Positions 1-64,000 of a stretch of 64,000 bases of DNA are shown here, one piece after another. The stretch spans positions 558,001 through 622,000 of the forward strand of contig CP091241.1 of NCBI GenBank assembly GCA_027627685.1. Reading direction: 5' to 3'. Origin of the DNA: Hyphomonadaceae bacterium ML37 (GTDB taxonomy: Bacteria > Pseudomonadota > Alphaproteobacteria > Caulobacterales > Maricaulaceae). Each line of letters begins with the position of its first letter. Position 1 is the stretch's first letter. Position numbers and translations under genes: made by a program. The notes beneath the pieces were generated by a model. It ran no database searches. It was not told where the DNA came from and saw only the letters and a program-made list of their open reading frames with translations.

Positions 1-661
1 CCGTCCCGATCACCACGGCGTCGGGCGTGCGGGCAAACAGGGCGGTGAAGGCTGCGTCACGCACATTGAGCCCGCCCGCATAGGCCCCGAAGGCCGGCAG
101 CACGAGCCGGGTTCCATCCGTCGCGAAACAGCGCCGGCGCACCGAACGGCCGGTTCCGTTGATGCGCGCACAGGGGTGGAGATGGCCCGCCACCTCGCCC
201 GGCGCGGGCCCCGCCTGCGGTTCATGGCGCAGCACCAGCGAGCCCAGCTGCAGCCCGGCCATACGCTCGCCGCCGAAGCGGGCGGGCGGAACGGGATCGT
301 GATTGCCCTCGATCCAGATCCAGCGCGCGACGGAATTCACAAGCGCTGTGAGGGCTTTGGCGTCACCCTCATGCATCCGTCTGTCCGCGCCCAGATCATG
401 AAAGCTGTCGCCCAGCGCGATGACGCAGGCAGGTTTGAGGCGGGCGATTGCGCCGGCGAGGCGCGTCAGGGTCGCGCGGGTGTCGTAGGGCGGCAGCATC
501 TGGCCACGGGCGGCGAAGGCGCTGCCTTTCTCCAGATGCAGGTCCGCACACAGCAGCGTGTTGCTCGCGAGATCCAGCGCGGCGCCCGACACATCCGGTT
601 GCAGGCGTGCGCCATTGACTGTGATGACCGGCGCCAGGGTCTCTCCGGTGGGCCCGCTCAT
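1..661 (-). CDS. pdeM: Ligase-associated DNA damage response endonuclease PdeM (partial)
   Basis: Metallophosphoesterase-fold nuclease of the ligase-associated DNA repair system. The reading frame starts at the ATG at 661 and runs off the window, so the C-terminus is missing. Visible metallophosphoesterase motifs, in order: CADLHLEKG (near residue 40), ALGDSFHD, WIEGNHDP, and GHLHP near the C-terminal part; these carry the Asp/His/Asn metal ligands. The start overlaps the stop of the upstream exonuclease gene (ATGA at 661-658), so the two are translationally coupled. In related alphaproteobacteria this protein is encoded with an Lhr-like helicase, an ATP-dependent DNA ligase and the beta-CASP exonuclease. 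Identification is by motif and context and is fairly secure. Confidence 0.88.
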   Translation of the reverse strand, partial: MSGPTGETLAPVITVNGARLQPDVSGAALDLASNTLLCADLHLEKGSAFAARGQMLPPYDTRATLTRLAGAIARLKPACVIALGDSFHDLGADRRMHEGDAKALTALVNSVARWIWIEGNHDPVPPARFGGERMAGLQLGSLVLRHEPQAGPAPGEVAGHLHPCARINGTGRSVRRRCFATDGTRLVLPAFGAYAGGLNVRDAAFTALFARTPDAVVIGT

Positions 662-1677
662 TCGCCGTCCTCGTCATAGCCGGCGAGCGAAAGGGGTCTG
701 GCTTCAAGGCCTTGCAGCTGCGCCCAGCGCATCAACGCATCCTCGCGCCCGTGGGTGATCCACACCGCCTCGCGCGCGCATTCTTGAATAGTGGCGGTCA
801 GCTCGTCCCAGTCGGCATGGTCGGAAATGACCAGCGGCAGTTCCGCCCCGCGCTGGCGGGCGCGGGCGCGCACACCCATCCAACCGGATGCAAAGGCGAT
901 TACTGGGTCAGGGAAGCGCCGCGCCCAGGGCGTCTGGAAGGCGGAAGGCGGGGCGAGGATGATCTGGCCAGCAAAATCAGTCTTTTCGCCGCCCTCATCC
1001 TTCACGGTCGCGGGTCTGAGATCACCCAGCTCCACGCCATGATCGCGGTAAAGATCACACAGTGTGGCCAAGGCGCCATGGATGTAGAGCGGGGCGTCAT
1101 ATCCCGCCTCCCGGATCAGGGCGATCACCCGCTGGGCCTTGCCCAGCGCGTAGGCGCCGACCAGATGCGCCCGGCCCGGATTGGCCGCGACGCTGGCCAG
1201 CAGGCGGGCGATCTCGCCCCCATCGTCCGGGTGGCGGAAAACCGGCAAACCGAATGTCGCTTCAGATACATAGATGTGAGAGGGGACCGGCTCGAAACGG
1301 GCGCAGGTGGGGTCGCGGCGGCGCTTGTAATCGCCCGATACCGTGATCACCAGGCCCCGCCATTCCAGCCGCGCCTGGGCGCTGCCCAGCACGTGGCCGG
1401 CGGGATGGAGACTGACCGACACCTCGCCCATGCGCACCGTCTCGCCAAAGGCAAGCGATTGTCTTGTTTCAGTAAATTCAGCGCCATAGCGGGCCGCCAT
1501 GATGGCGAGGGTTTCCGGCGTCGCGGCCACCGCGCCGTGACCGGCGCGGGCGTGGTCGGCATGGCCGTGGGTGATGAGGGCCCGGTCTGAAGGGCGCACC
1601 GGATCAATGAAAAACCCGCCCGGTTCGCACCACAGGCCTTGAGGCGTTTCGCGCAAGAGATCAGCTGGCCGGATCAT
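658..1677 (-). CDS. Ligase-associated DNA damage response exonuclease (MBL/beta-CASP fold)
   Basis: A 339-residue metallo-beta-lactamase-fold nuclease related to mRNA 3'-end processing and SNM1-type enzymes. The metal-binding motif THGHADHA lies at residues 36-43 (H37, H39, D41, H42). Later motifs are HPAGHVLGSAQ near residue 91, SGDYK near 114 and a C-terminal ISDHADWDEL. The length fits the family. It is directly coupled to pdeM through a 4-base overlap. It is transcribed divergently from the penicillin-acylase gene across about 100 bp. The family is thought to process DNA ends during repair with its partner ligase and helicase, neither of which lies between these two genes here. Confidence 0.9.
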   Translation of the reverse strand: MIRPADLLRETPQGLWCEPGGFFIDPVRPSDRALITHGHADHARAGHGAVAATPETLAIMAARYGAEFTETRQSLAFGETVRMGEVSVSLHPAGHVLGSAQARLEWRGLVITVSGDYKRRRDPTCARFEPVPSHIYVSEATFGLPVFRHPDDGGEIARLLASVAANPGRAHLVGAYALGKAQRVIALIREAGYDAPLYIHGALATLCDLYRDHGVELGDLRPATVKDEGGEKTDFAGQIILAPPSAFQTPWARRFPDPVIAFASGWMGVRARARQRGAELPLVISDHADWDELTATIQECAREAVWITHGREDALMRWAQLQGLEARPLSLAGYDEDGE

Positions 1678-1780
1678 GTCATGGCGATATAGCCCGGGCG
1701 CGGCCCGGTCCAGCCGCTTGCGCGCGCCTTATCCGCCGGGCAGGGTGAGGATAGTGAGGGGATAGCGGGGAACAAAATCC

Positions 1781-3952
1781 ATGAATCGGGTGACAAAACT
1801 GGCCGCTGTGGGGTTGTCGGCGGTGCTTGTGGTGACAATCGCCGGCGCTTTTGTGTTCGGGCTGCGCCTGACCCCGCTGGAGCTGCGATCCTTCGACCCG
1901 GATGCGGCGATTTTGGCGGCTGAGGCCTATGATGCCGAGATCACCCGCGATGAGTGGGGCGTGCCCCGGGTGATCGGGGCCACGGGCGCCGACGCCGCGT
2001 TCGCGCTGGCCTTCGCCCATGCCGAGGATGATTTTGGGACGGTGCAGGATGCACTGCGCCAGGCGCTGGGCCGTGAAATGCTGGCCGCCGACGAGAGCGA
2101 GGCGCGCACCGCCTGGCTGGTGCAGGCGCTGGGCGTGCCCGATCTTGTGCGCGCTGAATATGAGACCCAGCTGAGCGTGGAGATGCGCACGGCGCTGGAG
2201 GGCTATGCGGCGGGCCTCAATTACTATGCCGCCCTGCACCCGGACGAGCGCGCGCCCGATTTGTATCCGCTGACCGGGCAGGACGTGGCCGGCCTGTCGG
2301 CTTTTTACAGCCCGATGTTCTACGGGCTCGGCCGGGTGCTGGCTGACCTGATTGCGCCCGAGCGCCCACGCGAGGCGGGGCGGGGTCAGGAGCTGCAGGT
2401 GTTCTGGCTGGAGGAAACTTCCGACAGCGAGCTCGGCTCCAACGCCTTCGCCGTGGCGCCGGCCAGGTCCGATGACGGCGCCACGCGCCTCATCATCAAC
2501 TCCCACCAGCCGGTGGAAGGCCCGGTGGCCTGGTATGAAGCCCATATGATCAGCCGCGACGGGCGGCTGAACTTCGCTGGAGGCACATTTCCCGGCTCGC
2601 CGGTGATGCATGTGGGGTCGAGCCCGGATCTGGGGTATGCGGCGACGGTGAATGCGCCCGACCTGATCGACCTTTATGAGATCACGCTTTCGGATGATGG
2701 TTCGCAATACCGGCTCGACGGCGAGTGGGTGGATCTGGAGACCCGCCCGGCGCGCATGCTGGTGCATCTGTGGGGGCCGTTCGCCTGGCAGGTGACGATG
2801 CCGGTGGAGCGCACCGCCCACGGTCCGGTGATCCGCAATGATCGCGGCGCGTTCGCCCTGCGCCACGCCACCCATGACGATATCCGCTCGGTGGAGCAGG
2901 CCTGGCGCTCCATGCATGCGCGCGATCTGTCCGAGTATCAGACCGTGATGGACATGCTCGCCATGGGCAGCACCAACCGGGTGGTGGCCGACGCCGACGG
3001 CCGCATCGCGCGCTATTACGGCGCCCGCCTGCCGCTCCGGATGGAGGAGGCAGGCCTCGACTGGTCGGGCGTCCTGCCCGGCGACCGGTCAGACCTGATC
3101 TGGAGCGAGTTTGCGCCGGTGAGCGCCCTGCCCAACATGATCGATCCGGCGTCGGGCTATGTGCTGGAGGCCAATCACTCGCCCTTCCGCGTGACGGGCA
3201 CGGATGAGGACCCGGACCCCGCCGCCTTCCCGGCGAGCTTCGGGATCGAGACCCGCATGACCAATCGCGGCCTGCAGGCGGTGGACCTGATGGCGGCGCT
3301 GGAGACGGTGTCGCGCGAGGCGCTGCTGGCGGTGAAGTTTGACGATGCCTACCACCCCGATAGCGAGATGATGGCCCTGCGCGCGCAGTGGCTCGCCATG
3401 GATCATGGCGATGACCCGGCGATGGACGAGGCCGCGCGCGTGCTGGAGGCCTGGGACGGGCGCACCAATATGGAAAACCGCCAGGCGGCGCTGGCCATCA
3501 AGGCCTTCGCCCCCATCACCACCGCGCCGCTGCTGGGAATCGAACCCCCGCCGCTGAGCGAAACGGTTCCGGCCGCCATCGAGCGCCTGATGACGCATTT
3601 CGGCACGCTGGAGCCGGAATGGGGCGCGGTGAACCGGCTGGTGCGCGGCGATGCGAGCCTGCCGGTCTCCGGCGGGCCGGACGTGCTGCGCGCGGTCTAT
3701 CCCGCACCGCAGGATGACGGGACTTACCGCATGGTGGCGGGCGATGGCCTCACCTTCCTGGCCGAATGGCTGCCCGATGGCGAATTCGCCCTGTGGGCCG
3801 TCCACCAGTTCGGCGCCTCCAACCGCCCCGGCCACGTCCACTATGACGACCAGATGGCCATGTTCGCCGCCCACGAATGGCGCAGGGTGCCCATGGGCGA
3901 GGACGAAGTGCGCGCGGCGGCGGTGCAGGTTTACAGGCCGGGGGCGCGGTGA
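1781..3952 (+). CDS. Penicillin acylase family protein (S45, Ntn-hydrolase)
   Basis: A 723-residue precursor of an N-terminal-nucleophile amidase, the family that includes penicillin G acylase, glutaryl acylases and acyl-homoserine-lactone acylases. An N-terminal hydrophobic segment (residues about 7-27) gives export or membrane anchoring. The alpha-chain motif DEWGVPRV is at residues 57-64. The autoprocessing site is ELGSNAFAV with the expected nucleophile Ser220, followed by the beta-chain motifs NSHQPVEGPVAWYEAH and GGTFPGSP. Overall order and length match the family. The substrate cannot be read from sequence: AHL quorum signals, beta-lactams or other amides are all possible. No quorum-sensing genes are adjacent. 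Confidence 0.88.
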   Translation: MNRVTKLAAVGLSAVLVVTIAGAFVFGLRLTPLELRSFDPDAAILAAEAYDAEITRDEWGVPRVIGATGADAAFALAFAHAEDDFGTVQDALRQALGREMLAADESEARTAWLVQALGVPDLVRAEYETQLSVEMRTALEGYAAGLNYYAALHPDERAPDLYPLTGQDVAGLSAFYSPMFYGLGRVLADLIAPERPREAGRGQELQVFWLEETSDSELGSNAFAVAPARSDDGATRLIINSHQPVEGPVAWYEAHMISRDGRLNFAGGTFPGSPVMHVGSSPDLGYAATVNAPDLIDLYEITLSDDGSQYRLDGEWVDLETRPARMLVHLWGPFAWQVTMPVERTAHGPVIRNDRGAFALRHATHDDIRSVEQAWRSMHARDLSEYQTVMDMLAMGSTNRVVADADGRIARYYGARLPLRMEEAGLDWSGVLPGDRSDLIWSEFAPVSALPNMIDPASGYVLEANHSPFRVTGTDEDPDPAAFPASFGIETRMTNRGLQAVDLMAALETVSREALLAVKFDDAYHPDSEMMALRAQWLAMDHGDDPAMDEAARVLEAWDGRTNMENRQAALAIKAFAPITTAPLLGIEPPPLSETVPAAIERLMTHFGTLEPEWGAVNRLVRGDASLPVSGGPDVLRAVYPAPQDDGTYRMVAGDGLTFLAEWLPDGEFALWAVHQFGASNRPGHVHYDDQMAMFAAHEWRRVPMGEDEVRAAAVQVYRPGAR

Positions 3953-3958
3953 GGGGGG

Positions 3959-4315
3959 CTATTCTGAGCCGGACGGGCGCCGGCCTGGAGGACGTTTCAA
4001 CGACACGACATTGTCCGCCACTGTGCGGTCAAGTCTGGCCTCGAGCGATTGCAGGGTGTGGGTGTCGTAGGCGTGCTTGCGATTCTTGATCAGGAGCACA
4101 ATGATCACCCGCTCCTCATACACGTGATAGATCACACGGAAATCGCCGACGCGCAGCCGAAGCAGGCCGTCTTCGCCCTTGAGCTTCTTCGCGCCACGTG
4201 GGCGGGGATCCCTCTGAAGGCGTTCCAGGGCCTGAATCATGCGCGCCTGCGTGGAGCGATCGAGCTGTCTGAGCTCTTTGGCGGCGGCCTTGGCGATGAC
4301 GATCTGGAGCGTCAT
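3959..4315 (-). CDS. RelE/ParE-superfamily toxin
   Basis: A 118-residue protein of the RelE/ParE toxin fold: FRVIYHVYEERVIIVLLIKNRK is the usual core, where an arginine-rich beta sheet would cleave ribosome-bound mRNA (RelE branch) or poison gyrase (ParE branch). The core RGAKKLKGEDGLLRLRVGDFRVIYHV favours RelE. Typical family members end shortly after the YDTH segment (about 85-90 residues). This one has about 30 further residues rich in Leu, Arg and Pro. It lies 23 bp downstream of a Phd/YefM antitoxin on the same strand, the normal order for this type II toxin-antitoxin system. Confidence 0.85.
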   Translation of the reverse strand: MTLQIVIAKAAAKELRQLDRSTQARMIQALERLQRDPRPRGAKKLKGEDGLLRLRVGDFRVIYHVYEERVIIVLLIKNRKHAYDTHTLQSLEARLDRTVADNVVSLKRPPGRRPSGSE

Positions 4316-4338
4316 TCCACCCTCCCAGACATCCGGGC

Positions 4339-4623
4339 CTACTCAAACCCGAGTTCAGCCTTGAGGTCTTCAAGCGTGACGCCGCCATTTTGCTTGTAGT
4401 CGTCCAGCGCCGACTTGGCGTCTTCGATATCCTTGGCCAACTCCACCGCAACCAGATGGTCATAGGACGCGCGCGACAGCAGCACGGCTTCCTGATTGCG
4501 CCGGCGGACGAAGACCGGGCCGTTATGGACGGCCTCGTCCATCAGATTGGCGAACTCGCGCCGCGCTTCGGTGGCGCTGTAAACGGGGCGGCCCTCTTCA
4601 GGGATGACGGCGTTGCGGGTCAT
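4339..4623 (-). CDS. Phd/YefM-type antitoxin
   Basis: A 94-residue antitoxin beginning MTRNAVIPEE. The conserved Phd/YefM core VYSATEARREFANLMDEA is followed by PVFVRRRNQEAVLLSRASYDHL, the DNA-binding fold of the family. An acidic C-terminal tail (DIEDAKSALDDYKQNGG..) would wrap the toxin. An upstream in-frame ATG at 4656 is possible, but the start at 4623 is preceded by GAGG at suitable spacing, and the family normally starts a few residues before the VYSATEAR motif. The protein is expected to neutralise the neighbouring RelE-type toxin and repress the shared promoter, which lies in the AT-rich repeat block just upstream. Confidence 0.87.
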   Translation of the reverse strand: MTRNAVIPEEGRPVYSATEARREFANLMDEAVHNGPVFVRRRNQEAVLLSRASYDHLVAVELAKDIEDAKSALDDYKQNGGVTLEDLKAELGFE

Positions 4624-4640
4624 GGCGGATCCTCGGCCAG

Positions 4641-4710
4641 TGCAAGTCAATTGCACATTCTATGCAAATTACGCAATTTATGCAATTCGTGCAATTGCGG
4701 CGTTGCAAAC
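4641..4710 (-). promoter_or_regulatory. Iteron-like operator of the Phd-RelE operon
   Basis: An AT-rich island between bioB and the antitoxin. Four tandem 9-bp units, TGCAAATTA, CGCAATTTA, TGCAATTCG and TGCAATTGC, fill 4663-4698. An inverted pair CAATTGCAC (4648-4656) and GTGCAATTG (4689-4697) brackets them, with further TTGCA copies at both edges. Position immediately upstream of an autoregulating antitoxin makes a multi-site operator/promoter the simplest reading; binding itself is inferred. Confidence 0.6.
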
Positions 4711-4733
4711 TGGCTGGAACGCGCAGGGCTTAG

Positions 4734-5750
4734 CTACTCCGCCGCCCCCACCCGCGCCCTGCGCGCTGCACCCGCCTCCGCAGCCTCGATCCCCAGATCG
4801 GCCAGCAGGGCTGTGTCCGCGTGGAGGTCCGGGTTGGGCGTGGTGAGGAGCTCCTCGCCGATGAAGATCGACGCGGCGCCGGCCAGGAAGCAGAGCGCCT
4901 GCAGCTCGCGGCTCATGGTTTCGCGCCCTGCGCTGAGGCGCACCACGCTGCGCGGCATGATCAGGCGGGCGGTGGCGATGGCGCGCACGAAATCGAGCCC
5001 GTCCAGCGGCGCGGAGCCCGACAGCGGCGTGCCGGCCACGTCGACCAGGTGATTGACCGGCACACTTTCAGGATGCGGGGTCAGGCGGGCGAGCTCGGTG
5101 AGGAGGCCGATGCGGTCCTCGCGGCCTTCACCCATGCCGATAATGCCGCCGCAGCAGACCTGGATGCCGGCGGCGCGCACGCGCGCCAGCGTATCGATCC
5201 GGTCCTGCCAGGTGCGGGTGGTGATGATGCGCTGGTAGTATTCCGGCGAGGTGTCGAGATTGTGATTGTAGAAATCGAGCCCTGCATCCTTCAGGCGCTC
5301 GGCCTGGCCGTCGGAGAGCATGCCCAGCGTCATGCAGGTCTCCATCCCCAGAGCCTTCACGCGGGTGATCATTTCGGCAATGGCCGGCTCGTCGCGCGGT
5401 TTCAGCTCGCGCCAGGCCGCGCCCATGCAGAAACGGGTGGCGCCGCCCTCCTTGGCTTCGCGGGCGCGGGCCTCGACGGCATCGGGGTCCATCAGTTTCG
5501 AGGCTTTCAGCCCGGTGTCGAAATGGGCGGACTGATTGCAATAGCCGCAATCCTCAGCGCAGCCGCCGGTCTTGATCGAGAGGAGGCGCGATTTCTGAAC
5601 GGCATTGGGCTGATGCACGCGCCGGTGCAGGCTCTGGGCGGCGAAGACGAGATCATTGAACGGGGCGTCGTGGATCGCCTGCACCTCGTCGCGGGTCCAG
5701 TTGTTGCGGGGTTCTGTCAGGGCAGCGATATCGTCTAGAAGATGGGTCAT
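4734..5750 (-). CDS. bioB: Biotin synthase
   Basis: A 338-residue radical-SAM enzyme that inserts sulfur into dethiobiotin, the last step of biotin synthesis. The radical-SAM cluster motif [12 protein letters not shown] (CxxxCxxC) is at about residues 62-73. Family motifs [30 protein letters not shown] and [12 protein letters not shown] follow. Length is typical. No other biotin genes are adjacent, so bioB stands alone here. Its start codon sits 74 bp from the divergent VanZ-like gene. The Ala/Arg-rich C-terminal tail (last 15 residues) is not conserved in the family. Confidence 0.97.
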
Positions 5751-5823
5751 GACGCCTCGTGATGATCAATCGGTCCCGCACCCTAGGAATCCAGACACCT
5801 GGCGGCAAGCCGCAGGGCGCCTC

Positions 5824-6192
5824 ATGGCGCGGGTGCGGCCGCTGGGGCCGCTGGCGTTCTGGTTCACGGCTGTTGTGGTGCTGGGACTGGCGCTGTGGCC
5901 GGGCCAGGGGGGCGCGCCGCGCCTGTTTGGCTGGGACAAGCTGGAGCACATGAGCGCGTTTGCCACGCTGGCGGTGCTGGGGCGGTTTGCGTTTCCGGCG
6001 CTGGCGCGGGTCTGGCTGGCGCTGGGTCTGACGGGCTTCGGCATCGCCATCGAGCTGTTGCAGGCAATCGAGGCGCTCAACCGCTCGGCCTCGCCCTATG
6101 ATCTGGGCGCCAATGGTGTGGGGATCATCGCCGGCCTCGTCGTGGCGGCGGCCGTGGCGTGGGCCGGCCGGCGTATGGACATCCATCCGTGA
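5824..6192 (+). CDS. VanZ-like family membrane protein
   Basis: About 122 residues from the ATG at 5824, with four predicted hydrophobic segments. The VanZ-family signature is present: WDKLEHMSAFATLAVLG, then GFGIAIELLQ and DLGANGVGI. An in-frame ATG at 5749 would overlap the divergent bioB start codon and add a non-hydrophobic tail, so 5824 is preferred although its ribosome binding site is weak. The reading frame ends inside a GTGA overlap with the next gene, suggesting co-expression. The function of short VanZ proteins outside glycopeptide resistance is unknown. Confidence 0.75.
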   Translation: MARVRPLGPLAFWFTAVVVLGLALWPGQGGAPRLFGWDKLEHMSAFATLAVLGRFAFPALARVWLALGLTGFGIAIELLQAIEALNRSASPYDLGANGVGIIAGLVVAAAVAWAGRRMDIHP

Positions 6193-6980
6193 GCCGCCCG
6201 GCCCACGCGCCCTGGCGCGCCGGACCGCCGCGCTTCACAGTGGGCTTGCGGCCCATCGATCCCGCAAGCTGGCTGTTTCCCGACAGCGAGGCGCATGTGC
6301 TGGAGTGGAAGGCGGGCCTGCTGGCGCGGCCCCAAGAGGTGTGGCGACAGGCGCCGGATGCGGCCCCAGCGGCGGACGAGGCCGCCGCCATGGTGTGCGC
6401 TGAAGCCGGCGCGCCCGCAGGCGATTTGATCGCGGCGGCGCGCCTCGTCAGTGATGATCTGGTGGTGATGACGCGCGGCGATGACGGGCGCTGGCTGACC
6501 GGCGCCATCGTGCTGAGCGCGCCCACATTTTTCAGCGTCGATCACGCCTTCGGGCGCGATCTGACAGCGCTGCACGGCCCGGTGCCAGACGGGCAGGCGC
6601 TGGCGGCGCGCATTGCGCGGGTGTTTGACGCCGTGCGGCCGGGCCAGGTGCTGGGACGCTTCAACTGGACGCTTCAGTGGGGCGATGCGCGTTTCACCCC
6701 GGACGCCGTCCCCTTGCGCGCGGCGGCCGCCGCTGCGCCGGTGAGCCAGGCGTGCGAGCATCTCCATGTGCGCGTGGAGCGCCAGACGATCATCAAATTG
6801 CCCGAGACCGGCGCGGTGCTGTTCACCATTCGGGTGTGTCTTGATCGGGTGGCGTCGCTCAAGCCTGACGAGATCGCCGCGCTGGCTGTGGCTTGGCGGG
6901 GGCTGGGTGCGGAAGGGCGCGCCTACAAGGGCTGGGCGGCGCTGGAGCGCCATGCGCAGGCGGTGTTCGCGGATTTGTAG
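6189..6980 (+). CDS. DUF3445 / heme-dependent oxidative N-demethylase-like protein
   Basis: About 263 residues from a GTG start that overlaps the VanZ-like stop codon (GTGA at 6189-6192). The C-terminal block HLHVRVERQTIIKLPETGAVLFTIR is the signature of the DUF3445 family, whose characterised relatives form the alpha subunit of a heme-dependent oxidative N-demethylase acting on methylated amines. The FNWTLQWGDARF segment also fits. The expected partner subunits are not nearby, so the substrate and even the heme dependence are inferred from family only. A strong hairpin follows the stop. Confidence 0.75.
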   Translation: MSRPAHAPWRAGPPRFTVGLRPIDPASWLFPDSEAHVLEWKAGLLARPQEVWRQAPDAAPAADEAAAMVCAEAGAPAGDLIAAARLVSDDLVVMTRGDDGRWLTGAIVLSAPTFFSVDHAFGRDLTALHGPVPDGQALAARIARVFDAVRPGQVLGRFNWTLQWGDARFTPDAVPLRAAAAAAPVSQACEHLHVRVERQTIIKLPETGAVLFTIRVCLDRVASLKPDEIAALAVAWRGLGAEGRAYKGWAALERHAQAVFADL

Positions 6981-6995
6981 AGCCGCAAAACGACA

Positions 6996-7025
6996 CCGGC
7001 CCGCCAGCATGTGCTGGCGGGCCGG
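6996..7025. terminator. Bidirectional intrinsic terminator
   Basis: A near-perfect GC-rich hairpin, arms 6996-7009 and 7012-7025 (CCGGCCCGCCAGCA and its complement), lies between convergent genes ending at 6980 and 7055. On the minus strand it is followed by TTTT; the plus-strand tail is only weakly T-rich. Confidence 0.7.
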
Positions 7026-7054
7026 GGCTTCAATTCAGGCTGAAGGGGCCGGCG

Positions 7055-8641
7055 TCAGTCGCCGCCGCCACCGCCATCGCCGCCGCCGCCGTCCGGCGCG
7101 TCCGGTGCGTCGGGCTCGGCCTTGGCTTTCGGGGCGGGGCGGTCATCGGCGCCGGACGAAACGGCCGCCGCGTTCAACGGCACGGCGTCGGCGCCGTACC
7201 AGGCCGGCGGGACAATGCCCTTGCGGTCGTAATCATGGGTGTAGCGCAGTACGACGCCGGCCAGCAGCAGGATGGCGATGACGTTCGGGAACAGCATCAT
7301 GGAGTTGGCCACGTCGCCAAACCGCCACAGCCCGTCCACATTGACCACCAGCGTGCCCAGGAAGGCCACGCCCACCCACATGAAGCGGAACGGACGCGCC
7401 GCCCAGTCGCCGACGATATAGGTGGCCGACGTCTCGGCGTAGTAGGACCAGCCGATGATGGTGGTGAACGCGAACAGGCCCTGCGCCGCCAGGATGATCC
7501 AGGCCCCCGCGTAGATGCCTTCCGCGAACGCTGCTGTTGTCACGGCCGAAGCCGACAGGGCGTCGGACTGCCAGGCGAACTCCACGATGGACCCGTCCAG
7601 ATTGGCGTAGCTGCCCGACACGGTCAGGATCACCAGCGCCGTCATGGTGCAGATGATCATGGTGTCGATGAACACGCCCAGCATGGCGATCTCGCCCTGT
7701 TTGACCGGGTTGCTGGTCTGGGCGGCGGCGTGGGCGATCGGGGCGGACCCCTGACCGGCCTCGTTGGAGAACAGGCCGCGCGCCACGCCGGCCCGCACAG
7801 CGGCCATGATCACATAGCCCGCGAACCCGCCCGCCGCCTCGCGGAAGCCGAAGGCCTCGGTGAAGATCAGGGCGAAGGCGCCGGGAATCTCGCTGGCGTG
7901 GGTGGCCAGAATGACCAATCCGACCAGAATGTAGGCGACGGCCATGAAGGGCACGACGCGTCCGGCGACCACGCCGATGGATTTGATGCCGCCCACGATC
8001 ACGACGAAGACCAGGAAGGCCAGAACCGCCCCGACAACCCAGCGCGGCAGGTCGATGCCGAGCGAGAGGCTCGCCTCGAGGGCGGACTGGGTGACGGAGT
8101 TGGCCTGCAGTGCGCCGCCGGTCACGAGGGCCGAGCAGATCGTGCCGATGCAGAAGAAAATGGCGAGCCATTTCCAGTTTTTGCCCAGCCCGTTCTGAAT
8201 GTAGTACATCGGTCCGCCATGGAAGCTGCCATCGGCATGCTTCTCGCGGTAGCGCACGGCCAGCGAGGATTCGGCATAGGCCAGCGCCATGCCGAAGATG
8301 GCCGTCACCCACATCCAGAAAATCGCGCCCGGCCCGCCCAGCGTGATGGCCGTGGCCACGCCCGCCAGATTGCCGGTGCCGACCTGGCCCGAGAGGGCGG
8401 TGGACAGGGCCTGCCAGGGCGTGATCTCGCCCTCGCCGCCGCTCTTGCGGCCGGCCCACAGCTCGGCGAAGGCGGGGATGAGCCGCTTGAGCGGACGCCC
8501 GCCCAGCAGCACCATCATGATCACGCCGGTGCCCAGAAGGGCGATGGTGATGATCCCCACCGGCAGGATGCGTTGTTCGCCCCAGGTGCCGCCCCACAGA
8601 AAGTCACTGAAGATCGTGACGCTGTCGAAGAAATTGTCCAT
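7055..8641 (-). CDS. Alanine/glycine:cation symporter family protein (AGCS)
   Basis: A 528-residue sodium-coupled amino-acid transporter with about 10-11 transmembrane segments. Family blocks are clear: GTGVIMM near the N-terminus, ALSTALSGQVGTGNLAGVATAITLGGPGAIFWMW, GGPMYYIQNGLG, and RAGVARGLFSNEAGQGSAPIAHAAA. The start MDNFFDSVTIF is chosen over an upstream ATG at 8656 because GGGGA precedes it at good spacing and family members start this way. The C-terminus ends in an Asp/Gly-rich tail (GGGGDGGGGGD) that is likely cytoplasmic and unconserved. Substrate is probably alanine or glycine with Na+. Confidence 0.93.
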   Translation of the reverse strand: MDNFFDSVTIFSDFLWGGTWGEQRILPVGIITIALLGTGVIMMVLLGGRPLKRLIPAFAELWAGRKSGGEGEITPWQALSTALSGQVGTGNLAGVATAITLGGPGAIFWMWVTAIFGMALAYAESSLAVRYREKHADGSFHGGPMYYIQNGLGKNWKWLAIFFCIGTICSALVTGGALQANSVTQSALEASLSLGIDLPRWVVGAVLAFLVFVVIVGGIKSIGVVAGRVVPFMAVAYILVGLVILATHASEIPGAFALIFTEAFGFREAAGGFAGYVIMAAVRAGVARGLFSNEAGQGSAPIAHAAAQTSNPVKQGEIAMLGVFIDTMIICTMTALVILTVSGSYANLDGSIVEFAWQSDALSASAVTTAAFAEGIYAGAWIILAAQGLFAFTTIIGWSYYAETSATYIVGDWAARPFRFMWVGVAFLGTLVVNVDGLWRFGDVANSMMLFPNVIAILLLAGVVLRYTHDYDRKGIVPPAWYGADAVPLNAAAVSSGADDRPAPKAKAEPDAPDAPDGGGGDGGGGGD

Positions 8642-8770
8642 TCCAGTTCCCCGCAATTTCCTGATTTATCGAGACCCTAGGCAGACTGAGCCGTGTCGGG
8701 AAGTCCCCGCGTGCAACTGACGGCGTGATTTTCCATCGCGCCTGCCCGCGTGGGCGCCGTGCGCGGGCCG

Positions 8771-9325
8771 CTACATCGCCTCAATCGCGAATACGCCCCA
8801 GGCCCACAGATCATCGGTCATGTCAGACAGATCCAGCGCGGTGTCGCGCGGCCAGACCAGCAGGAAGGGGCCGAGCTCGCCCAGCACCAGCGCCTCTCCG
8901 TCCACGGAATGGGCCAGGACTGGCTCGTGGGCGGCGATCATGGCGGCGTCGATCTCAACCTGATAGCCGTCCAGACAGGTGATGCGCGCGCCGGCGCCCG
9001 CGGCGCCGGCCGCGTCCAGCACATCGCTCAGGCGCACGCCGCGCCAGGTGCGGGCGGCCTCGCCCAGCGGATAGCCGGCCGCGATCTCGTGATGGGGCAG
9101 AAGGGCGATATCGGCGAAGGTGAAGGTGTGGGCGGTCCCGGTGACGCCGAAACGCTCGAACAGGCCGCCCTCTACGGGCTGGCGGCCGCCTGCGCCCGTG
9201 ACGGTCAGCAGGACGGGCGAAATTGCATCCGAAGCGGTTGCGGCGGGCGGCGCGGCGCCCGGCTCGCAGGCGCTGACGAGAAGGGCCGCCGCCAGGGCGG
9301 CCAGAACCGGTTTGAAGCGCGCCAT
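8771..9325 (-). CDS. Molybdopterin-binding-fold lipoprotein
   Basis: 184 residues. Residues 1-20 form a lipoprotein signal ending LVSACEPG, with lipobox Cys at 20. The remainder resembles the oxidoreductase molybdopterin-binding (sulfite-oxidase-like) domain: VTGTAHTFTFADIALLPHHE, TWRGVRLSDVLDAAG, ITCLDGYQVEI, and a C-terminal LSDMTDDLWAWGVFAIEAM. In short members of this family true cofactor binding is often doubtful, and no catalytic cysteine context equivalent to sulfite oxidase is obvious. Probably a periplasmic membrane-anchored protein of unknown activity. It points toward the symporter gene downstream, 129 bp away. Confidence 0.65.
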   Translation of the reverse strand: MARFKPVLAALAAALLVSACEPGAAPPAATASDAISPVLLTVTGAGGRQPVEGGLFERFGVTGTAHTFTFADIALLPHHEIAAGYPLGEAARTWRGVRLSDVLDAAGAAGAGARITCLDGYQVEIDAAMIAAHEPVLAHSVDGEALVLGELGPFLLVWPRDTALDLSDMTDDLWAWGVFAIEAM

Positions 9326-9398
9326 ACCCTGCCTCCCTGGCGGCGATGGCGTCGAGCATGACCCGGCGCGCCCCGCACGGCAAGGCGCCGGGCACTTC

Positions 9399-9425
9399 CT
9401 GCCGGGGGGCCCGATCTTGCCGGGC
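9399..9425 (+). promoter_or_regulatory. Candidate enhancer elements for the first flagellin promoter
   Basis: Two copies of a CCCGGCA-type element in inverted orientation: CTGCCGGGG (9399-9407) and TTGCCGGGC (9417-9425). They lie about 95-120 bp upstream of the sigma-54-type -24 box. Equivalent elements occur at the same distance before two other flagellin genes here, and resemble FlbD (ftr) sites of Caulobacter. Binding is inferred. Confidence 0.45.
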
Positions 9426-9517
9426 CGGTATCGGCGCGCGGGCCTGCGCGGATGGGTAAGGCCGCGGTAATGCCTTGAAAAGCCGATGTGATTTGCCCGG
9501 GAATTGCAGCCGCCTGG

Positions 9518-9532
9518 CGGCACAAGGCTTGC
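9518..9532 (+). promoter_or_regulatory. Sigma-54-type promoter of the first flagellin gene
   Basis: CGGCAC, five bases (AAGGC), then TTGC: a near-consensus -24/-12 element (consensus TGGCAC-N5-TTGC). It predicts transcription starting near 9544 and a leader of about 59 nt. Confidence 0.75.
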
Positions 9533-9541
9533 GCTGGCCCC

Positions 9542-9575
9542 GGCGGGACAAAATGTCCGCCGGCCAAAACGGCCG
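9542..9575 (+). other. Structured 5' leader of the first flagellin mRNA
   Basis: Two adjacent hairpins at the predicted 5' end. The first has arms 9542-9550 and 9554-9561 with an AAA loop and one bulged G. The second has arms 9561-9565 and 9571-9575 (CGGCC and GGCCG) around AAAAC. The first shares its A-AAA-T core with leaders of the next two flagellin genes. Confidence 0.55.
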
Positions 9576-9602
9576 TTCGCTTCCAGAACGGAGGAACCCC
9601 CC

Positions 9603-10430
9603 ATGACAAACTCGGTGAATACGAACCCCGGAGCGATGATCGCGCTCCAGAATCTGAACAAGTCCAATATGGAGCTGCAACAGGTGCAGAACCGTATCAA
9701 TACGGGCCTCAATATCGCGGGTGCGAAGGATAATGGCGGCATTTTCGCCATCGCCCAGCGTATGCGCGCCGAGGTGTCGGGCTATGGGGTTGTTCAGCAG
9801 TCTCTGGACCGTGGCAACGCGACGCTTGATGTGTCGCTGGCCGCGGGTGAAGCGATCTCGGATCTCCTGATCGAGATGAAGGAAAAGGCTCTCGCTGCCG
9901 CTGACACATCGCTGGATACGGCCAGCCGGAGCGCTTTGAACGAAGATTTCATGGCGCTGCGCAACCAGATCTCGACGATTGTGGAGAACGCGGAATTCAA
10001 CGGCGTGAACCTGATCGACGGCTCGACAGACGCTTTCGTTGCGCTGGCAAACCAGGACGGCTCGAACACCATCACAGTGCCCTCAGAGGACATGTCCCTG
10101 TCGGGTGCCGTTGTGACGGTGGGCGCCGCCGCCTCGTTTGCGACCGCCACCCAGGCCTCGGACATCGCCTCTCAGATCGCCTCCTCGCTGGATGCGGTCA
10201 ACGAGTCGCTGGCCCGGCTCGGGACCAAGTCGAAGGCGCTGGAGATCCACTCCACGTTCGTGACCAAGCTGTCGGACACGCTGGAGAAAGGCATCGGCAA
10301 TCTCGTCGACGCAGATTTGGCCAAGGAGTCCGCCCGGCTCCAGTCGCTGCAGGTCAAGCAGCAGCTGGGAATCCAGGCGCTCTCCATCGCCAATGCGTCG
10401 CCGCAGTCTGTCCTGTCCTTCTTCCGCTAG
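9603..10430 (+). CDS. Flagellin (paralogue 1)
   Basis: A 275-residue flagellin of the short Caulobacter type, forming the filament after export through the flagellar type III apparatus. The N-terminal D0/D1 helix reads NTNPGAMIALQNLNKSN. The C-terminal helix reads LADLAKESARLQSLQ-type sequence and ends SPQSVLSFFR. The middle domain is short. The start MTNSVN is set by GGAGG at 9591-9595. It differs from paralogues 2 and 3 across the central region and has its own sigma-54 promoter and terminator, so it is an independent transcription unit. Confidence 0.95.
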   Translation: MTNSVNTNPGAMIALQNLNKSNMELQQVQNRINTGLNIAGAKDNGGIFAIAQRMRAEVSGYGVVQQSLDRGNATLDVSLAAGEAISDLLIEMKEKALAAADTSLDTASRSALNEDFMALRNQISTIVENAEFNGVNLIDGSTDAFVALANQDGSNTITVPSEDMSLSGAVVTVGAAASFATATQASDIASQIASSLDAVNESLARLGTKSKALEIHSTFVTKLSDTLEKGIGNLVDADLAKESARLQSLQVKQQLGIQALSIANASPQSVLSFFR

Positions 10431-10438
10431 GGAAGGTG

Positions 10439-10469
10439 CCGGGGCCGCCGCATGGCGGTCCCGGTTTTT
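10439..10469 (+). terminator. Intrinsic terminator after flagellin 1
   Basis: Hairpin with arms CCGGGGCCGCC (10439-10449) and GGCGGTCCCGG (10454-10464), one G-T pair, followed by TTTTT (10465-10469). It ends the flagellin 1 transcript inside the 353-bp gap 10431-10783, which also holds a CtrA-type box, CCCGGCA-type elements and the flagellin 2 promoter. Confidence 0.85.
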
Positions 10470-10487
10470 CTTTGGCTTCGAAACGCG

Positions 10488-10503
10488 TTAACCCTTGATT
10501 AAC
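10488..10503 (+). promoter_or_regulatory. CtrA-type box between flagellins 1 and 2
   Basis: TTAA-CCCTTGA-TTAA-C, a full match to the TTAA-N7-TTAA binding consensus of the cell-cycle regulator CtrA. It lies about 190 bp upstream of the flagellin 2 -24 box. Binding is inferred from the motif and the apparent lineage. Confidence 0.6.
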
Positions 10504-10540
10504 CCTGCGGCGGGTCGCGCCGCCAGCCCCGCCCGAATCA

Positions 10541-10610
10541 CCCGGCAGATTATGCCCGGCGGGTAGAAATTGCCGGGCGTCTCGCGGCTTTACCGGGCAA
10601 AAACTGCCGC
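10541..10610 (+). promoter_or_regulatory. Cluster of CCCGGCA-type elements upstream of flagellin 2
   Basis: Repeated related words: CCCGGCAGA at 10541, TGCCCGGC at 10553, TTGCCGGGC at 10570, ACCGGGCAA at 10592 and ACTGCCG at 10603. They lie about 85-155 bp upstream of the -24 box of the sigma-54-type promoter, the usual range for an enhancer-binding activator such as FlbD. Function is inferred. Confidence 0.45.
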
Positions 10611-10694
10611 ATGCCGTCCGGCCTCGCGCTGCCCTTCCGAAAAATCCTCATAAAAAACAAAGACCTGAAAAATCATCATCCATGGGCCGCCAAT

Positions 10695-10710
10695 TGGCCC
10701 CGGGCTTGCT
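10695..10710 (+). promoter_or_regulatory. Sigma-54-type promoter of flagellin 2
   Basis: TGGCCC, five bases (CGGGC), TTGCT: one mismatch to the -24/-12 consensus. Transcription would start near 10721. No separate sigma-54 element is visible before flagellin 3, so this promoter may serve both. Confidence 0.75.
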
Positions 10711-10739
10711 GTTGCTCCTGCGGGCCAGAAGGCCCCGCC

Positions 10740-10776
10740 CGCAAAATGCGTGCGTTCACACGTAGAAACGTAGGAG
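10740..10776 (+). other. Structured 5' leader of flagellin 2 mRNA
   Basis: Two hairpins before the ribosome binding site: CGCA-AAA-TGCG (10740-10750) and ACGT-AGAA-ACGT (10760-10771). The Shine-Dalgarno AGGAG follows at 10772-10776, so the second hairpin abuts it. Both have pairing-conserved counterparts in the flagellin 3 leader. Confidence 0.6.
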
Positions 10777-10783
10777 CCAAGAA

Positions 10784-11608
10784 ATGGCGACGATCAATAC
10801 GAATCCGGGCGCGATGATCGCCCTGCAGAACCTCAACCAGACCAACCGCGACCTGATGCAGGTCCAGAACCGGATCAATACCGGTCTTGCGGTCTCCTCC
10901 GCCAAAGACAATGGCGGCATTTTCGCCATCGCCCAGGGCATGCGCAGCGAAGTGGCCGGCCTTCGCGCCGTCAACCAGTCGCTGGATCTGGCCGTCTCGG
11001 TCACCGATGTCGGCCTGGCGGCCGGCGAAGCCATCTCCGACCTGCTGATCGAGATGAAGGAAAAGGCTTTGGCCGCTTCCGACACCTCGCTGGACACGGC
11101 GTCGCGTGATGCACTGAACGAAGACTTCTCCGCCCTGCGCGATCAGATCGGTACGATCGTGGAGAACGCCGAGTTCAACGGCATCAACCTGATCAATAAC
11201 GGTGCCGATGCGATTTCGGCTCTGGCCAATGCTGACGGCTCGAACACCATCACCGTCGCGGCCGAGGACATGAGCCTCACCGGCACGACCCTCACCATCA
11301 CCGCCGGCACTGAAATCGACACCACGACCAATGCTGCGGCGGCGGCCACGGCTCTCGAGACCTCACTCACCAACATTAACTCGGCTCTGGCGCGTCTGGG
11401 CACTTCGTCCAAGTCGCTGGAGATCCACAAGACGTTCGTGGGCAAGCTCTCCGACACCCTTGAAAAGGGCATCGGCAATCTGGTCGACGCCGATCTGGCC
11501 AAAGAATCTGCCCGGCTCCAGTCGCTGCAGGTCAAGCAGCAGCTGGGCATCCAGGCGCTCTCCATCGCCAACTCGGCGCCGAGCACGATCCTGGGCTTCT
11601 TCCGCTAG
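10784..11608 (+). CDS. Flagellin (paralogue 2)
   Basis: A 274-residue flagellin with the same architecture as paralogue 1: N-terminal helix starting ATINTNPGAMIALQNLNQTN and C-terminal helix ending NSAPSTILGFFR. It is nearly identical to paralogue 3 over the first third and last quarter. The variable middle differs (here a Thr-rich TLTITAGTEIDTTTNAAAA segment, which could be glycosylated). The start is fixed by AGGAG at 10772-10776. No terminator is visible before paralogue 3, 116 bp downstream, so both are likely on one transcript. Confidence 0.95.
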   Translation: MATINTNPGAMIALQNLNQTNRDLMQVQNRINTGLAVSSAKDNGGIFAIAQGMRSEVAGLRAVNQSLDLAVSVTDVGLAAGEAISDLLIEMKEKALAASDTSLDTASRDALNEDFSALRDQIGTIVENAEFNGINLINNGADAISALANADGSNTITVAAEDMSLTGTTLTITAGTEIDTTTNAAAAATALETSLTNINSALARLGTSSKSLEIHKTFVGKLSDTLEKGIGNLVDADLAKESARLQSLQVKQQLGIQALSIANSAPSTILGFFR

Positions 11609-11668
11609 GAAAAGGCCTGACTGAATTCGGCGCCGGGACGGCAGAACGCCGGACCGGTGCCGGACACG

Positions 11669-11717
11669 GCGCACAAAATGTGCGCGTCCAACCGTAGAAA
11701 CGGACCCTCGAAAGGAG
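11669..11717 (+). other. Structured 5' leader or intergenic hairpins of flagellin 3
   Basis: A perfect 7-bp stem GCGCACA-AAA-TGTGCGC (11669-11685), then CCGT-AGAA-ACGG (11692-11703), then GGAG at 11714-11717. These match the flagellin 2 leader in order and loop sequence, with compensating stem changes. No -24/-12 promoter was found in 11609-11668. Confidence 0.6.
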
Positions 11718-11724
11718 CCAAGAA

Positions 11725-12552
11725 ATGGCGACGATCAATACCAATCCGGGCGCGATGATCGCCCTGCAGAACCTGAACCAGACCAACAAGGACCTGATGC
11801 AGGTCCAGAACCGGATCAATACCGGTCTTGCGGTCTCCTCCGCCAAGGACAATGGCGGTATTTTCGCCATCGCCCAGAACATGCGCTCTGAAGTGGGCGG
11901 CCTGCGCGCCGTCAACCAGTCGCTGGATCTGGCCGTGTCGGTCACCGATGTGGCGCTGGCCGCCGGTGAAGCGATCTCCGACCTCCTGATCGAGATGAAG
12001 GAAAAGGCGCTGGCCGCTTCCGACACCTCGCTGGACACGGCGTCGCGTACGGCCCTGAACGAGGACTTCACCGCGCTTCGCGATCAGATCGGCACGATCG
12101 TGGAGAACGCCGAGTTCAACGGCGTCAACCTGATCGACGGCTCGGTCACCGGCGGCATCTCGGCTCTGGCCAATGCTGACGGCTCCAACACGATCTCGGT
12201 CGTGGACGAGGACATGAGCCTGGGCGGGTCCATCGTGGCCCTGGCGGCGACCGCATCGTTTGCGACCGCTACCGAGGCGTCCGACATCGTGAGCGATATC
12301 GAAGACTCCCTGACGGCCATCAACTCTTCGCTGGCCCGGCTGGGGACGTCGTCCAAAGCGCTCGAGATCCACAAGACCTTCGTGGGCAAGCTGTCCGACA
12401 CCCTTGAAAAAGGCATCGGCAATCTCGTCGACGCTGATCTGGCCAAAGAGTCCGCCCGTCTCCAGTCGCTGCAGGTCAAGCAGCAGCTGGGCATCCAGGC
12501 GCTCTCGATCGCCAACTCGGCGCCGAGCACGATCCTGGGCTTCTTCCGCTAG
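11725..12552 (+). CDS. Flagellin (paralogue 3)
   Basis: A 275-residue flagellin, start set by GGAG eight bases upstream of the ATG. The first 100 or so residues match paralogue 2 except for a few substitutions (for example NKDLMQVQ for NRDLMQVQ). The C-terminus is again NSAPSTILGFFR. The central variable segment contains GGSIVALAATASFATATEASDI, closer to paralogue 1 than to paralogue 2, giving a mosaic look that fits recombination between copies. It probably depends on the paralogue 2 promoter. Confidence 0.95.
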   Translation: MATINTNPGAMIALQNLNQTNKDLMQVQNRINTGLAVSSAKDNGGIFAIAQNMRSEVGGLRAVNQSLDLAVSVTDVALAAGEAISDLLIEMKEKALAASDTSLDTASRTALNEDFTALRDQIGTIVENAEFNGVNLIDGSVTGGISALANADGSNTISVVDEDMSLGGSIVALAATASFATATEASDIVSDIEDSLTAINSSLARLGTSSKALEIHKTFVGKLSDTLEKGIGNLVDADLAKESARLQSLQVKQQLGIQALSIANSAPSTILGFFR

Positions 12553-12615
12553 GACGAGCCTGACCGGGGATGACGGCCGGAGCCGAACGGGGGTTCCCTC
12601 CGGCCGTCCTCACCG

Positions 12616-12690
12616 GCCTCCCGATCCGGGAGGCGCCAAGACAACCCAGATGTCTCCCGATCCGGGAGGCGGCGTGCAACCAGGGAGGCG
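12616..12690 (+). repeat. Duplicated hairpin repeat between flagellin 3 and flaG
   Basis: The palindrome GCCTCCCGATCCGGGAGGC at 12616-12634 recurs with one change at 12652-12670 (core CTCCCGATCCGGGAG). The flank GGGAGGCGCCA recurs a third time near 12683. The 171-bp gap carries no T-tract, so this may be a transcript-stabilising or attenuating structure and not a simple terminator. Confidence 0.6.
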
Positions 12691-12723
12691 CCAGACGCGC
12701 AAACGGCGTCTCGTGCAGGACAC

Positions 12724-13101
12724 ATGACAGATATTGCGACGCTCATGTCAGGGACGGCCATGTCCTCCCCTGAATGGGCCGCAAACGCTGAAGTGGCGGT
12801 GACCCGCTCCGCTCAGCGCGGCCTCAAAGGGGACGAACCGGTCGTGGCGGCTGCAAAGCCCGCCGCCGGCAAGGCCTTGCCGAAAACCGTGGACAAGATC
12901 GAGGCGATGCGCGCCCAGCTCGATGTCAGCGGGCGATCCCGCCTGCTCATAGACCGCGAGGACCGCGCCGGCCGCTTCATCTACCGCATCCTCAATCCCG
13001 ATACCGGCGAAACCATGCGCCAGTGGCCGCCGGAGGGTTATCTCGATCTGATCGCGTATCTGCGCGACGGACAGGGCGGATTGCTCGACCAGCGGGCCTG
13101 A
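12724..13101 (+). CDS. flaG: FlaG-like flagellar protein
   Basis: A 125-residue protein whose C-terminal half matches the FlaG family: SRLLIDREDRAGRFIYRILNPDTGETMRQWPPEGYLDLIAYL, where the family has a pattern of the type V.D.ETG.VIRQIPPE. The N-terminal half is low-complexity and Ala-rich. AGGA precedes the ATG by about eight bases. FlaG proteins influence filament length or flagellin assembly in other bacteria; the mechanism is not settled. Its place between flagellins 3 and 4 supports a filament-related job. Confidence 0.78.
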   Translation: MTDIATLMSGTAMSSPEWAANAEVAVTRSAQRGLKGDEPVVAAAKPAAGKALPKTVDKIEAMRAQLDVSGRSRLLIDREDRAGRFIYRILNPDTGETMRQWPPEGYLDLIAYLRDGQGGLLDQRA

Positions 13102-13104
13102 TCG

Positions 13105-13133
13105 CCCGGCAAGACTGACCGGCCCGCCCGGCA
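13105..13133 (+). promoter_or_regulatory. Candidate enhancer elements for flagellin 4
   Basis: Two direct copies, CCCGGCAAGA (13105) and CCCGGCAGAA (13127), about 100-125 bp upstream of the -24 box. The first matches the inverted element upstream of flagellin 1 over ten bases. Confidence 0.45.
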
Positions 13134-13230
13134 GAAATTAACCACACCCATGCGCGTCCGGCCGGACCGGGCGACGGCGTCATCGCCATAACCCCATGAT
13201 TTAAATAGGTTCTGAGTCTGGCCCGCCATG

Positions 13231-13246
13231 TGGTCCGGGCCTTGCT
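13231..13246 (+). promoter_or_regulatory. Sigma-54-type promoter of flagellin 4
   Basis: TGGTCC, five bases (GGGCC), TTGCT: near consensus and very similar to the flagellin 2 promoter. Predicted start near 13257, giving a leader of about 44 nt without the AAA-loop hairpin seen in the other three. Confidence 0.7.
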
Positions 13247-13300
13247 CCTGTTCGTGCGACAGCGCTGCGGAATGCGGCGGCGGGATACAGGAGAAGACCT

Positions 13301-14134
13301 ATGGCGTTGAGCGTCCACACCAACACTTCGGCGATGATCGCCCTGCAGAACCTGAACAAGACCAATCAGGACATGAACGGGGTCCAGAACCGGATCAACA
13401 CCGGCTTCCGCGTGTCGGGCGCCAAGGACAATTCAGCCGTTTTCGCCGTCGCGCAGGGCATGCGCTCTGACATTGGCGCGCTGGGATCAGTGCAGGGCTC
13501 GCTGGACCGCGCGGTGTCCATCACCGATGTGGGCATCGCCGCCGCCGAGGCGATCTCCGATCTCCTGATTGAGATGCGCGAGAAAGCCACCGCCGCCATG
13601 GACCCGTCCATCGACGCGTTCGCACGCCAGGCCTATGACGGCGACTTCAAGGCGCTGATGGAGCAGGTCAATGTGATCATCTCCAATGCCGAGTTCGACG
13701 GCGCGAACATCCTCAACGGCAGCCTGACCAACGGCATCGACTTCCTGGCCGACGCCGATGCGGCCCGCACCATCAACCTGTCCGCCCACGACATGTCCTT
13801 CTCCGGCGCCATCATGACCATTTCCAGCACGGCGAGCCTGGGCACGGTCACGCTGGCCGGCCAGGTGGTCAGCGCAATCTCGGAAAGCCTCGATAATGTG
13901 AACCAGGCGCTGGCCAATCTGGGCTCTGACGGCAAGAAGCTGGAGGCGCACCGCACCTTTGTGGGCAAGCTGACCGATGCCCTGACCAAGGGCGTGGGCA
14001 ATCTGGTGGACGCAGACCTCGCCAAGGAAGGCGCGCGCCTTCAGGCCCTGCAGGTCAAGCAGCAGCTGGGGGTTCAGGCGCTGTCCATCGCCAACTCCGA
14101 GCCGCAGATCATCCTGTCGCTGTTCAACCGGTAG
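13301..14134 (+). CDS. Flagellin (paralogue 4, divergent)
   Basis: A 277-residue flagellin with the same conserved ends (NTSAMIALQNLNKTNQDMNGVQNRINTG at the N-terminus; DADLAKEGARLQALQVKQQLGVQALSIANS near the C-terminus, ending ILSLFNR) but clearly divergent from paralogues 1-3 throughout. AGGAG at 13290-13294 sets the start. Its own promoter, terminator and lack of the shared leader hairpin mark it as separately controlled. In Caulobacter, different flagellins occupy different filament zones, so a hook-proximal or other specialised role is possible but unproven. Confidence 0.94.
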   Translation: MALSVHTNTSAMIALQNLNKTNQDMNGVQNRINTGFRVSGAKDNSAVFAVAQGMRSDIGALGSVQGSLDRAVSITDVGIAAAEAISDLLIEMREKATAAMDPSIDAFARQAYDGDFKALMEQVNVIISNAEFDGANILNGSLTNGIDFLADADAARTINLSAHDMSFSGAIMTISSTASLGTVTLAGQVVSAISESLDNVNQALANLGSDGKKLEAHRTFVGKLTDALTKGVGNLVDADLAKEGARLQALQVKQQLGVQALSIANSEPQIILSLFNR

Positions 14135-14159
14135 GCTGTCCCGCCCGCCGCACCAGAAG

Positions 14160-14189
14160 CCGCCTGGCGCTGACGCGCCGGGCGGTTTT
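14160..14189 (+). terminator. Intrinsic terminator after flagellin 4
   Basis: Hairpin with arms CCGCC-T-GGCGC (14160-14170) and GCGCC-G-GGCGG (14175-14185), loop TGAC, followed by TTTT and a further T-rich stretch. Confidence 0.85.
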
Positions 14190-14241
14190 CGTTTGCGCGA
14201 GACTCAGACGAGGTTTCCTGGATCAGCTGGAGCGCCGCGCC

Positions 14242-15408
14242 ATGATCGACCTGCCCTACGGGCGCCAGTCCATTGACGACAGCGATATCGAGGCGGTCAC
14301 GCGCGTGCTGCGCAGTGATTTCCTGACCTCGGGCCCGGAGATCGAGGCGTTCGAGACCGAATTTGCGAACGCCGTGGACGCGCCTTTCGCTGTGGCCTGC
14401 AACAGCGCCACGGCGGCGCTGCACCTGGCGCTGGACGGGCTGGATCTGGGTCCGGGCGATGTGTGCATCGTGCCGGCCGTCACGTTTCTGGCGACGGCCA
14501 ATGCGGCGTTGTATTGCGGGGCCGAAGTCATCTTCGCCGACGTGGACGCTGACACGGGCCTGATGACGCCCGATACGCTGGCCGAGGCGCTGAGCCGCGC
14601 CGGGCCGGCGGCGCGCGCCGTGCTGCCGGTGCATCTGGCCGGGGCGATGTGCGACATGAAGGCCTTGAGCAAGGCCGCGCGTGAGGCCGGGCTGGCGGTG
14701 GTGGAGGACAGCTGCCACGCGCTGGGTTCGATGGATGGCCAGGGACGGCCCGCCGGCGCCTGCGATCACAGCGATGCGTCCACCTTCTCCTTTCACCCGG
14801 TCAAGACGCTGGCGTGCGGCGAGGGCGGCATGGTCACGACGCGCTCGGCCAGGCTGGCCGATCATATGCGCCGCGCGCGGTCCCATGGCGTGGAGCGTTC
14901 GCCAGACCATTTCCAGCGCCGCGAGGGCGTGGCCGAGCCCTGGTGGTATGAAATGGTCCAGCTGGGCTGGAATTACCGCATGCCCGACATCAACGCCGCG
15001 CTGGGCCGGTCGCAGCTTGCGCGCCTGCCGGTCTTCGCGGCGCGCCGGCGCGCGCTGGCGGCGCGGTATGAGAGCGCGCTGTCCGGCCTCGCCCCGCTGG
15101 TGCGCACGCCCGCGCACGCGCCCGGCGATCCGTGCCGGCATCTCTATAATGTGCGCATCGATTTTCAGGCGGCCGGCGTGACGCGCGCCGACGTGATGGC
15201 GCACCTCAAAGCCGACGGGATCGGCACGCAGGTTCATTATATTCCGCTCTACCGCCAGCCCTTCCACGCCCCCCGCCACACCGCCGGACCGCTGCCCGGC
15301 GCCGAGGCCCATTATGAGCGCACGCTCTCGCTGCCGCTCTGGCCGGGCATGGCCGACGAGGATCCCGCGCGCGTGGCGCAAGCACTGGAGCGGGCGCTGA
15401 CTCTGTAA
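14242..15408 (+). CDS. pseC: PseC: UDP-4-amino-4,6-dideoxy-N-acetyl-altrosamine transaminase
   Basis: A 388-residue PLP-dependent DegT/DnrJ/EryC1-family aminotransferase. The opening PYGRQSIDDSDIEAVTRVLRSDFLTSGP is typical of PseC, the second enzyme of CMP-pseudaminic acid synthesis. The PLP lysine is K188 in SFHPVKTLACGEGG, with the VEDSCHALG Asp motif at 155-162 and GWNYRMPDINAALG downstream. Pseudaminic acid decorates flagellin in many polar-flagellated bacteria, and this gene directly follows the flagellin cluster. The other pse genes are not in this window. A related sugar aminotransferase activity cannot be fully excluded. Confidence 0.85.
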   Translation: MIDLPYGRQSIDDSDIEAVTRVLRSDFLTSGPEIEAFETEFANAVDAPFAVACNSATAALHLALDGLDLGPGDVCIVPAVTFLATANAALYCGAEVIFADVDADTGLMTPDTLAEALSRAGPAARAVLPVHLAGAMCDMKALSKAAREAGLAVVEDSCHALGSMDGQGRPAGACDHSDASTFSFHPVKTLACGEGGMVTTRSARLADHMRRARSHGVERSPDHFQRREGVAEPWWYEMVQLGWNYRMPDINAALGRSQLARLPVFAARRRALAARYESALSGLAPLVRTPAHAPGDPCRHLYNVRIDFQAAGVTRADVMAHLKADGIGTQVHYIPLYRQPFHAPRHTAGPLPGAEAHYERTLSLPLWPGMADEDPARVAQALERALTL

Positions 15409-15553
15409 GGCGCCAGACCCATGCTGCACCTGCGCGCGCGCCCCGCGTGGACAGGTCCGGGGCGATTGCTTAAATCAGCCATTCCCCTTCGCGTGTCCGG
15501 CGCGAGGGGGACATCGCTGTTTTGGTCCGGACCTGATCTGAAAGCCCGCTCCC

Positions 15554-17407
15554 ATGTCGCAAGACGCCTTCCCCGTCGAGACGCGCCGCCATTCGGCCGC
15601 GCACCTGATGGCCGCCGCGATCAAGGATTTGTATCCGGACGCGCAGTTTGGCGTGGGGCCGGCGACAGCGACCGGGTTCTTCTATGACATCACCCTGCCT
15701 GAGCCTCTGACGCTGGACGATCTGCCGAAGATTGAAAAGCGCATGAAGGAAATGCGGTCGGACAAGCATCGCTTCGTCTGTGAAGAGCTGCCTATCGCCG
15801 ACGCCATCGCCTATATGGAGCGCCAGAACCAGCCGCTGAAAGTGGAGCTCTTGAAGCTCCTGCGCGACAAGGGCTCGACGGCCATCGCGAAAGAGACCGG
15901 CGACGAGTCCGTTGTGGGCGAGGGCGCAGAGACTGTGACCTTCTTCCGCACCGGCGATTTCGTCGATCTGTGCCGCGGTCCGCACGTGGATCACACCGGC
16001 CAGGTGGGCCATTTCAAGCTGCGCTCCATCGCCGGCGCCTATTGGCGCGGCGACCAGAACAACGCCCAGCTCCAGCGCATTCACGCCCTGGCTTTCCTGT
16101 CCAAGGAAGAACTGGACGCGGAGGTTCTGCGCCTGGAGGAGCAGGCCAAGCGCGATCACCGCAAGATCGGCAAGGAGCTGGGCCTGTTCACCATCGCCGA
16201 CGAGGTCGGCTCCGGCCTGCCCCTGTGGCTGCCGGCGGGCAATGTGATCCGCGACGAGCTGGAGCTGCTGGCGCGCAAGACCGAGCACAAGGCGGGCTAT
16301 CAGCGCGTCTCCACCCCTCACATCACCAAGGGCGATCTGTATCACCGCTCCGGGCATCTGCCCTACTATGCGGACGATATGTATGCGCCGATCATCATCG
16401 ACGAGCAGGAATACTATCTGCGCCCGATGAACTGCCCGCACCACCACATGATCTACAGCCACGACCAGTGGTCCTATCGCGACATGCCGGTGCGTCTGTC
16501 AGAATACGGACAGGTCTACCGCTTCGAGGCGTCGGGCGGCCTGTCCGGCCTGATGCGCGTGCGCGGCTTCTGCCAGAATGACGCGCATATCTATTGCCGC
16601 GAAGATCAGGCCAAGGACGAGTTTTTGGCCGTCATGCACATGCATGCGCACTATTATCATCTGTTCGGGATCACCGATTTCTGGATGCGCCTGTCCCTGC
16701 CCGATTTCGACAATCTCGACAAATATGTCGACGATGCGGAGGGGTGGAAGCGCGCCCTGTCGATCCTGAAAGCGGCCATGGACGAGTCCGGCTATCCCTA
16801 CCGGGAGATCGAGGGCGAAGCGGCCTTCTACGGCCCCAAGGTGGACTTCATGGTCAAATCGGTGGTGGGCACCGAGTACGCCATCTCCACCAACCAGCTC
16901 GACTTCATGGCGGCCAAGCGCTTCGATCTCGAATATACCGCCGAGGACGGCTCCAAGCAGCCGGTCTATGTGATCCACCGCGCGCCGCTGGGCAGCCATG
17001 AGCGCTTCACCGCCTTCCTGATCGAGCATTACGCCGGCAAATTCCCGGTGTGGATCTCGCCAGTGCAGGCGGTGGTCATCCCCATCGCTGACCGTCACGA
17101 TGAATACGTCAACAAGGTGCGCGAGCGCCTGTTCGGCAGCGATGTGGACACGGTCAATGGCGGCATCCGCGTCGAGGCCGATATCGGGTCCGAGCGCATG
17201 CAGAAGAAAATCCGCAACGCCCAGAACCGCAAAATACCCTACATGCTGGTGGCCGGCGATGCTGAAGCCGAGGCGGGCACCGTATCGGTGCGCCACCGCG
17301 ATCACGGCGATCTGGGCGTGATGAGCGTGGACGCCTTCATCGACCGGGTGCGCGACGAGCAGCGCAATCGCCGCGACCTGCCGCCGCCGCAAGCGCCGGC
17401 GGCCTGA
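15554..17407 (+). CDS. thrS: Threonyl-tRNA synthetase lacking the TGS domain
   Basis: A 617-residue class II synthetase. It begins almost directly at the editing domain (HSAAH, residues 13-17) and lacks the roughly 60-residue N-terminal TGS domain of typical bacterial enzymes. An in-frame TGA at 15539-15541, four codons upstream of the ATG, shows this is not a mis-set start. The editing domain has the CRGPHV motif. The catalytic core keeps the zinc ligands and motif 2 (NCPHHHMIY, MRVRGFCQNDAHI, IHRAPLGSHERF). The C-terminal anticodon-binding domain is complete. NCPHHH replaces the common NCPGH. No clear Shine-Dalgarno is visible. A terminator follows. Confidence 0.92.
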   Translation: MSQDAFPVETRRHSAAHLMAAAIKDLYPDAQFGVGPATATGFFYDITLPEPLTLDDLPKIEKRMKEMRSDKHRFVCEELPIADAIAYMERQNQPLKVELLKLLRDKGSTAIAKETGDESVVGEGAETVTFFRTGDFVDLCRGPHVDHTGQVGHFKLRSIAGAYWRGDQNNAQLQRIHALAFLSKEELDAEVLRLEEQAKRDHRKIGKELGLFTIADEVGSGLPLWLPAGNVIRDELELLARKTEHKAGYQRVSTPHITKGDLYHRSGHLPYYADDMYAPIIIDEQEYYLRPMNCPHHHMIYSHDQWSYRDMPVRLSEYGQVYRFEASGGLSGLMRVRGFCQNDAHIYCREDQAKDEFLAVMHMHAHYYHLFGITDFWMRLSLPDFDNLDKYVDDAEGWKRALSILKAAMDESGYPYREIEGEAAFYGPKVDFMVKSVVGTEYAISTNQLDFMAAKRFDLEYTAEDGSKQPVYVIHRAPLGSHERFTAFLIEHYAGKFPVWISPVQAVVIPIADRHDEYVNKVRERLFGSDVDTVNGGIRVEADIGSERMQKKIRNAQNRKIPYMLVAGDAEAEAGTVSVRHRDHGDLGVMSVDAFIDRVRDEQRNRRDLPPPQAPAA

Positions 17408-17432
17408 CGCAAGGCTTGCGCGATGGTTCAGA

Positions 17433-17468
17433 CGGGGCGTCCCCATGGGGCGCCCCGTTTTGTTTTTT
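17433..17468 (+). terminator. Intrinsic terminator after thrS
   Basis: Hairpin CGGGGCG (17433-17439) and CGCCCCG (17451-17457), with an inner CCCC/GGGG stem, then TTTTGTTTTTT. It opens the 301-bp gap 17408-17708; the rest of that gap holds the CtrA-type box and otherwise nothing recognised. Confidence 0.88.
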
Positions 17469-17537
17469 GGGTCCTGATTGACCTGGCGCGCGGCGCGCTG
17501 TGGCGGCTGCGCTGCATCGGGCGGATGTTTACACAGT

Positions 17538-17555
17538 TTTACGCGGCGTTAACCG
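17538..17555 (+). promoter_or_regulatory. CtrA-type box upstream of the PodJ-like gene
   Basis: TTTACGCGGCGTTAACCG: TTTA-N7-TTAAC, one mismatch from the CtrA consensus. The same 18 bases recur at 62417-62434. It lies about 155 bp upstream of the PodJ-like start codon, a plausible cell-cycle control site for a polarity factor. Confidence 0.55.
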
Positions 17556-17708
17556 CAACGCCCGCTCTTGATAGCTCTGCAATGGTGTGTGCTGCGGCGG
17601 CGGCGTCCCGATTGTGTGTGGATACCAGATATTGCGGTCTTGCATCTGGTTTACACAAGACTAACGGGTCAGTTACCGTCAGCATGGGTTTTTGGGAGTT
17701 GATTCGGC

Positions 17709-20700
17709 ATGCCGTCCGGGGCGCCTTGGAGTGTGAAGGGCATTGACCCCCGCGCCCGCGCGATCGCCAAGACGGCGGCGCGCCGGGAAGGCATGACTCT
17801 GGGCGACTGGCTCAACCGCGTGATCCTGGATGACGGGCCTCAGGCCGGCGCTGCCGACTGGGAAGAGCGCCTGTCGGGCTATCCCGGATTTGGCGGCGGC
17901 GGCGGGGACGGCGATGACGATGACGCCCTGCGCGCGGTCATTCGCCGGCTGACCGACCGGCTGGAGGCCTCCGAACAGCGCTCGACCCTGGCCCTGACCG
18001 GTGTGGACCAGTCGGTGCTGGCGCTGTCGCGCCGCCTCGAAGCGCTGGAAGAGACCCGCGACGAAGACGAGGGCGAGGTTGAAGAGGCGCTGGCGCGCAC
18101 CCGCGCGCGCCATGACGAATTGCTCGAGCGCCTGCGCCGTCTGGAGCGGGCCGGGCCGGGTGGCTGGGCGGACCCGGCGGCGCTGAAAGCGGTCGAGACC
18201 ACGGTGGGCAAGCTCGCTGCGCGCCTGTACGAGACCGAGCGCGATGTGCGCGCCGAGCTGGATAATCTCACCCACAAGGACGAACGCCGCCGCGACGGGG
18301 CGGAGCGCGCCGCCAAGGCGCTGGGCGCGCGGCTGGACGAGACCGAGACGCGCCTGCGCGATGACCAGAGGGCGCTGCGCGATCAGGTGGAGGCGCAGAC
18401 CCAGCGCGTGGGCGAAACCCTGCGCGGCGTCGAGGACATCGCTCGGCGCCTGCAAAGCCGCATCATCGCCGCCGAGAACGCCACCCATAGCGCCGCCGAG
18501 GCGCTGGCCGGCTCCCAGCAGGCGCTGGACGCGCGGCTGCGCGAGCTGGAAGCGCGTCAGGGGTCATCTGTGGGCGCCGACGAGATCAATCGCCGGTTCG
18601 AGGTGCTGGGCCGGGAGCTTGCCGCCATCATTCGCGAGACCCGCGAGGACTGTGCGCGCCAGATCGCTTCGCTGGACGGCGCGGGCGCGGGCTCGGGCCG
18701 GCTGGAGCGGGCGCTGGAAGCCGCCGAGGGCCGCCTGTCCGCGGCGGAGGCGCGCCAGGCCGACGCGCTCAATCGCATTGCTCAAGAGGTCGGGCGCGTG
18801 TCGCGCGCTGTCGACCGGCGCATCGAGGCCGCCGAGCAGCGCCTTGAGCATCGCTTCAGCGAGACCGAGCGCGCGCGCCGGGCCCGCGAGGACCACACCG
18901 GACTGGAATCCCGGCTCGACACGGTTCGGGCCGAAAACACCGCCGCTGTGCGCCGGATCGGCGAAGAGGTCGCCCGGCTGGGCGAAACCCTCGCAGAGCG
19001 CGTGCAGAAGGCCGAGGAACGCTCGGCCCAGGCGGTCGAGGCGGCAGGCGAACGCATGGCCCAGGTAGTCGAACGCATCGAACAGGCGCGCGCCCGCGCG
19101 CCGGAAGCCGATCTGGATGCGCGCATCCGCGCCTCGGAAGAACGCACCGCCCAGCGCATCACCGACGCCATGGACGGGGTGTATCAGCGCCTCGATCAGG
19201 CGCGCAGCGAAACCGCCGACGTGTTGTCCCCGGTCCAGCGCGCCATGACGGCGCTGGCTGACCGGCTGGAAGCCATCGAGCGCCGGGGCGGCGCCAAGGC
19301 GCCCGCCATCGAGGGCCACTCTGCCGAATCTCCTGTGCGCCGGCGTGGCGGCGGCGGCGGGGATGATGGCGGCGATGGCGGTGATGACGACCAGCCCGCG
19401 CGCCCGCGCGCGGTGGCCCTTGACACATTCGAGACCGCGTCGGCGTCTGTGGATTTTGATGCGCCCTTGCCTCAGGCGCCGGGCCTGCAGGACCCGATTG
19501 GCGAGGATGACAGTTTCGACATCGCCGCAGGCGAGCCGGACGAGCCGGACTTCGCTACGGGCGAATACGGAGCCCCGGCCTGGACCGAGCGTGCGCCCGA
19601 GCCTGCGCCGTCCCGTCCGTCCCAGCCTGCGCGACCGGCGCGTCTGGGCGCCACCGCCGACGCCGATTTCCTGGCCGCCGCGCGCAAGACCGTGCGCGCC
19701 AACCGCTCCACCAGCGCCGACTGGAGCCCGCCCGCCGAGCCGGGTTCGGGCCGCACCCGTGTTATGCTGGTGGCCGCCAGCGTGCTCGGCTTCGCGGCTG
19801 TGGCCGCTGCGGCGGGCATGCTCGCTCTGGACGCCTTTGGCGGCGGCGAGCGCCCGGTGACCGCCTCGGCGGATCCGGCAGAGACCCTGACCACGCTGTT
19901 CGCCGACGCCAGCGGACCGGATGTGCGCGCGCGCGTGTCCGAGCCCGCGCCCGCCGTGACCGGGACATCTGAATCGCCTGCGGACGAGGCGCAAACGACT
20001 GACGCAGACGCACAGGCTGACGCTGAGACATCGCCCGCCGCAGACTCCACACCCGCCCCGGCTTTGCCTGAGCCGGCGCCCGTGCAGCGCGCGGACCCCG
20101 TCCCTGCTCAGCCCGAGCCGCGCGCCGAGACACCGGCGCAAACGCCCGCACCGACACCTGCTCCGGAGCCCGCTCCCGAACCCATGACGCTGGAGCGCGC
20201 GGCGGCGAACGGCGATCCGGTGGCGCGTTATCAGCTGGCGCTGGAGCGGATGGACGCGGGCGCAGTCAGTGACGGCGCCGCCCTGATGCGCCGCGCCGCC
20301 GAACAGGGCGTGCCCGACGCCATGCGCCGCTATGCCGGCATGCTGCAGCGCGGTCAGGGCGTCACCGCCGATCCGGAAAGCGCCCGCCTGTGGATGGTGC
20401 GCGCGGCGGAAGCCGGCAATGTGCTGGCCATGTTTGAAGCGGGCGGATTGTTCATCGCGGCTGACGACACGCCGGACAATCAGGCGGCCGCGGCGCGCTG
20501 GTTCCAGCAGGCGGCGCTGCACGGCAATCGCGACAGCCAGTTCAATATCGCGCTCCTGTTCCAGGAAGGCTTCGGCGTGCCGCAAAGCCCGGCGGACGCC
20601 TATGCCTGGCTGCGCATTGCGGCCAATGCCGGCGATGAGGATGCGGGCGCGCGCGCCGCCACGCTGCGCCGCGATCTCAGCCCCGAACAGCGCGCCGCCG

Positions 20701-20792
20701 CCGATGGCGTGGCCGAAAGCTTCACGCCGCGACCCGCCGACCCGCGCGCCCAGGGCCGCTATCCGCGCCAGCCCTGGCAAGCGGCCGGCTAG
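17709..20792 (+). CDS. PodJ-like polar localisation factor with Sel1 repeats
   Basis: A 1027-residue protein with the layout of PodJ. The N-terminal motif GAPWSVKGIDPRARAIAKTAARREGMTLGDWLN is shared by PodJ proteins. Long charged coiled coils follow (about residues 70-530), then an acidic/Pro-rich linker, one transmembrane segment (about 684-706, VMLVAASVLGFAAVAAAAGMLAL), a Pro/Ala-rich periplasmic stretch, and Sel1-type TPR repeats from about 825 to 1000 (GDPVARYQLALERMDAG, DAMRRYAGMLQRGQGV and so on). In Caulobacter, PodJ organises the new flagellated pole and is needed for pili and holdfast. A CtrA-type box precedes it. Orthology to PodJ, as distinct from another Sel1 coiled-coil protein, is likely but not certain. 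Confidence 0.75.
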   Translation: MPSGAPWSVKGIDPRARAIAKTAARREGMTLGDWLNRVILDDGPQAGAADWEERLSGYPGFGGGGGDGDDDDALRAVIRRLTDRLEASEQRSTLALTGVDQSVLALSRRLEALEETRDEDEGEVEEALARTRARHDELLERLRRLERAGPGGWADPAALKAVETTVGKLAARLYETERDVRAELDNLTHKDERRRDGAERAAKALGARLDETETRLRDDQRALRDQVEAQTQRVGETLRGVEDIARRLQSRIIAAENATHSAAEALAGSQQALDARLRELEARQGSSVGADEINRRFEVLGRELAAIIRETREDCARQIASLDGAGAGSGRLERALEAAEGRLSAAEARQADALNRIAQEVGRVSRAVDRRIEAAEQRLEHRFSETERARRAREDHTGLESRLDTVRAENTAAVRRIGEEVARLGETLAERVQKAEERSAQAVEAAGERMAQVVERIEQARARAPEADLDARIRASEERTAQRITDAMDGVYQRLDQARSETADVLSPVQRAMTALADRLEAIERRGGAKAPAIEGHSAESPVRRRGGGGGDDGGDGGDDDQPARPRAVALDTFETASASVDFDAPLPQAPGLQDPIGEDDSFDIAAGEPDEPDFATGEYGAPAWTERAPEPAPSRPSQPARPARLGATADADFLAAARKTVRANRSTSADWSPPAEPGSGRTRVMLVAASVLGFAAVAAAAGMLALDAFGGGERPVTASADPAETLTTLFADASGPDVRARVSEPAPAVTGTSESPADEAQTTDADAQADAETSPAADSTPAPALPEPAPVQRADPVPAQPEPRAETPAQTPAPTPAPEPAPEPMTLERAAANGDPVARYQLALERMDAGAVSDGAALMRRAAEQGVPDAMRRYAGMLQRGQGVTADPESARLWMVRAAEAGNVLAMFEAGGLFIAADDTPDNQAAAARWFQQAALHGNRDSQFNIALLFQEGFGVPQSPADAYAWLRIAANAGDEDAGARAATLRRDLSPEQRAAADGVAESFTPRPADPRAQGRYPRQPWQAAG

Positions 20793-20796
20793 GGCC

Positions 20797-21723
20797 GTGC
20801 TGATCTACCTGCCGATCGCGGAAGTCTCTCTCAACCTCTTCGTCCTGCTTGCTCTGGGTCTTGGCGTCGGGTTCCTGTCCGGCCTGTTCGGCGTGGGCGG
20901 GGGATTTCTGATGACCCCGATCCTGATGTTCATGGGCGTGCCGCCTGCCGTGGCGGTGTCCACCCAGATCAACCAGATCGTCGCCTCGTCCATGTCCGGC
21001 GCGATCGCGCATTTCCGGCGCCGCTCGCTGGACATCAAGATGGGGATCATCCTGATCATTGGCGGCGCCGCCGGATCCGTGGCGGGCGTGCAGATTTTCG
21101 CGCTGCTGCAGGCCACCGGTCAGATCGATCTGGTGATCGCGCTTTGCTATGTCGGATTTCTCGGCGTCATCGGCTCGCTGATGCTGTTTGAAAGCGTCGG
21201 GGCGATTATCCGCCGCTCGCGCAATATCGCCCCGGCGCGCCCCGCCCGGCGCAAGCGCACGCTGATCGACGCCCTGCCGTTCAAGACGCGGTTTGCGGTG
21301 TCGGGGCTCTATATGAGCGTGATCCCGCCGCTGGCGCTGGGCTTTCTGGTCGGCGTCCTGGCGGCGCTGATGGGCGTGGGCGGCGGCTTCATCGCCGTGC
21401 CGGCCATGATCTATCTGTTGCGCATGCCGACCAATGTCGTCATCGGCACCTCGCTGTTCCAGATCCTGTTCGTGACCGCCCTGACCACAGTGCTGCACGC
21501 GGCGCAGAACCAGACCGTGGACATCGTGCTGGCCGCGATCCTGATCGTGGGCGGCGTGGTGGGCGCCCAGATCGGTGCGCGCTACGGGGCGAAAGTGAGA
21601 GCGGAGGAATTGCGCGCGGGCCTCGCCCTGATCGTCGTCGCCGTGTGCCTGAAGCTCGCCTGGGACCTCACCGCCGAGCCGTCCGACCTTTATGTGCTTA
21701 TCGAGCTCAGGGGGCTGCCATGA
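20797..21723 (+). CDS. Sulfite exporter TauE/SafE family permease
   Basis: About 308 residues from a GTG start four bases after the PodJ-like stop. It has eight or so transmembrane segments. The two family halves each carry the glycine signature: GFLSGLFGVGGGFLMTPILMFMGVPPAVA near the N-terminus and GVLAALMGVGGGFIAVPAMIYLLRMP in the second half. It overlaps the next gene by four bases (ATGA). TauE/SafE permeases move small organosulfur or carboxylate anions; the substrate here is unknown. Pairing with a TIGR02186 protein is a recurrent alphaproteobacterial arrangement. Confidence 0.88.
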   Translation: MLIYLPIAEVSLNLFVLLALGLGVGFLSGLFGVGGGFLMTPILMFMGVPPAVAVSTQINQIVASSMSGAIAHFRRRSLDIKMGIILIIGGAAGSVAGVQIFALLQATGQIDLVIALCYVGFLGVIGSLMLFESVGAIIRRSRNIAPARPARRKRTLIDALPFKTRFAVSGLYMSVIPPLALGFLVGVLAALMGVGGGFIAVPAMIYLLRMPTNVVIGTSLFQILFVTALTTVLHAAQNQTVDIVLAAILIVGGVVGAQIGARYGAKVRAEELRAGLALIVVAVCLKLAWDLTAEPSDLYVLIELRGLP

Positions 21724-22544
21724 CCGCGCGGCTGATCCTGATCGCAGGGCTGGCGGCGGGGCTGGCCGCCGCTGGCGCGCCGTCGTTCGGGCAGGCCGGG
21801 ACTGTGGACCCTGAACCCCAGATCGCGGCGGCGCTGACGGAGAATGTGGTGGAGATCCGCTCCAACTTCTCCGGCGCGGAACTGGTGCTTTATGGCGCTG
21901 CGGTGGGGCTGACCGAGGGCGATGACATTGCGGTGGTGGTGCGCGGCCCGGTGCGCGATCTGCGCGTGATGCGCCGCCAGCGCGTGATGGGCGTCTGGGT
22001 CAATGCCGATCCGGTGATTTTTGAAGAAGTGGCGGGATATTACGCCGTGGCGTCGACACGGCCCCTGGCGGAGTTCGCGACCTTCTCCTCGCTGCGCCGC
22101 AACCGCATCGGGATGGACCATGTGCGCCTGTCCGCGCCGGACAGCGAGCGCATCGAGACCCGCTTCGGCGTGGCCGGCGTGGTGGTGTCCGATATCGGCG
22201 CGGCGATTGTCGATTACCGCACGGCGCTGGTGCGCAACAAGGCGCGCGACGCGCTGTATGTGGAAGCGCCTGACGGGGTGGAGATCCTGGAGGCCGGGCT
22301 GTTCCGCGCGCGGGTGGTGCTGCCGCCGGCGACGCCCACGGGCGTGTATGACGCTGACGTCTATCTGTTTCGCGACGGCGTGCCCATCGCGGTGCGGCGC
22401 ACCTCGCTGGAGGTGGTCAAGGGCGGGACCGAGCGGGCCATCTACGACCTTGCCCATGAACGCCCGCTCGCCTATGGCCTGTTGTCCGTGCTGCTCGCGG
22501 TGTTCGCTGGATGGCTGGCCGCCTTCGTGATGCGCCGCACCTGA
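21720..22544 (+). CDS. TIGR02186 family protein
   Basis: A 274-residue exported protein of an alphaproteobacterial family without known function. The signal peptide is MTARLILIAGLAAGLAAAGAPSFGQA. The mature part has beta-rich segments (NVVEIRSNFSGAELVLYGA, VVVRGPVRDLRVMRRQRVMGVWVNAD), and a C-terminal transmembrane anchor (LLSVLLAVFAGWLAAFVM) precedes RRT. Its start overlaps the TauE-like stop, so both are made together. The topology suggests a periplasmic domain anchored next to the permease, perhaps an accessory or substrate-handling subunit; that role is inferred only. Confidence 0.82.
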   Translation: MTARLILIAGLAAGLAAAGAPSFGQAGTVDPEPQIAAALTENVVEIRSNFSGAELVLYGAAVGLTEGDDIAVVVRGPVRDLRVMRRQRVMGVWVNADPVIFEEVAGYYAVASTRPLAEFATFSSLRRNRIGMDHVRLSAPDSERIETRFGVAGVVVSDIGAAIVDYRTALVRNKARDALYVEAPDGVEILEAGLFRARVVLPPATPTGVYDADVYLFRDGVPIAVRRTSLEVVKGGTERAIYDLAHERPLAYGLLSVLLAVFAGWLAAFVMRRT

Positions 22545-22562
22545 CCGCCCCGGAGGACCGTG

Positions 22563-23057
22563 ATGAAACGCCTCAGTGATGCCCCGCTTCTGCCTGTGGT
22601 GCTCGGCTTCGCCGGGCTCATTCCCTTTGTCGGTGGCGCGCTGGGGCTGGCGCTGGGCGGGCAGATCGCGCTGCAGGCGGCGAACGCCCTGCCGGTCTAT
22701 GGCGCGGTGATCCTGTCCTTCCTGGCGGGCGGGCGCTGGGCGGCGGAGCTGGTGATCCGCGCCGACGCGCCGCGGCCGGGCGTGCTCATTCTGGCGGTGA
22801 GCGTGGCGCTGGCGGGCTGGCTGGCGGTGCTGATGCAGGTCTGGGCCCGGCCCGGCCTGCCGCTGGACATGGAACTGGCGGGCTGGGGCGTGCTGATCTT
22901 CGGCTTCGCGCTGCAATATTTGTGGGACCGCTCGGCGGTGCGCGGGGCGACCTTTCCCGGCTGGTATCTGCCGCTGCGGCTGCTGCTGACGGCGGGCGCC
23001 ATGCTCAGCCTGATGCTCGCCGCCTTCATCCGCTCGTCACCGACCTTCAGCCTCTAG
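22563..23057 (+). CDS. DUF3429 domain membrane protein
   Basis: 164 residues with about five hydrophobic segments, matching the DUF3429 inner-membrane family (PLLPVVLGFAGLIPFVGGALGLA, YGAVILSFLAGGRWAAEL, LQYLWDRSAV). GGAGG at 22551-22555 favours the ATG at 22563 over the GTG at 22560. The function of the family is unknown. Its stop codon TAG lies inside the CTAG target duplication of the adjacent IS element; the pre-insertion sequence would have given the same stop, so the gene is probably intact. Confidence 0.75.
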   Translation: MKRLSDAPLLPVVLGFAGLIPFVGGALGLALGGQIALQAANALPVYGAVILSFLAGGRWAAELVIRADAPRPGVLILAVSVALAGWLAVLMQVWARPGLPLDMELAGWGVLIFGFALQYLWDRSAVRGATFPGWYLPLRLLLTAGAMLSLMLAAFIRSSPTFSL

Positions 23058-23841
23058 GTGCTGTTGACAAAGTACCGGAACCACAGGCGGATTGAAGCGA
23101 GATGGATGAAGCCGAGATAGCTGTCGGCGGTCTTGTCGTAGCGTGTGGCGAGGCGGCGTGAGCAGCGCAGCTTGTTGAAGCACCGCTCGATGCGGTTTCT
23201 CAGCCCATAGACGAAGTCGTCGATCTGGACGGGGTTCTTGCGGTTTCGGCGCGCCGGGATCATCGGCACGGCGCCGGCGGCTTCCAGCGATGTTCGGATA
23301 TTGTCGCTGTCATAGCCTTTGTCGGCCAGCAGGACGCGCGGGACTGGGCCATGCGCGGCCATCACCGCCTCATAACCTTTGTAGTCGGAGACTTCACCGC
23401 CGGTGATCTCAGCGGCTATGGGCAGCCCTTCAGCGTTGGTGCGAAGGTGTATTTTGGTCGTGAAGCCACCTTTTGAGCGCCCAAAACCCTGTTTTTGAGT
23501 CCCCCTTTAGCGCCCGCAGCCTGATGGTGCGCGCGAACGATAGTGGAATCGACCATTTGAAGACTGTCGGGTACGGCCCCGCTCTCGCCCAGCGCTTCCA
23601 ACATCACCTCCCACACGCCTGACAGCGTCCAGCGGCGGAACTGGCGGTAGACCCGCGTCCACGGACCGAAATAGTCGTGAAGATCACGCCAGGGCGCGCC
23701 GGTGCGCGCGATCCAGAACACGCCGTCCAGCACGCGGCGATGATCAGAAGGCGGGCGGCCCCGCTTGCCTCCGGTCGCCACCACGAAAGGCGCAAAGAAC
23801 GCCCACTCCTCGTCCGTCATCAAACCGCGAACCAAGACCAC
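23054..23841 (-). CDS. IS5-family transposase, split over two frames
   Basis: DDE transposase. The first frame (23841-23416, GTG or the internal ATG at 23820) contains RGRPPSDHRRVLDGVFWIARTGAPWRDL and the first Asp in MVDST. The second frame (to 23054) has KGYDSD with the second Asp and RNRIERCFNK with the Glu. The frames join at CTCAAAAACAGG near 23494-23505: a -1 shift on the five A's restores the family sequence (KKQGFGRSKGGFTTKIH). This could be programmed frameshifting, known in the IS427 group, or a one-base loss. The stop TAG is supplied by the CTAG target duplication and not by the element itself. Confidence 0.8.
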
Positions 23842-23904
23842 CTCCCAAAAGCCAGTCTTGAATCACGCTTCGGGCGGGTTGGGAATCCACTTCGTCAACA
23901 GGTC
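23058..23904 (-). mobile_element. IS5-family insertion sequence (IS427-like), 847 bp
   Basis: Terminal inverted repeats GTGCTGTTGACAAAGT (left, from 23058) and GACCTGTTGACGAAGT (right, read inward from 23904) match at 13 of 16 bases. Both ends are flanked by CTAG (23054-23057 and 23905-23908), a target duplication expected for this group. One transposase gene in two frames fills the element. It sits exactly between the convergent DUF3429 and minor-pilin genes. Confidence 0.88.
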
Positions 23905-23911
23905 CTAGCGA

Positions 23912-24622
23912 TCAGCACAGGCGCAGCAGACGCGCGAGCCAGTGGCAGCTGGGCGGCGGCGTCGGGGCGACGGGCTCCGGTTCAGGCTCGGGTTCGGGCT
24001 CGGGTTCAGGCTCCGGTTCGGGTTCCGGCTCAGGATCCGGAACCAGCTCCACCGGCGGGGCTTCCAGCCCGCCATTGGGCTCGCTGGCATTATTCACATG
24101 ACCCGACCGGCGCGGACGCAGCAAGGCGGAATCGCTCAAGGTGACGGCGCCGCCGAACAACTCGCCGAACGAGGTGGTGAACGCCATCTCGGCGTCCACC
24201 ACGATCACCGAACCGCCCGGGACCAAAAGGCCGGCGGGCAGGACCGGGGCCGCGGCGGCGGGCTCCATGCCATCGGCCTGGCTCCAGGCCAGGAAAATCG
24301 TGCCGTCATCATGCATGCGCACCGAAGAGACGCGCAGCGCAAGGCCCGCCGCGTTGAAGGGCGCCGCCATGGCGCGGCCCGCGGCGAAATAATCGGCAAG
24401 CTCGGCATTGTTGACGGTGTCGCGCTGGGCCGTCAGATCGGCCACCACCAGCGCAGCGCTGGACACCTTGCGGTCGGCGCTGAGCGCCAGGCTGAGCTGG
24501 GCCGCGCCCAGATACAACGCGATCAGGATCGGTGCGATCAGCGCAAACTCCACCGCCGACACGCCGCGCCGGTCGCGGGCGAAGCGGGCCAGAGACACCA
24601 AGCGGGCCAGACGCGCGATCAT
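23912..24622 (-). CDS. TadE/TadG-type minor pilin with Pro-Glu repeat tail
   Basis: 236 residues. The N-terminal pseudopilin-like segment RDRRGVSAVEFALIAPILIALYLGAAQLSLAL is the TadE-like domain, cleaved in prepilin-peptidase fashion and membrane-embedded. A globular extracytoplasmic region follows (about 50-175), then roughly ten Pro-Glu dipeptides encoded by a GGTTC/GGCTC-type DNA repeat (about 23978-24045), and a short end SCHWLARLLRLC. It lies three bases downstream of the TadE-like gene and both are probably translated together. It presumably serves the Flp/Tad pilus encoded at 53-61 kb. The Pro-Glu tail is unusual and prone to length variation. Confidence 0.78.
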   Translation of the reverse strand: MIARLARLVSLARFARDRRGVSAVEFALIAPILIALYLGAAQLSLALSADRKVSSAALVVADLTAQRDTVNNAELADYFAAGRAMAAPFNAAGLALRVSSVRMHDDGTIFLAWSQADGMEPAAAAPVLPAGLLVPGGSVIVVDAEMAFTTSFGELFGGAVTLSDSALLRPRRSGHVNNASEPNGGLEAPPVELVPDPEPEPEPEPEPEPEPEPEPEPVAPTPPPSCHWLARLLRLC

Positions 24623-24625
24623 GGA

Positions 24626-25177
24626 TCAGGTCCCGAACTGTTCGTTGCGGAAGGCCGCCGAAGCGACGATCAGGCGCTTGTTGCCGGGCAGATTGGCCAG
24701 CCCATTGAACTGGCCCGGCGCGATCAGCGGCCATTCATAGACCGCGCGGACGACGACGATCTCGCCCGGCCCGCCCGGATCGAAGTCAAAACCGGAGGAA
24801 TCCACCCCGTCTTCGCCCACCAGCGCTCCCAGCTGGGCGGCGCTGAAACTGTCGACCCGGCGCACATCCACTTGCAGACGCGCGCAGTCCACGATTCCGC
24901 CAGCGCGTGCACAGATGCGGTCGCGGAACTCGCCCGGCCCGTCCCCGGCCACAATGACCTCGCCGGTGCGGATATCGCGCGCGGCTTCGGCGGTGGCGGT
25001 TTCGATCATGGTGGAGGCGAAGAAGAACAGGGCGATCTCGATCACGCCCATGAGCAGAAGGAAGAACGGTCCGGCGATCAGCGCGAACTCGACAGCCGTT
25101 GCGCCCTCGCGCGCCTTGATAAAGCGCAGGGTCAGCAAATGGCGGCGGCCCGCCTGTTGGCGCACAGGTTCACTCAT
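24626..25177 (-). CDS. TadE family pilus assembly protein
   Basis: A 183-residue TadE-like pseudopilin. REGATAVEFALIAGPFFLLLMGVIEIALFFFAST at about residues 23-56 is the canonical TadE signature with the conserved Glu. The remainder is a soluble domain with two cysteines (ICARAGGIVDC) that may form a disulfide. It is immediately upstream of the second minor pilin. Likely a minor subunit of the Tad pilus; the major pilin gene is not in this window. Confidence 0.85.
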   Translation of the reverse strand: MSEPVRQQAGRRHLLTLRFIKAREGATAVEFALIAGPFFLLLMGVIEIALFFFASTMIETATAEAARDIRTGEVIVAGDGPGEFRDRICARAGGIVDCARLQVDVRRVDSFSAAQLGALVGEDGVDSSGFDFDPGGPGEIVVVRAVYEWPLIAPGQFNGLANLPGNKRLIVASAAFRNEQFGT

Positions 25178-25207
25178 GCGGGCAGCTTTAACCGAGCGCG
25201 CTTAATA

Positions 25208-25244
25208 CCCGGTCAAAAGACACGGTTAGCAAATCGTGACCGGG
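25208..25244. promoter_or_regulatory. Inverted repeat upstream of the tadE-type pair
   Basis: Perfect arms CCCGGTCA (25208-25215) and TGACCGGG (25237-25244), 21-bp spacer, between the 587-residue gene and tadE. It could be a terminator for the former or an operator for the latter; no T-tract of note follows. Confidence 0.35.
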
Positions 25245-25261
25245 TGGTGCGCCGCGGGCGA

Positions 25262-27025
25262 TTACTCGCCGGTGGCGGGCAGCCAGTGGGGGGCCAGTTC
25301 GGCCAGGCGCGCCTCGATCACGCCGACCTGTTCCAGGCCCAGTCCGGGCTCGCGGCCGGGCAGGCTGCGGCCCAGATCGAACAGCGTCCAAGCGGTCTCG
25401 GCCGAGCCCGCTTCCATGAAGCGCTGACCCAGGCGCCAGTAGGCTTCCGGGGCGTATGGATCGGTCTCAATCGCTTCCAGCAACAGACCGGCCGGGTCGA
25501 GATCAGGTCGGGCGGCGAGGCCTTCAGGCCCCCAGCCGATCAGGGCGCTTGCGGTGAGCAACCGGGCGGCGGGCGCGGCGTACTCGCCGCTGTCGATAAA
25601 GTTGGACAGCGAGTCCACCGCCACGCGATGGGCGCCTTCCAGCGCCGCATCCAGACCCTGCGCAGCGCGCTCAAACTGCGCATCGCCGATCCCGCTGCGC
25701 GACAGGTCCATCACCAGGGCGCAGGTCAGCCGCGCGCCGCCAACCATGGAATCTTCCGGGCAGGGCCCGAAATGATGGGTCTCCTGAACGCTGATCAGCA
25801 GCGCCTCGGCCAGGTGACCGGTACTGCGCGCCCGCTCAAAGGCTTCGTAGAAATCGGCATGGTCCGGCGCGCGGGCCGCCGGTCCGGTCACAGCCGCCAG
25901 CGCCGCCGCGCCGGCGGCCTCCAGATACTCGTCGCCCTTCAAGGTCAGGCGCGCGCCACGCACGCCGCCGGGCAGGCGCAGGCCCAGCGGGCCGTCGGTT
26001 GCCGCGGAACTGACCGGGCGGCGGGTTGACGCAGACGCGGCCGGCGCCGGCGCCGGGCTGGAGGCTGCGGGACGGGAGGGGGTGGAATTCGAGGCGGACA
26101 GGGCGCGCATCACCAGCTCGGCGTCGACCCCCTCATCTCCCGCTTCGTCAAACATGGCCAGAAGTTCGGCCAGGGTGGGCGGCGCATCCCCGGCCGGCGG
26201 CGCCGCAGGGGCGCTGGCCTGCTGCGCCGGCTCATCCGCCTGTGCCGCCTCGGCCGGTTCGCCATCCGGACCGGTCTGCATCACCCAGCGCTCGCGGCGC
26301 CCTTGCGGGCTTTCAGGGCTGTAGACGGTCAGCTCGAAGGCGCAGGGAAAACGCGGCTCGGCCTCCAGCCGGGTCATCACGTCAGGATGCACCGGCGCGG
26401 CGTGACGCAGCCAGCCCCGCGCCGAGCGCGCGGCGTCGCCGTCCAGAGGCGCGGCCTCGCACCAGCTGCCGTCTTCGCCGCCGAAATCGGCGCGGAACAG
26501 GCGGTCGTCTTCAAAACTGGCGTCGAAGCCGGCGGGGGTGTCTTCAAAGCTCAGCGTGTCGTCGGTTGCGGCTATGCCCATGGCCGCTTCCAGCCAGATG
26601 CGGTGGAATGTACCGGCAGCCCCGAAGGCGATCTCCTCGCGTGCGCCCGCGCCTGACAGCGCCACATAAGTGTCGAGACGGCGGCGTGTCTCGCCATACA
26701 GGCTGGCGTTTGTCAGCGTCCGCCCGTCGGCGGACAGGGTGAGCAGTCGGCGGGTGCGCCAGTCGGCCAGCGACTCCGCGCCGCCCTCGACGCGCCATCC
26801 GGCCCAGTCCGGCCCAAGGCGCGCAGCGACCTGAACGCTGGTTCCGGCGCCTTCGCCGGCAAGCGGCGTGCGGGTGCGGGTCCAGACCGTGTCGGCCAGA
26901 GTCTCGAACGGCGCGCTGCGGGCATCCAGATAGGCCTCGCCCTGCAGGTGGGGCCCGGCGGGCTGCGCACCGGCTGCGGCCAGCATGGCGGCGCCCGTCC
27001 AAGCGATGAGTGCAGTGCCAGCCAT
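25262..27025 (-). CDS. Secreted protein of unknown function (587 aa)
   Basis: Not recognised. It has an N-terminal signal peptide (MAGTALIAWTGAAMLAAAGAQPA), then a region of about 250 residues rich in Asp, Glu and Trp with paired cysteines (SWCEAAP, RFPCAFEL). A low-complexity Ala/Pro/Ser linker runs at about 300-360, and a helical C-terminal part from about 370 carries cysteines in GPCPEDSM and RLTCALV and TPR-like segments (ALLISVQETHHFG, PYAPEAYWRLGQRFMEAGSAETAWTLFDLGRSLPG). The layout suggests a periplasmic two-domain protein with a repeat-type interaction module. Downstream genes on the same strand are the minor pilins, but a link is only positional. Confidence 0.7.
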   Translation of the reverse strand: MAGTALIAWTGAAMLAAAGAQPAGPHLQGEAYLDARSAPFETLADTVWTRTRTPLAGEGAGTSVQVAARLGPDWAGWRVEGGAESLADWRTRRLLTLSADGRTLTNASLYGETRRRLDTYVALSGAGAREEIAFGAAGTFHRIWLEAAMGIAATDDTLSFEDTPAGFDASFEDDRLFRADFGGEDGSWCEAAPLDGDAARSARGWLRHAAPVHPDVMTRLEAEPRFPCAFELTVYSPESPQGRRERWVMQTGPDGEPAEAAQADEPAQQASAPAAPPAGDAPPTLAELLAMFDEAGDEGVDAELVMRALSASNSTPSRPAASSPAPAPAASASTRRPVSSAATDGPLGLRLPGGVRGARLTLKGDEYLEAAGAAALAAVTGPAARAPDHADFYEAFERARSTGHLAEALLISVQETHHFGPCPEDSMVGGARLTCALVMDLSRSGIGDAQFERAAQGLDAALEGAHRVAVDSLSNFIDSGEYAAPAARLLTASALIGWGPEGLAARPDLDPAGLLLEAIETDPYAPEAYWRLGQRFMEAGSAETAWTLFDLGRSLPGREPGLGLEQVGVIEARLAELAPHWLPATGE

Positions 27026-27105
27026 GAGAGATCTCCGTTTGCGGGGCGTCAGGGGGAGAACACGCGACGATCATGGCGCGGTCAAGGCCGCGGGCGCTGC
27101 ACCGG

Positions 27106-28419
27106 TCACGCCGGCAGCGAGATGCGCGCGCGCAAGCCGCCCAGAGGCGAGTCCTCCAGGCGCAACTCTCCGCCATGGGCGCGCACGGTATCACGCGCGA
27201 TGGCCAGGCCCAGCCCCACGCCGGTCCGGTTGGCGTTGCGCGAATCATCCAGCCGGTTGAACGGGCGGAAGGCGTCCTCGCGCAGGTCCGGCGCAATGCC
27301 CGGGCCGTCATCATCGATGACCACCTCGATGCGCGGTCCCTGCCGCCGTGCGCTCAGCGCCACGTCCTGCCCATGGGCGGCGGCGTTCTGCACCAGATTG
27401 ACCAGGGCGCGCTTCAGGGCGCCTTCTCGGGCCTGGACAATGAGATCCTCTTCCAGATCAAGGCGCAGATCCACGCCCTGCCGGGCCGCATCATCGCCCA
27501 GTGTCTCGCACAGGGCGGTGAGGTCCAGCAGTCCGGGCTCTTCACCCGCCTGGCCGCGCGCAAAGGCCAGATACTCCTCGAGCGCCGCCTCCATGTCGGC
27601 GATGTCGCTGCGGGCGGCCTCGCGCTCGGGACTGTCGGGCATCAGGGCGAGCTGCAGGCGCAGGCGGGTCAGCGGCGTGCGCAGATCATGGCTGACCCCG
27701 GCCAGCAGCTGGGTGCGCTGCTCCATATGGCGCTTCAGGCGGGCGCGCATATCCAGGAAGGCGCTGGCGGCCTGGCGCACCTCGCGCGCGCCGGCGGGCT
27801 TGAAGCGCTCCACGTCCTGACCGCGCCCGAACGCCTCGGCGGCCTCGGCCAGCTGCCGGATGGGTTTGACCTGGTTGCGGATGAACAGGATGGCGACGGT
27901 CATCAGGAGCAGCGTCGCGCCGCTCAGCCAGATGACGAAGATATGGCCCGTGGTGGCGAAGACCTGATCGCGTGCGGCGATGAAGCGCAAGACGCCGCCG
28001 CCCGCCTCGACGCGGATGTCGACATAATTGGGATAGCGCGTGGTGTCGAACCAGAACGGCTCGGTGAGCTGGCCTGCCAGCGCGCGGCGCAAGGTGCGGT
28101 CCAGGACCCGGAAAAAGGCGGTGCGCCGGCTGGTGGGCAGGGCGTCGGCGGGGTGGAACTCAACGCTGAGGCCCAGGGTGGAGAAGGCGAGGTCGGCGAT
28201 AGGCTCGAAATCCTCATCGCTGGAGCGCGCATGCATCTCCACGATCATCGCCACGTCGCCGGCGATATTTTCCGACAGGCGCGCTGTGGTGGACCGCCAG
28301 TGCTGTTCGAAAAACGCCCAGGTCACCGCGCCCTGCATCAGCGCCACAGGCAGCACGATGATCAGCAGCGAGCGGGCGAACAGGCCCTTGGGCATGATGG
28401 ACCGCAAGCGAAAGCGCAT
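27106..28419 (-). CDS. EnvZ-like sensor histidine kinase
   Basis: 437 residues. Transmembrane helix 1 (FARSLLIIVLPVALMQGAVTWAFF), a periplasmic sensor region of about 120 residues and a second helix (IFVIWLSGATLLLMTVAILFI) come first. A HAMP domain and the dimerisation box AGVSHDLRTPLTRLRLQL with the phospho-accepting His follow. ATP-binding motifs are NLVQNAAAHG (N box), VIDDDGPGI (G1) and GVGLGLAIARD (G2). The start MRFRLRSIMPKG is chosen because upstream sequence in this frame belongs to the response-regulator region. It lies eight bases downstream of the OmpR-type regulator, forming a standard pair. The stimulus is unknown. Confidence 0.92.
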   Translation of the reverse strand: MRFRLRSIMPKGLFARSLLIIVLPVALMQGAVTWAFFEQHWRSTTARLSENIAGDVAMIVEMHARSSDEDFEPIADLAFSTLGLSVEFHPADALPTSRRTAFFRVLDRTLRRALAGQLTEPFWFDTTRYPNYVDIRVEAGGGVLRFIAARDQVFATTGHIFVIWLSGATLLLMTVAILFIRNQVKPIRQLAEAAEAFGRGQDVERFKPAGAREVRQAASAFLDMRARLKRHMEQRTQLLAGVSHDLRTPLTRLRLQLALMPDSPEREAARSDIADMEAALEEYLAFARGQAGEEPGLLDLTALCETLGDDAARQGVDLRLDLEEDLIVQAREGALKRALVNLVQNAAAHGQDVALSARRQGPRIEVVIDDDGPGIAPDLREDAFRPFNRLDDSRNANRTGVGLGLAIARDTVRAHGGELRLEDSPLGGLRARISLPA

Positions 28420-28427
28420 GACCGGCC

Positions 28428-29156
28428 TCACCCGTGCACAGGCGTGACGGAGGTCATGGGCGCATAGACCGGCTCGGCCACCAGGCGATAGCCCTCGCCG
28501 CGCACGGTCTGGACCCAGACGGGCGCCTTGGGGTCGGCCTCCACCTTGCGGCGCAGGCGGGTGATCTGGACATCCACCGCCCGCTCGCCCGCGCCGGCGG
28601 CGGCGCGTTCTGACAGGGTCGCGCGGCTGACCGGCTCGCCCGGCTGGGCGGCCAACGCATGCAGCAGCGCGGCTTCCCCGCCGGTCAGGCGCACCGGCTG
28701 GCCGTCGCGCGTCAGGCGCAACGTCGTCATCTCGAACATCCACTCGCCGAAGCTGACCCGGGCGGGGCCGAGCTTGCGGGGCAGGGAGCGGCGCAGGATC
28801 GCCTGCACGCGCAGCACCAGCTCTTCGGGCTCGAACGGTTTGGCCAGATAATCATCCGCACCCAGCGACAGGCCGCGAATGCGGTCTTCCGGCTCGCCGC
28901 GCGCGGTCAGGAGGAGGATCGGCGTGGCGGCGCGTTCACGCACGCGCCGCGTCACCTCGAACCCGTCCAGGCCTGGCATCATCACGTCGAGAATCACCAG
29001 ATCGAAGCTGATCTGCTCCATCAGGGCCAGGGCGCGCGCGCCGTCGGGCGCGGGGGACACCCGCAGGCCCTTCTCGCGCAGAAAGCGCGCCAGCAGCTCG
29101 CGGATGCGGTCATCGTCATCGACGACCAGCACGTGGTGGGGGCGGGGTTCAGACAT
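28428..29156 (-). CDS. OmpR-family response regulator
   Basis: 242 residues: a receiver domain with the acidic pocket VVDDDDRIRE, phospho-acceptor Asp in LVILDVMMPGLDG, and conserved Lys in DDYLAKPFEPEEL, then a winged-helix DNA-binding domain ending VDVQITRLRRKVEADPKAPVWVQTVRGEGYRLV. It is transcribed ahead of the EnvZ-like kinase. Together they would regulate envelope or osmotic genes as OmpR/EnvZ do; target genes cannot be read here. Confidence 0.95.
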   Translation of the reverse strand: MSEPRPHHVLVVDDDDRIRELLARFLREKGLRVSPAPDGARALALMEQISFDLVILDVMMPGLDGFEVTRRVRERAATPILLLTARGEPEDRIRGLSLGADDYLAKPFEPEELVLRVQAILRRSLPRKLGPARVSFGEWMFEMTTLRLTRDGQPVRLTGGEAALLHALAAQPGEPVSRATLSERAAAGAGERAVDVQITRLRRKVEADPKAPVWVQTVRGEGYRLVAEPVYAPMTSVTPVHG

Positions 29157-29262
29157 GGCGCGCCGCGGTCATGGCGTGATCATGCCTCAGCGCGCGCATT
29201 GCGCCAATGGCTGCGCGCCAGCGCGGTTGGCGGAAGATCGGGTCCGGTCAGCCGGGCGTGTC

Positions 29263-29625
29263 CTAGCGCGCCTGGGCCATCTTGCGCGGCGCGGCGTGCT
29301 TGGGCGATGGCGGGTTCAGGCTGCGCACCGACTCGCTGACGATCGTTCCGATGATCGCGATCAGGATCCTGGAGATCACCGTCAGGAACACCAGAAGGAT
29401 GGTGGCCTTGTTCACGAAAATCTCGAGGAAGTTATTGTATCGCGCCGGCAGGCCCGTGCCCGTCATATAGCGCTCCACGTCGGACGCCCATCGCAGCATG
29501 ACCTGCAGGACGTCGGGAAACTGGAAGGCCAGAACGCCAAGGATCAGATAGGACAGAACAAACGCCAGAAAGAGCGTAATGCTCAGGCGCAGCGACCGGC
29601 CGGTCAATTGACCCAGAAGGCCCAT
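29263..29625 (-). CDS. Small inner-membrane protein, unknown function
   Basis: 120 residues with two or three transmembrane helices (LSITLFLAFVLSYLILGVLAF near the N-terminus; ATILLVFLTVISRILIAIIGTIV in the second half) and a basic, Pro-rich C-terminus. GGGAG before the ATG supports the start. No family was recognised with confidence. Neighbours on the same strand are the two-component system downstream and small exported proteins upstream. Confidence 0.65.
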   Translation of the reverse strand: MGLLGQLTGRSLRLSITLFLAFVLSYLILGVLAFQFPDVLQVMLRWASDVERYMTGTGLPARYNNFLEIFVNKATILLVFLTVISRILIAIIGTIVSESVRSLNPPSPKHAAPRKMAQAR

Positions 29626-29751
29626 GGGCAGACTCCCTCAAATCATCGCGGGCCCCCTCGGACCCGGTCATGCCATGCGGGCCAGTTTAGCAGACCGCGC
29701 GCGGCGCGTCTCGCCAGCCTTGCCCTGCCCTGGCGCGCGCGCCGCCGCGCG

Positions 29752-30129
29752 CTATTCCACCCGCGTGATGCGCGCGGCGCTGCCGTCGGCTGTCCAGGCA
29801 TTGGTCTCATAGCTCTCGCCCACCGCCAGTTCGCGATAGGGCTTGCAAATCTCGTATTCCGGCTCGGTGCGTGAGGCGGCCTGGAACAGGACGCACAGCG
29901 TGCGGCCGTCAAACTGCCAGGAGCCCGAGCGCGGCCGGGAATCCTGATAACTGCCTCCGCGGCGGAACTGGGCTGTGTAGCGCCCCTGCCGGGTCTCGAC
30001 CGCGTAGACGCGTCCCTCCGGCCCCAGTGCGGACTGGGCCTGCGCAGACGCCGGCGCGGACATCATCAGGGCGGCCCCGGCGGGCAGCGCCAGCGTCGCG
30101 GTCAGCATGGTTTTCACTAAACGTCTCAT
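29752..30129 (-). CDS. Small exported protein, paralogue of the broken gene upstream
   Basis: 125 residues with a cleavable signal peptide (MRRLVKTMLTATLALPAGAALMMSAPASAQA). The mature domain of about 95 residues has two cysteines (LCVLFQ, YEICKPY) and the pattern RSGSWQFDGRTLC ... VGESYETNAWTADGSAARITRVE. The same pattern (GTW-LEDGVLC ... VGESNVTTEWSQDGVEVTILRVE) occurs in the interrupted gene at 30274-30612, so the two are tandem paralogues. No known function. Confidence 0.7.
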   Translation of the reverse strand: MRRLVKTMLTATLALPAGAALMMSAPASAQAQSALGPEGRVYAVETRQGRYTAQFRRGGSYQDSRPRSGSWQFDGRTLCVLFQAASRTEPEYEICKPYRELAVGESYETNAWTADGSAARITRVE

Positions 30130-30218
30130 GGCCCTACACCCCCCCACGATCGCGCCAATCGGCAGACTTCACCATCGCGAGGCGGGACGCAAGAGGCGGG
30201 CCAAGTTGCAATTGGCGC

Positions 30219-30251
30219 AAAAAAGCCCCGCGCCGGGGTGCGGCGCGGGGC
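30219..30251 (-). terminator. Intrinsic terminator downstream of the interrupted gene
   Basis: A perfect 11-bp GC stem (30225-30235 with 30241-30251, loop GGGTG) followed on the minus strand by TTTTTT. Confidence 0.88.
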
Positions 30252-30273
30252 CCGGGGCAGACGGCAGGGCGGG

Positions 30274-30612
30274 TTATTCGACTCGCAGGATCGTGACTTC
30301 CACGCCGTCTTGCGACCATTCGGTGGTCACGTTCGACTCGCCGACTTCAAGATCGGTCCAGGTTCCGCACGACGGCTCCTCGCTTTCGGCGCCGGTCAGG
30401 CACAGGACGCCGTCTTCCAGGGTCTAGGTCCCGGCGCTGGTTGTTTCGCCAGCTTCGATGACATAGGCGCCTTCGGCATCGAAGGCGATCGTGAACACGG
30501 CCTCGGGTTCGGTCACTTCGAACACCTGACCGGCGGGCGACGCAAAGGAGGCCGACGCCAGCAGCAGGGCTGACGCAGCGCCAAAGAGAACACTCTTCAT
30601 GACGATTTTCAT
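30274..30612 (-). pseudogene. Exported protein gene interrupted by an in-frame amber codon
   Basis: Reading from the ATG at 30612 (GGAG upstream) gives a signal peptide (MKSVLFGAASALLLASASFASPA) and mature sequence up to SAGT at codon 62. A TAG at 30426-30424 follows. The same frame then continues without shift as TLEDGVLCLTGAESEEPSCG... to a TAA at 30274, including both cysteines and the RVE ending seen in the neighbouring paralogue. The paralogue has Trp at the matching position, so a single TGG-to-TAG change explains the break. Its promoter side and terminator are intact, indicating a recent lesion, a sequencing error, or readthrough. Confidence 0.75.
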
Positions 30613-30746
30613 CCGGGTAGCTCCGGCCATCAGCGCACTGTCCTCGACAGCGGCTCCGGAGCGAGGCGGACATTATCACGCCTATTGGCGCGCGCAATCG
30701 CCTTTATAGGCAGGCGGTCACGGCGTTCAGTGCCGGCGTCCCCAGG

Positions 30747-30890
30747 TCAGAGCGCACGCCAGATCAGTACGGCGGCCAGCGCGACGACCAGGGCGATCGC
30801 CGAGAAGATCAGCGACCGGCGCAGCACGCGTTCCTGCCCCGGCTTGCGCACGCCCTGGCGGGCGTCGGTCTTGGTCGTTTCTTCGGTCAT
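30747..30890 (-). CDS. Small single-pass membrane protein (47 aa)
   Basis: MTEETTKTDARQG, a basic segment, then one transmembrane helix (SLIFSAIALVVALAAVLIW) near the C-terminus. GGAGA lies upstream of the ATG at 30890. No family recognised. Short, but the hydrophilic-then-hydrophobic order with positive charges before the helix looks like a real tail-anchored peptide. Confidence 0.5.
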   Translation of the reverse strand: MTEETTKTDARQGVRKPGQERVLRRSLIFSAIALVVALAAVLIWRAL

Positions 30891-31117
30891 CGGGCGCGTC
30901 TCCAGTAGCTTCAGCGTGTTCAGCTTAGACGGGCGCACACCGGACGGCTACCGCCGGGTGCGATCAATCGGCAGGCGCAGCAGGGACTTCCGCGCGGGAG
31001 GAAAAAAATGGTTAACGAAGCCTTATGCTCGCCGCTATTCACGCGCTATAGTGATCAGAATCGCGGGTTGGCGGCATCAAGGGGGAGGCGCCGGCTCCAG
31101 TCTCGAAGGGGTTCGCC

Positions 31118-32137
31118 ATGTCGTTATCCGCCGCCGCCAAAGTGTTCGCCATCGCCGCAGTCTTCATTGCGGCCCCCGCTATCGCCGATAACGCGCGCTG
31201 GGCGTCGGCCCAGCAAAGCGGATGGGGCGGCTATTACGCCGCGACGCCGCTGGACGAATGCCGCCGCTCGGCCGGGGGCGAGCTGGAAATGCGCGCCTGC
31301 CTGTCGCGCCTGCTGCTTGAAGCCGAAAGCCATTACGACATCACCTATCAGCGCCTGATCTCCATGGTCACCGGGCGCGAGGACAGCTTCCAGCGCGCCA
31401 CCGAGGCCGAGGCGCTGCGCTTTGCGCGCGAAACCTGGCGCAGCTATCTCGATTTCCAGTGCGATTTTGAAGGCGCGATGCTGGGCCATACCTATGCCGA
31501 GCGGAATCTGCAGGCGACGTCCTGCCGTGTGTCCTTGCTGCGCTCCCAGCGCGCACGCCTGGCCGAGCTCGCCGGCCAGATCGATGCGGGCCATGTCCAG
31601 CCAGGACAGCCGACCAATCCCGGACAGCCGGGCCAACCGGGACAGCCGGGATGGCCCACAGACCCCACCCAGTGCGAGGGTCCGTTCTGCGCGGTGGAGA
31701 CCGAGCGCTTCCAGCAATGGACGGCCAGCTGCCGGCGCGGCGGGATGTGCGGCGCCCATACCACGGCGGGCGGAAGCGGCCAGTCCGATCACCGGCTGGA
31801 GCTGCGCGCCCGGCCGACGGGTCAGGGCTATGACATCGTGTTCACCTCGGACCAGCACCCGGTAGACGGCGCGCGCGCCATTTCGGTGCGCGTCGATGGC
31901 CGCAACCCGGTGGTGTTCCGGCCCCAGACCCACTACTCGGCCGATGCGTCGGGCGCGTTCGTGCTGTCTGATCCCGATTCCACCTCCCGCCTGATCACCG
32001 CCATGCGCCGCGGCGGCCGTCTCACCGTCCAATATGTCGACACGCGCGGCCAGGACCGGCTGGCGACCTTCTCGCTGATGGGCGTGAGCCGGTCGCTGGA
32101 GTGGATCGATGTGCGCCTGAACCGCCCGCGCTACTGA
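31118..32137 (+). CDS. LprI-like exported protein with Pro-Gly-Gln linker
   Basis: 339 residues: signal peptide (to about 23, APAIADN), then a lysozyme-inhibitor LprI/DUF1311-type domain (LDECRRSAGGELEMRACLSRLLLEAESHYDITYQRL ... ARETWRSYLDFQCDFEG, with its four characteristic cysteines to about residue 137). A collagen-like linker of PGQ/PGW repeats (about 162-185) follows. A second domain of about 150 residues (VETERFQQWTASCRRGGMCGAHTT ... SLEWIDVRLNRPRY) resembles invasion-associated locus B-type folds. Likely periplasmic or surface; binding to lysozyme-like enzymes is family inference. Its last seven bases overlap the convergent RND gene end. Confidence 0.68.
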   Translation: MSLSAAAKVFAIAAVFIAAPAIADNARWASAQQSGWGGYYAATPLDECRRSAGGELEMRACLSRLLLEAESHYDITYQRLISMVTGREDSFQRATEAEALRFARETWRSYLDFQCDFEGAMLGHTYAERNLQATSCRVSLLRSQRARLAELAGQIDAGHVQPGQPTNPGQPGQPGQPGWPTDPTQCEGPFCAVETERFQQWTASCRRGGMCGAHTTAGGSGQSDHRLELRARPTGQGYDIVFTSDQHPVDGARAISVRVDGRNPVVFRPQTHYSADASGAFVLSDPDSTSRLITAMRRGGRLTVQYVDTRGQDRLATFSLMGVSRSLEWIDVRLNRPRY

Positions 32138-35100
32138 AGCCGGGCGGAGTCAGGGCCGGCCTCAGACCGGGCGTCAGACTTCGGCGCGCGGATCGCGAAG
32201 AACAGCGCGTAGATCACCGGCACCGCCACCAGCGTGATGATGCTGGCGAAGGCCAGGCCGGAGATGATGGTCATCGCCATGCCCTGGAAGAAGGCGTCGC
32301 CCAGAAGCGGCGTCATGCCCAGAATGGTGGTCCCCGCCGCCAACAGGACCGGCCGCAGACGGCTGACCGAGCCATCCACCAGCGCGCCCCAGGGCGCTTC
32401 GCCCTCGCGGATGCGCCGGTCGATCTCGTCGATCAGCACGATGGCGTTCTTGATCAGCATGCCTGACAGGGACAGAAGGCCCAGAAGCGCGGTGAAGGAA
32501 AAAGCGATCCCGGTCGCGAGCAGGCCCGCCGTCACGCCCACGATGGACATGGGCACGATCAGCCAGACGATGAGCGGCTGGCGCACGGTCATGAACAACA
32601 GGAAGCTTACCGCCAGCATGACCAGGAAGCTGATGGGCAGCACCCCGCCCAGCGATTCATTCGCCATCTGGTTGGCTTCATACTCGCCGCCCCATTCCAC
32701 GCTATAGCCGCGGGGCAGATCCATGGCGGTCACCACGGCTGAGAAGCGGGCGAAGGCCTGGGCCGCCGTCTCGCCGGGCCGGGGATTGGCCTGGACGGTC
32801 AGGGTGCGCACCTTGTCGCGGCGCAGGATCAGCGTCTCTTCGGCTTCCAGCGTGAAGCCCGACACCACCTGGCTCATGGGCACATAGGCGTACTGCGCCG
32901 GGCTCCAGATCAACCGGTCGGACAGATTGTCCGGCTGGGCGCGTTCGCTGGCCGGCGCGCGCGCCACAATGGGGATGAGGTCGATGCCTTCGCGGTAGAC
33001 GCCGATCTGGTCGCCGTCTGTGGCCAGGCGCAGCGCCTCGCCGATATCGCCGCGTGTGACGCCCACCGTGCGCGTGCGCGCCTCGATGATCTGCGGCGTC
33101 AGGATCAGCGCCTGATTGCGCCAGTTGGTGCGCAGATCGCGCACGTCCGCCTCCTCGCGCAGGCGTACGATCGCCGTTTCGCCCAGCTCGCGCAGGACAT
33201 GGGAATCAGGACCCTGGAAGCGCGCCTCCAGCTGGGCGCCCGACGGCGGGCCGAACACGATGCGGTCCGAACGCGCCTGCACATGGGGATAGTCCTGCGC
33301 CAGGTAGTCCAGAATGCGCGCTTCCACGTCCGGAATATCGCTCATGTCTTCGGTCTGGACGATGAGCTGGGCGAAGGCGGCGTTGGGTTGCTCGGTGTTA
33401 TAGGTCAGCATGAAGCGCGTGGCGCCGCGGCCCGCAAACGCGTCCACCTGGGTGACGCCCGGCTGTCCGCCGGCCCAGCGCGCCAGATCCCGGGCGAGAT
33501 CGCGCGAAGCGAGCACGTCCGTGCCCTGGGCCTGGGTCAGGCTGACGAAGAACATCGGCGTGTTGGAATTGGGAAAGAAGGACGCCTTGACGAAGCCGAA
33601 GCCCCAATAGCTGGTCACGGTGATGGCGGCGAGCACGCCCATGGTGATCCAGCGGCGTTTCAGCGCGCCGGTCAGGATCGCGCCATAGCCGCGATAAAGC
33701 CGCCCGGAATAGGGGTCCGCGACGGTCCCGCGTTCGGACTTGAACAGATGATAGGCGATCATCGGACCCACGGTGAGCGCCAGCACCCAGCTGAGCATCA
33801 GCGAGATGGCGATCACGGCGAACAGCGAAAACAGAAACTCGCCGGTTGAGTCCGGCGACAGGCCGATGCCGGAAAACGCCATGATGCCGATCACGGTCGC
33901 GCCCAGGAGCGGCCATTGGGTATTCGCGGCGGCGTCCTCGGCGGCCTTCAGGCGCTTGACCCCGCGCTGCACGGCGACCTGCATGTTTTCGGTCACCACC
34001 AGGGCGTTATCGACCAGCATGCCCATGGCGATGATCAGCGCGCCCAGCGAGATGCGCTGCATGGTGATGCCGAACACCGACATGAAGAACAAAGTGCCCA
34101 TGACGGTGAGCAGCAGCACCGAGCCCACGGCGACGCCCGCGCGCCAGCCCATGGTCAGGCACAGCACGCCGATCACGATGCCCACCGACAGGGTCAGCGA
34201 AATGAGGAAGTTGTTGATGGAGCTATCGACCACCCGGTGCTGCTGGTAGATCGGGGCGATCTCCACGCCCAGCGGCAGCTCCTGCGCGATCAGCGCCAGG
34301 CGCGCTTCGACCGCGCGGCCCACATCCACGATATTGGCGGTGGGCAGGCCGGACACGCCCAGCGTGAACGCCGCCTCGCCATTGTGGAAGATATAGACTT
34401 CGGCGCGCTCCACGGGCGCGCGGATCACGTCGCCCAGATCGGACAGGCGCAGGGTCTGGCCGGAATCGCGCGGCGAGATGAGCAGGTTGGAAATGGATTC
34501 CACCCCGCCGATGGAGCCGGGCATGTCCACGCGCACCCGCAGATCGCCGGCGGTCACCTCGCCGGCGGACACCACCACATTCTCACTGGAGAGGGTTTCG
34601 AGCACCTGGCCCACGGGCAGGCCGAGCCGGACCAGGTTTTCCTGCGGGATTTCGATATAGATGCGCTCTTCGGGCACGCCGTCGGTGGAGACTTTCGATA
34701 CGCCATCGGTGACCAGAAGCTCGCGGCGCAGCAGCGCGGCGATGTCGCGCACTTCGGCGTCGGTATAGCCCGGCGCGGTGACGGCATAGAAGATGCCATA
34801 GACGTCGCCGAAATCATCAATCACCTGCGGCTCGCCCGCGCCCGGGGGCAGGCCGGGGGCCGCGTCGCTCAGGCGCTTGCGCAGCTCGTCCCAGATCTGG
34901 GTGAGGTCACCGGAGTCATACCGGTCGGCGATCTCCACCGTGATCTCGCTGATCCCGGGCTGGCTCTTGGAATAGACCGCTTCCAGCTGCGGCATTTGCT
35001 GGATGGCGGTTTCCAGCCGCTCGGTCACCTCGCGCTCCACCTCTTCAGCGGACGCGCCGGGATAGGCGGTGTAGACCAGCGCCTGCTTGATGGTGAAGGC

Positions 35101-35241
35101 CGGATCTTCCAGCTGGGCGACCGTGTTGATCCCGTAAATCCCCCCAAAGAAACAGGCCAGGATGACCATCCAGGTCAGCACCGGCTTTTCGATGGACAGG
35201 CGCGCCACAGACATGGCGGCGTTGGTCTTTATGTCCGCCAT
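32131..35241 (-). CDS. RND-type efflux transporter (inner-membrane subunit)
   Basis: 1036 residues with the RND layout of twelve membrane helices and two large periplasmic loops. N-terminal helix SIEKPVLTWMVILACFFGGIYGI is followed by porter motifs, and TM4 carries MGMLVDNALVVTEN with the proton-relay Asp near residue 408; the usual second Asp is Asn here. It is the last gene of a tetR-adaptor-pump operon. The substrates of this hydrophobe/amphiphile-type pump are unknown. No outer-membrane channel gene is adjacent. Confidence 0.94.
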   Translation of the reverse strand: MADIKTNAAMSVARLSIEKPVLTWMVILACFFGGIYGINTVAQLEDPAFTIKQALVYTAYPGASAEEVEREVTERLETAIQQMPQLEAVYSKSQPGISEITVEIADRYDSGDLTQIWDELRKRLSDAAPGLPPGAGEPQVIDDFGDVYGIFYAVTAPGYTDAEVRDIAALLRRELLVTDGVSKVSTDGVPEERIYIEIPQENLVRLGLPVGQVLETLSSENVVVSAGEVTAGDLRVRVDMPGSIGGVESISNLLISPRDSGQTLRLSDLGDVIRAPVERAEVYIFHNGEAAFTLGVSGLPTANIVDVGRAVEARLALIAQELPLGVEIAPIYQQHRVVDSSINNFLISLTLSVGIVIGVLCLTMGWRAGVAVGSVLLLTVMGTLFFMSVFGITMQRISLGALIIAMGMLVDNALVVTENMQVAVQRGVKRLKAAEDAAANTQWPLLGATVIGIMAFSGIGLSPDSTGEFLFSLFAVIAISLMLSWVLALTVGPMIAYHLFKSERGTVADPYSGRLYRGYGAILTGALKRRWITMGVLAAITVTSYWGFGFVKASFFPNSNTPMFFVSLTQAQGTDVLASRDLARDLARWAGGQPGVTQVDAFAGRGATRFMLTYNTEQPNAAFAQLIVQTEDMSDIPDVEARILDYLAQDYPHVQARSDRIVFGPPSGAQLEARFQGPDSHVLRELGETAIVRLREEADVRDLRTNWRNQALILTPQIIEARTRTVGVTRGDIGEALRLATDGDQIGVYREGIDLIPIVARAPASERAQPDNLSDRLIWSPAQYAYVPMSQVVSGFTLEAEETLILRRDKVRTLTVQANPRPGETAAQAFARFSAVVTAMDLPRGYSVEWGGEYEANQMANESLGGVLPISFLVMLAVSFLLFMTVRQPLIVWLIVPMSIVGVTAGLLATGIAFSFTALLGLLSLSGMLIKNAIVLIDEIDRRIREGEAPWGALVDGSVSRLRPVLLAAGTTILGMTPLLGDAFFQGMAMTIISGLAFASIITLVAVPVIYALFFAIRAPKSDARSEAGPDSARLQ

Positions 35242-35272
35242 GGCGAATATCCCGAGTGAGTGTCAGCGAACC

Positions 35273-36352
35273 CTAGCGGCCGGAAGCAAGACCGTTGCGC
35301 CCCTGCATGGGGCGGATAGGCATGCCGTCGAACAGGGCGCTGACGCCGGTGGTGACGATCTGCTCGCCCGGCTCCAGCCCGTGGCGGATCACCACCGTGT
35401 CGCCGCCCATGGGGCCGACCTCGACGTCACGGGCACGCACCTGTCCCGCCTCCGGGTCATAGACCCAGACGCGGAAACCCCCGTCCGGCGCGGCGCTGAG
35501 CGCGCCGGCCGCCACGCGCACCAGCGCCGGTTCGGACCCGGTCAGGGCCTCAAGCGAGACCATCACCGTGGCGGTCATGCCCGGCAGGATATTGCCCGGC
35601 AGGTCCGGCGGCAGGGCGAACACCGCCGTATAGGTGCGCGAGGCTGGTTCCGGCTCGGCGCCCAGCTCGCGGAAGGTCAGCGGGAAGGTCTCCCCGGGCA
35701 GGAAGGGGAAGCGCGCGACCAGCTCGGCGGGCTGGTTCTGGTCGACCACCGCCACGATGCTTTCGGGGATCTGGATCGCCACGCGCAGCTCGCTCATGTC
35801 CTGCAGGCGCGCCACCGGCTGGCCGGCGGCCACAGTGGTGAAATTGTCCACCAGACGGCGCGAAACCAGACCCTGAAACGGCGCGTTGATGGTGGCGTAG
35901 CGCAGGTTCTGACGCGCGGTCTCCAATGACACGCTTTGCAGATCAAATTCGGTCTGGGCCTGTTCCAGCGCCGCGTCTGACGCGATGCCGCGCTCATTCA
36001 GCGTGCGCTGGCGTTCCAGATTCTGGCTGGCCTGCTGGCGCTGCACTTCGGCCTGACGCACCGCGCGGGCGAAATCCGCCGCGTCCAGCCTTGCGACCAC
36101 CTCGCCTTCGGGGAGGATCTGGCCTTCCACGACGGGAAAGTCCGCCAGGCGCCCGCCCACCTGGAAGGCGAGATCGACACTCAGGCGCGGCTCCACGCGG
36201 CCGACAAATTCGCGCAAGGCGGCGGCGTCGCCGCTGCTCACCGTCTCGACCCGCGCCAGGCGCGGGACGGGTTCTGTCTCCACCGGCGGCGGGCTGCAGG
36301 CGGCGATGATCAGCATGACGGCCAGAGAGACCATGGCGGCGGCGCGGGTCAT
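35273..36352 (-). CDS. Efflux RND periplasmic adaptor (membrane fusion protein)
   Basis: 359 residues. A lipoprotein signal ends LIIAACSPPP (lipobox Cys about 20). The lipoyl/biotinyl half-motif VDLAFQVGGRLADFPVVEGQILPEGEVVARLD precedes a coiled-coil hairpin (about 95-130) and the beta-barrel segment INAPFQGLVSRRLVDNFTTVAAGQPVARL. The C-terminal domain ends in GVSALFDGMPIRPM. It overlaps the tetR stop by four bases and lies 31 bp upstream of its pump gene. Confidence 0.93.
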   Translation of the reverse strand: MTRAAAMVSLAVMLIIAACSPPPVETEPVPRLARVETVSSGDAAALREFVGRVEPRLSVDLAFQVGGRLADFPVVEGQILPEGEVVARLDAADFARAVRQAEVQRQQASQNLERQRTLNERGIASDAALEQAQTEFDLQSVSLETARQNLRYATINAPFQGLVSRRLVDNFTTVAAGQPVARLQDMSELRVAIQIPESIVAVVDQNQPAELVARFPFLPGETFPLTFRELGAEPEPASRTYTAVFALPPDLPGNILPGMTATVMVSLEALTGSEPALVRVAAGALSAAPDGGFRVWVYDPEAGQVRARDVEVGPMGGDTVVIRHGLEPGEQIVTTGVSALFDGMPIRPMQGRNGLASGR

Positions 36353-36936
36353 TTTGGGGAGGGCTCCGAAACCAGCTGGATGAGCCGGGCTTCAACGGCC
36401 TCTTGCTCATCAGGGGTGATCATGTCGAGGCCGAGCAGGTCGGCCAGATGAATGCCGTCAGCGGCCAGAAGCGCGATGCGCGCCATGACCGGATCGGGCG
36501 CGCGCCCGATCACGTCTTCGCGGATGCGCGTCATCATCTCGCGCACCGGATCGAGCAGTTCGGGCGATTCCGCCGCAGCGGCGAGCAGGGCCATCGCGAC
36601 GTCGCGATTGGCGTGCTTGAAGGTCAGCAGGGCCTGCAGCAAGGCCGCCACAGGATTGGCGCCGCTGGCTTCGGCGCCTTCCAGCGCGGCTTCGCAATCA
36701 TGTTTGGCCTGGGCGATCAGGCGCGAGACCATGCCTTCGATCAGCGCCTGCTTGGATGGGAAATTGTAGAGCACGCCGCCCTTGGAGAAGCCGCTTTCGC
36801 GCACCACGGCGTCTATGGTGAGACGTCCCGATCCTTCGCGCGATACCACGCGTTCGGCCGCGTCCAGGATCACATCACGCGTGGCTGGCCGGACGGTGTC
36901 AGCGCTGGCGTCGGTGGAGGAACGGGTGTCAGCCAT
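36349..36936 (-). CDS. TetR-family repressor of the RND operon
   Basis: 195 residues. The N-terminal helix-turn-helix reads RDVILDAAERVVSREGSGRLTIDAVVRESGFSKGGVLYNFPSKQALIEGMV, typical of TetR regulators; the C-terminal ligand domain is helical. Head gene of the operon, with translational coupling to the adaptor. Palindromic sequences immediately upstream (36970-37011) are likely its operators, implying autorepression relieved by a pump substrate. Confidence 0.92.
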   Translation of the reverse strand: MADTRSSTDASADTVRPATRDVILDAAERVVSREGSGRLTIDAVVRESGFSKGGVLYNFPSKQALIEGMVSRLIAQAKHDCEAALEGAEASGANPVAALLQALLTFKHANRDVAMALLAAAAESPELLDPVREMMTRIREDVIGRAPDPVMARIALLAADGIHLADLLGLDMITPDEQEAVEARLIQLVSEPSPK

Positions 36937-36969
36937 GGAGGGGTCCGGGGATTGCTGCAGTGCATCTAT

Positions 36970-37011
36970 ACCGTCTGGTCGGTTTTTATCTAGACCGTCC
37001 AGACGGACGGT
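36970..37011 (-). promoter_or_regulatory. Candidate TetR operators
   Basis: Perfect palindrome ACCGTCC-agac-GGACGGT (36994-37011) and a related word ACCGTCTGGTCGGT (36970-36983), in the region just upstream of the tetR start. Position and symmetry suggest repressor binding. Confidence 0.55.
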
Positions 37012-37182
37012 TCAAGACGCGGCGCATGAAATTTTCGCCATATCCGGGAGGCCAGCCGGGCCCGCGCTGTATGACATTTCCTTGAAATTGCGATTCCAGC
37101 CGCAGGAATTGCTTTGCCGCGTGCGCCCGGCGCGGTATCCGGGCGCGGAGGGGCGCTGCGCGCCAGCGGAACGGGGATGGTG

Positions 37183-38415
37183 ATGCCGGATCTGGCTTCA
37201 GTCGCGATATTGGGCGTGCCGCTCTGGGCGCTCATCGGTTTCCTGTTTGCGGCGTACGCCATCGTCGCCAACGACGTGATCCAGACCCTGGGGACCTTCC
37301 TCGCCTCCAACGCCAAACGGCCCTGGCTGATCCTTTGGGCGTTCGCCTCGACCATCATCGTGATCGTGATGGTGTATGGGTATTTCGCCTATGATGGGGA
37401 CATCGCCTACGGGCGCCTCAACCGCATCCCGTTCCCGGATACCGGCATCCAGTGGTGGCACGTGCTGCCGCCGCTGGCCCTCTTGGTGCTGACCCGGTTC
37501 GGCATCCCGGTCTCCACGACCTTCCTTGTACTGACGATCTTCACGCTGACCGGCGGCGCCGCCACCGCAGGCGTGCTGGGCGACATGATGATCAAGAGCC
37601 TGATCGGATACGGCGTGGCGTTCGCCACGGGCGGGATCATCTTCGTGGTGATCGCCCACGCGTTTGAAAAATGGGTGGCGCGCACCGAGGTGGAGGAGGA
37701 CAGCCATCCCTGGTGGACCATCCCCGCCGTCGCGTTGCTGATCTGCGTGCTGGTCTATCTGCTGGTCAACGGCCCCACCCTGCCGGGCGCGGACAATCTC
37801 AACATGATCGGCGCCGGGGCGGTGGTCGCGTTCGCGGTGCTCGTGGCGGTCTTCACACGGCGCTTCAACACCTGGTATGTGCTGCAATGGCTGTCCACGG
37901 GGTTCCTGTGGTCGCAATGGCTGATGCAGGATCTGGCCAATATTTTCATCTACCTGCCGCGCGAGACCACATTGCTGCCCGATGGCAGCGTGCAGGTCAC
38001 CTTCTCCATCGGCTTGTTGATTTTCACCACCCTGCTGATGGTCGGTCTGCACGCCATCATCTTCGCCGCGCGCGGGGGCGAAATTCAGAAGATCGTCCTG
38101 CGCAAGACCAACACGGTGGACGTGCGCTCGGCCACGGTGGTGGACTTCCTCTACGGGTTGATCCTGATGTATTTCAAGGAGCTCAACGATATCCCGATGA
38201 GCACCACCTATGTCTTCCTGGGCCTGCTGGCGGGCCGGGAGATCGCGATCACCTTTATGACCCGACTGCAGCCGCGCGGCGCCGCCGTGAAGGACGTGGC
38301 CGCCGATATCGGCCGCGCCGGGATCGGTCTGGCGGTGTCGGTGACGCTGGCGCTCATGCTGCCCTTCATGGCGACGGGCCAGTTCCCGGACATGATCCAG
38401 GCGCTGTTTGGCTAG
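37183..38415 (+). CDS. Divergent PiT-like (inorganic phosphate/sulfate transporter-type) permease
   Basis: About 410 residues with ten or so membrane helices. Two inverted half motifs resemble the PiT family: AYAIVANDVIQTLGTFLAS near the N-terminus and KELNDIPMSTTYVFLGLLAGREIAI in the second half, plus GIPVSTTFLVLTIFTLTGG. The classic GANDVANAFG is altered (VANDVIQTLG). The ATG at 37183 has GGGG seven bases upstream; an ATG at 37177 is also possible. Substrate unknown; phosphate is suggested only by family. No pho genes are adjacent. Confidence 0.65.
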   Translation: MPDLASVAILGVPLWALIGFLFAAYAIVANDVIQTLGTFLASNAKRPWLILWAFASTIIVIVMVYGYFAYDGDIAYGRLNRIPFPDTGIQWWHVLPPLALLVLTRFGIPVSTTFLVLTIFTLTGGAATAGVLGDMMIKSLIGYGVAFATGGIIFVVIAHAFEKWVARTEVEEDSHPWWTIPAVALLICVLVYLLVNGPTLPGADNLNMIGAGAVVAFAVLVAVFTRRFNTWYVLQWLSTGFLWSQWLMQDLANIFIYLPRETTLLPDGSVQVTFSIGLLIFTTLLMVGLHAIIFAARGGEIQKIVLRKTNTVDVRSATVVDFLYGLILMYFKELNDIPMSTTYVFLGLLAGREIAITFMTRLQPRGAAVKDVAADIGRAGIGLAVSVTLALMLPFMATGQFPDMIQALFG

Positions 38416-38423
38416 AGCGCCGG

Positions 38424-39098
38424 TCAGAAGGCCGGCTTGAAGACGCCTACCGCGCCGATGACGATCAAGAGGGCGTAGAGGCCCAGCACCCACAGCCGCG
38501 TGCGGTTCATGGCGCGCAGGAGCGGGACTTCGGTCGCGTCGCTGGAGCCGTCCGTGATCAGCCGCTTCAGGAGCGGGCCGACGGGCGTGTAGCTCACGTC
38601 AATCATGATCGCGATGGCGAAGATGGCGGTGAACAGCCCCGCTTTCAGCGCCAGCCAGCCCGGCAGGTCCAGCCAGCCGGCGGGCCCGGCGAGCGTCAGC
38701 GCCACGAAGCCCAGCGTGAGGGCGATCTTCAGCCAGAACTCGATTGTTTTCAGACGCGCTGCCAGCGGCGTCTCGGCGTTGAGATAGGCGCCCCATACCA
38801 GTCCCAGCCAGATGAACCCCACCGCCCAGCTCAGCGCCACGAGCCAGCCCGGCAGGGGCGCCCAGCTCACCGCGATCATGGAGATCGACACCGGAACCAT
38901 CAGCGCCCAGGCGGTCCGCGGTCCCATATCGTTGAGCACCAGGAGCTTCAGGAAATGCAGGCGGGTCTCCAGCGGATAGCGGCGCTTGCGGAAGTGCTGG
39001 CCCAGGATGAACACGCCGATATCGCCACCCAGCCAGACGGCGAACAGAACGATATGGCTGAACACCAGCGCGTTGTAGATCCAGTCTGCGCTGATCAT
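38424..39098 (-). CDS. Integral membrane protein, unknown (CopD/DUF2269-like helices)
   Basis: 224 residues with about six transmembrane helices. The opening IYNALVFSHIVLFAVWLGGDIGVFILG has a His in the first helix, recalling CopD and related heme- or metal-associated membrane families. Otherwise no diagnostic motif was recognised. GGAGGG before the ATG supports the start. It converges with the PiT-like gene (eight bases between stops). Confidence 0.6.
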   Translation of the reverse strand: MISADWIYNALVFSHIVLFAVWLGGDIGVFILGQHFRKRRYPLETRLHFLKLLVLNDMGPRTAWALMVPVSISMIAVSWAPLPGWLVALSWAVGFIWLGLVWGAYLNAETPLAARLKTIEFWLKIALTLGFVALTLAGPAGWLDLPGWLALKAGLFTAIFAIAIMIDVSYTPVGPLLKRLITDGSSDATEVPLLRAMNRTRLWVLGLYALLIVIGAVGVFKPAF

Positions 39099-39190
39099 GG
39101 TGCGTCCCTCCGCCGGTGTGTCCGGCGCGCACCAAAGCGCCCGCGGCGGGCCTCGTCAACTTTGTTCGGACAAATTTATTGCGGGTAGCC

Positions 39191-42100
39191 TCAGTCGTAC
39201 TCTGTGCGCCAGCTCACCGCCACCGACGCGTCGCCATCGCCGCGCAGGCGCGACAGGAGCGAGATCGAGCGCGTCAGCGCCCACTCGATCTGCGTGGTCG
39301 GACCGCCATCGGACCCGGCGCTTTCCAGCTCCAGATACACCGTGTCGGTGAGATAGCGCCCGCCGGCCACCACGGTCTGACCGCCCGAATCGGTGCGTAC
39401 CCCGAACGTGTCGAGCCCGGTGGCCTGGCGCAGGGCGCCCAGCGGATCAAAGGCCGATCCGCCCGACAGCGACGCCAGAGATGCGGCGAGCTGGGCGTAC
39501 TCCACCGCGCTGAGATTGGCTGCGCCCTCGCCGAACACCAGCCGGGCGGCGATCTCGTCTTCTGGCAGGGCGGGCGTCGAGGCCAGCGCGATGCGCGGAT
39601 CGCGCGCCGTGCCCCGCACGCGCACGCGCGCGGTGATGTCGCGGGCCTCGCGCGCCAGCGAGATGTCGAGCTGGGCTTCGCCCGGATCGCCATTGAGGGT
39701 GACGCGCCCGGCCTCCAGCTGGAACACCCGGCCCAGCATGTCCGCCCGGCCGCGCTCGGCATTGATCACGCCGCTGACATGGGGGGCGTCCAGCGTGCCG
39801 GTGATCTCCAGATTCATCGACCACTCGGTGTCGAAATTGGGTCCGCGCACGAAGATGCGCGCCGGGGCGCTGACGGCGTAGTTCAGCCGGATCGGGGTGG
39901 CGCGCTCCCGGGCTTCGCGATTGCCGCCCGGGGCGTTGATCTCGGTCACGGTGATGTAGGGGATGGAGGGCCGCGAGGCTTCCGGCGGGCGAATCTCGGC
40001 GCGGTCAATTACGGCGGCGCCGGTGATCAGGCCTTCTTCATCGGCAAACTGAAAGCGCACATCGCCCGTGCCGATGGCTTCCAGATCCGGGCTGCCGGCC
40101 AGGCGGAAGCGGCGGAAATCGACATTGAGATCGGCTTCCAGCATGCCCAGACCCTCCGGCCCGATGCTCACCTCGCCTGCGCCGCTCAGCGTGCCGGCAT
40201 CGCCATCGGTTGCGGTGAGGCGCTCCACGATCAGGCTGGACTCGCTGAAACGGGCGAGCAGGGAGATCGCCTCCACTGCCAGCCCGGCGCGGCCGTCCCG
40301 GAAGACGCCGTCCTCCAGCCCCAGACTGCCCTCAAAGCGCGGCGTACCGACCGTGCCGGTCAGGCGCGCAGAGACATTCGCCTCTCCAGAGAGGGTCTGG
40401 GCGGCGGCCAGATGGAAGGCGGCCAGCGCCCCGATCTCGCCTTCCACCAGAGCCTCGCCGGACAAGGCAGCCCCGGGACGCATCAGATCATCGGGCCCGC
40501 CCACAGGCCCGCTGGCGATCTGCCCGTTGGCGCGGGCCGTCAGGCCGACGCCTTCGGCGCTGGCAGTCAGCGTGAGGCCGGTTTCGTCGAGGACCAGGCG
40601 CACCTCACCGGCCAGGTCTTCGGCGTCGGGCGCTTCGAGCGGGCGCAGGCCGGAGCCTGACAGGGTGGCGTCCGCGCGCCAGACGCCATCGGTCCGGGTC
40701 GCGGTCAGATCGCCGGTGAGCAGGCCGATGACCGGGCTGCGCGCCCGGCGCAGGGACAGAATGCCCGCCGGAACCGAGTCCAGGCTCGCCGTGAGGGTGG
40801 GCGTCTCGCCCCCGGCGCCGCTCGCGCGCAGCTCGCCATTGCCGATGCGCAGAGCCAGATCGAGGGACGGGACGGGACCGGCCTGCACCTCCATGGGTTC
40901 CAGCGTGGCGATGGCGAAGGGGCCGTAACGTCCGTCCAGCGTCACTTGAGCGCCCGGCTCGCCGGTCAGCCGCAGGACGCCGTCGGCTTCAGCGTTGAAC
41001 GCGGCCCCATAGGCGCCGTCGGCCTCCAGGCGTATGGCGACGGCGTCGAGCGGTCCGTTGAGGGTCAGGAGGAAGCGGTCGAGATAGGCCAGATCCTCGC
41101 CCACAATGTCTTCCGCCTCGGCGCGCACGGCGATCATGCCTTCGCGAAGTTCGGCCTGAAGCGACATCTCGCCAAACCCGCTGACCGGGCTGACGATCAG
41201 ATCGGCGCCGATAATCTCCGGTCCCACTGAAGCCGTGCCGTCAATACGTACGGCCGCCAGCTGGCCGTCCAGCCGGCTGAGCTGAAGGGTTTCGCCGTCG
41301 CGGGCGAACTGCGCGCCCACATCCACCGGTCCGCGGTCGCTGGCGCCGGTCAGGCGCCCGGCGCCGGACAGCGCGTCCAGCGGACCCGAGGCTTCGACGC
41401 GCAGGCGCGCGCCGGTAATGCCCAGCGGACCGGCGCTGAGCGCGCCCGCCGTCGCATCCAGCCGCACGTCGAGGCCTTCGGGGCCATATTGCGCCTTGAA
41501 CGCCGCTTCCAGCGCGCCTTCGAGAGTCAGGGCGGCCAGGGGTGATGAGCCTGACCAGGCCAGATCTCCGTTGAAGCGCCAGTCATCGCCCGCCTGCTCG
41601 CCGCGCGCCTCGAGCACGAATTGCGGACCTTCAGCGCTGACCACATCCAGATACAGCCCGCTGCCCGCCTCGCGCCGGCCCGACACGGCGGCGGACAAGG
41701 GCGCTTCCAGGCGTTCGGCCAGTTCGCCCGCCGGCGTGAAGCCGTCCAGCTGCGCGTCAAAATTCAGCGCGCCGGCGAAATCGCCTGCCGCGTTGAGCGC
41801 GATGGCCCCCTCGCCCTCGATCAGGTCAACGAGACGATTGAACCGGGCGCGGTCCGATTGCGCCGCCATGCGCCAGCGGCGCTCAGGCACCGACACGCCG
41901 CCTGATCCGGAGAAGACCCCGGTGGGCAGGCGCGCCACATAGCTGTGCATCTCGATGCTGGTGTCCTCGCGCACGAAGGTGAAGTCGGCGGCGATTTGTG
42001 GCGTCTGGCCGATCAGGCGGTCGAGCGCATCGACATCGTAGGACGCGCCGGTGACGGCGAGCTCGGTATTGATGCGCGGCGCATCCAGCCCGCCTTGCGT

Positions 42101-43327
42101 GGACACCGGACCGCTGACAGCGCCCATCCTTATGCCGCCGGGCAGGGTGACGGCGCGTCCGGCGATCTCGCCGGTGAAGACCGGATTCTCGCCTGACAGG
42201 TCCGCCACGCCGTCAATGGCCAGATGCTCGGCCTGTACCGCGTCATTGGTGGCCAGCGCCACCAGCGCGCTGCGCGCCTCCAGCTCAATCTGGCCGATGC
42301 GCGGAGCGGTCATGGCCACCTGGAGCCGGGCGTTGGGCGCTTCGATCAGCGCAGTGAGCCCGCTGATATCGGGCGCGGTGATGCCTTCGCGGCCCAAAGG
42401 CGCGCGCGCCTCCACGCTCAGCGTGCCGCCGAGGAGCTGCGAGATGCGCGCCAGCCGGCTCCAGGCGTCGGGCCGGACCTGACCAGACGCCTGCGCCACA
42501 CGGTTCGCCCAGGTCAGGCGCGCGTCTACGGCCAGGTCATCGCCGATATAGATCTCGGCGTCGCCCGCCCCTTCATCCAGCGTGCCGGACGCGGTGACGA
42601 CGCCGGTGGCGCCCTGGGTTTCAGCGTCGAGCAGGCGCGACAGCAGGCCGCCCGGCGGCGCGTCGAAGCGGGCGTCCAGTATGATCGTGTCGGAAAAATC
42701 GATCTCGGCGAGCAGGCGGTCGCCCACAGCGTCAGTGCGCTGGGCGTCCAGTTCGCCGAGCCAGCGTCCGCCATCATGGCGCAAATCGCCCGACAGGGCG
42801 TAGACGGCGGCCGGACCGGCGACGCCTTCGGCCAGGCGGATGGCGTCAAAGCGCGCTTCGCCCACGCGAATGCCTGGCAGGCGGGACAGATCAAACCCGC
42901 CGTCAGAAGGTGGCCGCTCGGCGCGCACGGGACGGCGCGACATCGCCACCTCGCTCACCGTGAACGTCTCGATGCGCAGCACGTAACGGCGCAGAGTCCA
43001 GGGCGACCAGGCAATGGTTACGTCGCGCGCGTCGAGCCACACGCCGTCGGCATCGCGCACCCGGATGCGGTCAATCTCGAAACGGCCCAGCACATTGCCG
43101 CTGACCGCGCCGATCTCCACCTCGCCATAGCCCGCGATCTCGCGCCCGTTGACGGTCTCGCGCACCAGCTCGCGCCCGAAGGGGCCGCTGAGCAGCAGCA
43201 AGCCGGACACGATCACCACCGCCAGAATAACCAGCAGCGTGGTGAGCGTCGCGCCAACGCCGATGGCCCAGCCGCGCCAGCGGCGCCGCCGCTTCGGGGC
43301 GGGGGAGGCGGGTGTCATGTCCGCCAT
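39191..43327 (-). CDS. tamB: Translocation and assembly module subunit TamB
   Basis: 1378 residues. A basic N-terminus and a signal anchor (IGVGATLTTLLVILAVVIVSGLLLLSG) are followed by a long beta-helical, repeat-rich periplasmic body typical of AsmA/TamB bridge proteins. The DUF490 C-terminus includes RGRADMLGRVFQLEAGRVTLNGDP, SLARE..DITARVRVRGTARDP, LPEDEIAARLVFG and a terminal SVSWRTEYD. It overlaps tamA by one base (TGATG). TamB spans the periplasm to help insert outer-membrane proteins or move phospholipids. Confidence 0.95.
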   Translation of the reverse strand: MADMTPASPAPKRRRRWRGWAIGVGATLTTLLVILAVVIVSGLLLLSGPFGRELVRETVNGREIAGYGEVEIGAVSGNVLGRFEIDRIRVRDADGVWLDARDVTIAWSPWTLRRYVLRIETFTVSEVAMSRRPVRAERPPSDGGFDLSRLPGIRVGEARFDAIRLAEGVAGPAAVYALSGDLRHDGGRWLGELDAQRTDAVGDRLLAEIDFSDTIILDARFDAPPGGLLSRLLDAETQGATGVVTASGTLDEGAGDAEIYIGDDLAVDARLTWANRVAQASGQVRPDAWSRLARISQLLGGTLSVEARAPLGREGITAPDISGLTALIEAPNARLQVAMTAPRIGQIELEARSALVALATNDAVQAEHLAIDGVADLSGENPVFTGEIAGRAVTLPGGIRMGAVSGPVSTQGGLDAPRINTELAVTGASYDVDALDRLIGQTPQIAADFTFVREDTSIEMHSYVARLPTGVFSGSGGVSVPERRWRMAAQSDRARFNRLVDLIEGEGAIALNAAGDFAGALNFDAQLDGFTPAGELAERLEAPLSAAVSGRREAGSGLYLDVVSAEGPQFVLEARGEQAGDDWRFNGDLAWSGSSPLAALTLEGALEAAFKAQYGPEGLDVRLDATAGALSAGPLGITGARLRVEASGPLDALSGAGRLTGASDRGPVDVGAQFARDGETLQLSRLDGQLAAVRIDGTASVGPEIIGADLIVSPVSGFGEMSLQAELREGMIAVRAEAEDIVGEDLAYLDRFLLTLNGPLDAVAIRLEADGAYGAAFNAEADGVLRLTGEPGAQVTLDGRYGPFAIATLEPMEVQAGPVPSLDLALRIGNGELRASGAGGETPTLTASLDSVPAGILSLRRARSPVIGLLTGDLTATRTDGVWRADATLSGSGLRPLEAPDAEDLAGEVRLVLDETGLTLTASAEGVGLTARANGQIASGPVGGPDDLMRPGAALSGEALVEGEIGALAAFHLAAAQTLSGEANVSARLTGTVGTPRFEGSLGLEDGVFRDGRAGLAVEAISLLARFSESSLIVERLTATDGDAGTLSGAGEVSIGPEGLGMLEADLNVDFRRFRLAGSPDLEAIGTGDVRFQFADEEGLITGAAVIDRAEIRPPEASRPSIPYITVTEINAPGGNREARERATPIRLNYAVSAPARIFVRGPNFDTEWSMNLEITGTLDAPHVSGVINAERGRADMLGRVFQLEAGRVTLNGDPGEAQLDISLAREARDITARVRVRGTARDPRIALASTPALPEDEIAARLVFGEGAANLSAVEYAQLAASLASLSGGSAFDPLGALRQATGLDTFGVRTDSGGQTVVAGGRYLTDTVYLELESAGSDGGPTTQIEWALTRSISLLSRLRGDGDASVAVSWRTEYD

Positions 43328-45099
43328 CAGAAGGCCTGTCCGATGGAGATGTAGATCTGTATCCAGTCCTCGTCCGGGCGCCGGTCCAGCGGCGTGGCGA
43401 TGTCAAAGCGCAGCGGGCCGAAGCCGGGATAATAGCGCACGCCCAGCCCCGCCCCGTAGCGGATATCGCCCAGGTTCGGGCTGAGCTCCGGCCCGGCCGC
43501 TCCGCCATCGATGAAGGCGGTGAAGCCCAGGCGTTCCGACCGGCGCCAGCGCGCCTCGGCGCTGAACTCGGCCAGCGACCGTCCGCCGAACACCTCGTCC
43601 TCGCCGGTGTCGGGATTGAAGCGCCGGGGCGAGAGCGACTGGAAGTCGTAACCGCGCACCGACCCGCCGCCGCCGGCATAGAAGCGCTCGTCAGCGGGCA
43701 GGGCGTCCGGGGACGTGCCAAGAATGGCCCCGGCGCGCACGCGCGCGGCCAGCACCAGCGTGTCGCTCAGCGGATAATAGGCGCGCATGCCGCTTTCCAC
43801 GCGGATATAGCGCGTCTCCTGGCTGCCGATGGACCAGCCCGGCGCGGCGGTGGCGTTCAGATAAATGCCGCGCTGGGGGTCCAAAAGACTGTCGCGCCCG
43901 TCCCAGATCACCCCGCTGGGCAGTGAGAGCGTGGTCGCTGACCGCGTGCCCAGCACATCGGTCACCCGGGCGGTCTGGAGCCGCGTCCCGGCGGTGACGC
44001 TCAGCCGGTCCGTGACCTGCCGGGCGACGGATGCCGATACGCGAAACACATCCTGATCAAAGGCGTCAGTGCGCTCGGCCAGAAGCTCGGCGCTGAGGGT
44101 CAGGTCCTGACCATAGCGGCGCCAATGGGGCACGGTGAGGCGGGTGACGAAGCCCTGCACCAGCTCGGCGGCCTGACCGCTGATCAGCAGCGTCTCGTCG
44201 CCGCGGAACATGTTGCGCCGGGTCCAGGCGGCCTCTGCGCCCGCGCCTTCGGAGGTGGACCAGCGCACGGCGCCTTCGATGCGGTGGCGCGGCGTGGGAT
44301 CGGCGCGCACGTCCACCGGGCGCAACCCGTCCTCGTCATCGGGCGCCAGGCGCACATCGGCCACCGAGACTGATTGCAGGACCTGCAGGCGGCGGCTGTA
44401 CTCATTGAGCGCGCTGCGGTTGGCGGGATCGCCGATCTCGTACGGCGCCAGGCGTTCGATGAAGCCGGGGCGCAGATCGGCCAGACCGCCGGCGAATTGC
44501 GGCGCGCCCAGACGGATGAAGGGGCCGGGGTGGAAGCGGAAGGCGGCGTCGGCGCTCCGGGTGGCGTGATCGACGATGATGTCGTGCTCGCCCTCGCGCG
44601 CTTCAAGATAGCCGTTCTCGTGCAGCAGCGTCACGACGCGTCCGCGCGCCTCGATGACGTCGGCGGAGACCACCGGATCGCCAACGGCCAGCTCCAGCGC
44701 GTCCTGCGCCTCGCCGCCGGGCGCGCCGGGCGCATCGGCGTCCACCCAGTCAATGGCGATGGCGTCGAACACGAAGCGCTCGCCTGTGCGCACCCGCACC
44801 ACCGCCTGCCCGTCCTCAGCCACGCGCGGATCGACGACGGCGCCGTAATAGCCCTGGGAATTGAGGTAGCGTTCAAGGATGTCGCTGGCTTCGCGCGCCC
44901 GCGCCCTGGCGCGCCACGGCGCATCGGGTTCACCGGATGGCCGCGCGTCTGCCTCGCCCACCGCCCGTGACAGGGCACGCGCCAGGGCGGCGTCTTCCAC
45001 GCCTTCGATTCGCGCCAGCGGCTCGGCCATCGCCGCGGCAAGCCCGAGCCAAAGTGCCGCCAGCATGGCGGACAGAAATCGTATAGCGCGAAAAATCAC
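43327..45099 (-). CDS. tamA: Outer-membrane TamA (BamA/Omp85 family)
   Basis: About 590 residues from a GTG start at 45099 that gives a signal peptide (IRFLSAMLAALWLGLAAAMAEP); an internal ATG at 45066 is an alternative. POTRA-type domains occupy about 30-260, and the C-terminal 16-strand barrel ends in the Omp85 signature: GGGGSVRGYDFQSLSP, GFTAFIDGGAAG, GLGVRYYPGFGPLRFDIATPL and a final Phe. It directly precedes and overlaps tamB. It works with TamB in outer-membrane biogenesis. Confidence 0.93.
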   Translation of the reverse strand: MIFRAIRFLSAMLAALWLGLAAAMAEPLARIEGVEDAALARALSRAVGEADARPSGEPDAPWRARARAREASDILERYLNSQGYYGAVVDPRVAEDGQAVVRVRTGERFVFDAIAIDWVDADAPGAPGGEAQDALELAVGDPVVSADVIEARGRVVTLLHENGYLEAREGEHDIIVDHATRSADAAFRFHPGPFIRLGAPQFAGGLADLRPGFIERLAPYEIGDPANRSALNEYSRRLQVLQSVSVADVRLAPDDEDGLRPVDVRADPTPRHRIEGAVRWSTSEGAGAEAAWTRRNMFRGDETLLISGQAAELVQGFVTRLTVPHWRRYGQDLTLSAELLAERTDAFDQDVFRVSASVARQVTDRLSVTAGTRLQTARVTDVLGTRSATTLSLPSGVIWDGRDSLLDPQRGIYLNATAAPGWSIGSQETRYIRVESGMRAYYPLSDTLVLAARVRAGAILGTSPDALPADERFYAGGGGSVRGYDFQSLSPRRFNPDTGEDEVFGGRSLAEFSAEARWRRSERLGFTAFIDGGAAGPELSPNLGDIRYGAGLGVRYYPGFGPLRFDIATPLDRRPDEDWIQIYISIGQAF

Positions 45100-45182
45100 G
45101 TGGTCAGCACCGGGCGCGTTGTTACCCCCCGGCGCTACACTAGCGGTGCGCCCGCCTGTGCGCGAGGCGCGAGCCGCGCTGC

Positions 45183-45251
45183 GTGTGCAAAAACTGGCGC
45201 GCTGCGCGTGAAACTGCTGGTCTGACCCGTCGCAGGCATTAGTTTGCACAC
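45183..45251. promoter_or_regulatory. Paired inverted words in the tamA / RND2 divergent promoter
   Basis: GTGTGCAAA (45183-45191) and its inverse TTTGCACAC (45243-45251), about 50 bp apart, in the 196-bp region between the divergent starts at 45099 and 45296. Possible operator half-sites for a looping or dimeric regulator; unproven. Confidence 0.35.
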
Positions 45252-45295
45252 GGGGCGGGCGCGTTGGCGTCTGCAGGTGATCAGGGCGCAGTCAC

Positions 45296-46456
45296 ATGTC
45301 CGCAGACGGGACTTCGCAGGGCGGTTCGGGGCGGGAGTTGGCCGGGTGGCTGCAGATCGCCGCCGTGGCGCTGGTGGTGCTGGCGGCGATCGCTGCAACT
45401 TTTGCGCTTATGAGCAGTGGTGAAACCGGCGGGACGCCGCCCGAGGCGCGCGCCGCCGCGCCTGTGCGCGTCATCCAGCCCGAGACCGTCAGCCACCGCG
45501 TGCAGGTCGCGCTGACGGGGACCGTGACGGCCAGCGCCTTCATCGACATGGCGCCGCAAGTGGGCGGACGGATCACCGCCGTCTCCCCCGCCGTGCGCGC
45601 CGGCGGGGCGTTCGAGGCCGGTGAGACTCTGTTTGAAGTCGACCGTCGCGATTACGAGATCGCCGAAACCCGCGCGCGCGCCGGGATCGCGGATGCGCGC
45701 AGCGCGCTCAATCAGCTCGACGCCGAAGCGGCGATCGCCCGGCGCGAATGGGAGCGGATGTATCCCGAGCGTGAAATCACGCCGCTGGCCGCCCGCGCGC
45801 CGCAGCTGGAGGCCGCCCGTGCCCGCCTGCTGGCGGCCGAAGCCGAACTCGCCCAGGCGCGGCTCAATCTGGAGCGCACCCGCGTCAGCTTCCCCTTCGC
45901 CGGGGCCGTGACCGAAAGCCGGATCGAGCTCGGCCTGCTGGTGGCGCCGGGTCAGCCCTATGGCCAGGTCTATGCCGCCGAGCAGATCGAGCTGGTGGCG
46001 CCCGCGTCGCCCGCTGATCTGGCCCGGCTTGAGGGCGCGGACGGGCGCGCGGCGCAGATCATGATCGAGGGCCGCGCGGCGCCGGTTCCCGGACGCGTCG
46101 CCCGGGTCGGCGCGCGGGTGGACCCGCGCACGCGCCTGGTCGATGTCTTCATCGCGCCCGAGGCCGATGCGCTGCCGGAGCTGCGCCCCGGCCTGTTCGC
46201 CACGATCACGCTGGACGGTCCCGAGCTTGATGACGTGATGCGCCTGCCGGTCGCCGCGGTGTCGGGCCTCGACACCATTCACCGCGTTGCAGACGGGCGC
46301 ATCGAGCGCACCCGCATCACCGTGCGCGCGCGCACCGCAGATCATGTGTTCGCCGCGCCGTTTGATGCGGGCGAGGGCGTCATCGTCTCGCCGGTGCCGG
46401 ACATCCTGCTGGGCCGCCGCGCGGAGATCGTCGCACCGCCGCCGGAGCGGTCATGA
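45296..46456 (+). CDS. Efflux RND periplasmic adaptor (second system)
   Basis: 386 residues with a single N-terminal membrane anchor (LQIAAVALVVLAAIAATFALM) in place of a lipobox. The lipoyl half-motif FIDMAPQVGGRITAVSPAVRAGGAFEAGETLFEVD is followed by a coiled coil (about 125-190) and the segment RTRVSFPFAGAVTESRIELGLLVAPGQPYGQV. It overlaps the pump gene by four bases. It is divergent from tamA, which may be coincidental. Confidence 0.92.
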   Translation: MSADGTSQGGSGRELAGWLQIAAVALVVLAAIAATFALMSSGETGGTPPEARAAAPVRVIQPETVSHRVQVALTGTVTASAFIDMAPQVGGRITAVSPAVRAGGAFEAGETLFEVDRRDYEIAETRARAGIADARSALNQLDAEAAIARREWERMYPEREITPLAARAPQLEAARARLLAAEAELAQARLNLERTRVSFPFAGAVTESRIELGLLVAPGQPYGQVYAAEQIELVAPASPADLARLEGADGRAAQIMIEGRAAPVPGRVARVGARVDPRTRLVDVFIAPEADALPELRPGLFATITLDGPELDDVMRLPVAAVSGLDTIHRVADGRIERTRITVRARTADHVFAAPFDAGEGVIVSPVPDILLGRRAEIVAPPPERS

Positions 46457-49400
46457 GCGACCCCGATGACATCCCGCCCTCGCTGATCGAGGACTGGCCG
46501 GGCAAGGGGCTGACGACCTGGTTCGTGCGCAATCCCGTGGCGGCGAACCTGTTGATGATCCTGTTCCTGCTGGGCGGAGCGCTGACCGCCGCGACCCTGC
46601 CCACCGAGGTCTTCCCCAGCCTGTCGCCGCGCACCGTCCAGATTGCGGTGATCTATCCCGGCGCCACGCCGGGCGAGGTAGAGGAAAGCGTCACGCGGCG
46701 CGTCGAAGAAGCCGTGCGCGGCCTCGACGGCGTGGAGCGCGTGCGCTCGGTGGCGGCGGAAGGGCGCGGGACGGTCACGGTGATCCTGCGCGATTTTGCC
46801 GACGCCCAGGTGGTCAAGACCGATGTGGAGACCGCCGTGAACGGCATCGCCGGCTTCCCGCCGCAAAACGCCGAACAGCCCGAAATCCGGGTGCCGGTGC
46901 CTACCACCACGGTGCTGACCCTGGCCCTGAGCGGGCCGGTGGGTGAAGCCGCGCTGCGCCGGGCGGGCGAGCAGGCGGAGAACGAATTGCTGGCGCTGGA
47001 CGGCATCTCCACAGCGCTTTTGCGCGGCGTGCGCGAGTACGAGATCGCCATCTCGGTCAGCGAAGACGCGCTGCGCCGCTTCAATATCAGCTTCTCCGAA
47101 GTCGCTGACGCGGTGCGCGCCGGATCAGTGGATCTGTCAGGCGGCGAGATCCGCACCGCGGGCGGCGATATCCTCTTGCGCACCGATGCGCGCCGGGTCA
47201 CGGGCGAGGCGTTCCAGTCCATCATCATCCGCTCGGACGCGTCGGGCGCACGGGTGCGTCTGAGCGATGTGGCCACGGTCACCGACGGCTTTCGCGAAGA
47301 CCCGCTGATCTCGCTGCATCAGGGCCGTCCGGCGGTGTTTCTCGACGTGCTCAACCGCCCCGGCGAGGACTTGCTGACCGTGCGCCGGGTGGTCGATGAC
47401 TGGCTGGAGACCGCCGCCCTGGCGCCCGGCATTGATGTGTCGGTGGTGGTCGATCAGAGCGTGATCTTCGCCGACCGCATTGCGCTGATCACCCGCAACG
47501 CCATTCTGGGCTTCACCCTGGTGTTTGTTTTTCTGGTGCTGATGCTCGATCTGCGCCTGGCCTTCTGGGTGTCGATGAGCGTGCCCATCGCCTTCCTGGG
47601 CGGGTTTGCCGTGTTCGGCGCGGCGGGCGTGACGATGAATTTCATCACCACGTTTGGCCTGATCATCGTGCTCGGCATCGTCGTGGACGCCGCCATCGTC
47701 GTGGGCGAGAACACCGACCGCGAGCGGTCCAAGGGCCGGCGGGGCCAGGATGCGGCCCTTGCGGGCGTCACCGGCGTCGCCGCGCCGGTGCTGGTGGGCG
47801 TGCTGACCACCATCGCCGCGTTCGGGCCGCTGATCTTTACCGGCGGCACGTTTGGCGAAATCACACGGCCTATCCCCATCGTGGTGGTGTCCATTCTGGC
47901 TGTCTCGCTGTTCGCGGCCTTCCTCATCCTGCCCTCGCAGCTGTCGTCAGGCTCGGACTGGTCGCGAGGCCCGCTGGCGCGGGCGCAGGGCGCGGTGCAG
48001 CGTCATATGCAGAACTTCGCCGACGGACCGGTGGCGAGCTGGGCGCTGTTCGCGGCGCGGCGGCGCTGGCTGGTCAGCGCGGCGGGGATCGCGATGCTGA
48101 TTGCGATCATGGCGATCCCGGTGTCCGGCCTGGTGCGCTTTGTCTTCTTCCCCGCCATCGAGTCCGAGCTTATCAGCGCCGATCTGCGCCTGCCCGAAGG
48201 GGCGCCGTTCGAGGAAACCCGCGCCGCAGCCGAAGCCATGATCGCCGCGGCCGAAGCCATCCAGTTTGAATATGCCGAGCGCGGCGAGCCGGTGATCCGC
48301 ACTATCACCGCCACCATTGGCGGGCGCACCAGCCAGTTTGGCGGTCCGGGATCGTCGGTGAGCACCAGCGTGGCGGGCAATCTGGCGCAGATAGAACTGG
48401 TGCTGGAGCCCGCCTCCAGCCGTTCAATCCGCTCCAGCGAAATCGAGGCGCTGTGGCGCCAGGGCTTCGAGCCGCTGGCCGGGCTGGAGCGCCTGACCGT
48501 CATCTCCACCGCCGGGCCCCAGGACGCGGACATTGCCTATGAGATGACCCATCCCGACGATCGGGTGCTGGAGCGCGCGGTGCTGGAGCTGGCCGAGTAT
48601 ATCGGCGCGATTGAAGGCTCGCGCGACATTAATAACGGCTTCGATCTGGGCAAGCGCCAGCTCAACTTCACCCTTACACCCGCCGGTGAAGCCGCCGGGC
48701 TGACACCGGGCGATATAGCGCGCCAGGTCCGCCAGGCTTTCTTTGGCGAAGAGGTGCAGCGCATCCAGCGCGGACGCGACGAGGTGCGGGTGTTCGTGCG
48801 CTATCCTTTGTCAGACAGGCGCGATCTGGCCGGCCTGTCAGACCTGCGCGTGCGCACGCGCGATGGCAGCGCCCTGCCGCTCAGCGCCGCGGCCGAGATC
48901 ACCGAAACCCGCAGCTATACCCGCATCGAACGCATCGATGGCCGCCGGATCATCGAGGTGACGGCCAATGTGGACACCGCCGTGATCACCCCGGGCGCGG
49001 CGCGCGAGCAGGTGGAAGCCTTCCTGCCCGAACTGGTGGAGCGCTATCCCGGCCTAACCTTCGCGCTGGCCGGCGCCGGGCGCGAGCAGGCGGAGGATTT
49101 CGCCAGTCTTCTGATCGGGCTGCTGTTTGCGGTGATCATCATGTATGCGCTGCTGGCCACCCAGCTGCGCAGCTATGTCCAGCCGCTGATCATTCTGATC
49201 GCCATTCCCTACGGGGTGGCCGGCGCGATCCTGGGCCATCTATTGCTCGGGTTTGACCTGTCGTTTCCGTCGATTTTCGGGATGGTGGCGCTGTCAGGCG
49301 TGGTGGTGAACGCCTCCATCGTGCTGATCGACCGGTATAACCGCACCGTGGCGAATGGCGGTGATCCGCGCGAGGCCATCGCCGAAGCCTGCGCGCGCCG

Positions 49401-49749
49401 CTTCCGCCCGGTGCTGATCACCACGGCGACGACCGCGCTGGGCCTGTTGCCGATCATGTCTGAATCCAGCCCGCAGGCGCAGTTTCTGGTGCCCATGGTG
49501 GTCAGCCTGGGCGTGGGGCTGATCTTCGCCTCCATCGCCATTTTGCTGTTGCTGCCAGCCTTTGTGATCGTCGTGGACGATATGCGCGCGCGGCCCGGCG
49601 CGGCCCTGTGGGCAGTGGCCGGCCTCGTCATCACAATAGGGGGGCTGATCCTGGGCGGCCTGCCCGGCGGGCTGATCGCCGCCGTTCTTGTGGCGGCGGC
49701 ATATGTCGGCTGGCGCCAGATGCGGCCGCGCGCCGCCGCCGCGTCCTGA
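46453..49749 (+). CDS. RND-type efflux transporter (second system)
   Basis: 1098 residues, RND layout. The N-terminal helix NPVAANLLMILFLLGGALTAATLPTEVFPSLSPRTVQI, TM4 motif FGLIIVLGIVVDAAIVVGENTDRE (relay Asp near residue 412, second Asp replaced by Ala) and a C-terminal helix cluster are clear. After the usual TM12 (SIAILLLLPAFVIVVDDM) an extra about 60 residues contain one or two further hydrophobic segments (WAVAGLVITIGGLILGG, GLIAAVLVAAAYVG). Translationally coupled to its adaptor. Substrate unknown. Confidence 0.93.
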   Translation: MSDPDDIPPSLIEDWPGKGLTTWFVRNPVAANLLMILFLLGGALTAATLPTEVFPSLSPRTVQIAVIYPGATPGEVEESVTRRVEEAVRGLDGVERVRSVAAEGRGTVTVILRDFADAQVVKTDVETAVNGIAGFPPQNAEQPEIRVPVPTTTVLTLALSGPVGEAALRRAGEQAENELLALDGISTALLRGVREYEIAISVSEDALRRFNISFSEVADAVRAGSVDLSGGEIRTAGGDILLRTDARRVTGEAFQSIIIRSDASGARVRLSDVATVTDGFREDPLISLHQGRPAVFLDVLNRPGEDLLTVRRVVDDWLETAALAPGIDVSVVVDQSVIFADRIALITRNAILGFTLVFVFLVLMLDLRLAFWVSMSVPIAFLGGFAVFGAAGVTMNFITTFGLIIVLGIVVDAAIVVGENTDRERSKGRRGQDAALAGVTGVAAPVLVGVLTTIAAFGPLIFTGGTFGEITRPIPIVVVSILAVSLFAAFLILPSQLSSGSDWSRGPLARAQGAVQRHMQNFADGPVASWALFAARRRWLVSAAGIAMLIAIMAIPVSGLVRFVFFPAIESELISADLRLPEGAPFEETRAAAEAMIAAAEAIQFEYAERGEPVIRTITATIGGRTSQFGGPGSSVSTSVAGNLAQIELVLEPASSRSIRSSEIEALWRQGFEPLAGLERLTVISTAGPQDADIAYEMTHPDDRVLERAVLELAEYIGAIEGSRDINNGFDLGKRQLNFTLTPAGEAAGLTPGDIARQVRQAFFGEEVQRIQRGRDEVRVFVRYPLSDRRDLAGLSDLRVRTRDGSALPLSAAAEITETRSYTRIERIDGRRIIEVTANVDTAVITPGAAREQVEAFLPELVERYPGLTFALAGAGREQAEDFASLLIGLLFAVIIMYALLATQLRSYVQPLIILIAIPYGVAGAILGHLLLGFDLSFPSIFGMVALSGVVVNASIVLIDRYNRTVANGGDPREAIAEACARRFRPVLITTATTALGLLPIMSESSPQAQFLVPMVVSLGVGLIFASIAILLLLPAFVIVVDDMRARPGAALWAVAGLVITIGGLILGGLPGGLIAAVLVAAAYVGWRQMRPRAAAAS

Positions 49750-49761
49750 GACGGGCCGGGG

Positions 49762-50286
49762 TCAGACGCGCCGGCCCCACAGATTGCGGATGCGCTCGTC
49801 GGCGTCGCGGCCCAGATTGAACCAGGCGGTGCGGTCGCGCGAGGCGTCCACCACCAGCAGCTTGTCCTCGCGGGCCAGCAAATGGCTCAGCTCATTGCGC
49901 AGATGAGACGCGCTGGACGCGCCGCGCAGGATCCAGACGCCGGGCGTAATGGGCTCCACATCGCCGTGATCGGCGAGCGCGGCCTCAAAGCCTGCGGCGC
50001 TGGGCCCAGCCAGCTCGGCGACGATAATGAAATTGGCGGTGCGCGCATCGGCCGGCGCCGGACGCTTCTCTCCGGGGCTGCGCCGGGCTTCATCCAGCCA
50101 GGTCTTCAGCTGGGCGATATCCTGAGCCGATTTGAAACCGTCTTCGCGCTTGTCCGATACCGATGAGTGCGCGGCAACGCGCCCCTCGCCGATGAAGGCG
50201 CGCATCTGGGCGCCGGTATAGGGGCCGTAAACGCGGCCTTCGACTTTAACAAACCAGGACATGATGATTCCGTCGTCGCGCGGCAT
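49762..50286 (-). CDS. GYF_2 (DUF4339) domain protein
   Basis: 174 residues from the ATG at 50286, which has GGGAGG eight bases upstream; a later ATG at 50262 starts directly at the domain. The N-terminal MSWFVKVEGRVYGPYTGAQMRAFIGEGRVAAHSSVS is a GYF_2 domain, a small protein-interaction fold. The rest (about 90-170) is soluble with no recognised motif. Same strand as the PilZ and PAS_5 genes upstream, possibly co-transcribed. Confidence 0.75.
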   Translation of the reverse strand: MPRDDGIIMSWFVKVEGRVYGPYTGAQMRAFIGEGRVAAHSSVSDKREDGFKSAQDIAQLKTWLDEARRSPGEKRPAPADARTANFIIVAELAGPSAAGFEAALADHGDVEPITPGVWILRGASSASHLRNELSHLLAREDKLLVVDASRDRTAWFNLGRDADERIRNLWGRRV

Positions 50287-50412
50287 TGCTTCAACCTCCC
50301 GGCCCAAAATCCCTCAGATGGGCCAGCTTCACCTCCATTAGAGGCAAGATTCAGGCCGTTCCTGTTTTATGGGCGCCATGCGTGACGTCTGCATGCGCGG
50401 GAGGGCCGGATT

Positions 50413-51048
50413 TCAGGCGGCAGGCTCGTCCGGCGCCGTCTCGTCAGGTGGCGGGTCGAACCGGACCGCAAACCCATTCTCCAGCCAGCGCGCCACCTGG
50501 CCGGTCATGCCGCCCACCCGCACCTGTTCGCCGATGCGCGGACGCTCCAGGCAGGCGAACCCGGCGCCTGTAACCGATACGTCGAGCACATCAGCCTGGA
50601 TCACCACGCCGTCACGCAGATAGACGCTGGCGCGTCCCCGGCCGGGCTTGCGCGGCGCAGCGCGGTCCTCTTTGAGACCCAGGCGCTCCATATTGAAACG
50701 CCAGGTGATGGCGTCGGCCAAACGGTCACGCTTGCGCTGGGTGGCGGCCAGGCGGGCGGCGAAACCGGACTGGCCCGCGCGCACCACCTCGCCCTCGACC
50801 CGTCCCAGACCGTCAAACAGCATGACCACGCGCTCGCCCCGCTTGGGCGGCGTGGCGGTGGTCACGCGTACACCGCCGGGCGACACATCGACCAGCTGAC
50901 ATATGAACTCGCCCTGGCTGGCGCACAGGGCGCGGCCCGGAATGGCCAGGCGCACACGGCGATGCCGGCGGCGCTCTTCAGCGCCGCGCGCGGCTATCTT
51001 GATCTTGCGCCGGTCCAGCCGGCTGGTGATGTCCGTGATCTGCGCCAT
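50413..51048 (-). CDS. PilZ domain protein (two PilZ-like modules)
   Basis: 211 residues. RRRHRRVRLAIPGRAL (residues about 26-41) carries the c-di-GMP-binding RxxxR pattern, followed by VDVSPGGVRV, the D/NxSxxG part of the motif. A second PilZ-like module (RASVYLRDGVVIQADVLDVSVTGAGFAC ... VARWLENGFAVRFD) lacks the first Arg cluster and may not bind. A cytoplasmic c-di-GMP effector is likely. The target is unknown; pili or motility fit the neighbourhood. Confidence 0.88.
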   Translation of the reverse strand: MAQITDITSRLDRRKIKIAARGAEERRRHRRVRLAIPGRALCASQGEFICQLVDVSPGGVRVTTATPPKRGERVVMLFDGLGRVEGEVVRAGQSGFAARLAATQRKRDRLADAITWRFNMERLGLKEDRAAPRKPGRGRASVYLRDGVVIQADVLDVSVTGAGFACLERPRIGEQVRVGGMTGQVARWLENGFAVRFDPPPDETAPDEPAA

Positions 51049-51109
51049 GGCACGCCGCTGTGAAACACAAGGGGGCAGTCTGGCGCGGGAGGTTTAAGAA
51101 TTCGCTATA

Positions 51110-51670
51110 TCAGCCGTCATTGGCCGCCAGCGCCCGGCGCGGCGTGCGCTCGCGCGCGGCGAACAGCGACAGGCTGGGGTCGGGCAGGCGGGCGGGATTG
51201 AGCACCGCCAGGCGGTGGCGCACCACCGGGCGTCCGCCCAGCCGGCTGGCGTCCAGCGGCTGATACAGGCCCAGCGCCCGGTCCACCTGACCTTCAGGTC
51301 CGCGCAGGGGCAGCAGCGTCACCTCGACCGCGCAGGCGCGGCCGTCCAGCGTGATGGCGTCGGCCATGGCGGTCGCAGGGGCGGGCGCGCCCAGCGCGCC
51401 TTCCAGCAGCGCGCTCATCATGGGCCGGTCCTGACCGGTCCACAGGCTGAGGAAATTCTGGTCGCGAAACTCGCGCTGATGCAGGCGGCACAGGCCGGTC
51501 CCGGCGAGCCGGAAGACGTGATGATCCTGATCCATGCGCCGCAACAGAAACAGATGCGACAACAGCGCGCCCAGATCCTGAGGCGCAATGTCGGCGCGCG
51601 CTGGCGCCGAGCCGCCGCGCCGTCTCGCATCCCAATAGGCATGCAGAGTTCTTGAATTGGGATGCCGCAC
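51110..51670 (-). CDS. PAS_5 domain protein (MopJ-like)
   Basis: 186 residues from a GTG start. NSRTLHAYWDARRRGGSAPARADIAPQDLGALLSHLFLLR is the opening of the PAS_5 (PF07310) family, single-domain PAS proteins found in alphaproteobacteria. Caulobacter MopJ, a member, links cell-cycle signalling to motility. A heme or ligand pocket cannot be judged from sequence alone. It is 61 bp upstream of the PilZ gene on the same strand. Confidence 0.75.
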   Translation of the reverse strand: MRHPNSRTLHAYWDARRRGGSAPARADIAPQDLGALLSHLFLLRRMDQDHHVFRLAGTGLCRLHQREFRDQNFLSLWTGQDRPMMSALLEGALGAPAPATAMADAITLDGRACAVEVTLLPLRGPEGQVDRALGLYQPLDASRLGGRPVVRHRLAVLNPARLPDPSLSLFAARERTPRRALAANDG

Positions 51671-51979
51671 GAGCCCGCGTCCTTCTGTAAACCCCTCACC
51701 GGCGGCAGGCCCGCTATGAAACGGCGCGGGTGCAGCCTTGGCGCTCCGTCTGCAAGCGGCTTGCCAGTCGCGCCTCGTGATGTGTTTTCAAAGGTTTCGG
51801 ATCGGCCCCACTATAAAGACAGCCGCCTGGCGCGGGGGTGGCCGGGTGTGACGGGTCGGTCAGGCGCCGGGGCGCCGAATTGATCACCGGCCTGCCCGAT
51901 GCACTCTCGCGCACACCCGCTTGCGCCAAACCGGCCCCGCGCTTGCATGAGGGGGGAGAGAACAGATTCGGAGACCGTC
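51671..51979. other. Divergent intergenic region, no feature recognised
   Basis: 309 bp between the PAS_5 start and the next plus-strand gene. It must hold both promoters. A weak TATAAA occurs at 51812 but no matching -35, operator, hairpin or CtrA box was identified. Confidence 0.5.
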
Positions 51980-52852
51980 ATGCGCGTATCATCCCGGCAC
52001 GCAGCCCTGATCACCGCCGTCGCCGCCGGCGTCATCGCCGCCAGCGCCCCCTCGTGGTCGTTGACGCCGCCTTCGCCGCCGCCGGGCTCGCACCATCCGT
52101 GCTGCGCCCATCCGGGCGGCCCGAACATCCGGCCCCCGTCCATCCATATCGGCGGCCCGAACATTCATGTGCGCGGTCCCAATATCCATGTGGGCGTGCA
52201 CAACTCGGTCAATGTAAATGTCAATGTCCAGGCCAGCGCCTCGGCCAGCGCCATCGCCACGGCGACCGGCCAGGCCGGCGCGGGCGCGTCCACCTTCGTC
52301 TATGCCGGCGGCGGCTATGTGGCCGGCGGGACGGCGCCGGGCGCGACAGCCCTGACGGGCCTGCGGCTCGCGGGCATGACCGAGCGCGTCCATGAAGAGC
52401 GCACACGCATCCGCGAGGAATGGCGCCTGATTCGCGCGATCTGCATCGACGATCGCGGGACGCCCCACCCGGCGGCCCGTCCTGATCCGTCCGAGCGCGT
52501 GGACCCGGGCTTTGAGGGCGAGCTGTTCCGCTGTGTCACCGGCACCGCCCTTCAGGCGACGCTGGGCTGGCGCACTGACGGCATGGACATGTTCGAGGGC
52601 GGCGAGACCATCATGTGTGAAAAGGGCGAGGCCCTGCGACACGGCCCCGGCGGCGAGGTATTCTGCGCCCGCCAAACGCCCCAGCGTGACTGCAATGAAC
52701 GTTCGCTCCTGCGCCTGCACGGGCCGGGCATGAAGATGGTCTATATGCGCTGGGAAGAGCATTACAGCGAGACGGTGGAGCGCTCCAGCATGGTCGCCGA
52801 GGCGTCCTCGATGACCCTGATGCTCGATGGCGGCGTCGGCGGTTATCGCTGA
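51980..52852 (+). CDS. Exported repeat protein, unknown function
   Basis: 290 residues, ATG preceded by GGAG. The signal peptide is ITAVAAGVIAASAPSWS. The mature N-terminus has Gly-Pro-Asn-Ile repeats (GGPNI at 46, GGPNIHV at 58, GPNIHVG at 66). An alternating stretch NVNVNVQASASASA (about 78-91) follows that looks beta-amyloid-like, and a cysteine-bearing C-terminal domain (ICIDDRG, LFRCVTG, TIMCEKG, VFCARQTPQRDC) comes after. Not recognised. It lies upstream of the pilus operon on the same strand, about 170 bp before cpaB; surface or adhesive role is possible but speculative. Confidence 0.68.
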   Translation: MRVSSRHAALITAVAAGVIAASAPSWSLTPPSPPPGSHHPCCAHPGGPNIRPPSIHIGGPNIHVRGPNIHVGVHNSVNVNVNVQASASASAIATATGQAGAGASTFVYAGGGYVAGGTAPGATALTGLRLAGMTERVHEERTRIREEWRLIRAICIDDRGTPHPAARPDPSERVDPGFEGELFRCVTGTALQATLGWRTDGMDMFEGGETIMCEKGEALRHGPGGEVFCARQTPQRDCNERSLLRLHGPGMKMVYMRWEEHYSETVERSSMVAEASSMTLMLDGGVGGYR

Positions 52853-52935
52853 CGCCCGCCTGAGACGTCGGTGATCCCGGCGCGCAGCGAGCGATGTAAA
52901 CCGCCTGTTCACTCTGCCCCCGATCGGCTGAAGCA

Positions 52936-52950
52936 TTAACGCGGCCTTGA
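52936..52950 (+). promoter_or_regulatory. CtrA-like box upstream of the pilus operon
   Basis: TTAA-CGCGGCC-TTGA: one mismatch from TTAA-N7-TTAA, about 75-85 bp upstream of the cpaB start. In Caulobacter pilus genes are CtrA-dependent. Moderate-strength match only. Confidence 0.4.
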
Positions 52951-53022
52951 GGTTTTCGCGGTCACATCAGGCCCAGGGTGCGCCATTGCGCGCGCCGGAC
53001 GTCTGAAGGGGCCCTGACCGCC

Positions 53023-53829
53023 ATGAATGCTGTGCGTCTGATCGTGCTCGCCGTCGCGGGAGTCGCCGCCATCGGTGCGGCCGTGCTGGTGCGTGGCGCC
53101 ATGCAGCCTCCTGCGCCTGTGCAAGTCTCCAGTGAAGCGGCGCCGGTTGCGGCGCCCGAACCGGTCACCGCCCGCGTGCTGGTCGCCGCCCGCGACATCG
53201 CCGCCGGCGAGCGGGTCAGTGCGGGCGCGTTCCGCTGGGCCCACTGGCCGGACGAAGCCGTGATTTCAGGATATCTGGTGCAGTCGCGCAACGCTGACGC
53301 CATGGAGCGCCTGTCCGGAGCTGTGGCGCGCACCGCCATGGTGGCGGGCGAACCGATTCTGGAGCCGCGCCTGGTCCAGCCTGGCCAGGCGGGATTCATG
53401 GCCGCTGTCATCGAACCGGGCATGCGCGCGGTCGCCGTGCCGATCTCTGCACGGTCAGGCGCGGGCGGGTTCATCCTGCCCAATGACCGGGTGGACATCC
53501 TCCTGACCCTGTCGGCCAACGAGAATTTCGCCACGCGCAATGTGGTGGAGAATGTGCGCGTCCTCGCCATCGACCAGAGCCACGCCGAATCGCGCGAAGG
53601 CGCTTTGGTGGGCGCCACGGCGACGCTGGAGCTGAGCCCGTCCCAGGCGCGCGCCGTATCCATGGCGGTGGCGTCGGGCACCGTATCGCTGGCGCTGCGC
53701 TCTATCGCGGACACCGAAGGCGGCGCGCGCCTGCCCGATGGCGCGGACGAAACCGGCACGGCCAGTGTCGTGCGCGTGTTCCGCTATGGCGAAGAGCAGC
53801 GTGTCGCGCTGGGAGGCGGCGCCCCATGA
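53023..53829 (+). CDS. cpaB: Flp pilus assembly protein CpaB
   Basis: 268 residues. N-terminal membrane anchor (LIVLAVAGVAAIGAAVLVRG), then an SAF-type beta-clip (VLVAARDIAAGERVSAGAFRWAHWP) and the RcpC/CpaB segment MRAVAVPISARSGAGGFILPNDRVDILLT. The upstream in-frame ATG at 52978 lacks a signal-like beginning. First gene of the cpaBCDEF-tadBC run; overlaps cpaC by four bases. It supports secretin assembly in the periplasm. Confidence 0.94.
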   Translation: MNAVRLIVLAVAGVAAIGAAVLVRGAMQPPAPVQVSSEAAPVAAPEPVTARVLVAARDIAAGERVSAGAFRWAHWPDEAVISGYLVQSRNADAMERLSGAVARTAMVAGEPILEPRLVQPGQAGFMAAVIEPGMRAVAVPISARSGAGGFILPNDRVDILLTLSANENFATRNVVENVRVLAIDQSHAESREGALVGATATLELSPSQARAVSMAVASGTVSLALRSIADTEGGARLPDGADETGTASVVRVFRYGEEQRVALGGGAP

Positions 53830-55310
53830 TGATCGCTTTGTTCCGAAATCTCTGCCTGGCTGCCGCCGCTCTCACCGCCACGGTCTGTGGCGCGGCTGAC
53901 GCCCAGCCTGATCTTGAGCGCACCAACACCATGCAGGTGGTGATCCGTGCGCCGGGCGAGGGCCGGGTGTCCGAGCGGCTGAACCTGCCTCTGGGCCAGG
54001 CCGCCATTCTGCATTTGCCGGTGGATACCGTCGAAGTGATGGTCGCCAATGATGCGGTCGCCGACGCCGTGGTGAGGACGCCGCGCCGGGCCCTGTTGCT
54101 GGGCCAGTCGGTGGGCCGTACGAATATCTTTTTCTTTGATGCTGACGGTCAGCTGATCCTCGATCTGGACGTGCGCGTGGAGCGCGACATGGACGGTTTG
54201 CGCGAGGCGCTGGCCCGCTTCGTGCCAGGCGCGCGCATCGAGGCGGAAAGCATGAATTCCAATATCGTGCTGTCGGGCGCCGTGCCGTCCGCCGCGGCCG
54301 CCGATGCGGCCATGCAGGTGGCGCGCCGCTGGGCCGATGATCCCGAACAGGTGGTATCCTTCCTCGCCATCGAGGGCCGCGATCAGGTGATGCTGCGCGT
54401 GCGGATCGTGGAAATGCGCCGCACCATCGTACGCCAGCTGGGCGTCAATCTTTCGGGTGATCTGGCCACGGGCGGAAACACGCCCACGATCAACCGGATC
54501 AATACCGAGAATGCATTCGGCATTGCCGGGTCGGCGCTGGGCGGGCTGACCGGCCAGATGGACCTGCTCAATGCGCTGGGGCCGGGCACGCGCCTGGGTG
54601 CCACCCTGAACGCGCTGGAACGCATCGGTCTGGTGCGCACGCTGGCCGAACCCAATATCACGGCAATCTCGGGTGAATCCGCGCAGTTTCTGGCAGGCGG
54701 GGAATTTCCTGTGCCGGTCGGGCGCGACCGAGACGGCAATGTCACCATCGAGTTCAAGCCCTTCGGCGTTGGGCTGGGCTTTACGCCGGTCGTGCTGTCA
54801 GAGGGGCGCATCTCACTGCGCATCTCCACCGAAGTGTCGGAACTGTCCAATGAGGGCGCCATCTCGCTGGGCGGGACGCCGCAATTTGACGGCCAGGGCA
54901 ATGTTGTCGGCACGACGGGCGGGCTGACCATCCCGGCGCTCAGTGTCAATCGCACCCAGACCACGGTCGAGCTGCCCTCGGGTGGCAGTCTGGTGATCGC
55001 CGGCCTGATCCAGGAAGAAACCCGCCAAGCCATGGACTCGGTGCCCGGCATCGACCGCCTGCCGGTTCTGGGCGCGCTGTTCCGGTCGCGCGACTTCACC
55101 AATAACGAGACCGAGCTGGTCGTGCTGGTCACGCCCTATCTGGTCGACCCCGCCAATCCGGGCGCGCTGGAGGAGCCGGGCGAGGGCTTCGTGGCCGCCT
55201 CCATGGCGTCAAACATCGTGCTGGGCCGTCTCAACCGTGTCTACGCCGCGCCTGGTGCGCGGGTGGAGGGGCGTGGCTGGACGGGCCCTGTCGGCTTTGT
55301 GCTGGAGTAA
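53826..55310 (+). CDS. cpaC: Flp pilus secretin CpaC
   Basis: 494 residues: signal peptide ending CGAADA, BON/N-domain region (FVPGARIEAESMNSNIVLSGAVPSAAAADAA), and the secretin core (VGLGFTPVVLSEGRISLRISTEVSELSN ... VPGIDRLPVLGALFRSRDFTNNETELVVLVTPYLV). Forms the outer-membrane pore for the Flp/Tad pilus. Six-base-scale spacing to cpaD suggests one operon. Confidence 0.95.
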   Translation: MMIALFRNLCLAAAALTATVCGAADAQPDLERTNTMQVVIRAPGEGRVSERLNLPLGQAAILHLPVDTVEVMVANDAVADAVVRTPRRALLLGQSVGRTNIFFFDADGQLILDLDVRVERDMDGLREALARFVPGARIEAESMNSNIVLSGAVPSAAAADAAMQVARRWADDPEQVVSFLAIEGRDQVMLRVRIVEMRRTIVRQLGVNLSGDLATGGNTPTINRINTENAFGIAGSALGGLTGQMDLLNALGPGTRLGATLNALERIGLVRTLAEPNITAISGESAQFLAGGEFPVPVGRDRDGNVTIEFKPFGVGLGFTPVVLSEGRISLRISTEVSELSNEGAISLGGTPQFDGQGNVVGTTGGLTIPALSVNRTQTTVELPSGGSLVIAGLIQEETRQAMDSVPGIDRLPVLGALFRSRDFTNNETELVVLVTPYLVDPANPGALEEPGEGFVAASMASNIVLGRLNRVYAAPGARVEGRGWTGPVGFVLE

Positions 55311-55315
55311 TCGTG

Positions 55316-55975
55316 ATGGCTATCAAGCATCTGTGTCTGGCCCTGGCTGGCGCCGCGCTGCTGGCGGCCTGCTCGGCCCACGCGCCCCAACCCCTGCCGC
55401 AGGCGACCGCCGCGCCCGAAACCGTGCGCGTGGAGATGGCTTATGACATGCGCGATAACGGCCTGACCTGGCGTCAGCTCGATCTGATTGCGTCGGTGGC
55501 CGCCGAGTACAAGGCACGCGGCCATGGGCCGCTGGTGATTTCCTATCCCCAGGATTCTCACGGCTCGGATGCGGCCATTGGCGTCATCGCCGATGCACGC
55601 GCCCAGCTCTTCGCCCACGGTCTGGACTGGCGCGCCATTGGCGGCGGCGCCTATGACGCCGGCGGCCGCCCCGGAGCGCCGATCATTTTCTCGTTCAACC
55701 GCTACCGCGCAGTTGCGCCGGCCTGCGACCGCAGCTGGCCAGACCTGACCCATGCCCGCCCTGGCGAGGCCTGGCCGCAATTTGGCTGCGCCACCGCAAC
55801 GAATCTGGCCGTCCAGGTGGCCGATCCGCGCGATCTGCTGACGGCCGGGACGCTGGACCCGTCCGACGGCGCGCGCCGCGCCGCGGTTCTGGAGCGCTAT
55901 CGTCAGGGCCTGCCGACATCCAGCCAGCGCACGGCGGATGAGAGCGGTACCGTGTCCACTGCCGTGGGCGATTAG
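55316..55975 (+). CDS. cpaD: Pilus assembly lipoprotein CpaD
   Basis: 219 residues; lipoprotein signal ending ALLAACSAHA. GGAG at 55304 is better spaced for the ATG at 55316 than for the GTG three bases earlier. The CpaD family segment DRSWPDLTHARPGEAWPQFGCATATNLAVQVADPRDLL is clear. Thought to aid CpaC localisation at the pole. Confidence 0.93.
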   Translation: MAIKHLCLALAGAALLAACSAHAPQPLPQATAAPETVRVEMAYDMRDNGLTWRQLDLIASVAAEYKARGHGPLVISYPQDSHGSDAAIGVIADARAQLFAHGLDWRAIGGGAYDAGGRPGAPIIFSFNRYRAVAPACDRSWPDLTHARPGEAWPQFGCATATNLAVQVADPRDLLTAGTLDPSDGARRAAVLERYRQGLPTSSQRTADESGTVSTAVGD

Positions 55976-55985
55976 GAGAGCGCAC

Positions 55986-57551
55986 ATGGCCAAACACGCA
56001 GACGCTTTCCAGGATGACAGCTTCGACGCCGAGGACAGCTTCCTCGACGATGCGGCCATGACGCCGGTGTCCGATCCGTTCCTCGACGCCTCCGCCGTCG
56101 AGCGGCGCATGCTGGGCGAGCCTGACCCGTCTGCGTCGAAAGCCGCGCCGGATCCCGCCGGCCTGCGCCCGTTCGGCGCGCGCCTGGCCGAAGCCAATCA
56201 GGCGCCCGAACCGGACTTCGCGCCAGCGCGCCAGGCGTCTGCCGCCAAAACCGCGCCTGCGCACCCCGCGCCGGCCGCCGCGCGTCCTGTGGCGCCGCTG
56301 GCGCCAGTGGACGGGCTTTATGGCGAGGTTGGCGGCGATGAGGATGACGCGTTGATCAATCAGCCCGTGCCGCGCATCGCGATCCAGGCCTTCTGCGAGC
56401 GGCCCGAGACCGGGCAGCTGATCCATCACGCCGGCGCGGACCGGCGTCTGTCGCGCGCCCATCTGACGGTGGAGCTGGGTGGTCTGGCGGCGGCCATAGA
56501 GCGCTTCCATGACGCCCAGACGCCCGAGCTTCTGATCATCGAGACCGGCATGCGCGGGCGCGAGCTGTTCGCCCAGCTCGAGGAGCTGGCGGGGGTGTGC
56601 GACGCCGAGACCAAGGTGGTGATCATCGGCGCGGCCAATGACATCACGCTGTATCGCGAGCTGATCCGGCGCGGGGTGAGCGAATATCTCGTGCCGCCCA
56701 TGACGCCGCTGCACCTGATCAAGACCATTTCCGGCCTGTTCCTGGACCCGGATGCGCCGTTCGCGGGCCGCACCATGGCGTTCGTCGGGGCCAAGGGCGG
56801 GGTGGGATCATCCACCGTGGCCCATAACGTGGCCTGGCACATCACTGAATCCCTGCGCACCGACGCGGTGCTGGTCGATCTTGATCTGTCCTTCGGGACC
56901 GCCGGGCTCGATTTCAATCAGGATCCGGCACGGACCATCGCCGAAGCGCTGGCCCAGCCCGACCGGCTGGACGATGCGCTGCTGGACCGGTTGCTGGTCA
57001 AATGCACCGAGCGCCTGTCGTTGTTCTCCGCGCCCGCCACGCTGGAAAGCGACTGGGATTTCGACGCGGAAAGCTTCGACGTGGTGCTCGAAAAGGTACG
57101 CCGCCAGGCGCCCTTCATCGCACTGGACGTGCCCCACGTCTGGAGCCCCTGGGTGCGCCGGACGATTTTGTCGGCCGATCAGGTGGTGGTGACTGTCACC
57201 CCGGACCTGGCCTGCCTGCGCAACGCCAAAAACCTGTTTGATCTGGTGCGTCAGGCCCGGCCCAATGACGAGCCGCCCAAAGTGGTCGTCAACATGGCCG
57301 GCTGCCCGAAAAAGCCGGACATCCCGCTGAAGGACTTCGCCGATGCGCTGGGTGCCGCGCCGCTCCTGGTGCTGCCGTTTGATCCGGCCCTGTTCGGCAA
57401 GGCGGCCAATAACGGCCAGATGATCGCTGAGGTCGACGCCAAATCCCGGCCCGCTGAAGGTTTTGCTCATCTGGCGAGCGTTCTGGCCGGACGCGCTGCG
57501 CCGCCAGCAAGGCGCAAATCCCTGTTCGGCTCCCTGTTCTCGAAAGGCTGA
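55986..57551 (+). CDS. cpaE: Pilus assembly ATPase CpaE
   Basis: 521 residues. A long variable acidic/Ala-Pro N-terminus (about 1-115) precedes a receiver-like domain and a ParA/MinD-type ATPase domain with deviant Walker A FVGAKGGVGSSTVAHNVAW (about residue 265) and VLVDLDLSFGTAGLDFN. In Caulobacter, CpaE positions the secretin and assembly machinery at the pole. AGGAG at 55974 supports the ATG at 55986. Confidence 0.93.
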   Translation: MAKHADAFQDDSFDAEDSFLDDAAMTPVSDPFLDASAVERRMLGEPDPSASKAAPDPAGLRPFGARLAEANQAPEPDFAPARQASAAKTAPAHPAPAAARPVAPLAPVDGLYGEVGGDEDDALINQPVPRIAIQAFCERPETGQLIHHAGADRRLSRAHLTVELGGLAAAIERFHDAQTPELLIIETGMRGRELFAQLEELAGVCDAETKVVIIGAANDITLYRELIRRGVSEYLVPPMTPLHLIKTISGLFLDPDAPFAGRTMAFVGAKGGVGSSTVAHNVAWHITESLRTDAVLVDLDLSFGTAGLDFNQDPARTIAEALAQPDRLDDALLDRLLVKCTERLSLFSAPATLESDWDFDAESFDVVLEKVRRQAPFIALDVPHVWSPWVRRTILSADQVVVTVTPDLACLRNAKNLFDLVRQARPNDEPPKVVVNMAGCPKKPDIPLKDFADALGAAPLLVLPFDPALFGKAANNGQMIAEVDAKSRPAEGFAHLASVLAGRAAPPARRKSLFGSLFSKG

Positions 57552-57562
57552 AAGCAGCTCTG

Positions 57563-59071
57563 ATGTTTGGCAAACGCCCGCCCGGTTCGCCTGATGGTTC
57601 GCGCACGTTCGGCGCGGCGCCTTCCGGTGCGCCCGAAGCGGCGAGCGTGGCCGTGCGCGAGCGGCCCAAACCGGCTGCGCCCCGGCCCGCCACCCCCGCT
57701 CCGGCACCAGCCCCTGCCTCGCGGTCTGCAGGCGAGATGAAAGCCGCGCCGGCCCGCCGCAAGGCGCAGGAGCCTGAACGCGTCGGTGCTGAGCGATCGG
57801 CGGAATATTATGCGATCAAGACCACAATCTTCAACGCGCTGATCGACACCATTGATCTGGGCCAGCTTTCGCGCCTGGACAATGAAACCGCGGCCGATGA
57901 AATCCGCGACATCGTCACCGAGATCATTTCGATCAAGAACGTGGCGATGTCCATCGCCGAGCAGGAACAGCTCCTGCAGGACATCTGCAATGACGTTCTG
58001 GGCTATGGCCCGTTGGAACCGCTGCTGGCGCGCGACGACATTGCCGACATCATGGTCAACGGTGCCGGCCACGTCTTCATTGAAGTCGAAGGGCGGGTGC
58101 GCAAGACCAATATCAAGTTCCGTGACAACGCCCAGCTGATGAATATCTGTCAGCGCATCGTGTCCCAGGTGGGCCGGCGCGTGGATGAATCCAGCCCGAT
58201 CTGCGACGCGCGCCTGGCCGATGGCAGCCGCGTCAACGTCATCGCGCCGCCGCTGGCGCTGGACGGGCCGACCCTGACCATTCGCAAATTCAAGAAGGAC
58301 AAGCTCAAGCTCTCCAATCTGGTGGGCTTCGGCTCCATCTCGCCGGAAGGTGCCCGGATTCTGGAGATCATCGGCGCCTGCCGGGCAAACGTGCTGATCT
58401 CCGGCGGTACCGGCTCGGGCAAGACGACGCTTCTCAACTGCCTCACCGGCTTCATCGGCGAGGACGAGCGCATCATCACCTGCGAAGACGCCGCCGAACT
58501 TCAGCTGCAGCAGCCCCATGTGGTGCGCCTGGAGACCCGCCCGCCCAATCTGGAGGGCTCGGGCCAGGTGACCATGCGCGATCTGGTCAAGAACTGCCTG
58601 CGCATGCGCCCCGAGCGCATCATCGTCGGCGAGGTGCGCGGCCCTGAAGCGTTCGATCTGTTGCAGGCCATGAATACCGGTCATGACGGCTCCATGGGCA
58701 CGCTGCACGCCAACAGCCCGCGCGAGGGTCTGTCGCGGCTGGAGTCCATGATCACCATGGGCGGCTACAACCTGCCCACCAAAACCATCCGGGAGATGAT
58801 CTCCGGCTCCATCGATGTGGTCATCCAGGCTGCGCGTCTGCGCGACGGGACGCGCAAGATCACGCACATCACCGAAGTGCTGGGCATGGAAGGCGATGTG
58901 ATTATCACCCAGGATCTGTTCCTGTACGAAATCACCGGCGAGGACGCGGACGGCAATATTCTGGGCCGCCATGTCTCAACCGGCATTGCGCGTCCGAAAT
59001 TCTGGGATCGCGCGCGTTATTTCGGGCTGGAGCAGGCGCTCGCCGAGGCGCTCGACGCGTCGGAGGCCTGA
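57563..59071 (+). CDS. cpaF: Pilus assembly ATPase CpaF (TadA)
   Basis: 502 residues of the type II/IV secretion ATPase family. The N-terminus is Pro/Ala-rich. Core motifs: ILINDV-type [21 protein letters not shown], Walker [16 protein letters not shown] (about residue 280), Asp box [11 protein letters not shown], and Walker B/His-box [37 protein letters not shown]. Drives both extension and retraction of the Flp pilus. Confidence 0.97.
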
Positions 59072-59075
59072 CGCC

Positions 59076-60068
59076 ATGGCCGGTGACATGGTCTATATCC
59101 TCGCCGCGGTCTGCGCCTTCGTCGCTGTGGCGGCGGCAGGCCTGGCGCTGGCACCGAGCGATGGCGGACGCACGCGCAAGACCCGTGTGGCAGTGGCCGT
59201 CGGCCAGCCGGTCCAGCGCGGGCAGCGCAAGGTCGCCGCCCTCGACGCCGCCGCCCAGAAGCGCCGCCAGATCCAGGAAACCCTGAAAGACCTCGAAGCG
59301 CGTCAGAAGGCCGAGCGCAAGAAATCCCTGACCCTGAAAGGCCGCCTGGAGCAGGCGGGTCTGAAGGCCACGCCTTTGCATTTCTGGATCGCGTCGGGCG
59401 GCCTCGCCGCGATCGCCCTGCTGGGCGTGATGGCGACGGGTCTGCATCCCGCCATCGCCGCCGCCGCTGCCATCGTGGCCGGTCTCGGCCTGCCGCGCTG
59501 GGTGCTGGGCGTGATGCGCAAGCGCCGCCAGGCCAAGTTCACATCCCATTTCGCCGATGCGCTGGACATCATCGTGCGCGGCATCAAGTCCGGCCTGCCG
59601 CTGAGCGAATGCTTGAAAGTGATCGCGCGCGAATCCGAGGCCCCGGTGCGTCAGGAGTTCGAGCTGCTGGTGGAGGGCCTGTCGGTCGGCGTCGATCTGG
59701 ACGAGGGCCTGCGCCGGATGACGGGCCGCATGCCGTTGTCAGAGCTGTCCTTTTTCATGATCGTTCTGGTCATCCAGCAAAAGACCGGCGGCAACCTGTC
59801 CGAGGCGCTGAACAATCTGTCGGGCGTGCTGCGCGCGCGCAAGATGATGCGCGAGAAGGTCCAGGCCCTGTCCTCTGAAGCGAAGGCGTCGGCTTTCATC
59901 ATCGGCTCCCTGCCGCCGGGCGTGGCGATCATGGTGTCGATCATGTCGCCGGCCTACATGGAGCCACTGTTCAACACGCCGCTGGGTCAGATGATGCTGA
60001 TGGGCGGCGCGCTGTGGATGGGCATCGGCATCGTGATCATGCGCGGCATGATCAATTTCAAAATGTAG
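59076..60068 (+). CDS. tadB: Type II secretion F-family protein TadB
   Basis: 330 residues; GGAGG nine bases before the ATG. An N-terminal helix is followed by a basic linker, and the T2SSF domain (FADALDIIVRGIKSGLPLSECLKVIARE, MTGRMPLSELSFFMIVLVIQQKTGGNLSEAL) and C-terminal helices complete it. Inner-membrane platform of the Tad pilus, paired with TadC. Confidence 0.95.
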   Translation: MAGDMVYILAAVCAFVAVAAAGLALAPSDGGRTRKTRVAVAVGQPVQRGQRKVAALDAAAQKRRQIQETLKDLEARQKAERKKSLTLKGRLEQAGLKATPLHFWIASGGLAAIALLGVMATGLHPAIAAAAAIVAGLGLPRWVLGVMRKRRQAKFTSHFADALDIIVRGIKSGLPLSECLKVIARESEAPVRQEFELLVEGLSVGVDLDEGLRRMTGRMPLSELSFFMIVLVIQQKTGGNLSEALNNLSGVLRARKMMREKVQALSSEAKASAFIIGSLPPGVAIMVSIMSPAYMEPLFNTPLGQMMLMGGALWMGIGIVIMRGMINFKM

Positions 60069-60080
60069 GCGGAGGCCGTC

Positions 60081-61052
60081 ATGACAGCATTCGCCACCTG
60101 GATCACGCAGCCGGAGAATTTCTTCGCGGCGCTCGCGGCCATCCTGGTCTTCGCCACGGCGCTGACCCTGTCGGGCTCGTCCATGCGCAATGACAATCTG
60201 TCGCGGCGCATGAAGCAGGTCGCCAACCGGCGCGAGGAATTGCGCCGCAAATCGCGCGAAGCGATGGAGCGCGAGAAGACCAGCGGGCTTCGCGGCAAGG
60301 ACACGCGCAGCCCGTTCCGCAAGGTGGTCGAAGGGCTGAACCTCCAGAAATTGCTGGAAGACCCCAATCTGAAAACCAAGCTGGTCCAGGCCGGCATGCG
60401 TGGCCAGGGCCCGATCTTCGCCTTCTATTTCGCGCGCTTCGTGGCGCCCTTCCTGCTATTCGCCGCCGTGGCGCTGTATCTGTGGACCATCAATGATTTC
60501 GGCCTGTCGGGCATGCAGCGCCTGACGGCGGCCATGGGGGCGGCGGTGCTGGGCTATTATGCACCCGCGCTGTACCTCTCCAATGTCGGCGCCAAGCGGC
60601 GTGAATCGATCATGCAGGCCTTTCCCGACGCGCTGGACCTCCTCCTGATCTGCGTGGAAGCGGGCATGTCTATAGAGGCGGCGTTCCAGAAGGTCGCGTC
60701 GGAAATCGGCTCCAGCTCCATCGATCTGGCCGAGGAATTATCCCAGACCACCGCCGAGCTCGCCTATCTGCAGGAGCGGCGCATGGCGTACGAAAACCTC
60801 TCCGCGCGCACCGGCCATCCCGGCGTCAAATCGGTGGCCACGGCGCTGATCCAGGCCGAACGCTACGGCACGCCTCTGGGCTCTGCGCTGCGGGTGATGG
60901 CCAAGGAAAACCGCGATATGCGCATGAGCTCGGCCGAGAAGAAGGCGGCGGCTCTGCCCGCCAAGCTCACCGTGCCGATGATCGTGTTCTTCCTGCCGGT
61001 CCTGTTCCTGGTGATCGGAGGACCCGCCGTGCTCAATCACCAGAATCTGTAA
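60081..61052 (+). CDS. tadC: Type II secretion F-family protein TadC
   Basis: 323 residues with three or four membrane helices and the T2SSF segment FPDALDLLLICVEAGMSIEAAFQKVASEIG ... ALIQAERYGTPLGSALRVMAKENRDMR. The operon appears to end here. A symmetric TGCAAAA-GGGT-TTTTGCA word (61076-61093) follows but lacks a GC-rich stem, so it is not counted as a terminator. No cpaA, pilA or tadG is adjacent; minor pilins are at 24 kb. Confidence 0.95.
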   Translation: MTAFATWITQPENFFAALAAILVFATALTLSGSSMRNDNLSRRMKQVANRREELRRKSREAMEREKTSGLRGKDTRSPFRKVVEGLNLQKLLEDPNLKTKLVQAGMRGQGPIFAFYFARFVAPFLLFAAVALYLWTINDFGLSGMQRLTAAMGAAVLGYYAPALYLSNVGAKRRESIMQAFPDALDLLLICVEAGMSIEAAFQKVASEIGSSSIDLAEELSQTTAELAYLQERRMAYENLSARTGHPGVKSVATALIQAERYGTPLGSALRVMAKENRDMRMSSAEKKAAALPAKLTVPMIVFFLPVLFLVIGGPAVLNHQNL

Positions 61053-61151
61053 GCCCCGATCAGGCCCCGCCCGCATGCAAAAGGGTTTTTGCAGCGGCCG
61101 GTTTGGCTTTAGGGTGCGCAGCCCTGACCCCCAGCCGGAAGGATCTGCGCC

Positions 61152-61652
61152 ATGTTCGGCGGAGACAAGGCGGCCAACCGCCGCCGCGACGAGATGCGCC
61201 AGGCCAGCGAGGCCGCTGATCACGCGCTTGAGGCGCTGGCGGCGGGTGATCTGACGCGCGCCCGGCGCGAGCTGGACATGGTCCCCAAGAAAATCACCTT
61301 CGCCGATGGCGGCTGGAAGCCCTTGCTGGCGGCCGCTGTCCTGGATGTCATGTCCGGCAAGCGCCGCGCCGGTCTGGACAAGCTGATCGCGGCGTGTGAC
61401 GGGCTGGACGAGACCAGCCTGTCGCGCGACGACAAGGGCTATCTGCGGCTATACGCCCTCTACCGCGCTATCGATGCGAGCAAGGACGGGCGGGCGCCGC
61501 GCGAATTGCGTGAGCGGGTGGAGGATTTCCGCTTCGATCACACTCTGGTCAGCGGTGAACTCAAGACCCGGTTTCCGCTGAAGAAGGTGGAGGAGCCGGT
61601 CTCCGCCCCGCCTCCCATGGCGCCGCCGCCCTCGGCGGACGAGCCCTTCTAG
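61152..61652 (+). CDS. Conserved-looking hypothetical protein (166 aa)
   Basis: Not recognised. Begins MFGGDKAANRRRDEMRQASEAADHALEALAAGDLTRARRELDMVPKK, a helical, charged segment with a TPR-like feel (two Ala/Leu-rich helices), a middle (LLAAAVLDVMSGKRRAGLDKLIAACDGLDE), and a short Pro-rich tail (APPPMAPPPSADEPF). AAGGA precedes the ATG. No membrane segment. It follows tadC by 99 bp; whether it is part of the pilus unit is unclear. The helices could be an adaptor for another factor. Confidence 0.6.
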   Translation: MFGGDKAANRRRDEMRQASEAADHALEALAAGDLTRARRELDMVPKKITFADGGWKPLLAAAVLDVMSGKRRAGLDKLIAACDGLDETSLSRDDKGYLRLYALYRAIDASKDGRAPRELRERVEDFRFDHTLVSGELKTRFPLKKVEEPVSAPPPMAPPPSADEPF

Positions 61653-61757
61653 CGTCGCGGCGCCCACAATTACGCAGACTGGACCTGCAAAGTCCCCGCT
61701 CGCCTTCGGGCGGCGGCTCTGTTACATGCGCCGCCATAGCGCAGGAGACTTTCGTCC

Positions 61758-62414
61758 ATGGACTTTCTCGACATCACCTTGCTGACCGGCGCCTTCGTTA
61801 CCTTCTTTGTGGTGATCGACGTGCCCGGCGTGGCGCCGATCTTCGCGGGCCTCACGGACGGCACCAGCGCGGCGCACCGCGCCAAGATGGCGTTCAAGTC
61901 TGTGGCCATCGCCACGCTGGTGCTGGTGGGCTTCGCCTATGGCGGGGAATGGCTGCTGGGGGCGCTGCATATCAGCCTGGATGCGTTCCGCGCCGCGGGC
62001 GGCGTGCTGCTGTTCCTGATCGCGCTGGACATGATTTTTGAAAAGCGCACCAAGCGCCGCGAAGAGCGCGCCGAGAAGGTGTCTGACGAGACTGACCCGC
62101 ATACCGAGCACGAAGACATTTCCGTGTTCCCCATGGCGATCCCGATGATCGCTGGTCCCGGCGCCATCGCTTCGATCATGCTGTTCATGTCTCAGGCCTC
62201 CGGCTCGGTGGGCGCGCAAGTGTCCGTGCTGATCGGTCTGGGCGCCAATCTGGTGATCTGCCTGATCGTGTTTCTGATGATCGGGCCGGTCATGAAGCTG
62301 ATGGGTGATACGATCGCGGCGATGATCACGCGCATCCTTGGCGTCATCCTCGCGGCGCTGGCGGCGCAGTTCATTTTTGACGGCGTGCGCGGGGCGCTTC
62401 TCACCGCGGCCTAG
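61758..62414 (+). CDS. MarC family protein
   Basis: 218 residues with six membrane helices typical of MarC (UPF0056): VTFFVVIDVPGVAPIFAGLTDG, ALDMIFEKRTKRREE in the loop, DISVFPMAIPMIAGPGAIASIMLFM, and IVFLMIGPVMKLMGD. AGGAG precedes the ATG. The function is unsettled; membership in a multidrug-resistance role was revised in E. coli. Family assignment is firm. Confidence 0.93.
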   Translation: MDFLDITLLTGAFVTFFVVIDVPGVAPIFAGLTDGTSAAHRAKMAFKSVAIATLVLVGFAYGGEWLLGALHISLDAFRAAGGVLLFLIALDMIFEKRTKRREERAEKVSDETDPHTEHEDISVFPMAIPMIAGPGAIASIMLFMSQASGSVGAQVSVLIGLGANLVICLIVFLMIGPVMKLMGDTIAAMITRILGVILAALAAQFIFDGVRGALLTAA

Positions 62415-62416
62415 GG

Positions 62417-62434
62417 TTTACGCGGCGTTAACCG
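62417..62434 (+). promoter_or_regulatory. CtrA-type box upstream of a small membrane protein
   Basis: TTTACGCGGCGTTAACCG, identical to the box before the PodJ-like gene (17538-17555), just after the marC stop and about 70 bp before the next start codon. Confidence 0.55.
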
Positions 62435-62502
62435 TGTTTTTGAACCCGGAATTAGCCCATTTGCGCCATGATCCGGCCCATCACTGGCTGGAGCATGAGC
62501 GC

Positions 62503-62688
62503 ATGCCGAGCGTACGTTTCATTCTGTTGAGTGCTGCGGGACTGGCCGCCATGGGCGGTCTTGCTGCGGGGGCCGCCTGTCTGCTGGACGGCGCGTTCGC
62601 CCAGGCGGTGGCCTTCACCTGGCCGGGTCTGGCGGGCGGGGTCGCGTTTGCGCTGGCTGCGCCGGGGCAATCAGCCGAACCGGCCTAG
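62503..62688 (+). CDS. Small membrane protein behind a CtrA-type box (61 aa)
   Basis: 61 residues, two hydrophobic segments (FILLSAAGLAAMGGLAAGAACLL and AVAFTWPGLAGGVAFALAA). GGAG lies 10-15 bases upstream of the ATG. No family recognised. Its stop overlaps the convergent metallopeptidase end by four bases. The upstream CtrA-type box suggests cell-cycle timing, and that is the only functional hint. Confidence 0.55.
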   Translation: MPSVRFILLSAAGLAAMGGLAAGAACLLDGAFAQAVAFTWPGLAGGVAFALAAPGQSAEPA

Positions 62689-63413
62689 TAAGCCGCTCCC
62701 GGCGGGTCTGTCTCGCGCAGGCGTGTGCGGCGCGCGCGGTGATCGGGCATGATCTGATCGAGCAGGCTGTAGAAGCGCCGCGAGTGATTCATCTCCAGCA
62801 GATGACACGCCTCGTGGGCGCACACATAGTCGATCAGCGCCTCGTCATAGGCGATCAGGCGCGCATTCATCCGGATCGAGCCGTCGGCGGAACAACTGCC
62901 CCAACGCGAGGCCTGCTCACGCACCCGCACAGTGGGCCGGGGCGCGCTGAGCGCCTGCGCATAGCCGGCCACTTTCGGGGCCATCACCGCCAGCGCCTGC
63001 TCGCGCCGCCAGCGTGACAGCGCCCGGCGGATGGTGGCGGCGCAAAGTGACGGCTCCAGCCCCGCATCTACCCGCACGTCCAGATAATCGCCGTCGCGGG
63101 TCAGGGCTGTGCGGGCGCGGTCATGGGGCGTGACCCGCAGGGTCAGCACGCCTCCGAGCCAGCCAATCTTCTCGCCGTCCACGCCGTGAAGCGGCGGGGC
63201 GATGACGCGTCTTGCCTGCTTGTCCAGCCGGTCGAGGATCCAGCCCGCCCGCTCGCGCACGGCCCGGTCGGCCTCCGAGGCGCTGGCGCGCTGGGGCAGC
63301 ACGACGCTGAGGCCGTCCGGGCCCACTTTCAGCCCGATCGTGCGCCGGCGCGCCGAGCGGTCGAGTGTGTAGGCGAGCTCGCGCTCGCCCAGACGAATCG
63401 TGCGGGTGATCAT
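62685..63413 (-). CDS. YgjP-like M48-type metallopeptidase
   Basis: 242 residues of the YgjP/DUF45 metal-dependent hydrolase family. Zinc-binding motif CAHEACHLLEMNHSRRFY (HExxH with downstream His) is near residue 200, preceded by RWGSCSADGSIRMNARLI, a family hallmark. No signal peptide, so cytoplasmic. Biological substrate unknown. It ends three bases inside the small gene downstream. Confidence 0.9.
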   Translation of the reverse strand: MITRTIRLGERELAYTLDRSARRRTIGLKVGPDGLSVVLPQRASASEADRAVRERAGWILDRLDKQARRVIAPPLHGVDGEKIGWLGGVLTLRVTPHDRARTALTRDGDYLDVRVDAGLEPSLCAATIRRALSRWRREQALAVMAPKVAGYAQALSAPRPTVRVREQASRWGSCSADGSIRMNARLIAYDEALIDYVCAHEACHLLEMNHSRRFYSLLDQIMPDHRARRTRLRETDPPGAAY

Positions 63414-63462
63414 GGAATGAGGATAGCGCGCCCGCGCACGCCGCGCAGCCGGCTCGCGCCGG

Positions 63463-64000
63463 TCAGGGCGCCTTGTGAACCTGCCCGCGCGCCATCACGA
63501 AGCCCACCTGCCAGACCGCCGAGATGTCTTCCAGCGGATCGGCGTCCAGCGCGATGATGTCGGCCGACAGGCCCGGCGCGATGCGCCCGGTCTCATTCTC
63601 CAGCCCCAGATGGCGCGCCGCCGTGATGGTGGCTGTGCGCAGCGCCTCCATGGGCGTCAGGCCCGCTTCCACATAGAGCTCGAACTCGCGGGCATTGTCG
63701 CCATGGGCCGAGACGCCTGAGTCTGTGCCGAAGGCGATGGTCACGCCGCCGCGATGGGCTTGGCGCAGCATGTCCAGCATGCGCGGACCCACATCCAGCG
63801 CCTTGGCGCGCTGGAAGGGCGTCATCCAGCCTGCATCGGCCTGCTGCGTCACCCATTCGCCCGCCATGACGGTGGGGACCAGGACGGCGTTGTTGCTGCG
63901 GAACAGGCGGATGGATTCGGCGTCCAGAAACGTCCCGTGCTCGATGGAATGGCCGCCCGCGCGCAGGAAGGCGTTGATGCCGCTCACGCCATGGGCGTGG
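63463..64000 (-). CDS. Amidohydrolase family protein (partial, 5' end outside window)
   Basis: The frame enters from the window edge (HAHGVSGINAFLRAGGHSIEHGTFLDAESIRLF) and ends at 63463. IAFGTDSGVSAHGDNAREFELYVEAGLTPMEALRTATITAARHLGLENETGRIAPGLSADIIALDADPLEDI is the conserved C-terminal part of imidazolonepropionase/prolidase-like amidohydrolases, including the metal Asp in GTDSG. The enzyme class (Xaa-Pro dipeptidase-like or other) cannot be fixed without the N-terminus. Confidence 0.85.
   Translation of the reverse strand, partial: HAHGVSGINAFLRAGGHSIEHGTFLDAESIRLFRSNNAVLVPTVMAGEWVTQQADAGWMTPFQRAKALDVGPRMLDMLRQAHRGGVTIAFGTDSGVSAHGDNAREFELYVEAGLTPMEALRTATITAARHLGLENETGRIAPGLSADIIALDADPLEDISAVWQVGFVMARGQVHKAP

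Follow-up and report, generated by a model that had tools for sequence, protein, structure and literature searches.

The window, a stretch of 64,000 nucleotides from Hyphomonadaceae bacterium ML37, carries four flagellin genes on the + strand, where all features described within it lie. Three are of structural type, fla1 (9603..10430), fla2 (10784..11608) and fla3 (11725..12552), and the fourth, fla4 (13301..14134), is divergent and appears to be FljJ-like. Sigma-54-like promoters were predicted from the sequence before fla1 (GG-N10-GC, 9519..9532), fla2 (10696..10709) and fla4 (13232-13245). The start position was set by convention at 12 nt past the GC of the promoter (fla1), which places the predicted starts near 9544 for fla1 and near 10721 for fla2. 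The flbT gene was found on the same contig at position 550767 (PF07378 match, 9.6e-46) with flaF adjoining it, ~7 kb upstream of the window.

Sequence and RNA folding revealed short tandem hairpins before each structural-type gene. The fla1 leader contains hairpin A (9542..9561; core GGAC-AAAAT-GTCC at 9546-9558, with bulged outer pairs), hairpin B (9562..9574; GGCC-AAAAC-GGCC) and hairpin C (9580..9594; CTTCC-AGAAC-GGAGG), whose 3′ arm is the Shine-Dalgarno sequence GGAGG; hairpin C is complete in the minimum-energy fold, and the centroid keeps only its two inner pairs. In the fla2 leader, hairpin A (10722..10735; GGGCC-AGAA-GGCCC) is followed by hairpin B (10737..10753; inner stem CGC-AAAAT-GCG at 10740-10750) and by hairpin C (10760..10771; ACGT-AGAA-ACGT), which lies directly 5′ of the Shine-Dalgarno sequence at 10773-10776. 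Model R1 matched this leader at 10720-10754 with 49.7 bits, a span that takes in hairpins A and B. The fla3 leader has hairpin B (11669..11685; GCGCAC-AAAAT-GTGCGC) and hairpin C (11692..11703; CCGT-AGAA-ACGG), and R1 matched it weakly (11660-11686, 20.7 bits). One more hairpin in the intergenic region before fla3 (11639..11651; CGGC-AGAAC-GCCG) is the top part of a longer one. The third hairpins of the three leaders lie on or adjoin the Shine-Dalgarno sequence and are weaker than the others. The fla4 promoter is followed by a short leader free of hairpins (13232..13300, promoter included). An intrinsic terminator, a hairpin with a T run 3′ of it on the coding strand, was rejected as an explanation: among the eight predicted sites listed, none corresponded to these hairpins on the + strand.

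The sequence-only reading had recognized one hairpin per leader, and its inverted repeats at 9542-9561 (GGCGGGACAAAATGTCCGCC), 10740-10750 (CGCAAAATGCG) and 11669-11685 (GCGCACAAAATGTGCGC) are present in the sequence. All three form in the minimum-energy folds of the leaders; the fla1 fold began at 9544, so that the outermost pairs fell outside it. The stems differ while pairing is retained with one bulge (fla1), and fla4 lacks such a hairpin in both sequence and fold, as that reading had stated. The three hairpins are real, but they are part of a larger element: instead of a single hairpin, each leader has a tandem array of two or three, and the hairpins taken as equivalent are the first of the array in fla1 and the second in fla2 and fla3. 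Their distance from the start codon, given as 39-60 nt, is in fact 61 to 34 nt. Fold energy z-scores were −3.58 for the fla2 leader, −2.89 for the fla3 leader, −5.63 for the region 11627-11727 before fla3 and −0.39 for the fla4 leader (13250-13303). The fla1 value (−1.10) was unremarkable. The case rests on comparison with relatives.

Hairpins were counted when the loop read ARAA(N) and the stem length was at least 4. Relatives yielded 280 of them across 211 leaders of structural-type flagellins, versus 1.8 in shuffles; 33 of the 211 leaders had none. The same-family subset gave 161 hairpins in 110 fla1-3-type leaders versus 0.94 expected from mononucleotide shuffles. Conservation centers on the loop: A[A/G]AA or A[A/G]AAN, closed by a C-G pair. 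The fifth letter of the 229 five-letter loops in the loop table varies (C 110, T 75, A 23, G 21), so the A-AAA-T core with a conserved top A-T pair, proposed from the window, gives way to C-ARAA(N)-G. Conservation of pairing in relatives, one of two refuting tests named in advance for the sequence-only reading, held: pairing was kept and the arms covary. Arms picked by the loop letters alone paired far above re-dealt partners, and in 25 aligned leaders 95.3% of cells paired, versus 26-43% when the leaders were slid. Across the 211 leaders there were 47 different stem starts. The third hairpin is weak: of 75 distinct AGAAN loops, only 16 have a stem length of at least 4, and in 49 of the 211 leaders the region around the start codon contains no yCAGAANGr and no TAGAA. 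Relative to the sigma-54 start as predicted, hairpin loops concentrate near +5, +20 and +40. The other refuting test, 5′ ends located downstream of the hairpin, was checked by promoter prediction, which places the element downstream of the start.

The element is concentrated on structural flagellins. In 1.5 Mb, all 59 double hairpins preceded fla1-3-type flagellins; none was found in 0.76 Mb of shuffled sequence. The location, before fla1-3-type genes and 3′ of a predicted sigma-54 start, is the one expected of FlbT-responsive leaders of the Caulobacter fljK type. By contrast, 66 of 74 leaders of the fla4 type, which appears to resemble the regulatory flagellin FljJ, had no hairpin; the fla4-type leaders of eight genomes held one hairpin, in four of these within the leader itself. 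A published passage describes FljJ as the partner of FlbT and the regulatory flagellin paralog as standing apart (PMC7591256). According to passages of two reviews, the 5′ untranslated regions of flagellin mRNAs are the target of FlbT, whose mechanism they call unresolved, and no FlbT recognition motif is given in those passages (PMC4347634, PMC3930126). The predicted sigma-54 start upstream, the covarying arms, the nearby flbT and flaF, and the lack of hairpins in most leaders of the FljJ-resembling type give strong circumstantial support to the idea that flagellin leaders carry an RNA element, a candidate FlbT site. This part of the sequence-only reading is supported; its A-AAA-T core, number and equivalence of hairpins are not. 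We infer that the element is probably an FlbT-responsive operator of structural flagellin mRNAs.

The distribution of FlbT was compared with that of the element. No hairpin was found in 23 leaders of FlbT-less genomes or in 15 flagellin leaders beside a divergent FlbT, and the 14 same-family genomes that encode such an FlbT had none; where genomes from other orders encode FlbT, a hairpin was seen in only 8 of 37 leaders. The low count in other orders and the absence beside divergent FlbT show that the presence of FlbT is not sufficient to predict the element. This favors another RNA-binding protein, such as Hfq or an unknown protein, as reader of the loops, as does the A-rich loop itself, since Hfq has an A-rich binding site. 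We consider such a reader unlikely. All 31 strong R1 matches in 79 family genomes were flagellin leaders, unlike the pattern of a general RNA chaperone, and FlbT is encoded in all 31 of the genomes concerned. Furthermore, the published flagellin-specific candidate is FlbT, and no match to a CsrA gene was found in the ML37 genome.

Slightly fainter is the prospect of an FlbT-independent stabilizer, in which a hairpin at +1 would block 5′-end-dependent decay and give a long-lived flagellin mRNA. The first hairpin does begin at or just past the predicted start. However, a stabilizer would not need a conserved loop, yet here no part is conserved more strongly than the loop; two or three hairpins are retained, not one; and of 42 leaders that lack a sigma-54 box, 31 still have a hairpin.

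It is very improbable that the repeats act as palindromic DNA sites for a transcription factor, e.g., FlbD at downstream ftr sites, even though ftr elements at flagellar promoters are bound by FlbD (PMC3930126). Pairs in the stems included 61 G-U versus 16 A-C, and the antisense version of the hairpin was found in none of the 211 leaders. The G-U excess and the strand asymmetry indicate that the element acts as RNA, and the DNA palindrome reading was dropped for the same reasons. The fixed half-sites in double-stranded DNA, free of strand bias, that characterize FlbD sites were not observed; the diversity of stem starts and the hairpins in leaders lacking the promoter box also argue against them. 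Chance, or functionless inheritance through tandem gene duplication, is scarcely credible: the flagellin genes are tandem duplicates and the fla1 fold energy is ordinary, but the leaders have complementarity in common and not stem letters, and shuffled sequence had no double hairpin.

FlbT was also considered as a relative of CsrA, because its five N-terminal strands and the segment LKLSLKPGE...VLREKDI seemed CsrA-like; profile and fold comparison did not support this. In hhalign, FlbT versus CsrA gave a probability of 1.27, within the shuffled range, with a shallow CsrA profile (Neff 1.9). Foldseek with two FlbT models, both monomers, showed no CsrA among the 50 matches listed for either. Either comparison has little power if FlbT forms a strand-swapped dimer. 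Sequence search up to E 10 found no solved FlbT structure. The 14 divergent FlbTs have an inserted residue near position 33.

Under the FlbT operator reading, the two or three short tandem hairpins, ~15-20 nt apart, would make the 5′ leader of structural flagellin mRNAs a cis-acting RNA operator. Each hairpin presents a C-ARAA(N)-G loop, and the last masks or abuts the Shine-Dalgarno sequence. The loops would be the letters recognized and the stems their supports, and FlbT would most likely bind several loops at once. The hairpin-less regulatory flagellin (fla4, FljJ-like) may assist FlbT as co-repressor. Bound FlbT would hold the Shine-Dalgarno sequence closed and promote mRNA decay, and repression would end once the hook-basal body is complete and the co-repressor exported. 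A passage on Brucella proposes FlbT as an activator, which counts against the repressor reading. It is an evenly balanced possibility that FlbT reads a multi-site C-ARAA(N)-G code (~+5, +20, +40) as CsrA reads GGA and that the hairpin-less paralog co-represses; this would be a convergent checkpoint of flagellar assembly whose checkpoint paralog has dropped the code. A loop code with defined spacing makes FlbT recognition directly testable by mutation, and it would predict, genome by genome, which flagellin paralogs escape repression.

Among known systems, the flg-Rhizobiales RNA (RF01736) is linked to flagellar genes. It is likewise a candidate structured RNA of alphaproteobacteria (PMC2864571), but it has 141 positions. 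RF01736 was rejected as the same element: a search of 142 genomes from this class gave no match above the cut-off, and none was found in the ML37 genome or in the one other same-order genome searched. No family of Rfam release 15 matched the element, which would add an RNA family. The FlbT control of fljK in Caulobacter crescentus involves the same gene type and place, and FlbT and FlaF are present in ML37; what differs is that the motif, spacing and spread of a C-ARAA(N)-G array are described here from sequence. FlaF/FlbT has been suggested as a system analogous to CsrA-FliW (PMC4894983). CsrA-FliW of Campylobacter and Bacillus differs in its GGA loops, against ARAA(N) here; GGA loops together with a CsrA gene, as expected of a CsrA-binding leader, were not found in ML37, and FlbT has no detectable CsrA kinship. 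If the FlbT reading is right, the two systems share several flagellin-leader loops, one of them at the Shine-Dalgarno sequence, tied to flagellar assembly, and the array would be the second case, after CsrA-FliW, of hairpin loops controlling flagellin.

Minimum-energy folding of the leaders of the three structural-type flagellin genes, fla1 (start at 9603), fla2 (10784) and fla3 (11725), gave arrays of tandem hairpins with C-ARAA(N)-G loops. The sequence-only reading had placed one hairpin with an A-AAA-T top in each leader; its three inverted repeats (9542-9561, 10740-10750 and 11669-11685) are present, but each leader folds as an array. fla1 forms GGAC-AAAAT-GTCC, GGCC-AAAAC-GGCC and CTTCC-AGAAC-GGAGG, the last of which pairs the Shine-Dalgarno sequence; fla2 forms GGGCC-AGAA-GGCCC, CGC-AAAAT-GCG and ACGT-AGAA-ACGT; fla3 forms GCGCAC-AAAAT-GTGCGC and CCGT-AGAA-ACGG. 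Fold energy was better than that of shuffles for fla2 (z -3.58) and fla3 (z -2.89), and no better for fla1 (z -1.10; 28 of 200 shuffles as good). The leader of the divergent flagellin gene fla4 (start at 13301) also folded no better than shuffles (z -0.39) and, as the sequence-only reading had it, lacks the hairpin.

A FlaG-like gene lies between fla3 and fla4. Sigma-54-like boxes (GG-N10-GC) were read from the sequence before fla1, fla2 and fla4, and none was seen in the 116 nt separating fla2 from fla3. In that intergenic region a long hairpin with the top CGGC-AGAAC-GCCG (11611-11668) occupies the place where other copies have the promoter and the first hairpin (A); many relatives differ in sequence in this stretch yet retain the second hairpin (B). 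The predicted start of fla1 (~9544) falls within the first hairpin of the array, among its outermost pairs. fla1 is probably transcribed on its own, because a good intrinsic-terminator-like hairpin followed by T's (10438-10465) lies directly after the gene. Palindrome-like stretches, e.g. GGGCAAAAACTGCCGC and CCCGGCAGAAATTAACC, were found upstream of flagellin promoters (10543-10610, 13104-13142 and 9490-9511); we take them to resemble FlbD (ftr) sites.

Of 79 same-family genomes, 56 gave flagellin matches in a protein search. Fifty-five stretches were drawn from 42 of these, including that of ML37; the remaining 14, whose flagellin is divergent, were handled separately. Querying the named genomes with an FlbT alignment gave 569 confirmed stretches; the best 80 entered the analysis, each with ≤10 kb of flanking sequence. 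This named set is mostly Maricaulaceae, Hyphomonadaceae and Caulobacteraceae, with some members labelled only Alphaproteobacteria or Proteobacteria, and is not strictly one order. Removal of identical leaders and those with <150 nt upstream left 285, which the best-matching window flagellin assigned to the fla1-3 type (211) or the fla4 type (74). Hairpins were counted when a C-G pair closed A[A/G]AA or A[A/G]AAN on a stem of ≥4.

The 211 structural leaders contained 280 such hairpins, vs 1.8 in mononucleotide shuffles; 178 had at least one and 33 had none. Among the hairpin-less leaders are those of scattered additional copies, for example the fifth flagellin-like gene of ML37 (L095, G000:C1:1208960). 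This gene has a GTG start and a frame ending after 177 aa, and similarity continues past that end, over 948 nt. The leaders of other extra off-cluster copies in several family genomes (L057, L068, L074, L081 and L091) end alike, in sequence such as gtgtgggggagccaagaa, and lack a proper array.

The loop is the conserved part of the hairpins. When any loop of 4-5 nt was allowed, with C-G closing and a stem of ≥5, at least 209 of 272 hairpins had an ARAA-type loop; the next loop occurred five times. The fifth loop position is free in relatives, and therefore the A-T top pair, previously taken as conserved, is an accident of fla1-3. Covariation was tested on occurrences chosen by loop letters alone, with re-dealt partner arms as control. 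In 239 distinct ARAAN arm pairs, the next four positions were Watson-Crick in 86, 74, 56 and 51% (34, 29, 33 and 33% re-dealt), with all four pair types represented; in 65 AGAA/AAAA tetraloop arms, the values were 65, 66, 71 and 46% (27, 45, 51 and 35% re-dealt). Pairing in 14 distinct fla4-type arms was within the shuffled range. A gap-free alignment of hairpins A and B from 25 leaders, a favourable subset selected for that spacing, had 95.3% of cells paired vs 83.0% shuffled and 26-43% slid, and 31 double changes vs 9.3 shuffled; both sides changed in 6 of 11 pairs, a number that 48 of 500 shuffles also attained. The arms thus covary, and the pairing that the sequence-only reading saw in three leaders is conserved in relatives. 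Stems of ≥4 were found in 127 of 166 AAAAN, 32 of 42 AGAA and 16 of 75 AGAAN arms, the last figure indicating that most leaders have a short third (Shine-Dalgarno-proximal) hairpin.

The element evidently acts as RNA and not as DNA, judging from its sequence pattern. Non-Watson-Crick cells flanked by pairs were G-U in 61 cases and A-C in 16; all 280 hairpins were of the ARAA(N) kind on the coding strand, with none of the complementary kind in the 211 leaders; and four-letter stem starts took 47 different forms. A sigma-54-like box was present in 171 of 211 structural leaders, predicting a leader of 60-69 nt in 133 of them. Relative to the predicted start, C-ARAA(N)-G motifs, located by letters, clustered at 0 to +9, +20 to +29 and +40 to +49. 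In a narrower stretch, hairpins were present in 147 of the 169 leaders that have a box and in 31 of the 42 that lack it; because these 31 still hold a hairpin, the hairpins are not promoter parts. The last 40 nt contained yCAGAANGr in 119 of 211 leaders, TAGAA in 43 and neither in 49.

The model R1 covers hairpins A and B; some of these leaders were in its training set, and it detects fla1 and fla3 types weakly. It gave 31 matches at E ≤4e-6 in the 79 family genomes. Each lies by coordinates just before a flagellin start, as placed via the protein search (29) or a separate flagellin listing (G034 and G072). The next match was 7.5 bits lower, and weaker, chance-level matches occurred in 74 of 79 genomes; one at 43707-43747 (17.0 bits, E 0.1) has no flagellin nearby and is probably due to chance. 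In 1.5 Mb (window and named loci; flagellar neighbourhoods, partly from near-identical genomes, rather than whole genomes), all 59 double hairpins lay ≤130 nt before fla1-3-type flagellins, with none elsewhere, none before fla4 types and none in 0.76 Mb of shuffles.

Hairpins were lacking in 66 of 74 fla4-type leaders; four exceptions had one at -31 and four at ~-78, overlapping the promoter. A second FlbT, divergent in sequence, and SSILTN/SSINTN-type flagellins replace the main type in 14 genomes of the family (e.g. L336-L349, L354-L367); the flagellins beside divergent FlbT are of SSILTN, SSIITN or SSINTN type. The array was absent from all 15 leaders of the 14 genomes with divergent FlbT (three further weak or partial matches lie outside this count). 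Among FlbT-bearing genomes counted to the same class but to other orders, hairpins occurred in only 8 of 37 leaders, representing 8 of 21 genomes, and none was found in 23 leaders, one per genome, from FlbT-less genomes. The array is thus tied to a single FlbT-flagellin system, and FlbT alone does not predict it. The 21 genomes are a sample from 48 relatives with FlbT; one (G201) probably duplicates L221 of the named set, and L318 has a convincing array.

FlbT (L096:1495-1893) and FlaF (L096:1903-2271) are encoded 7 kb before the window. FlbT was matched in 56 of 79 family genomes, among them all 31 with a strong R1 match. Its AlphaFold2 model (58 sequences, pLDDT 88.4) has five strands and four helices; Foldseek with the whole and N-terminal domain models returned nothing significant. 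CsrA was not found in the ML37 genome, and profile comparison revealed no FlbT-CsrA link.

fla4 shares 57-60% identity with fla1-3 (72-85% among these three), and its best match to solved Caulobacter structural flagellins (9.1e-63) is weaker than that of fla3 (1.2e-81). We infer that fla4 is the counterpart of the regulatory flagellin FljJ, because it is a divergent paralog, matches structural flagellins less well and lacks the array. Hairpins were also counted, more loosely (stem ≥3, C-G or T-A closing), on a tree of 79 flagellins taken from a chosen list of loci. A weakly supported 49-row branch (80/86) had at least two hairpins in 31 rows, one in 16 and none in 2; an 11-row fla4 branch (97/96) had none in 9 rows and one in 2, and fla4-type rows from other families fell outside it. 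Two Hyphomonadaceae-like genomes, L227 (10929, 12462) and L233 (8203, 9940), have close paralogs, one with and one without an array. Possibly the split into array and array-less paralogs arose more than once, with these two as a second origin.

No description of the array was recognised in titles, abstract openings and passages of the literature on FlbT, FlaF, FljJ, flg-Rhizobiales and flagellin leader RNA motifs, and Anderson and Gober may have drawn stem-loops for fljK. We favour a model in which FlbT would bind several loops at once, with fla4/FljJ as its putative partner in loop binding, and the bound array would keep the Shine-Dalgarno sequence closed, giving repression. In the published passages, flagellin 5′ untranslated regions are the target of FlbT, which represses in Caulobacter and is proposed to activate in Brucella, by a mechanism left open there (PMC4347634, PMC3930126). 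According to a further paper, FlbT has the regulatory flagellin FljJ, 49% identical to the others, as its only flagellin partner, and repression is lifted by FljJ export (PMC7591256).
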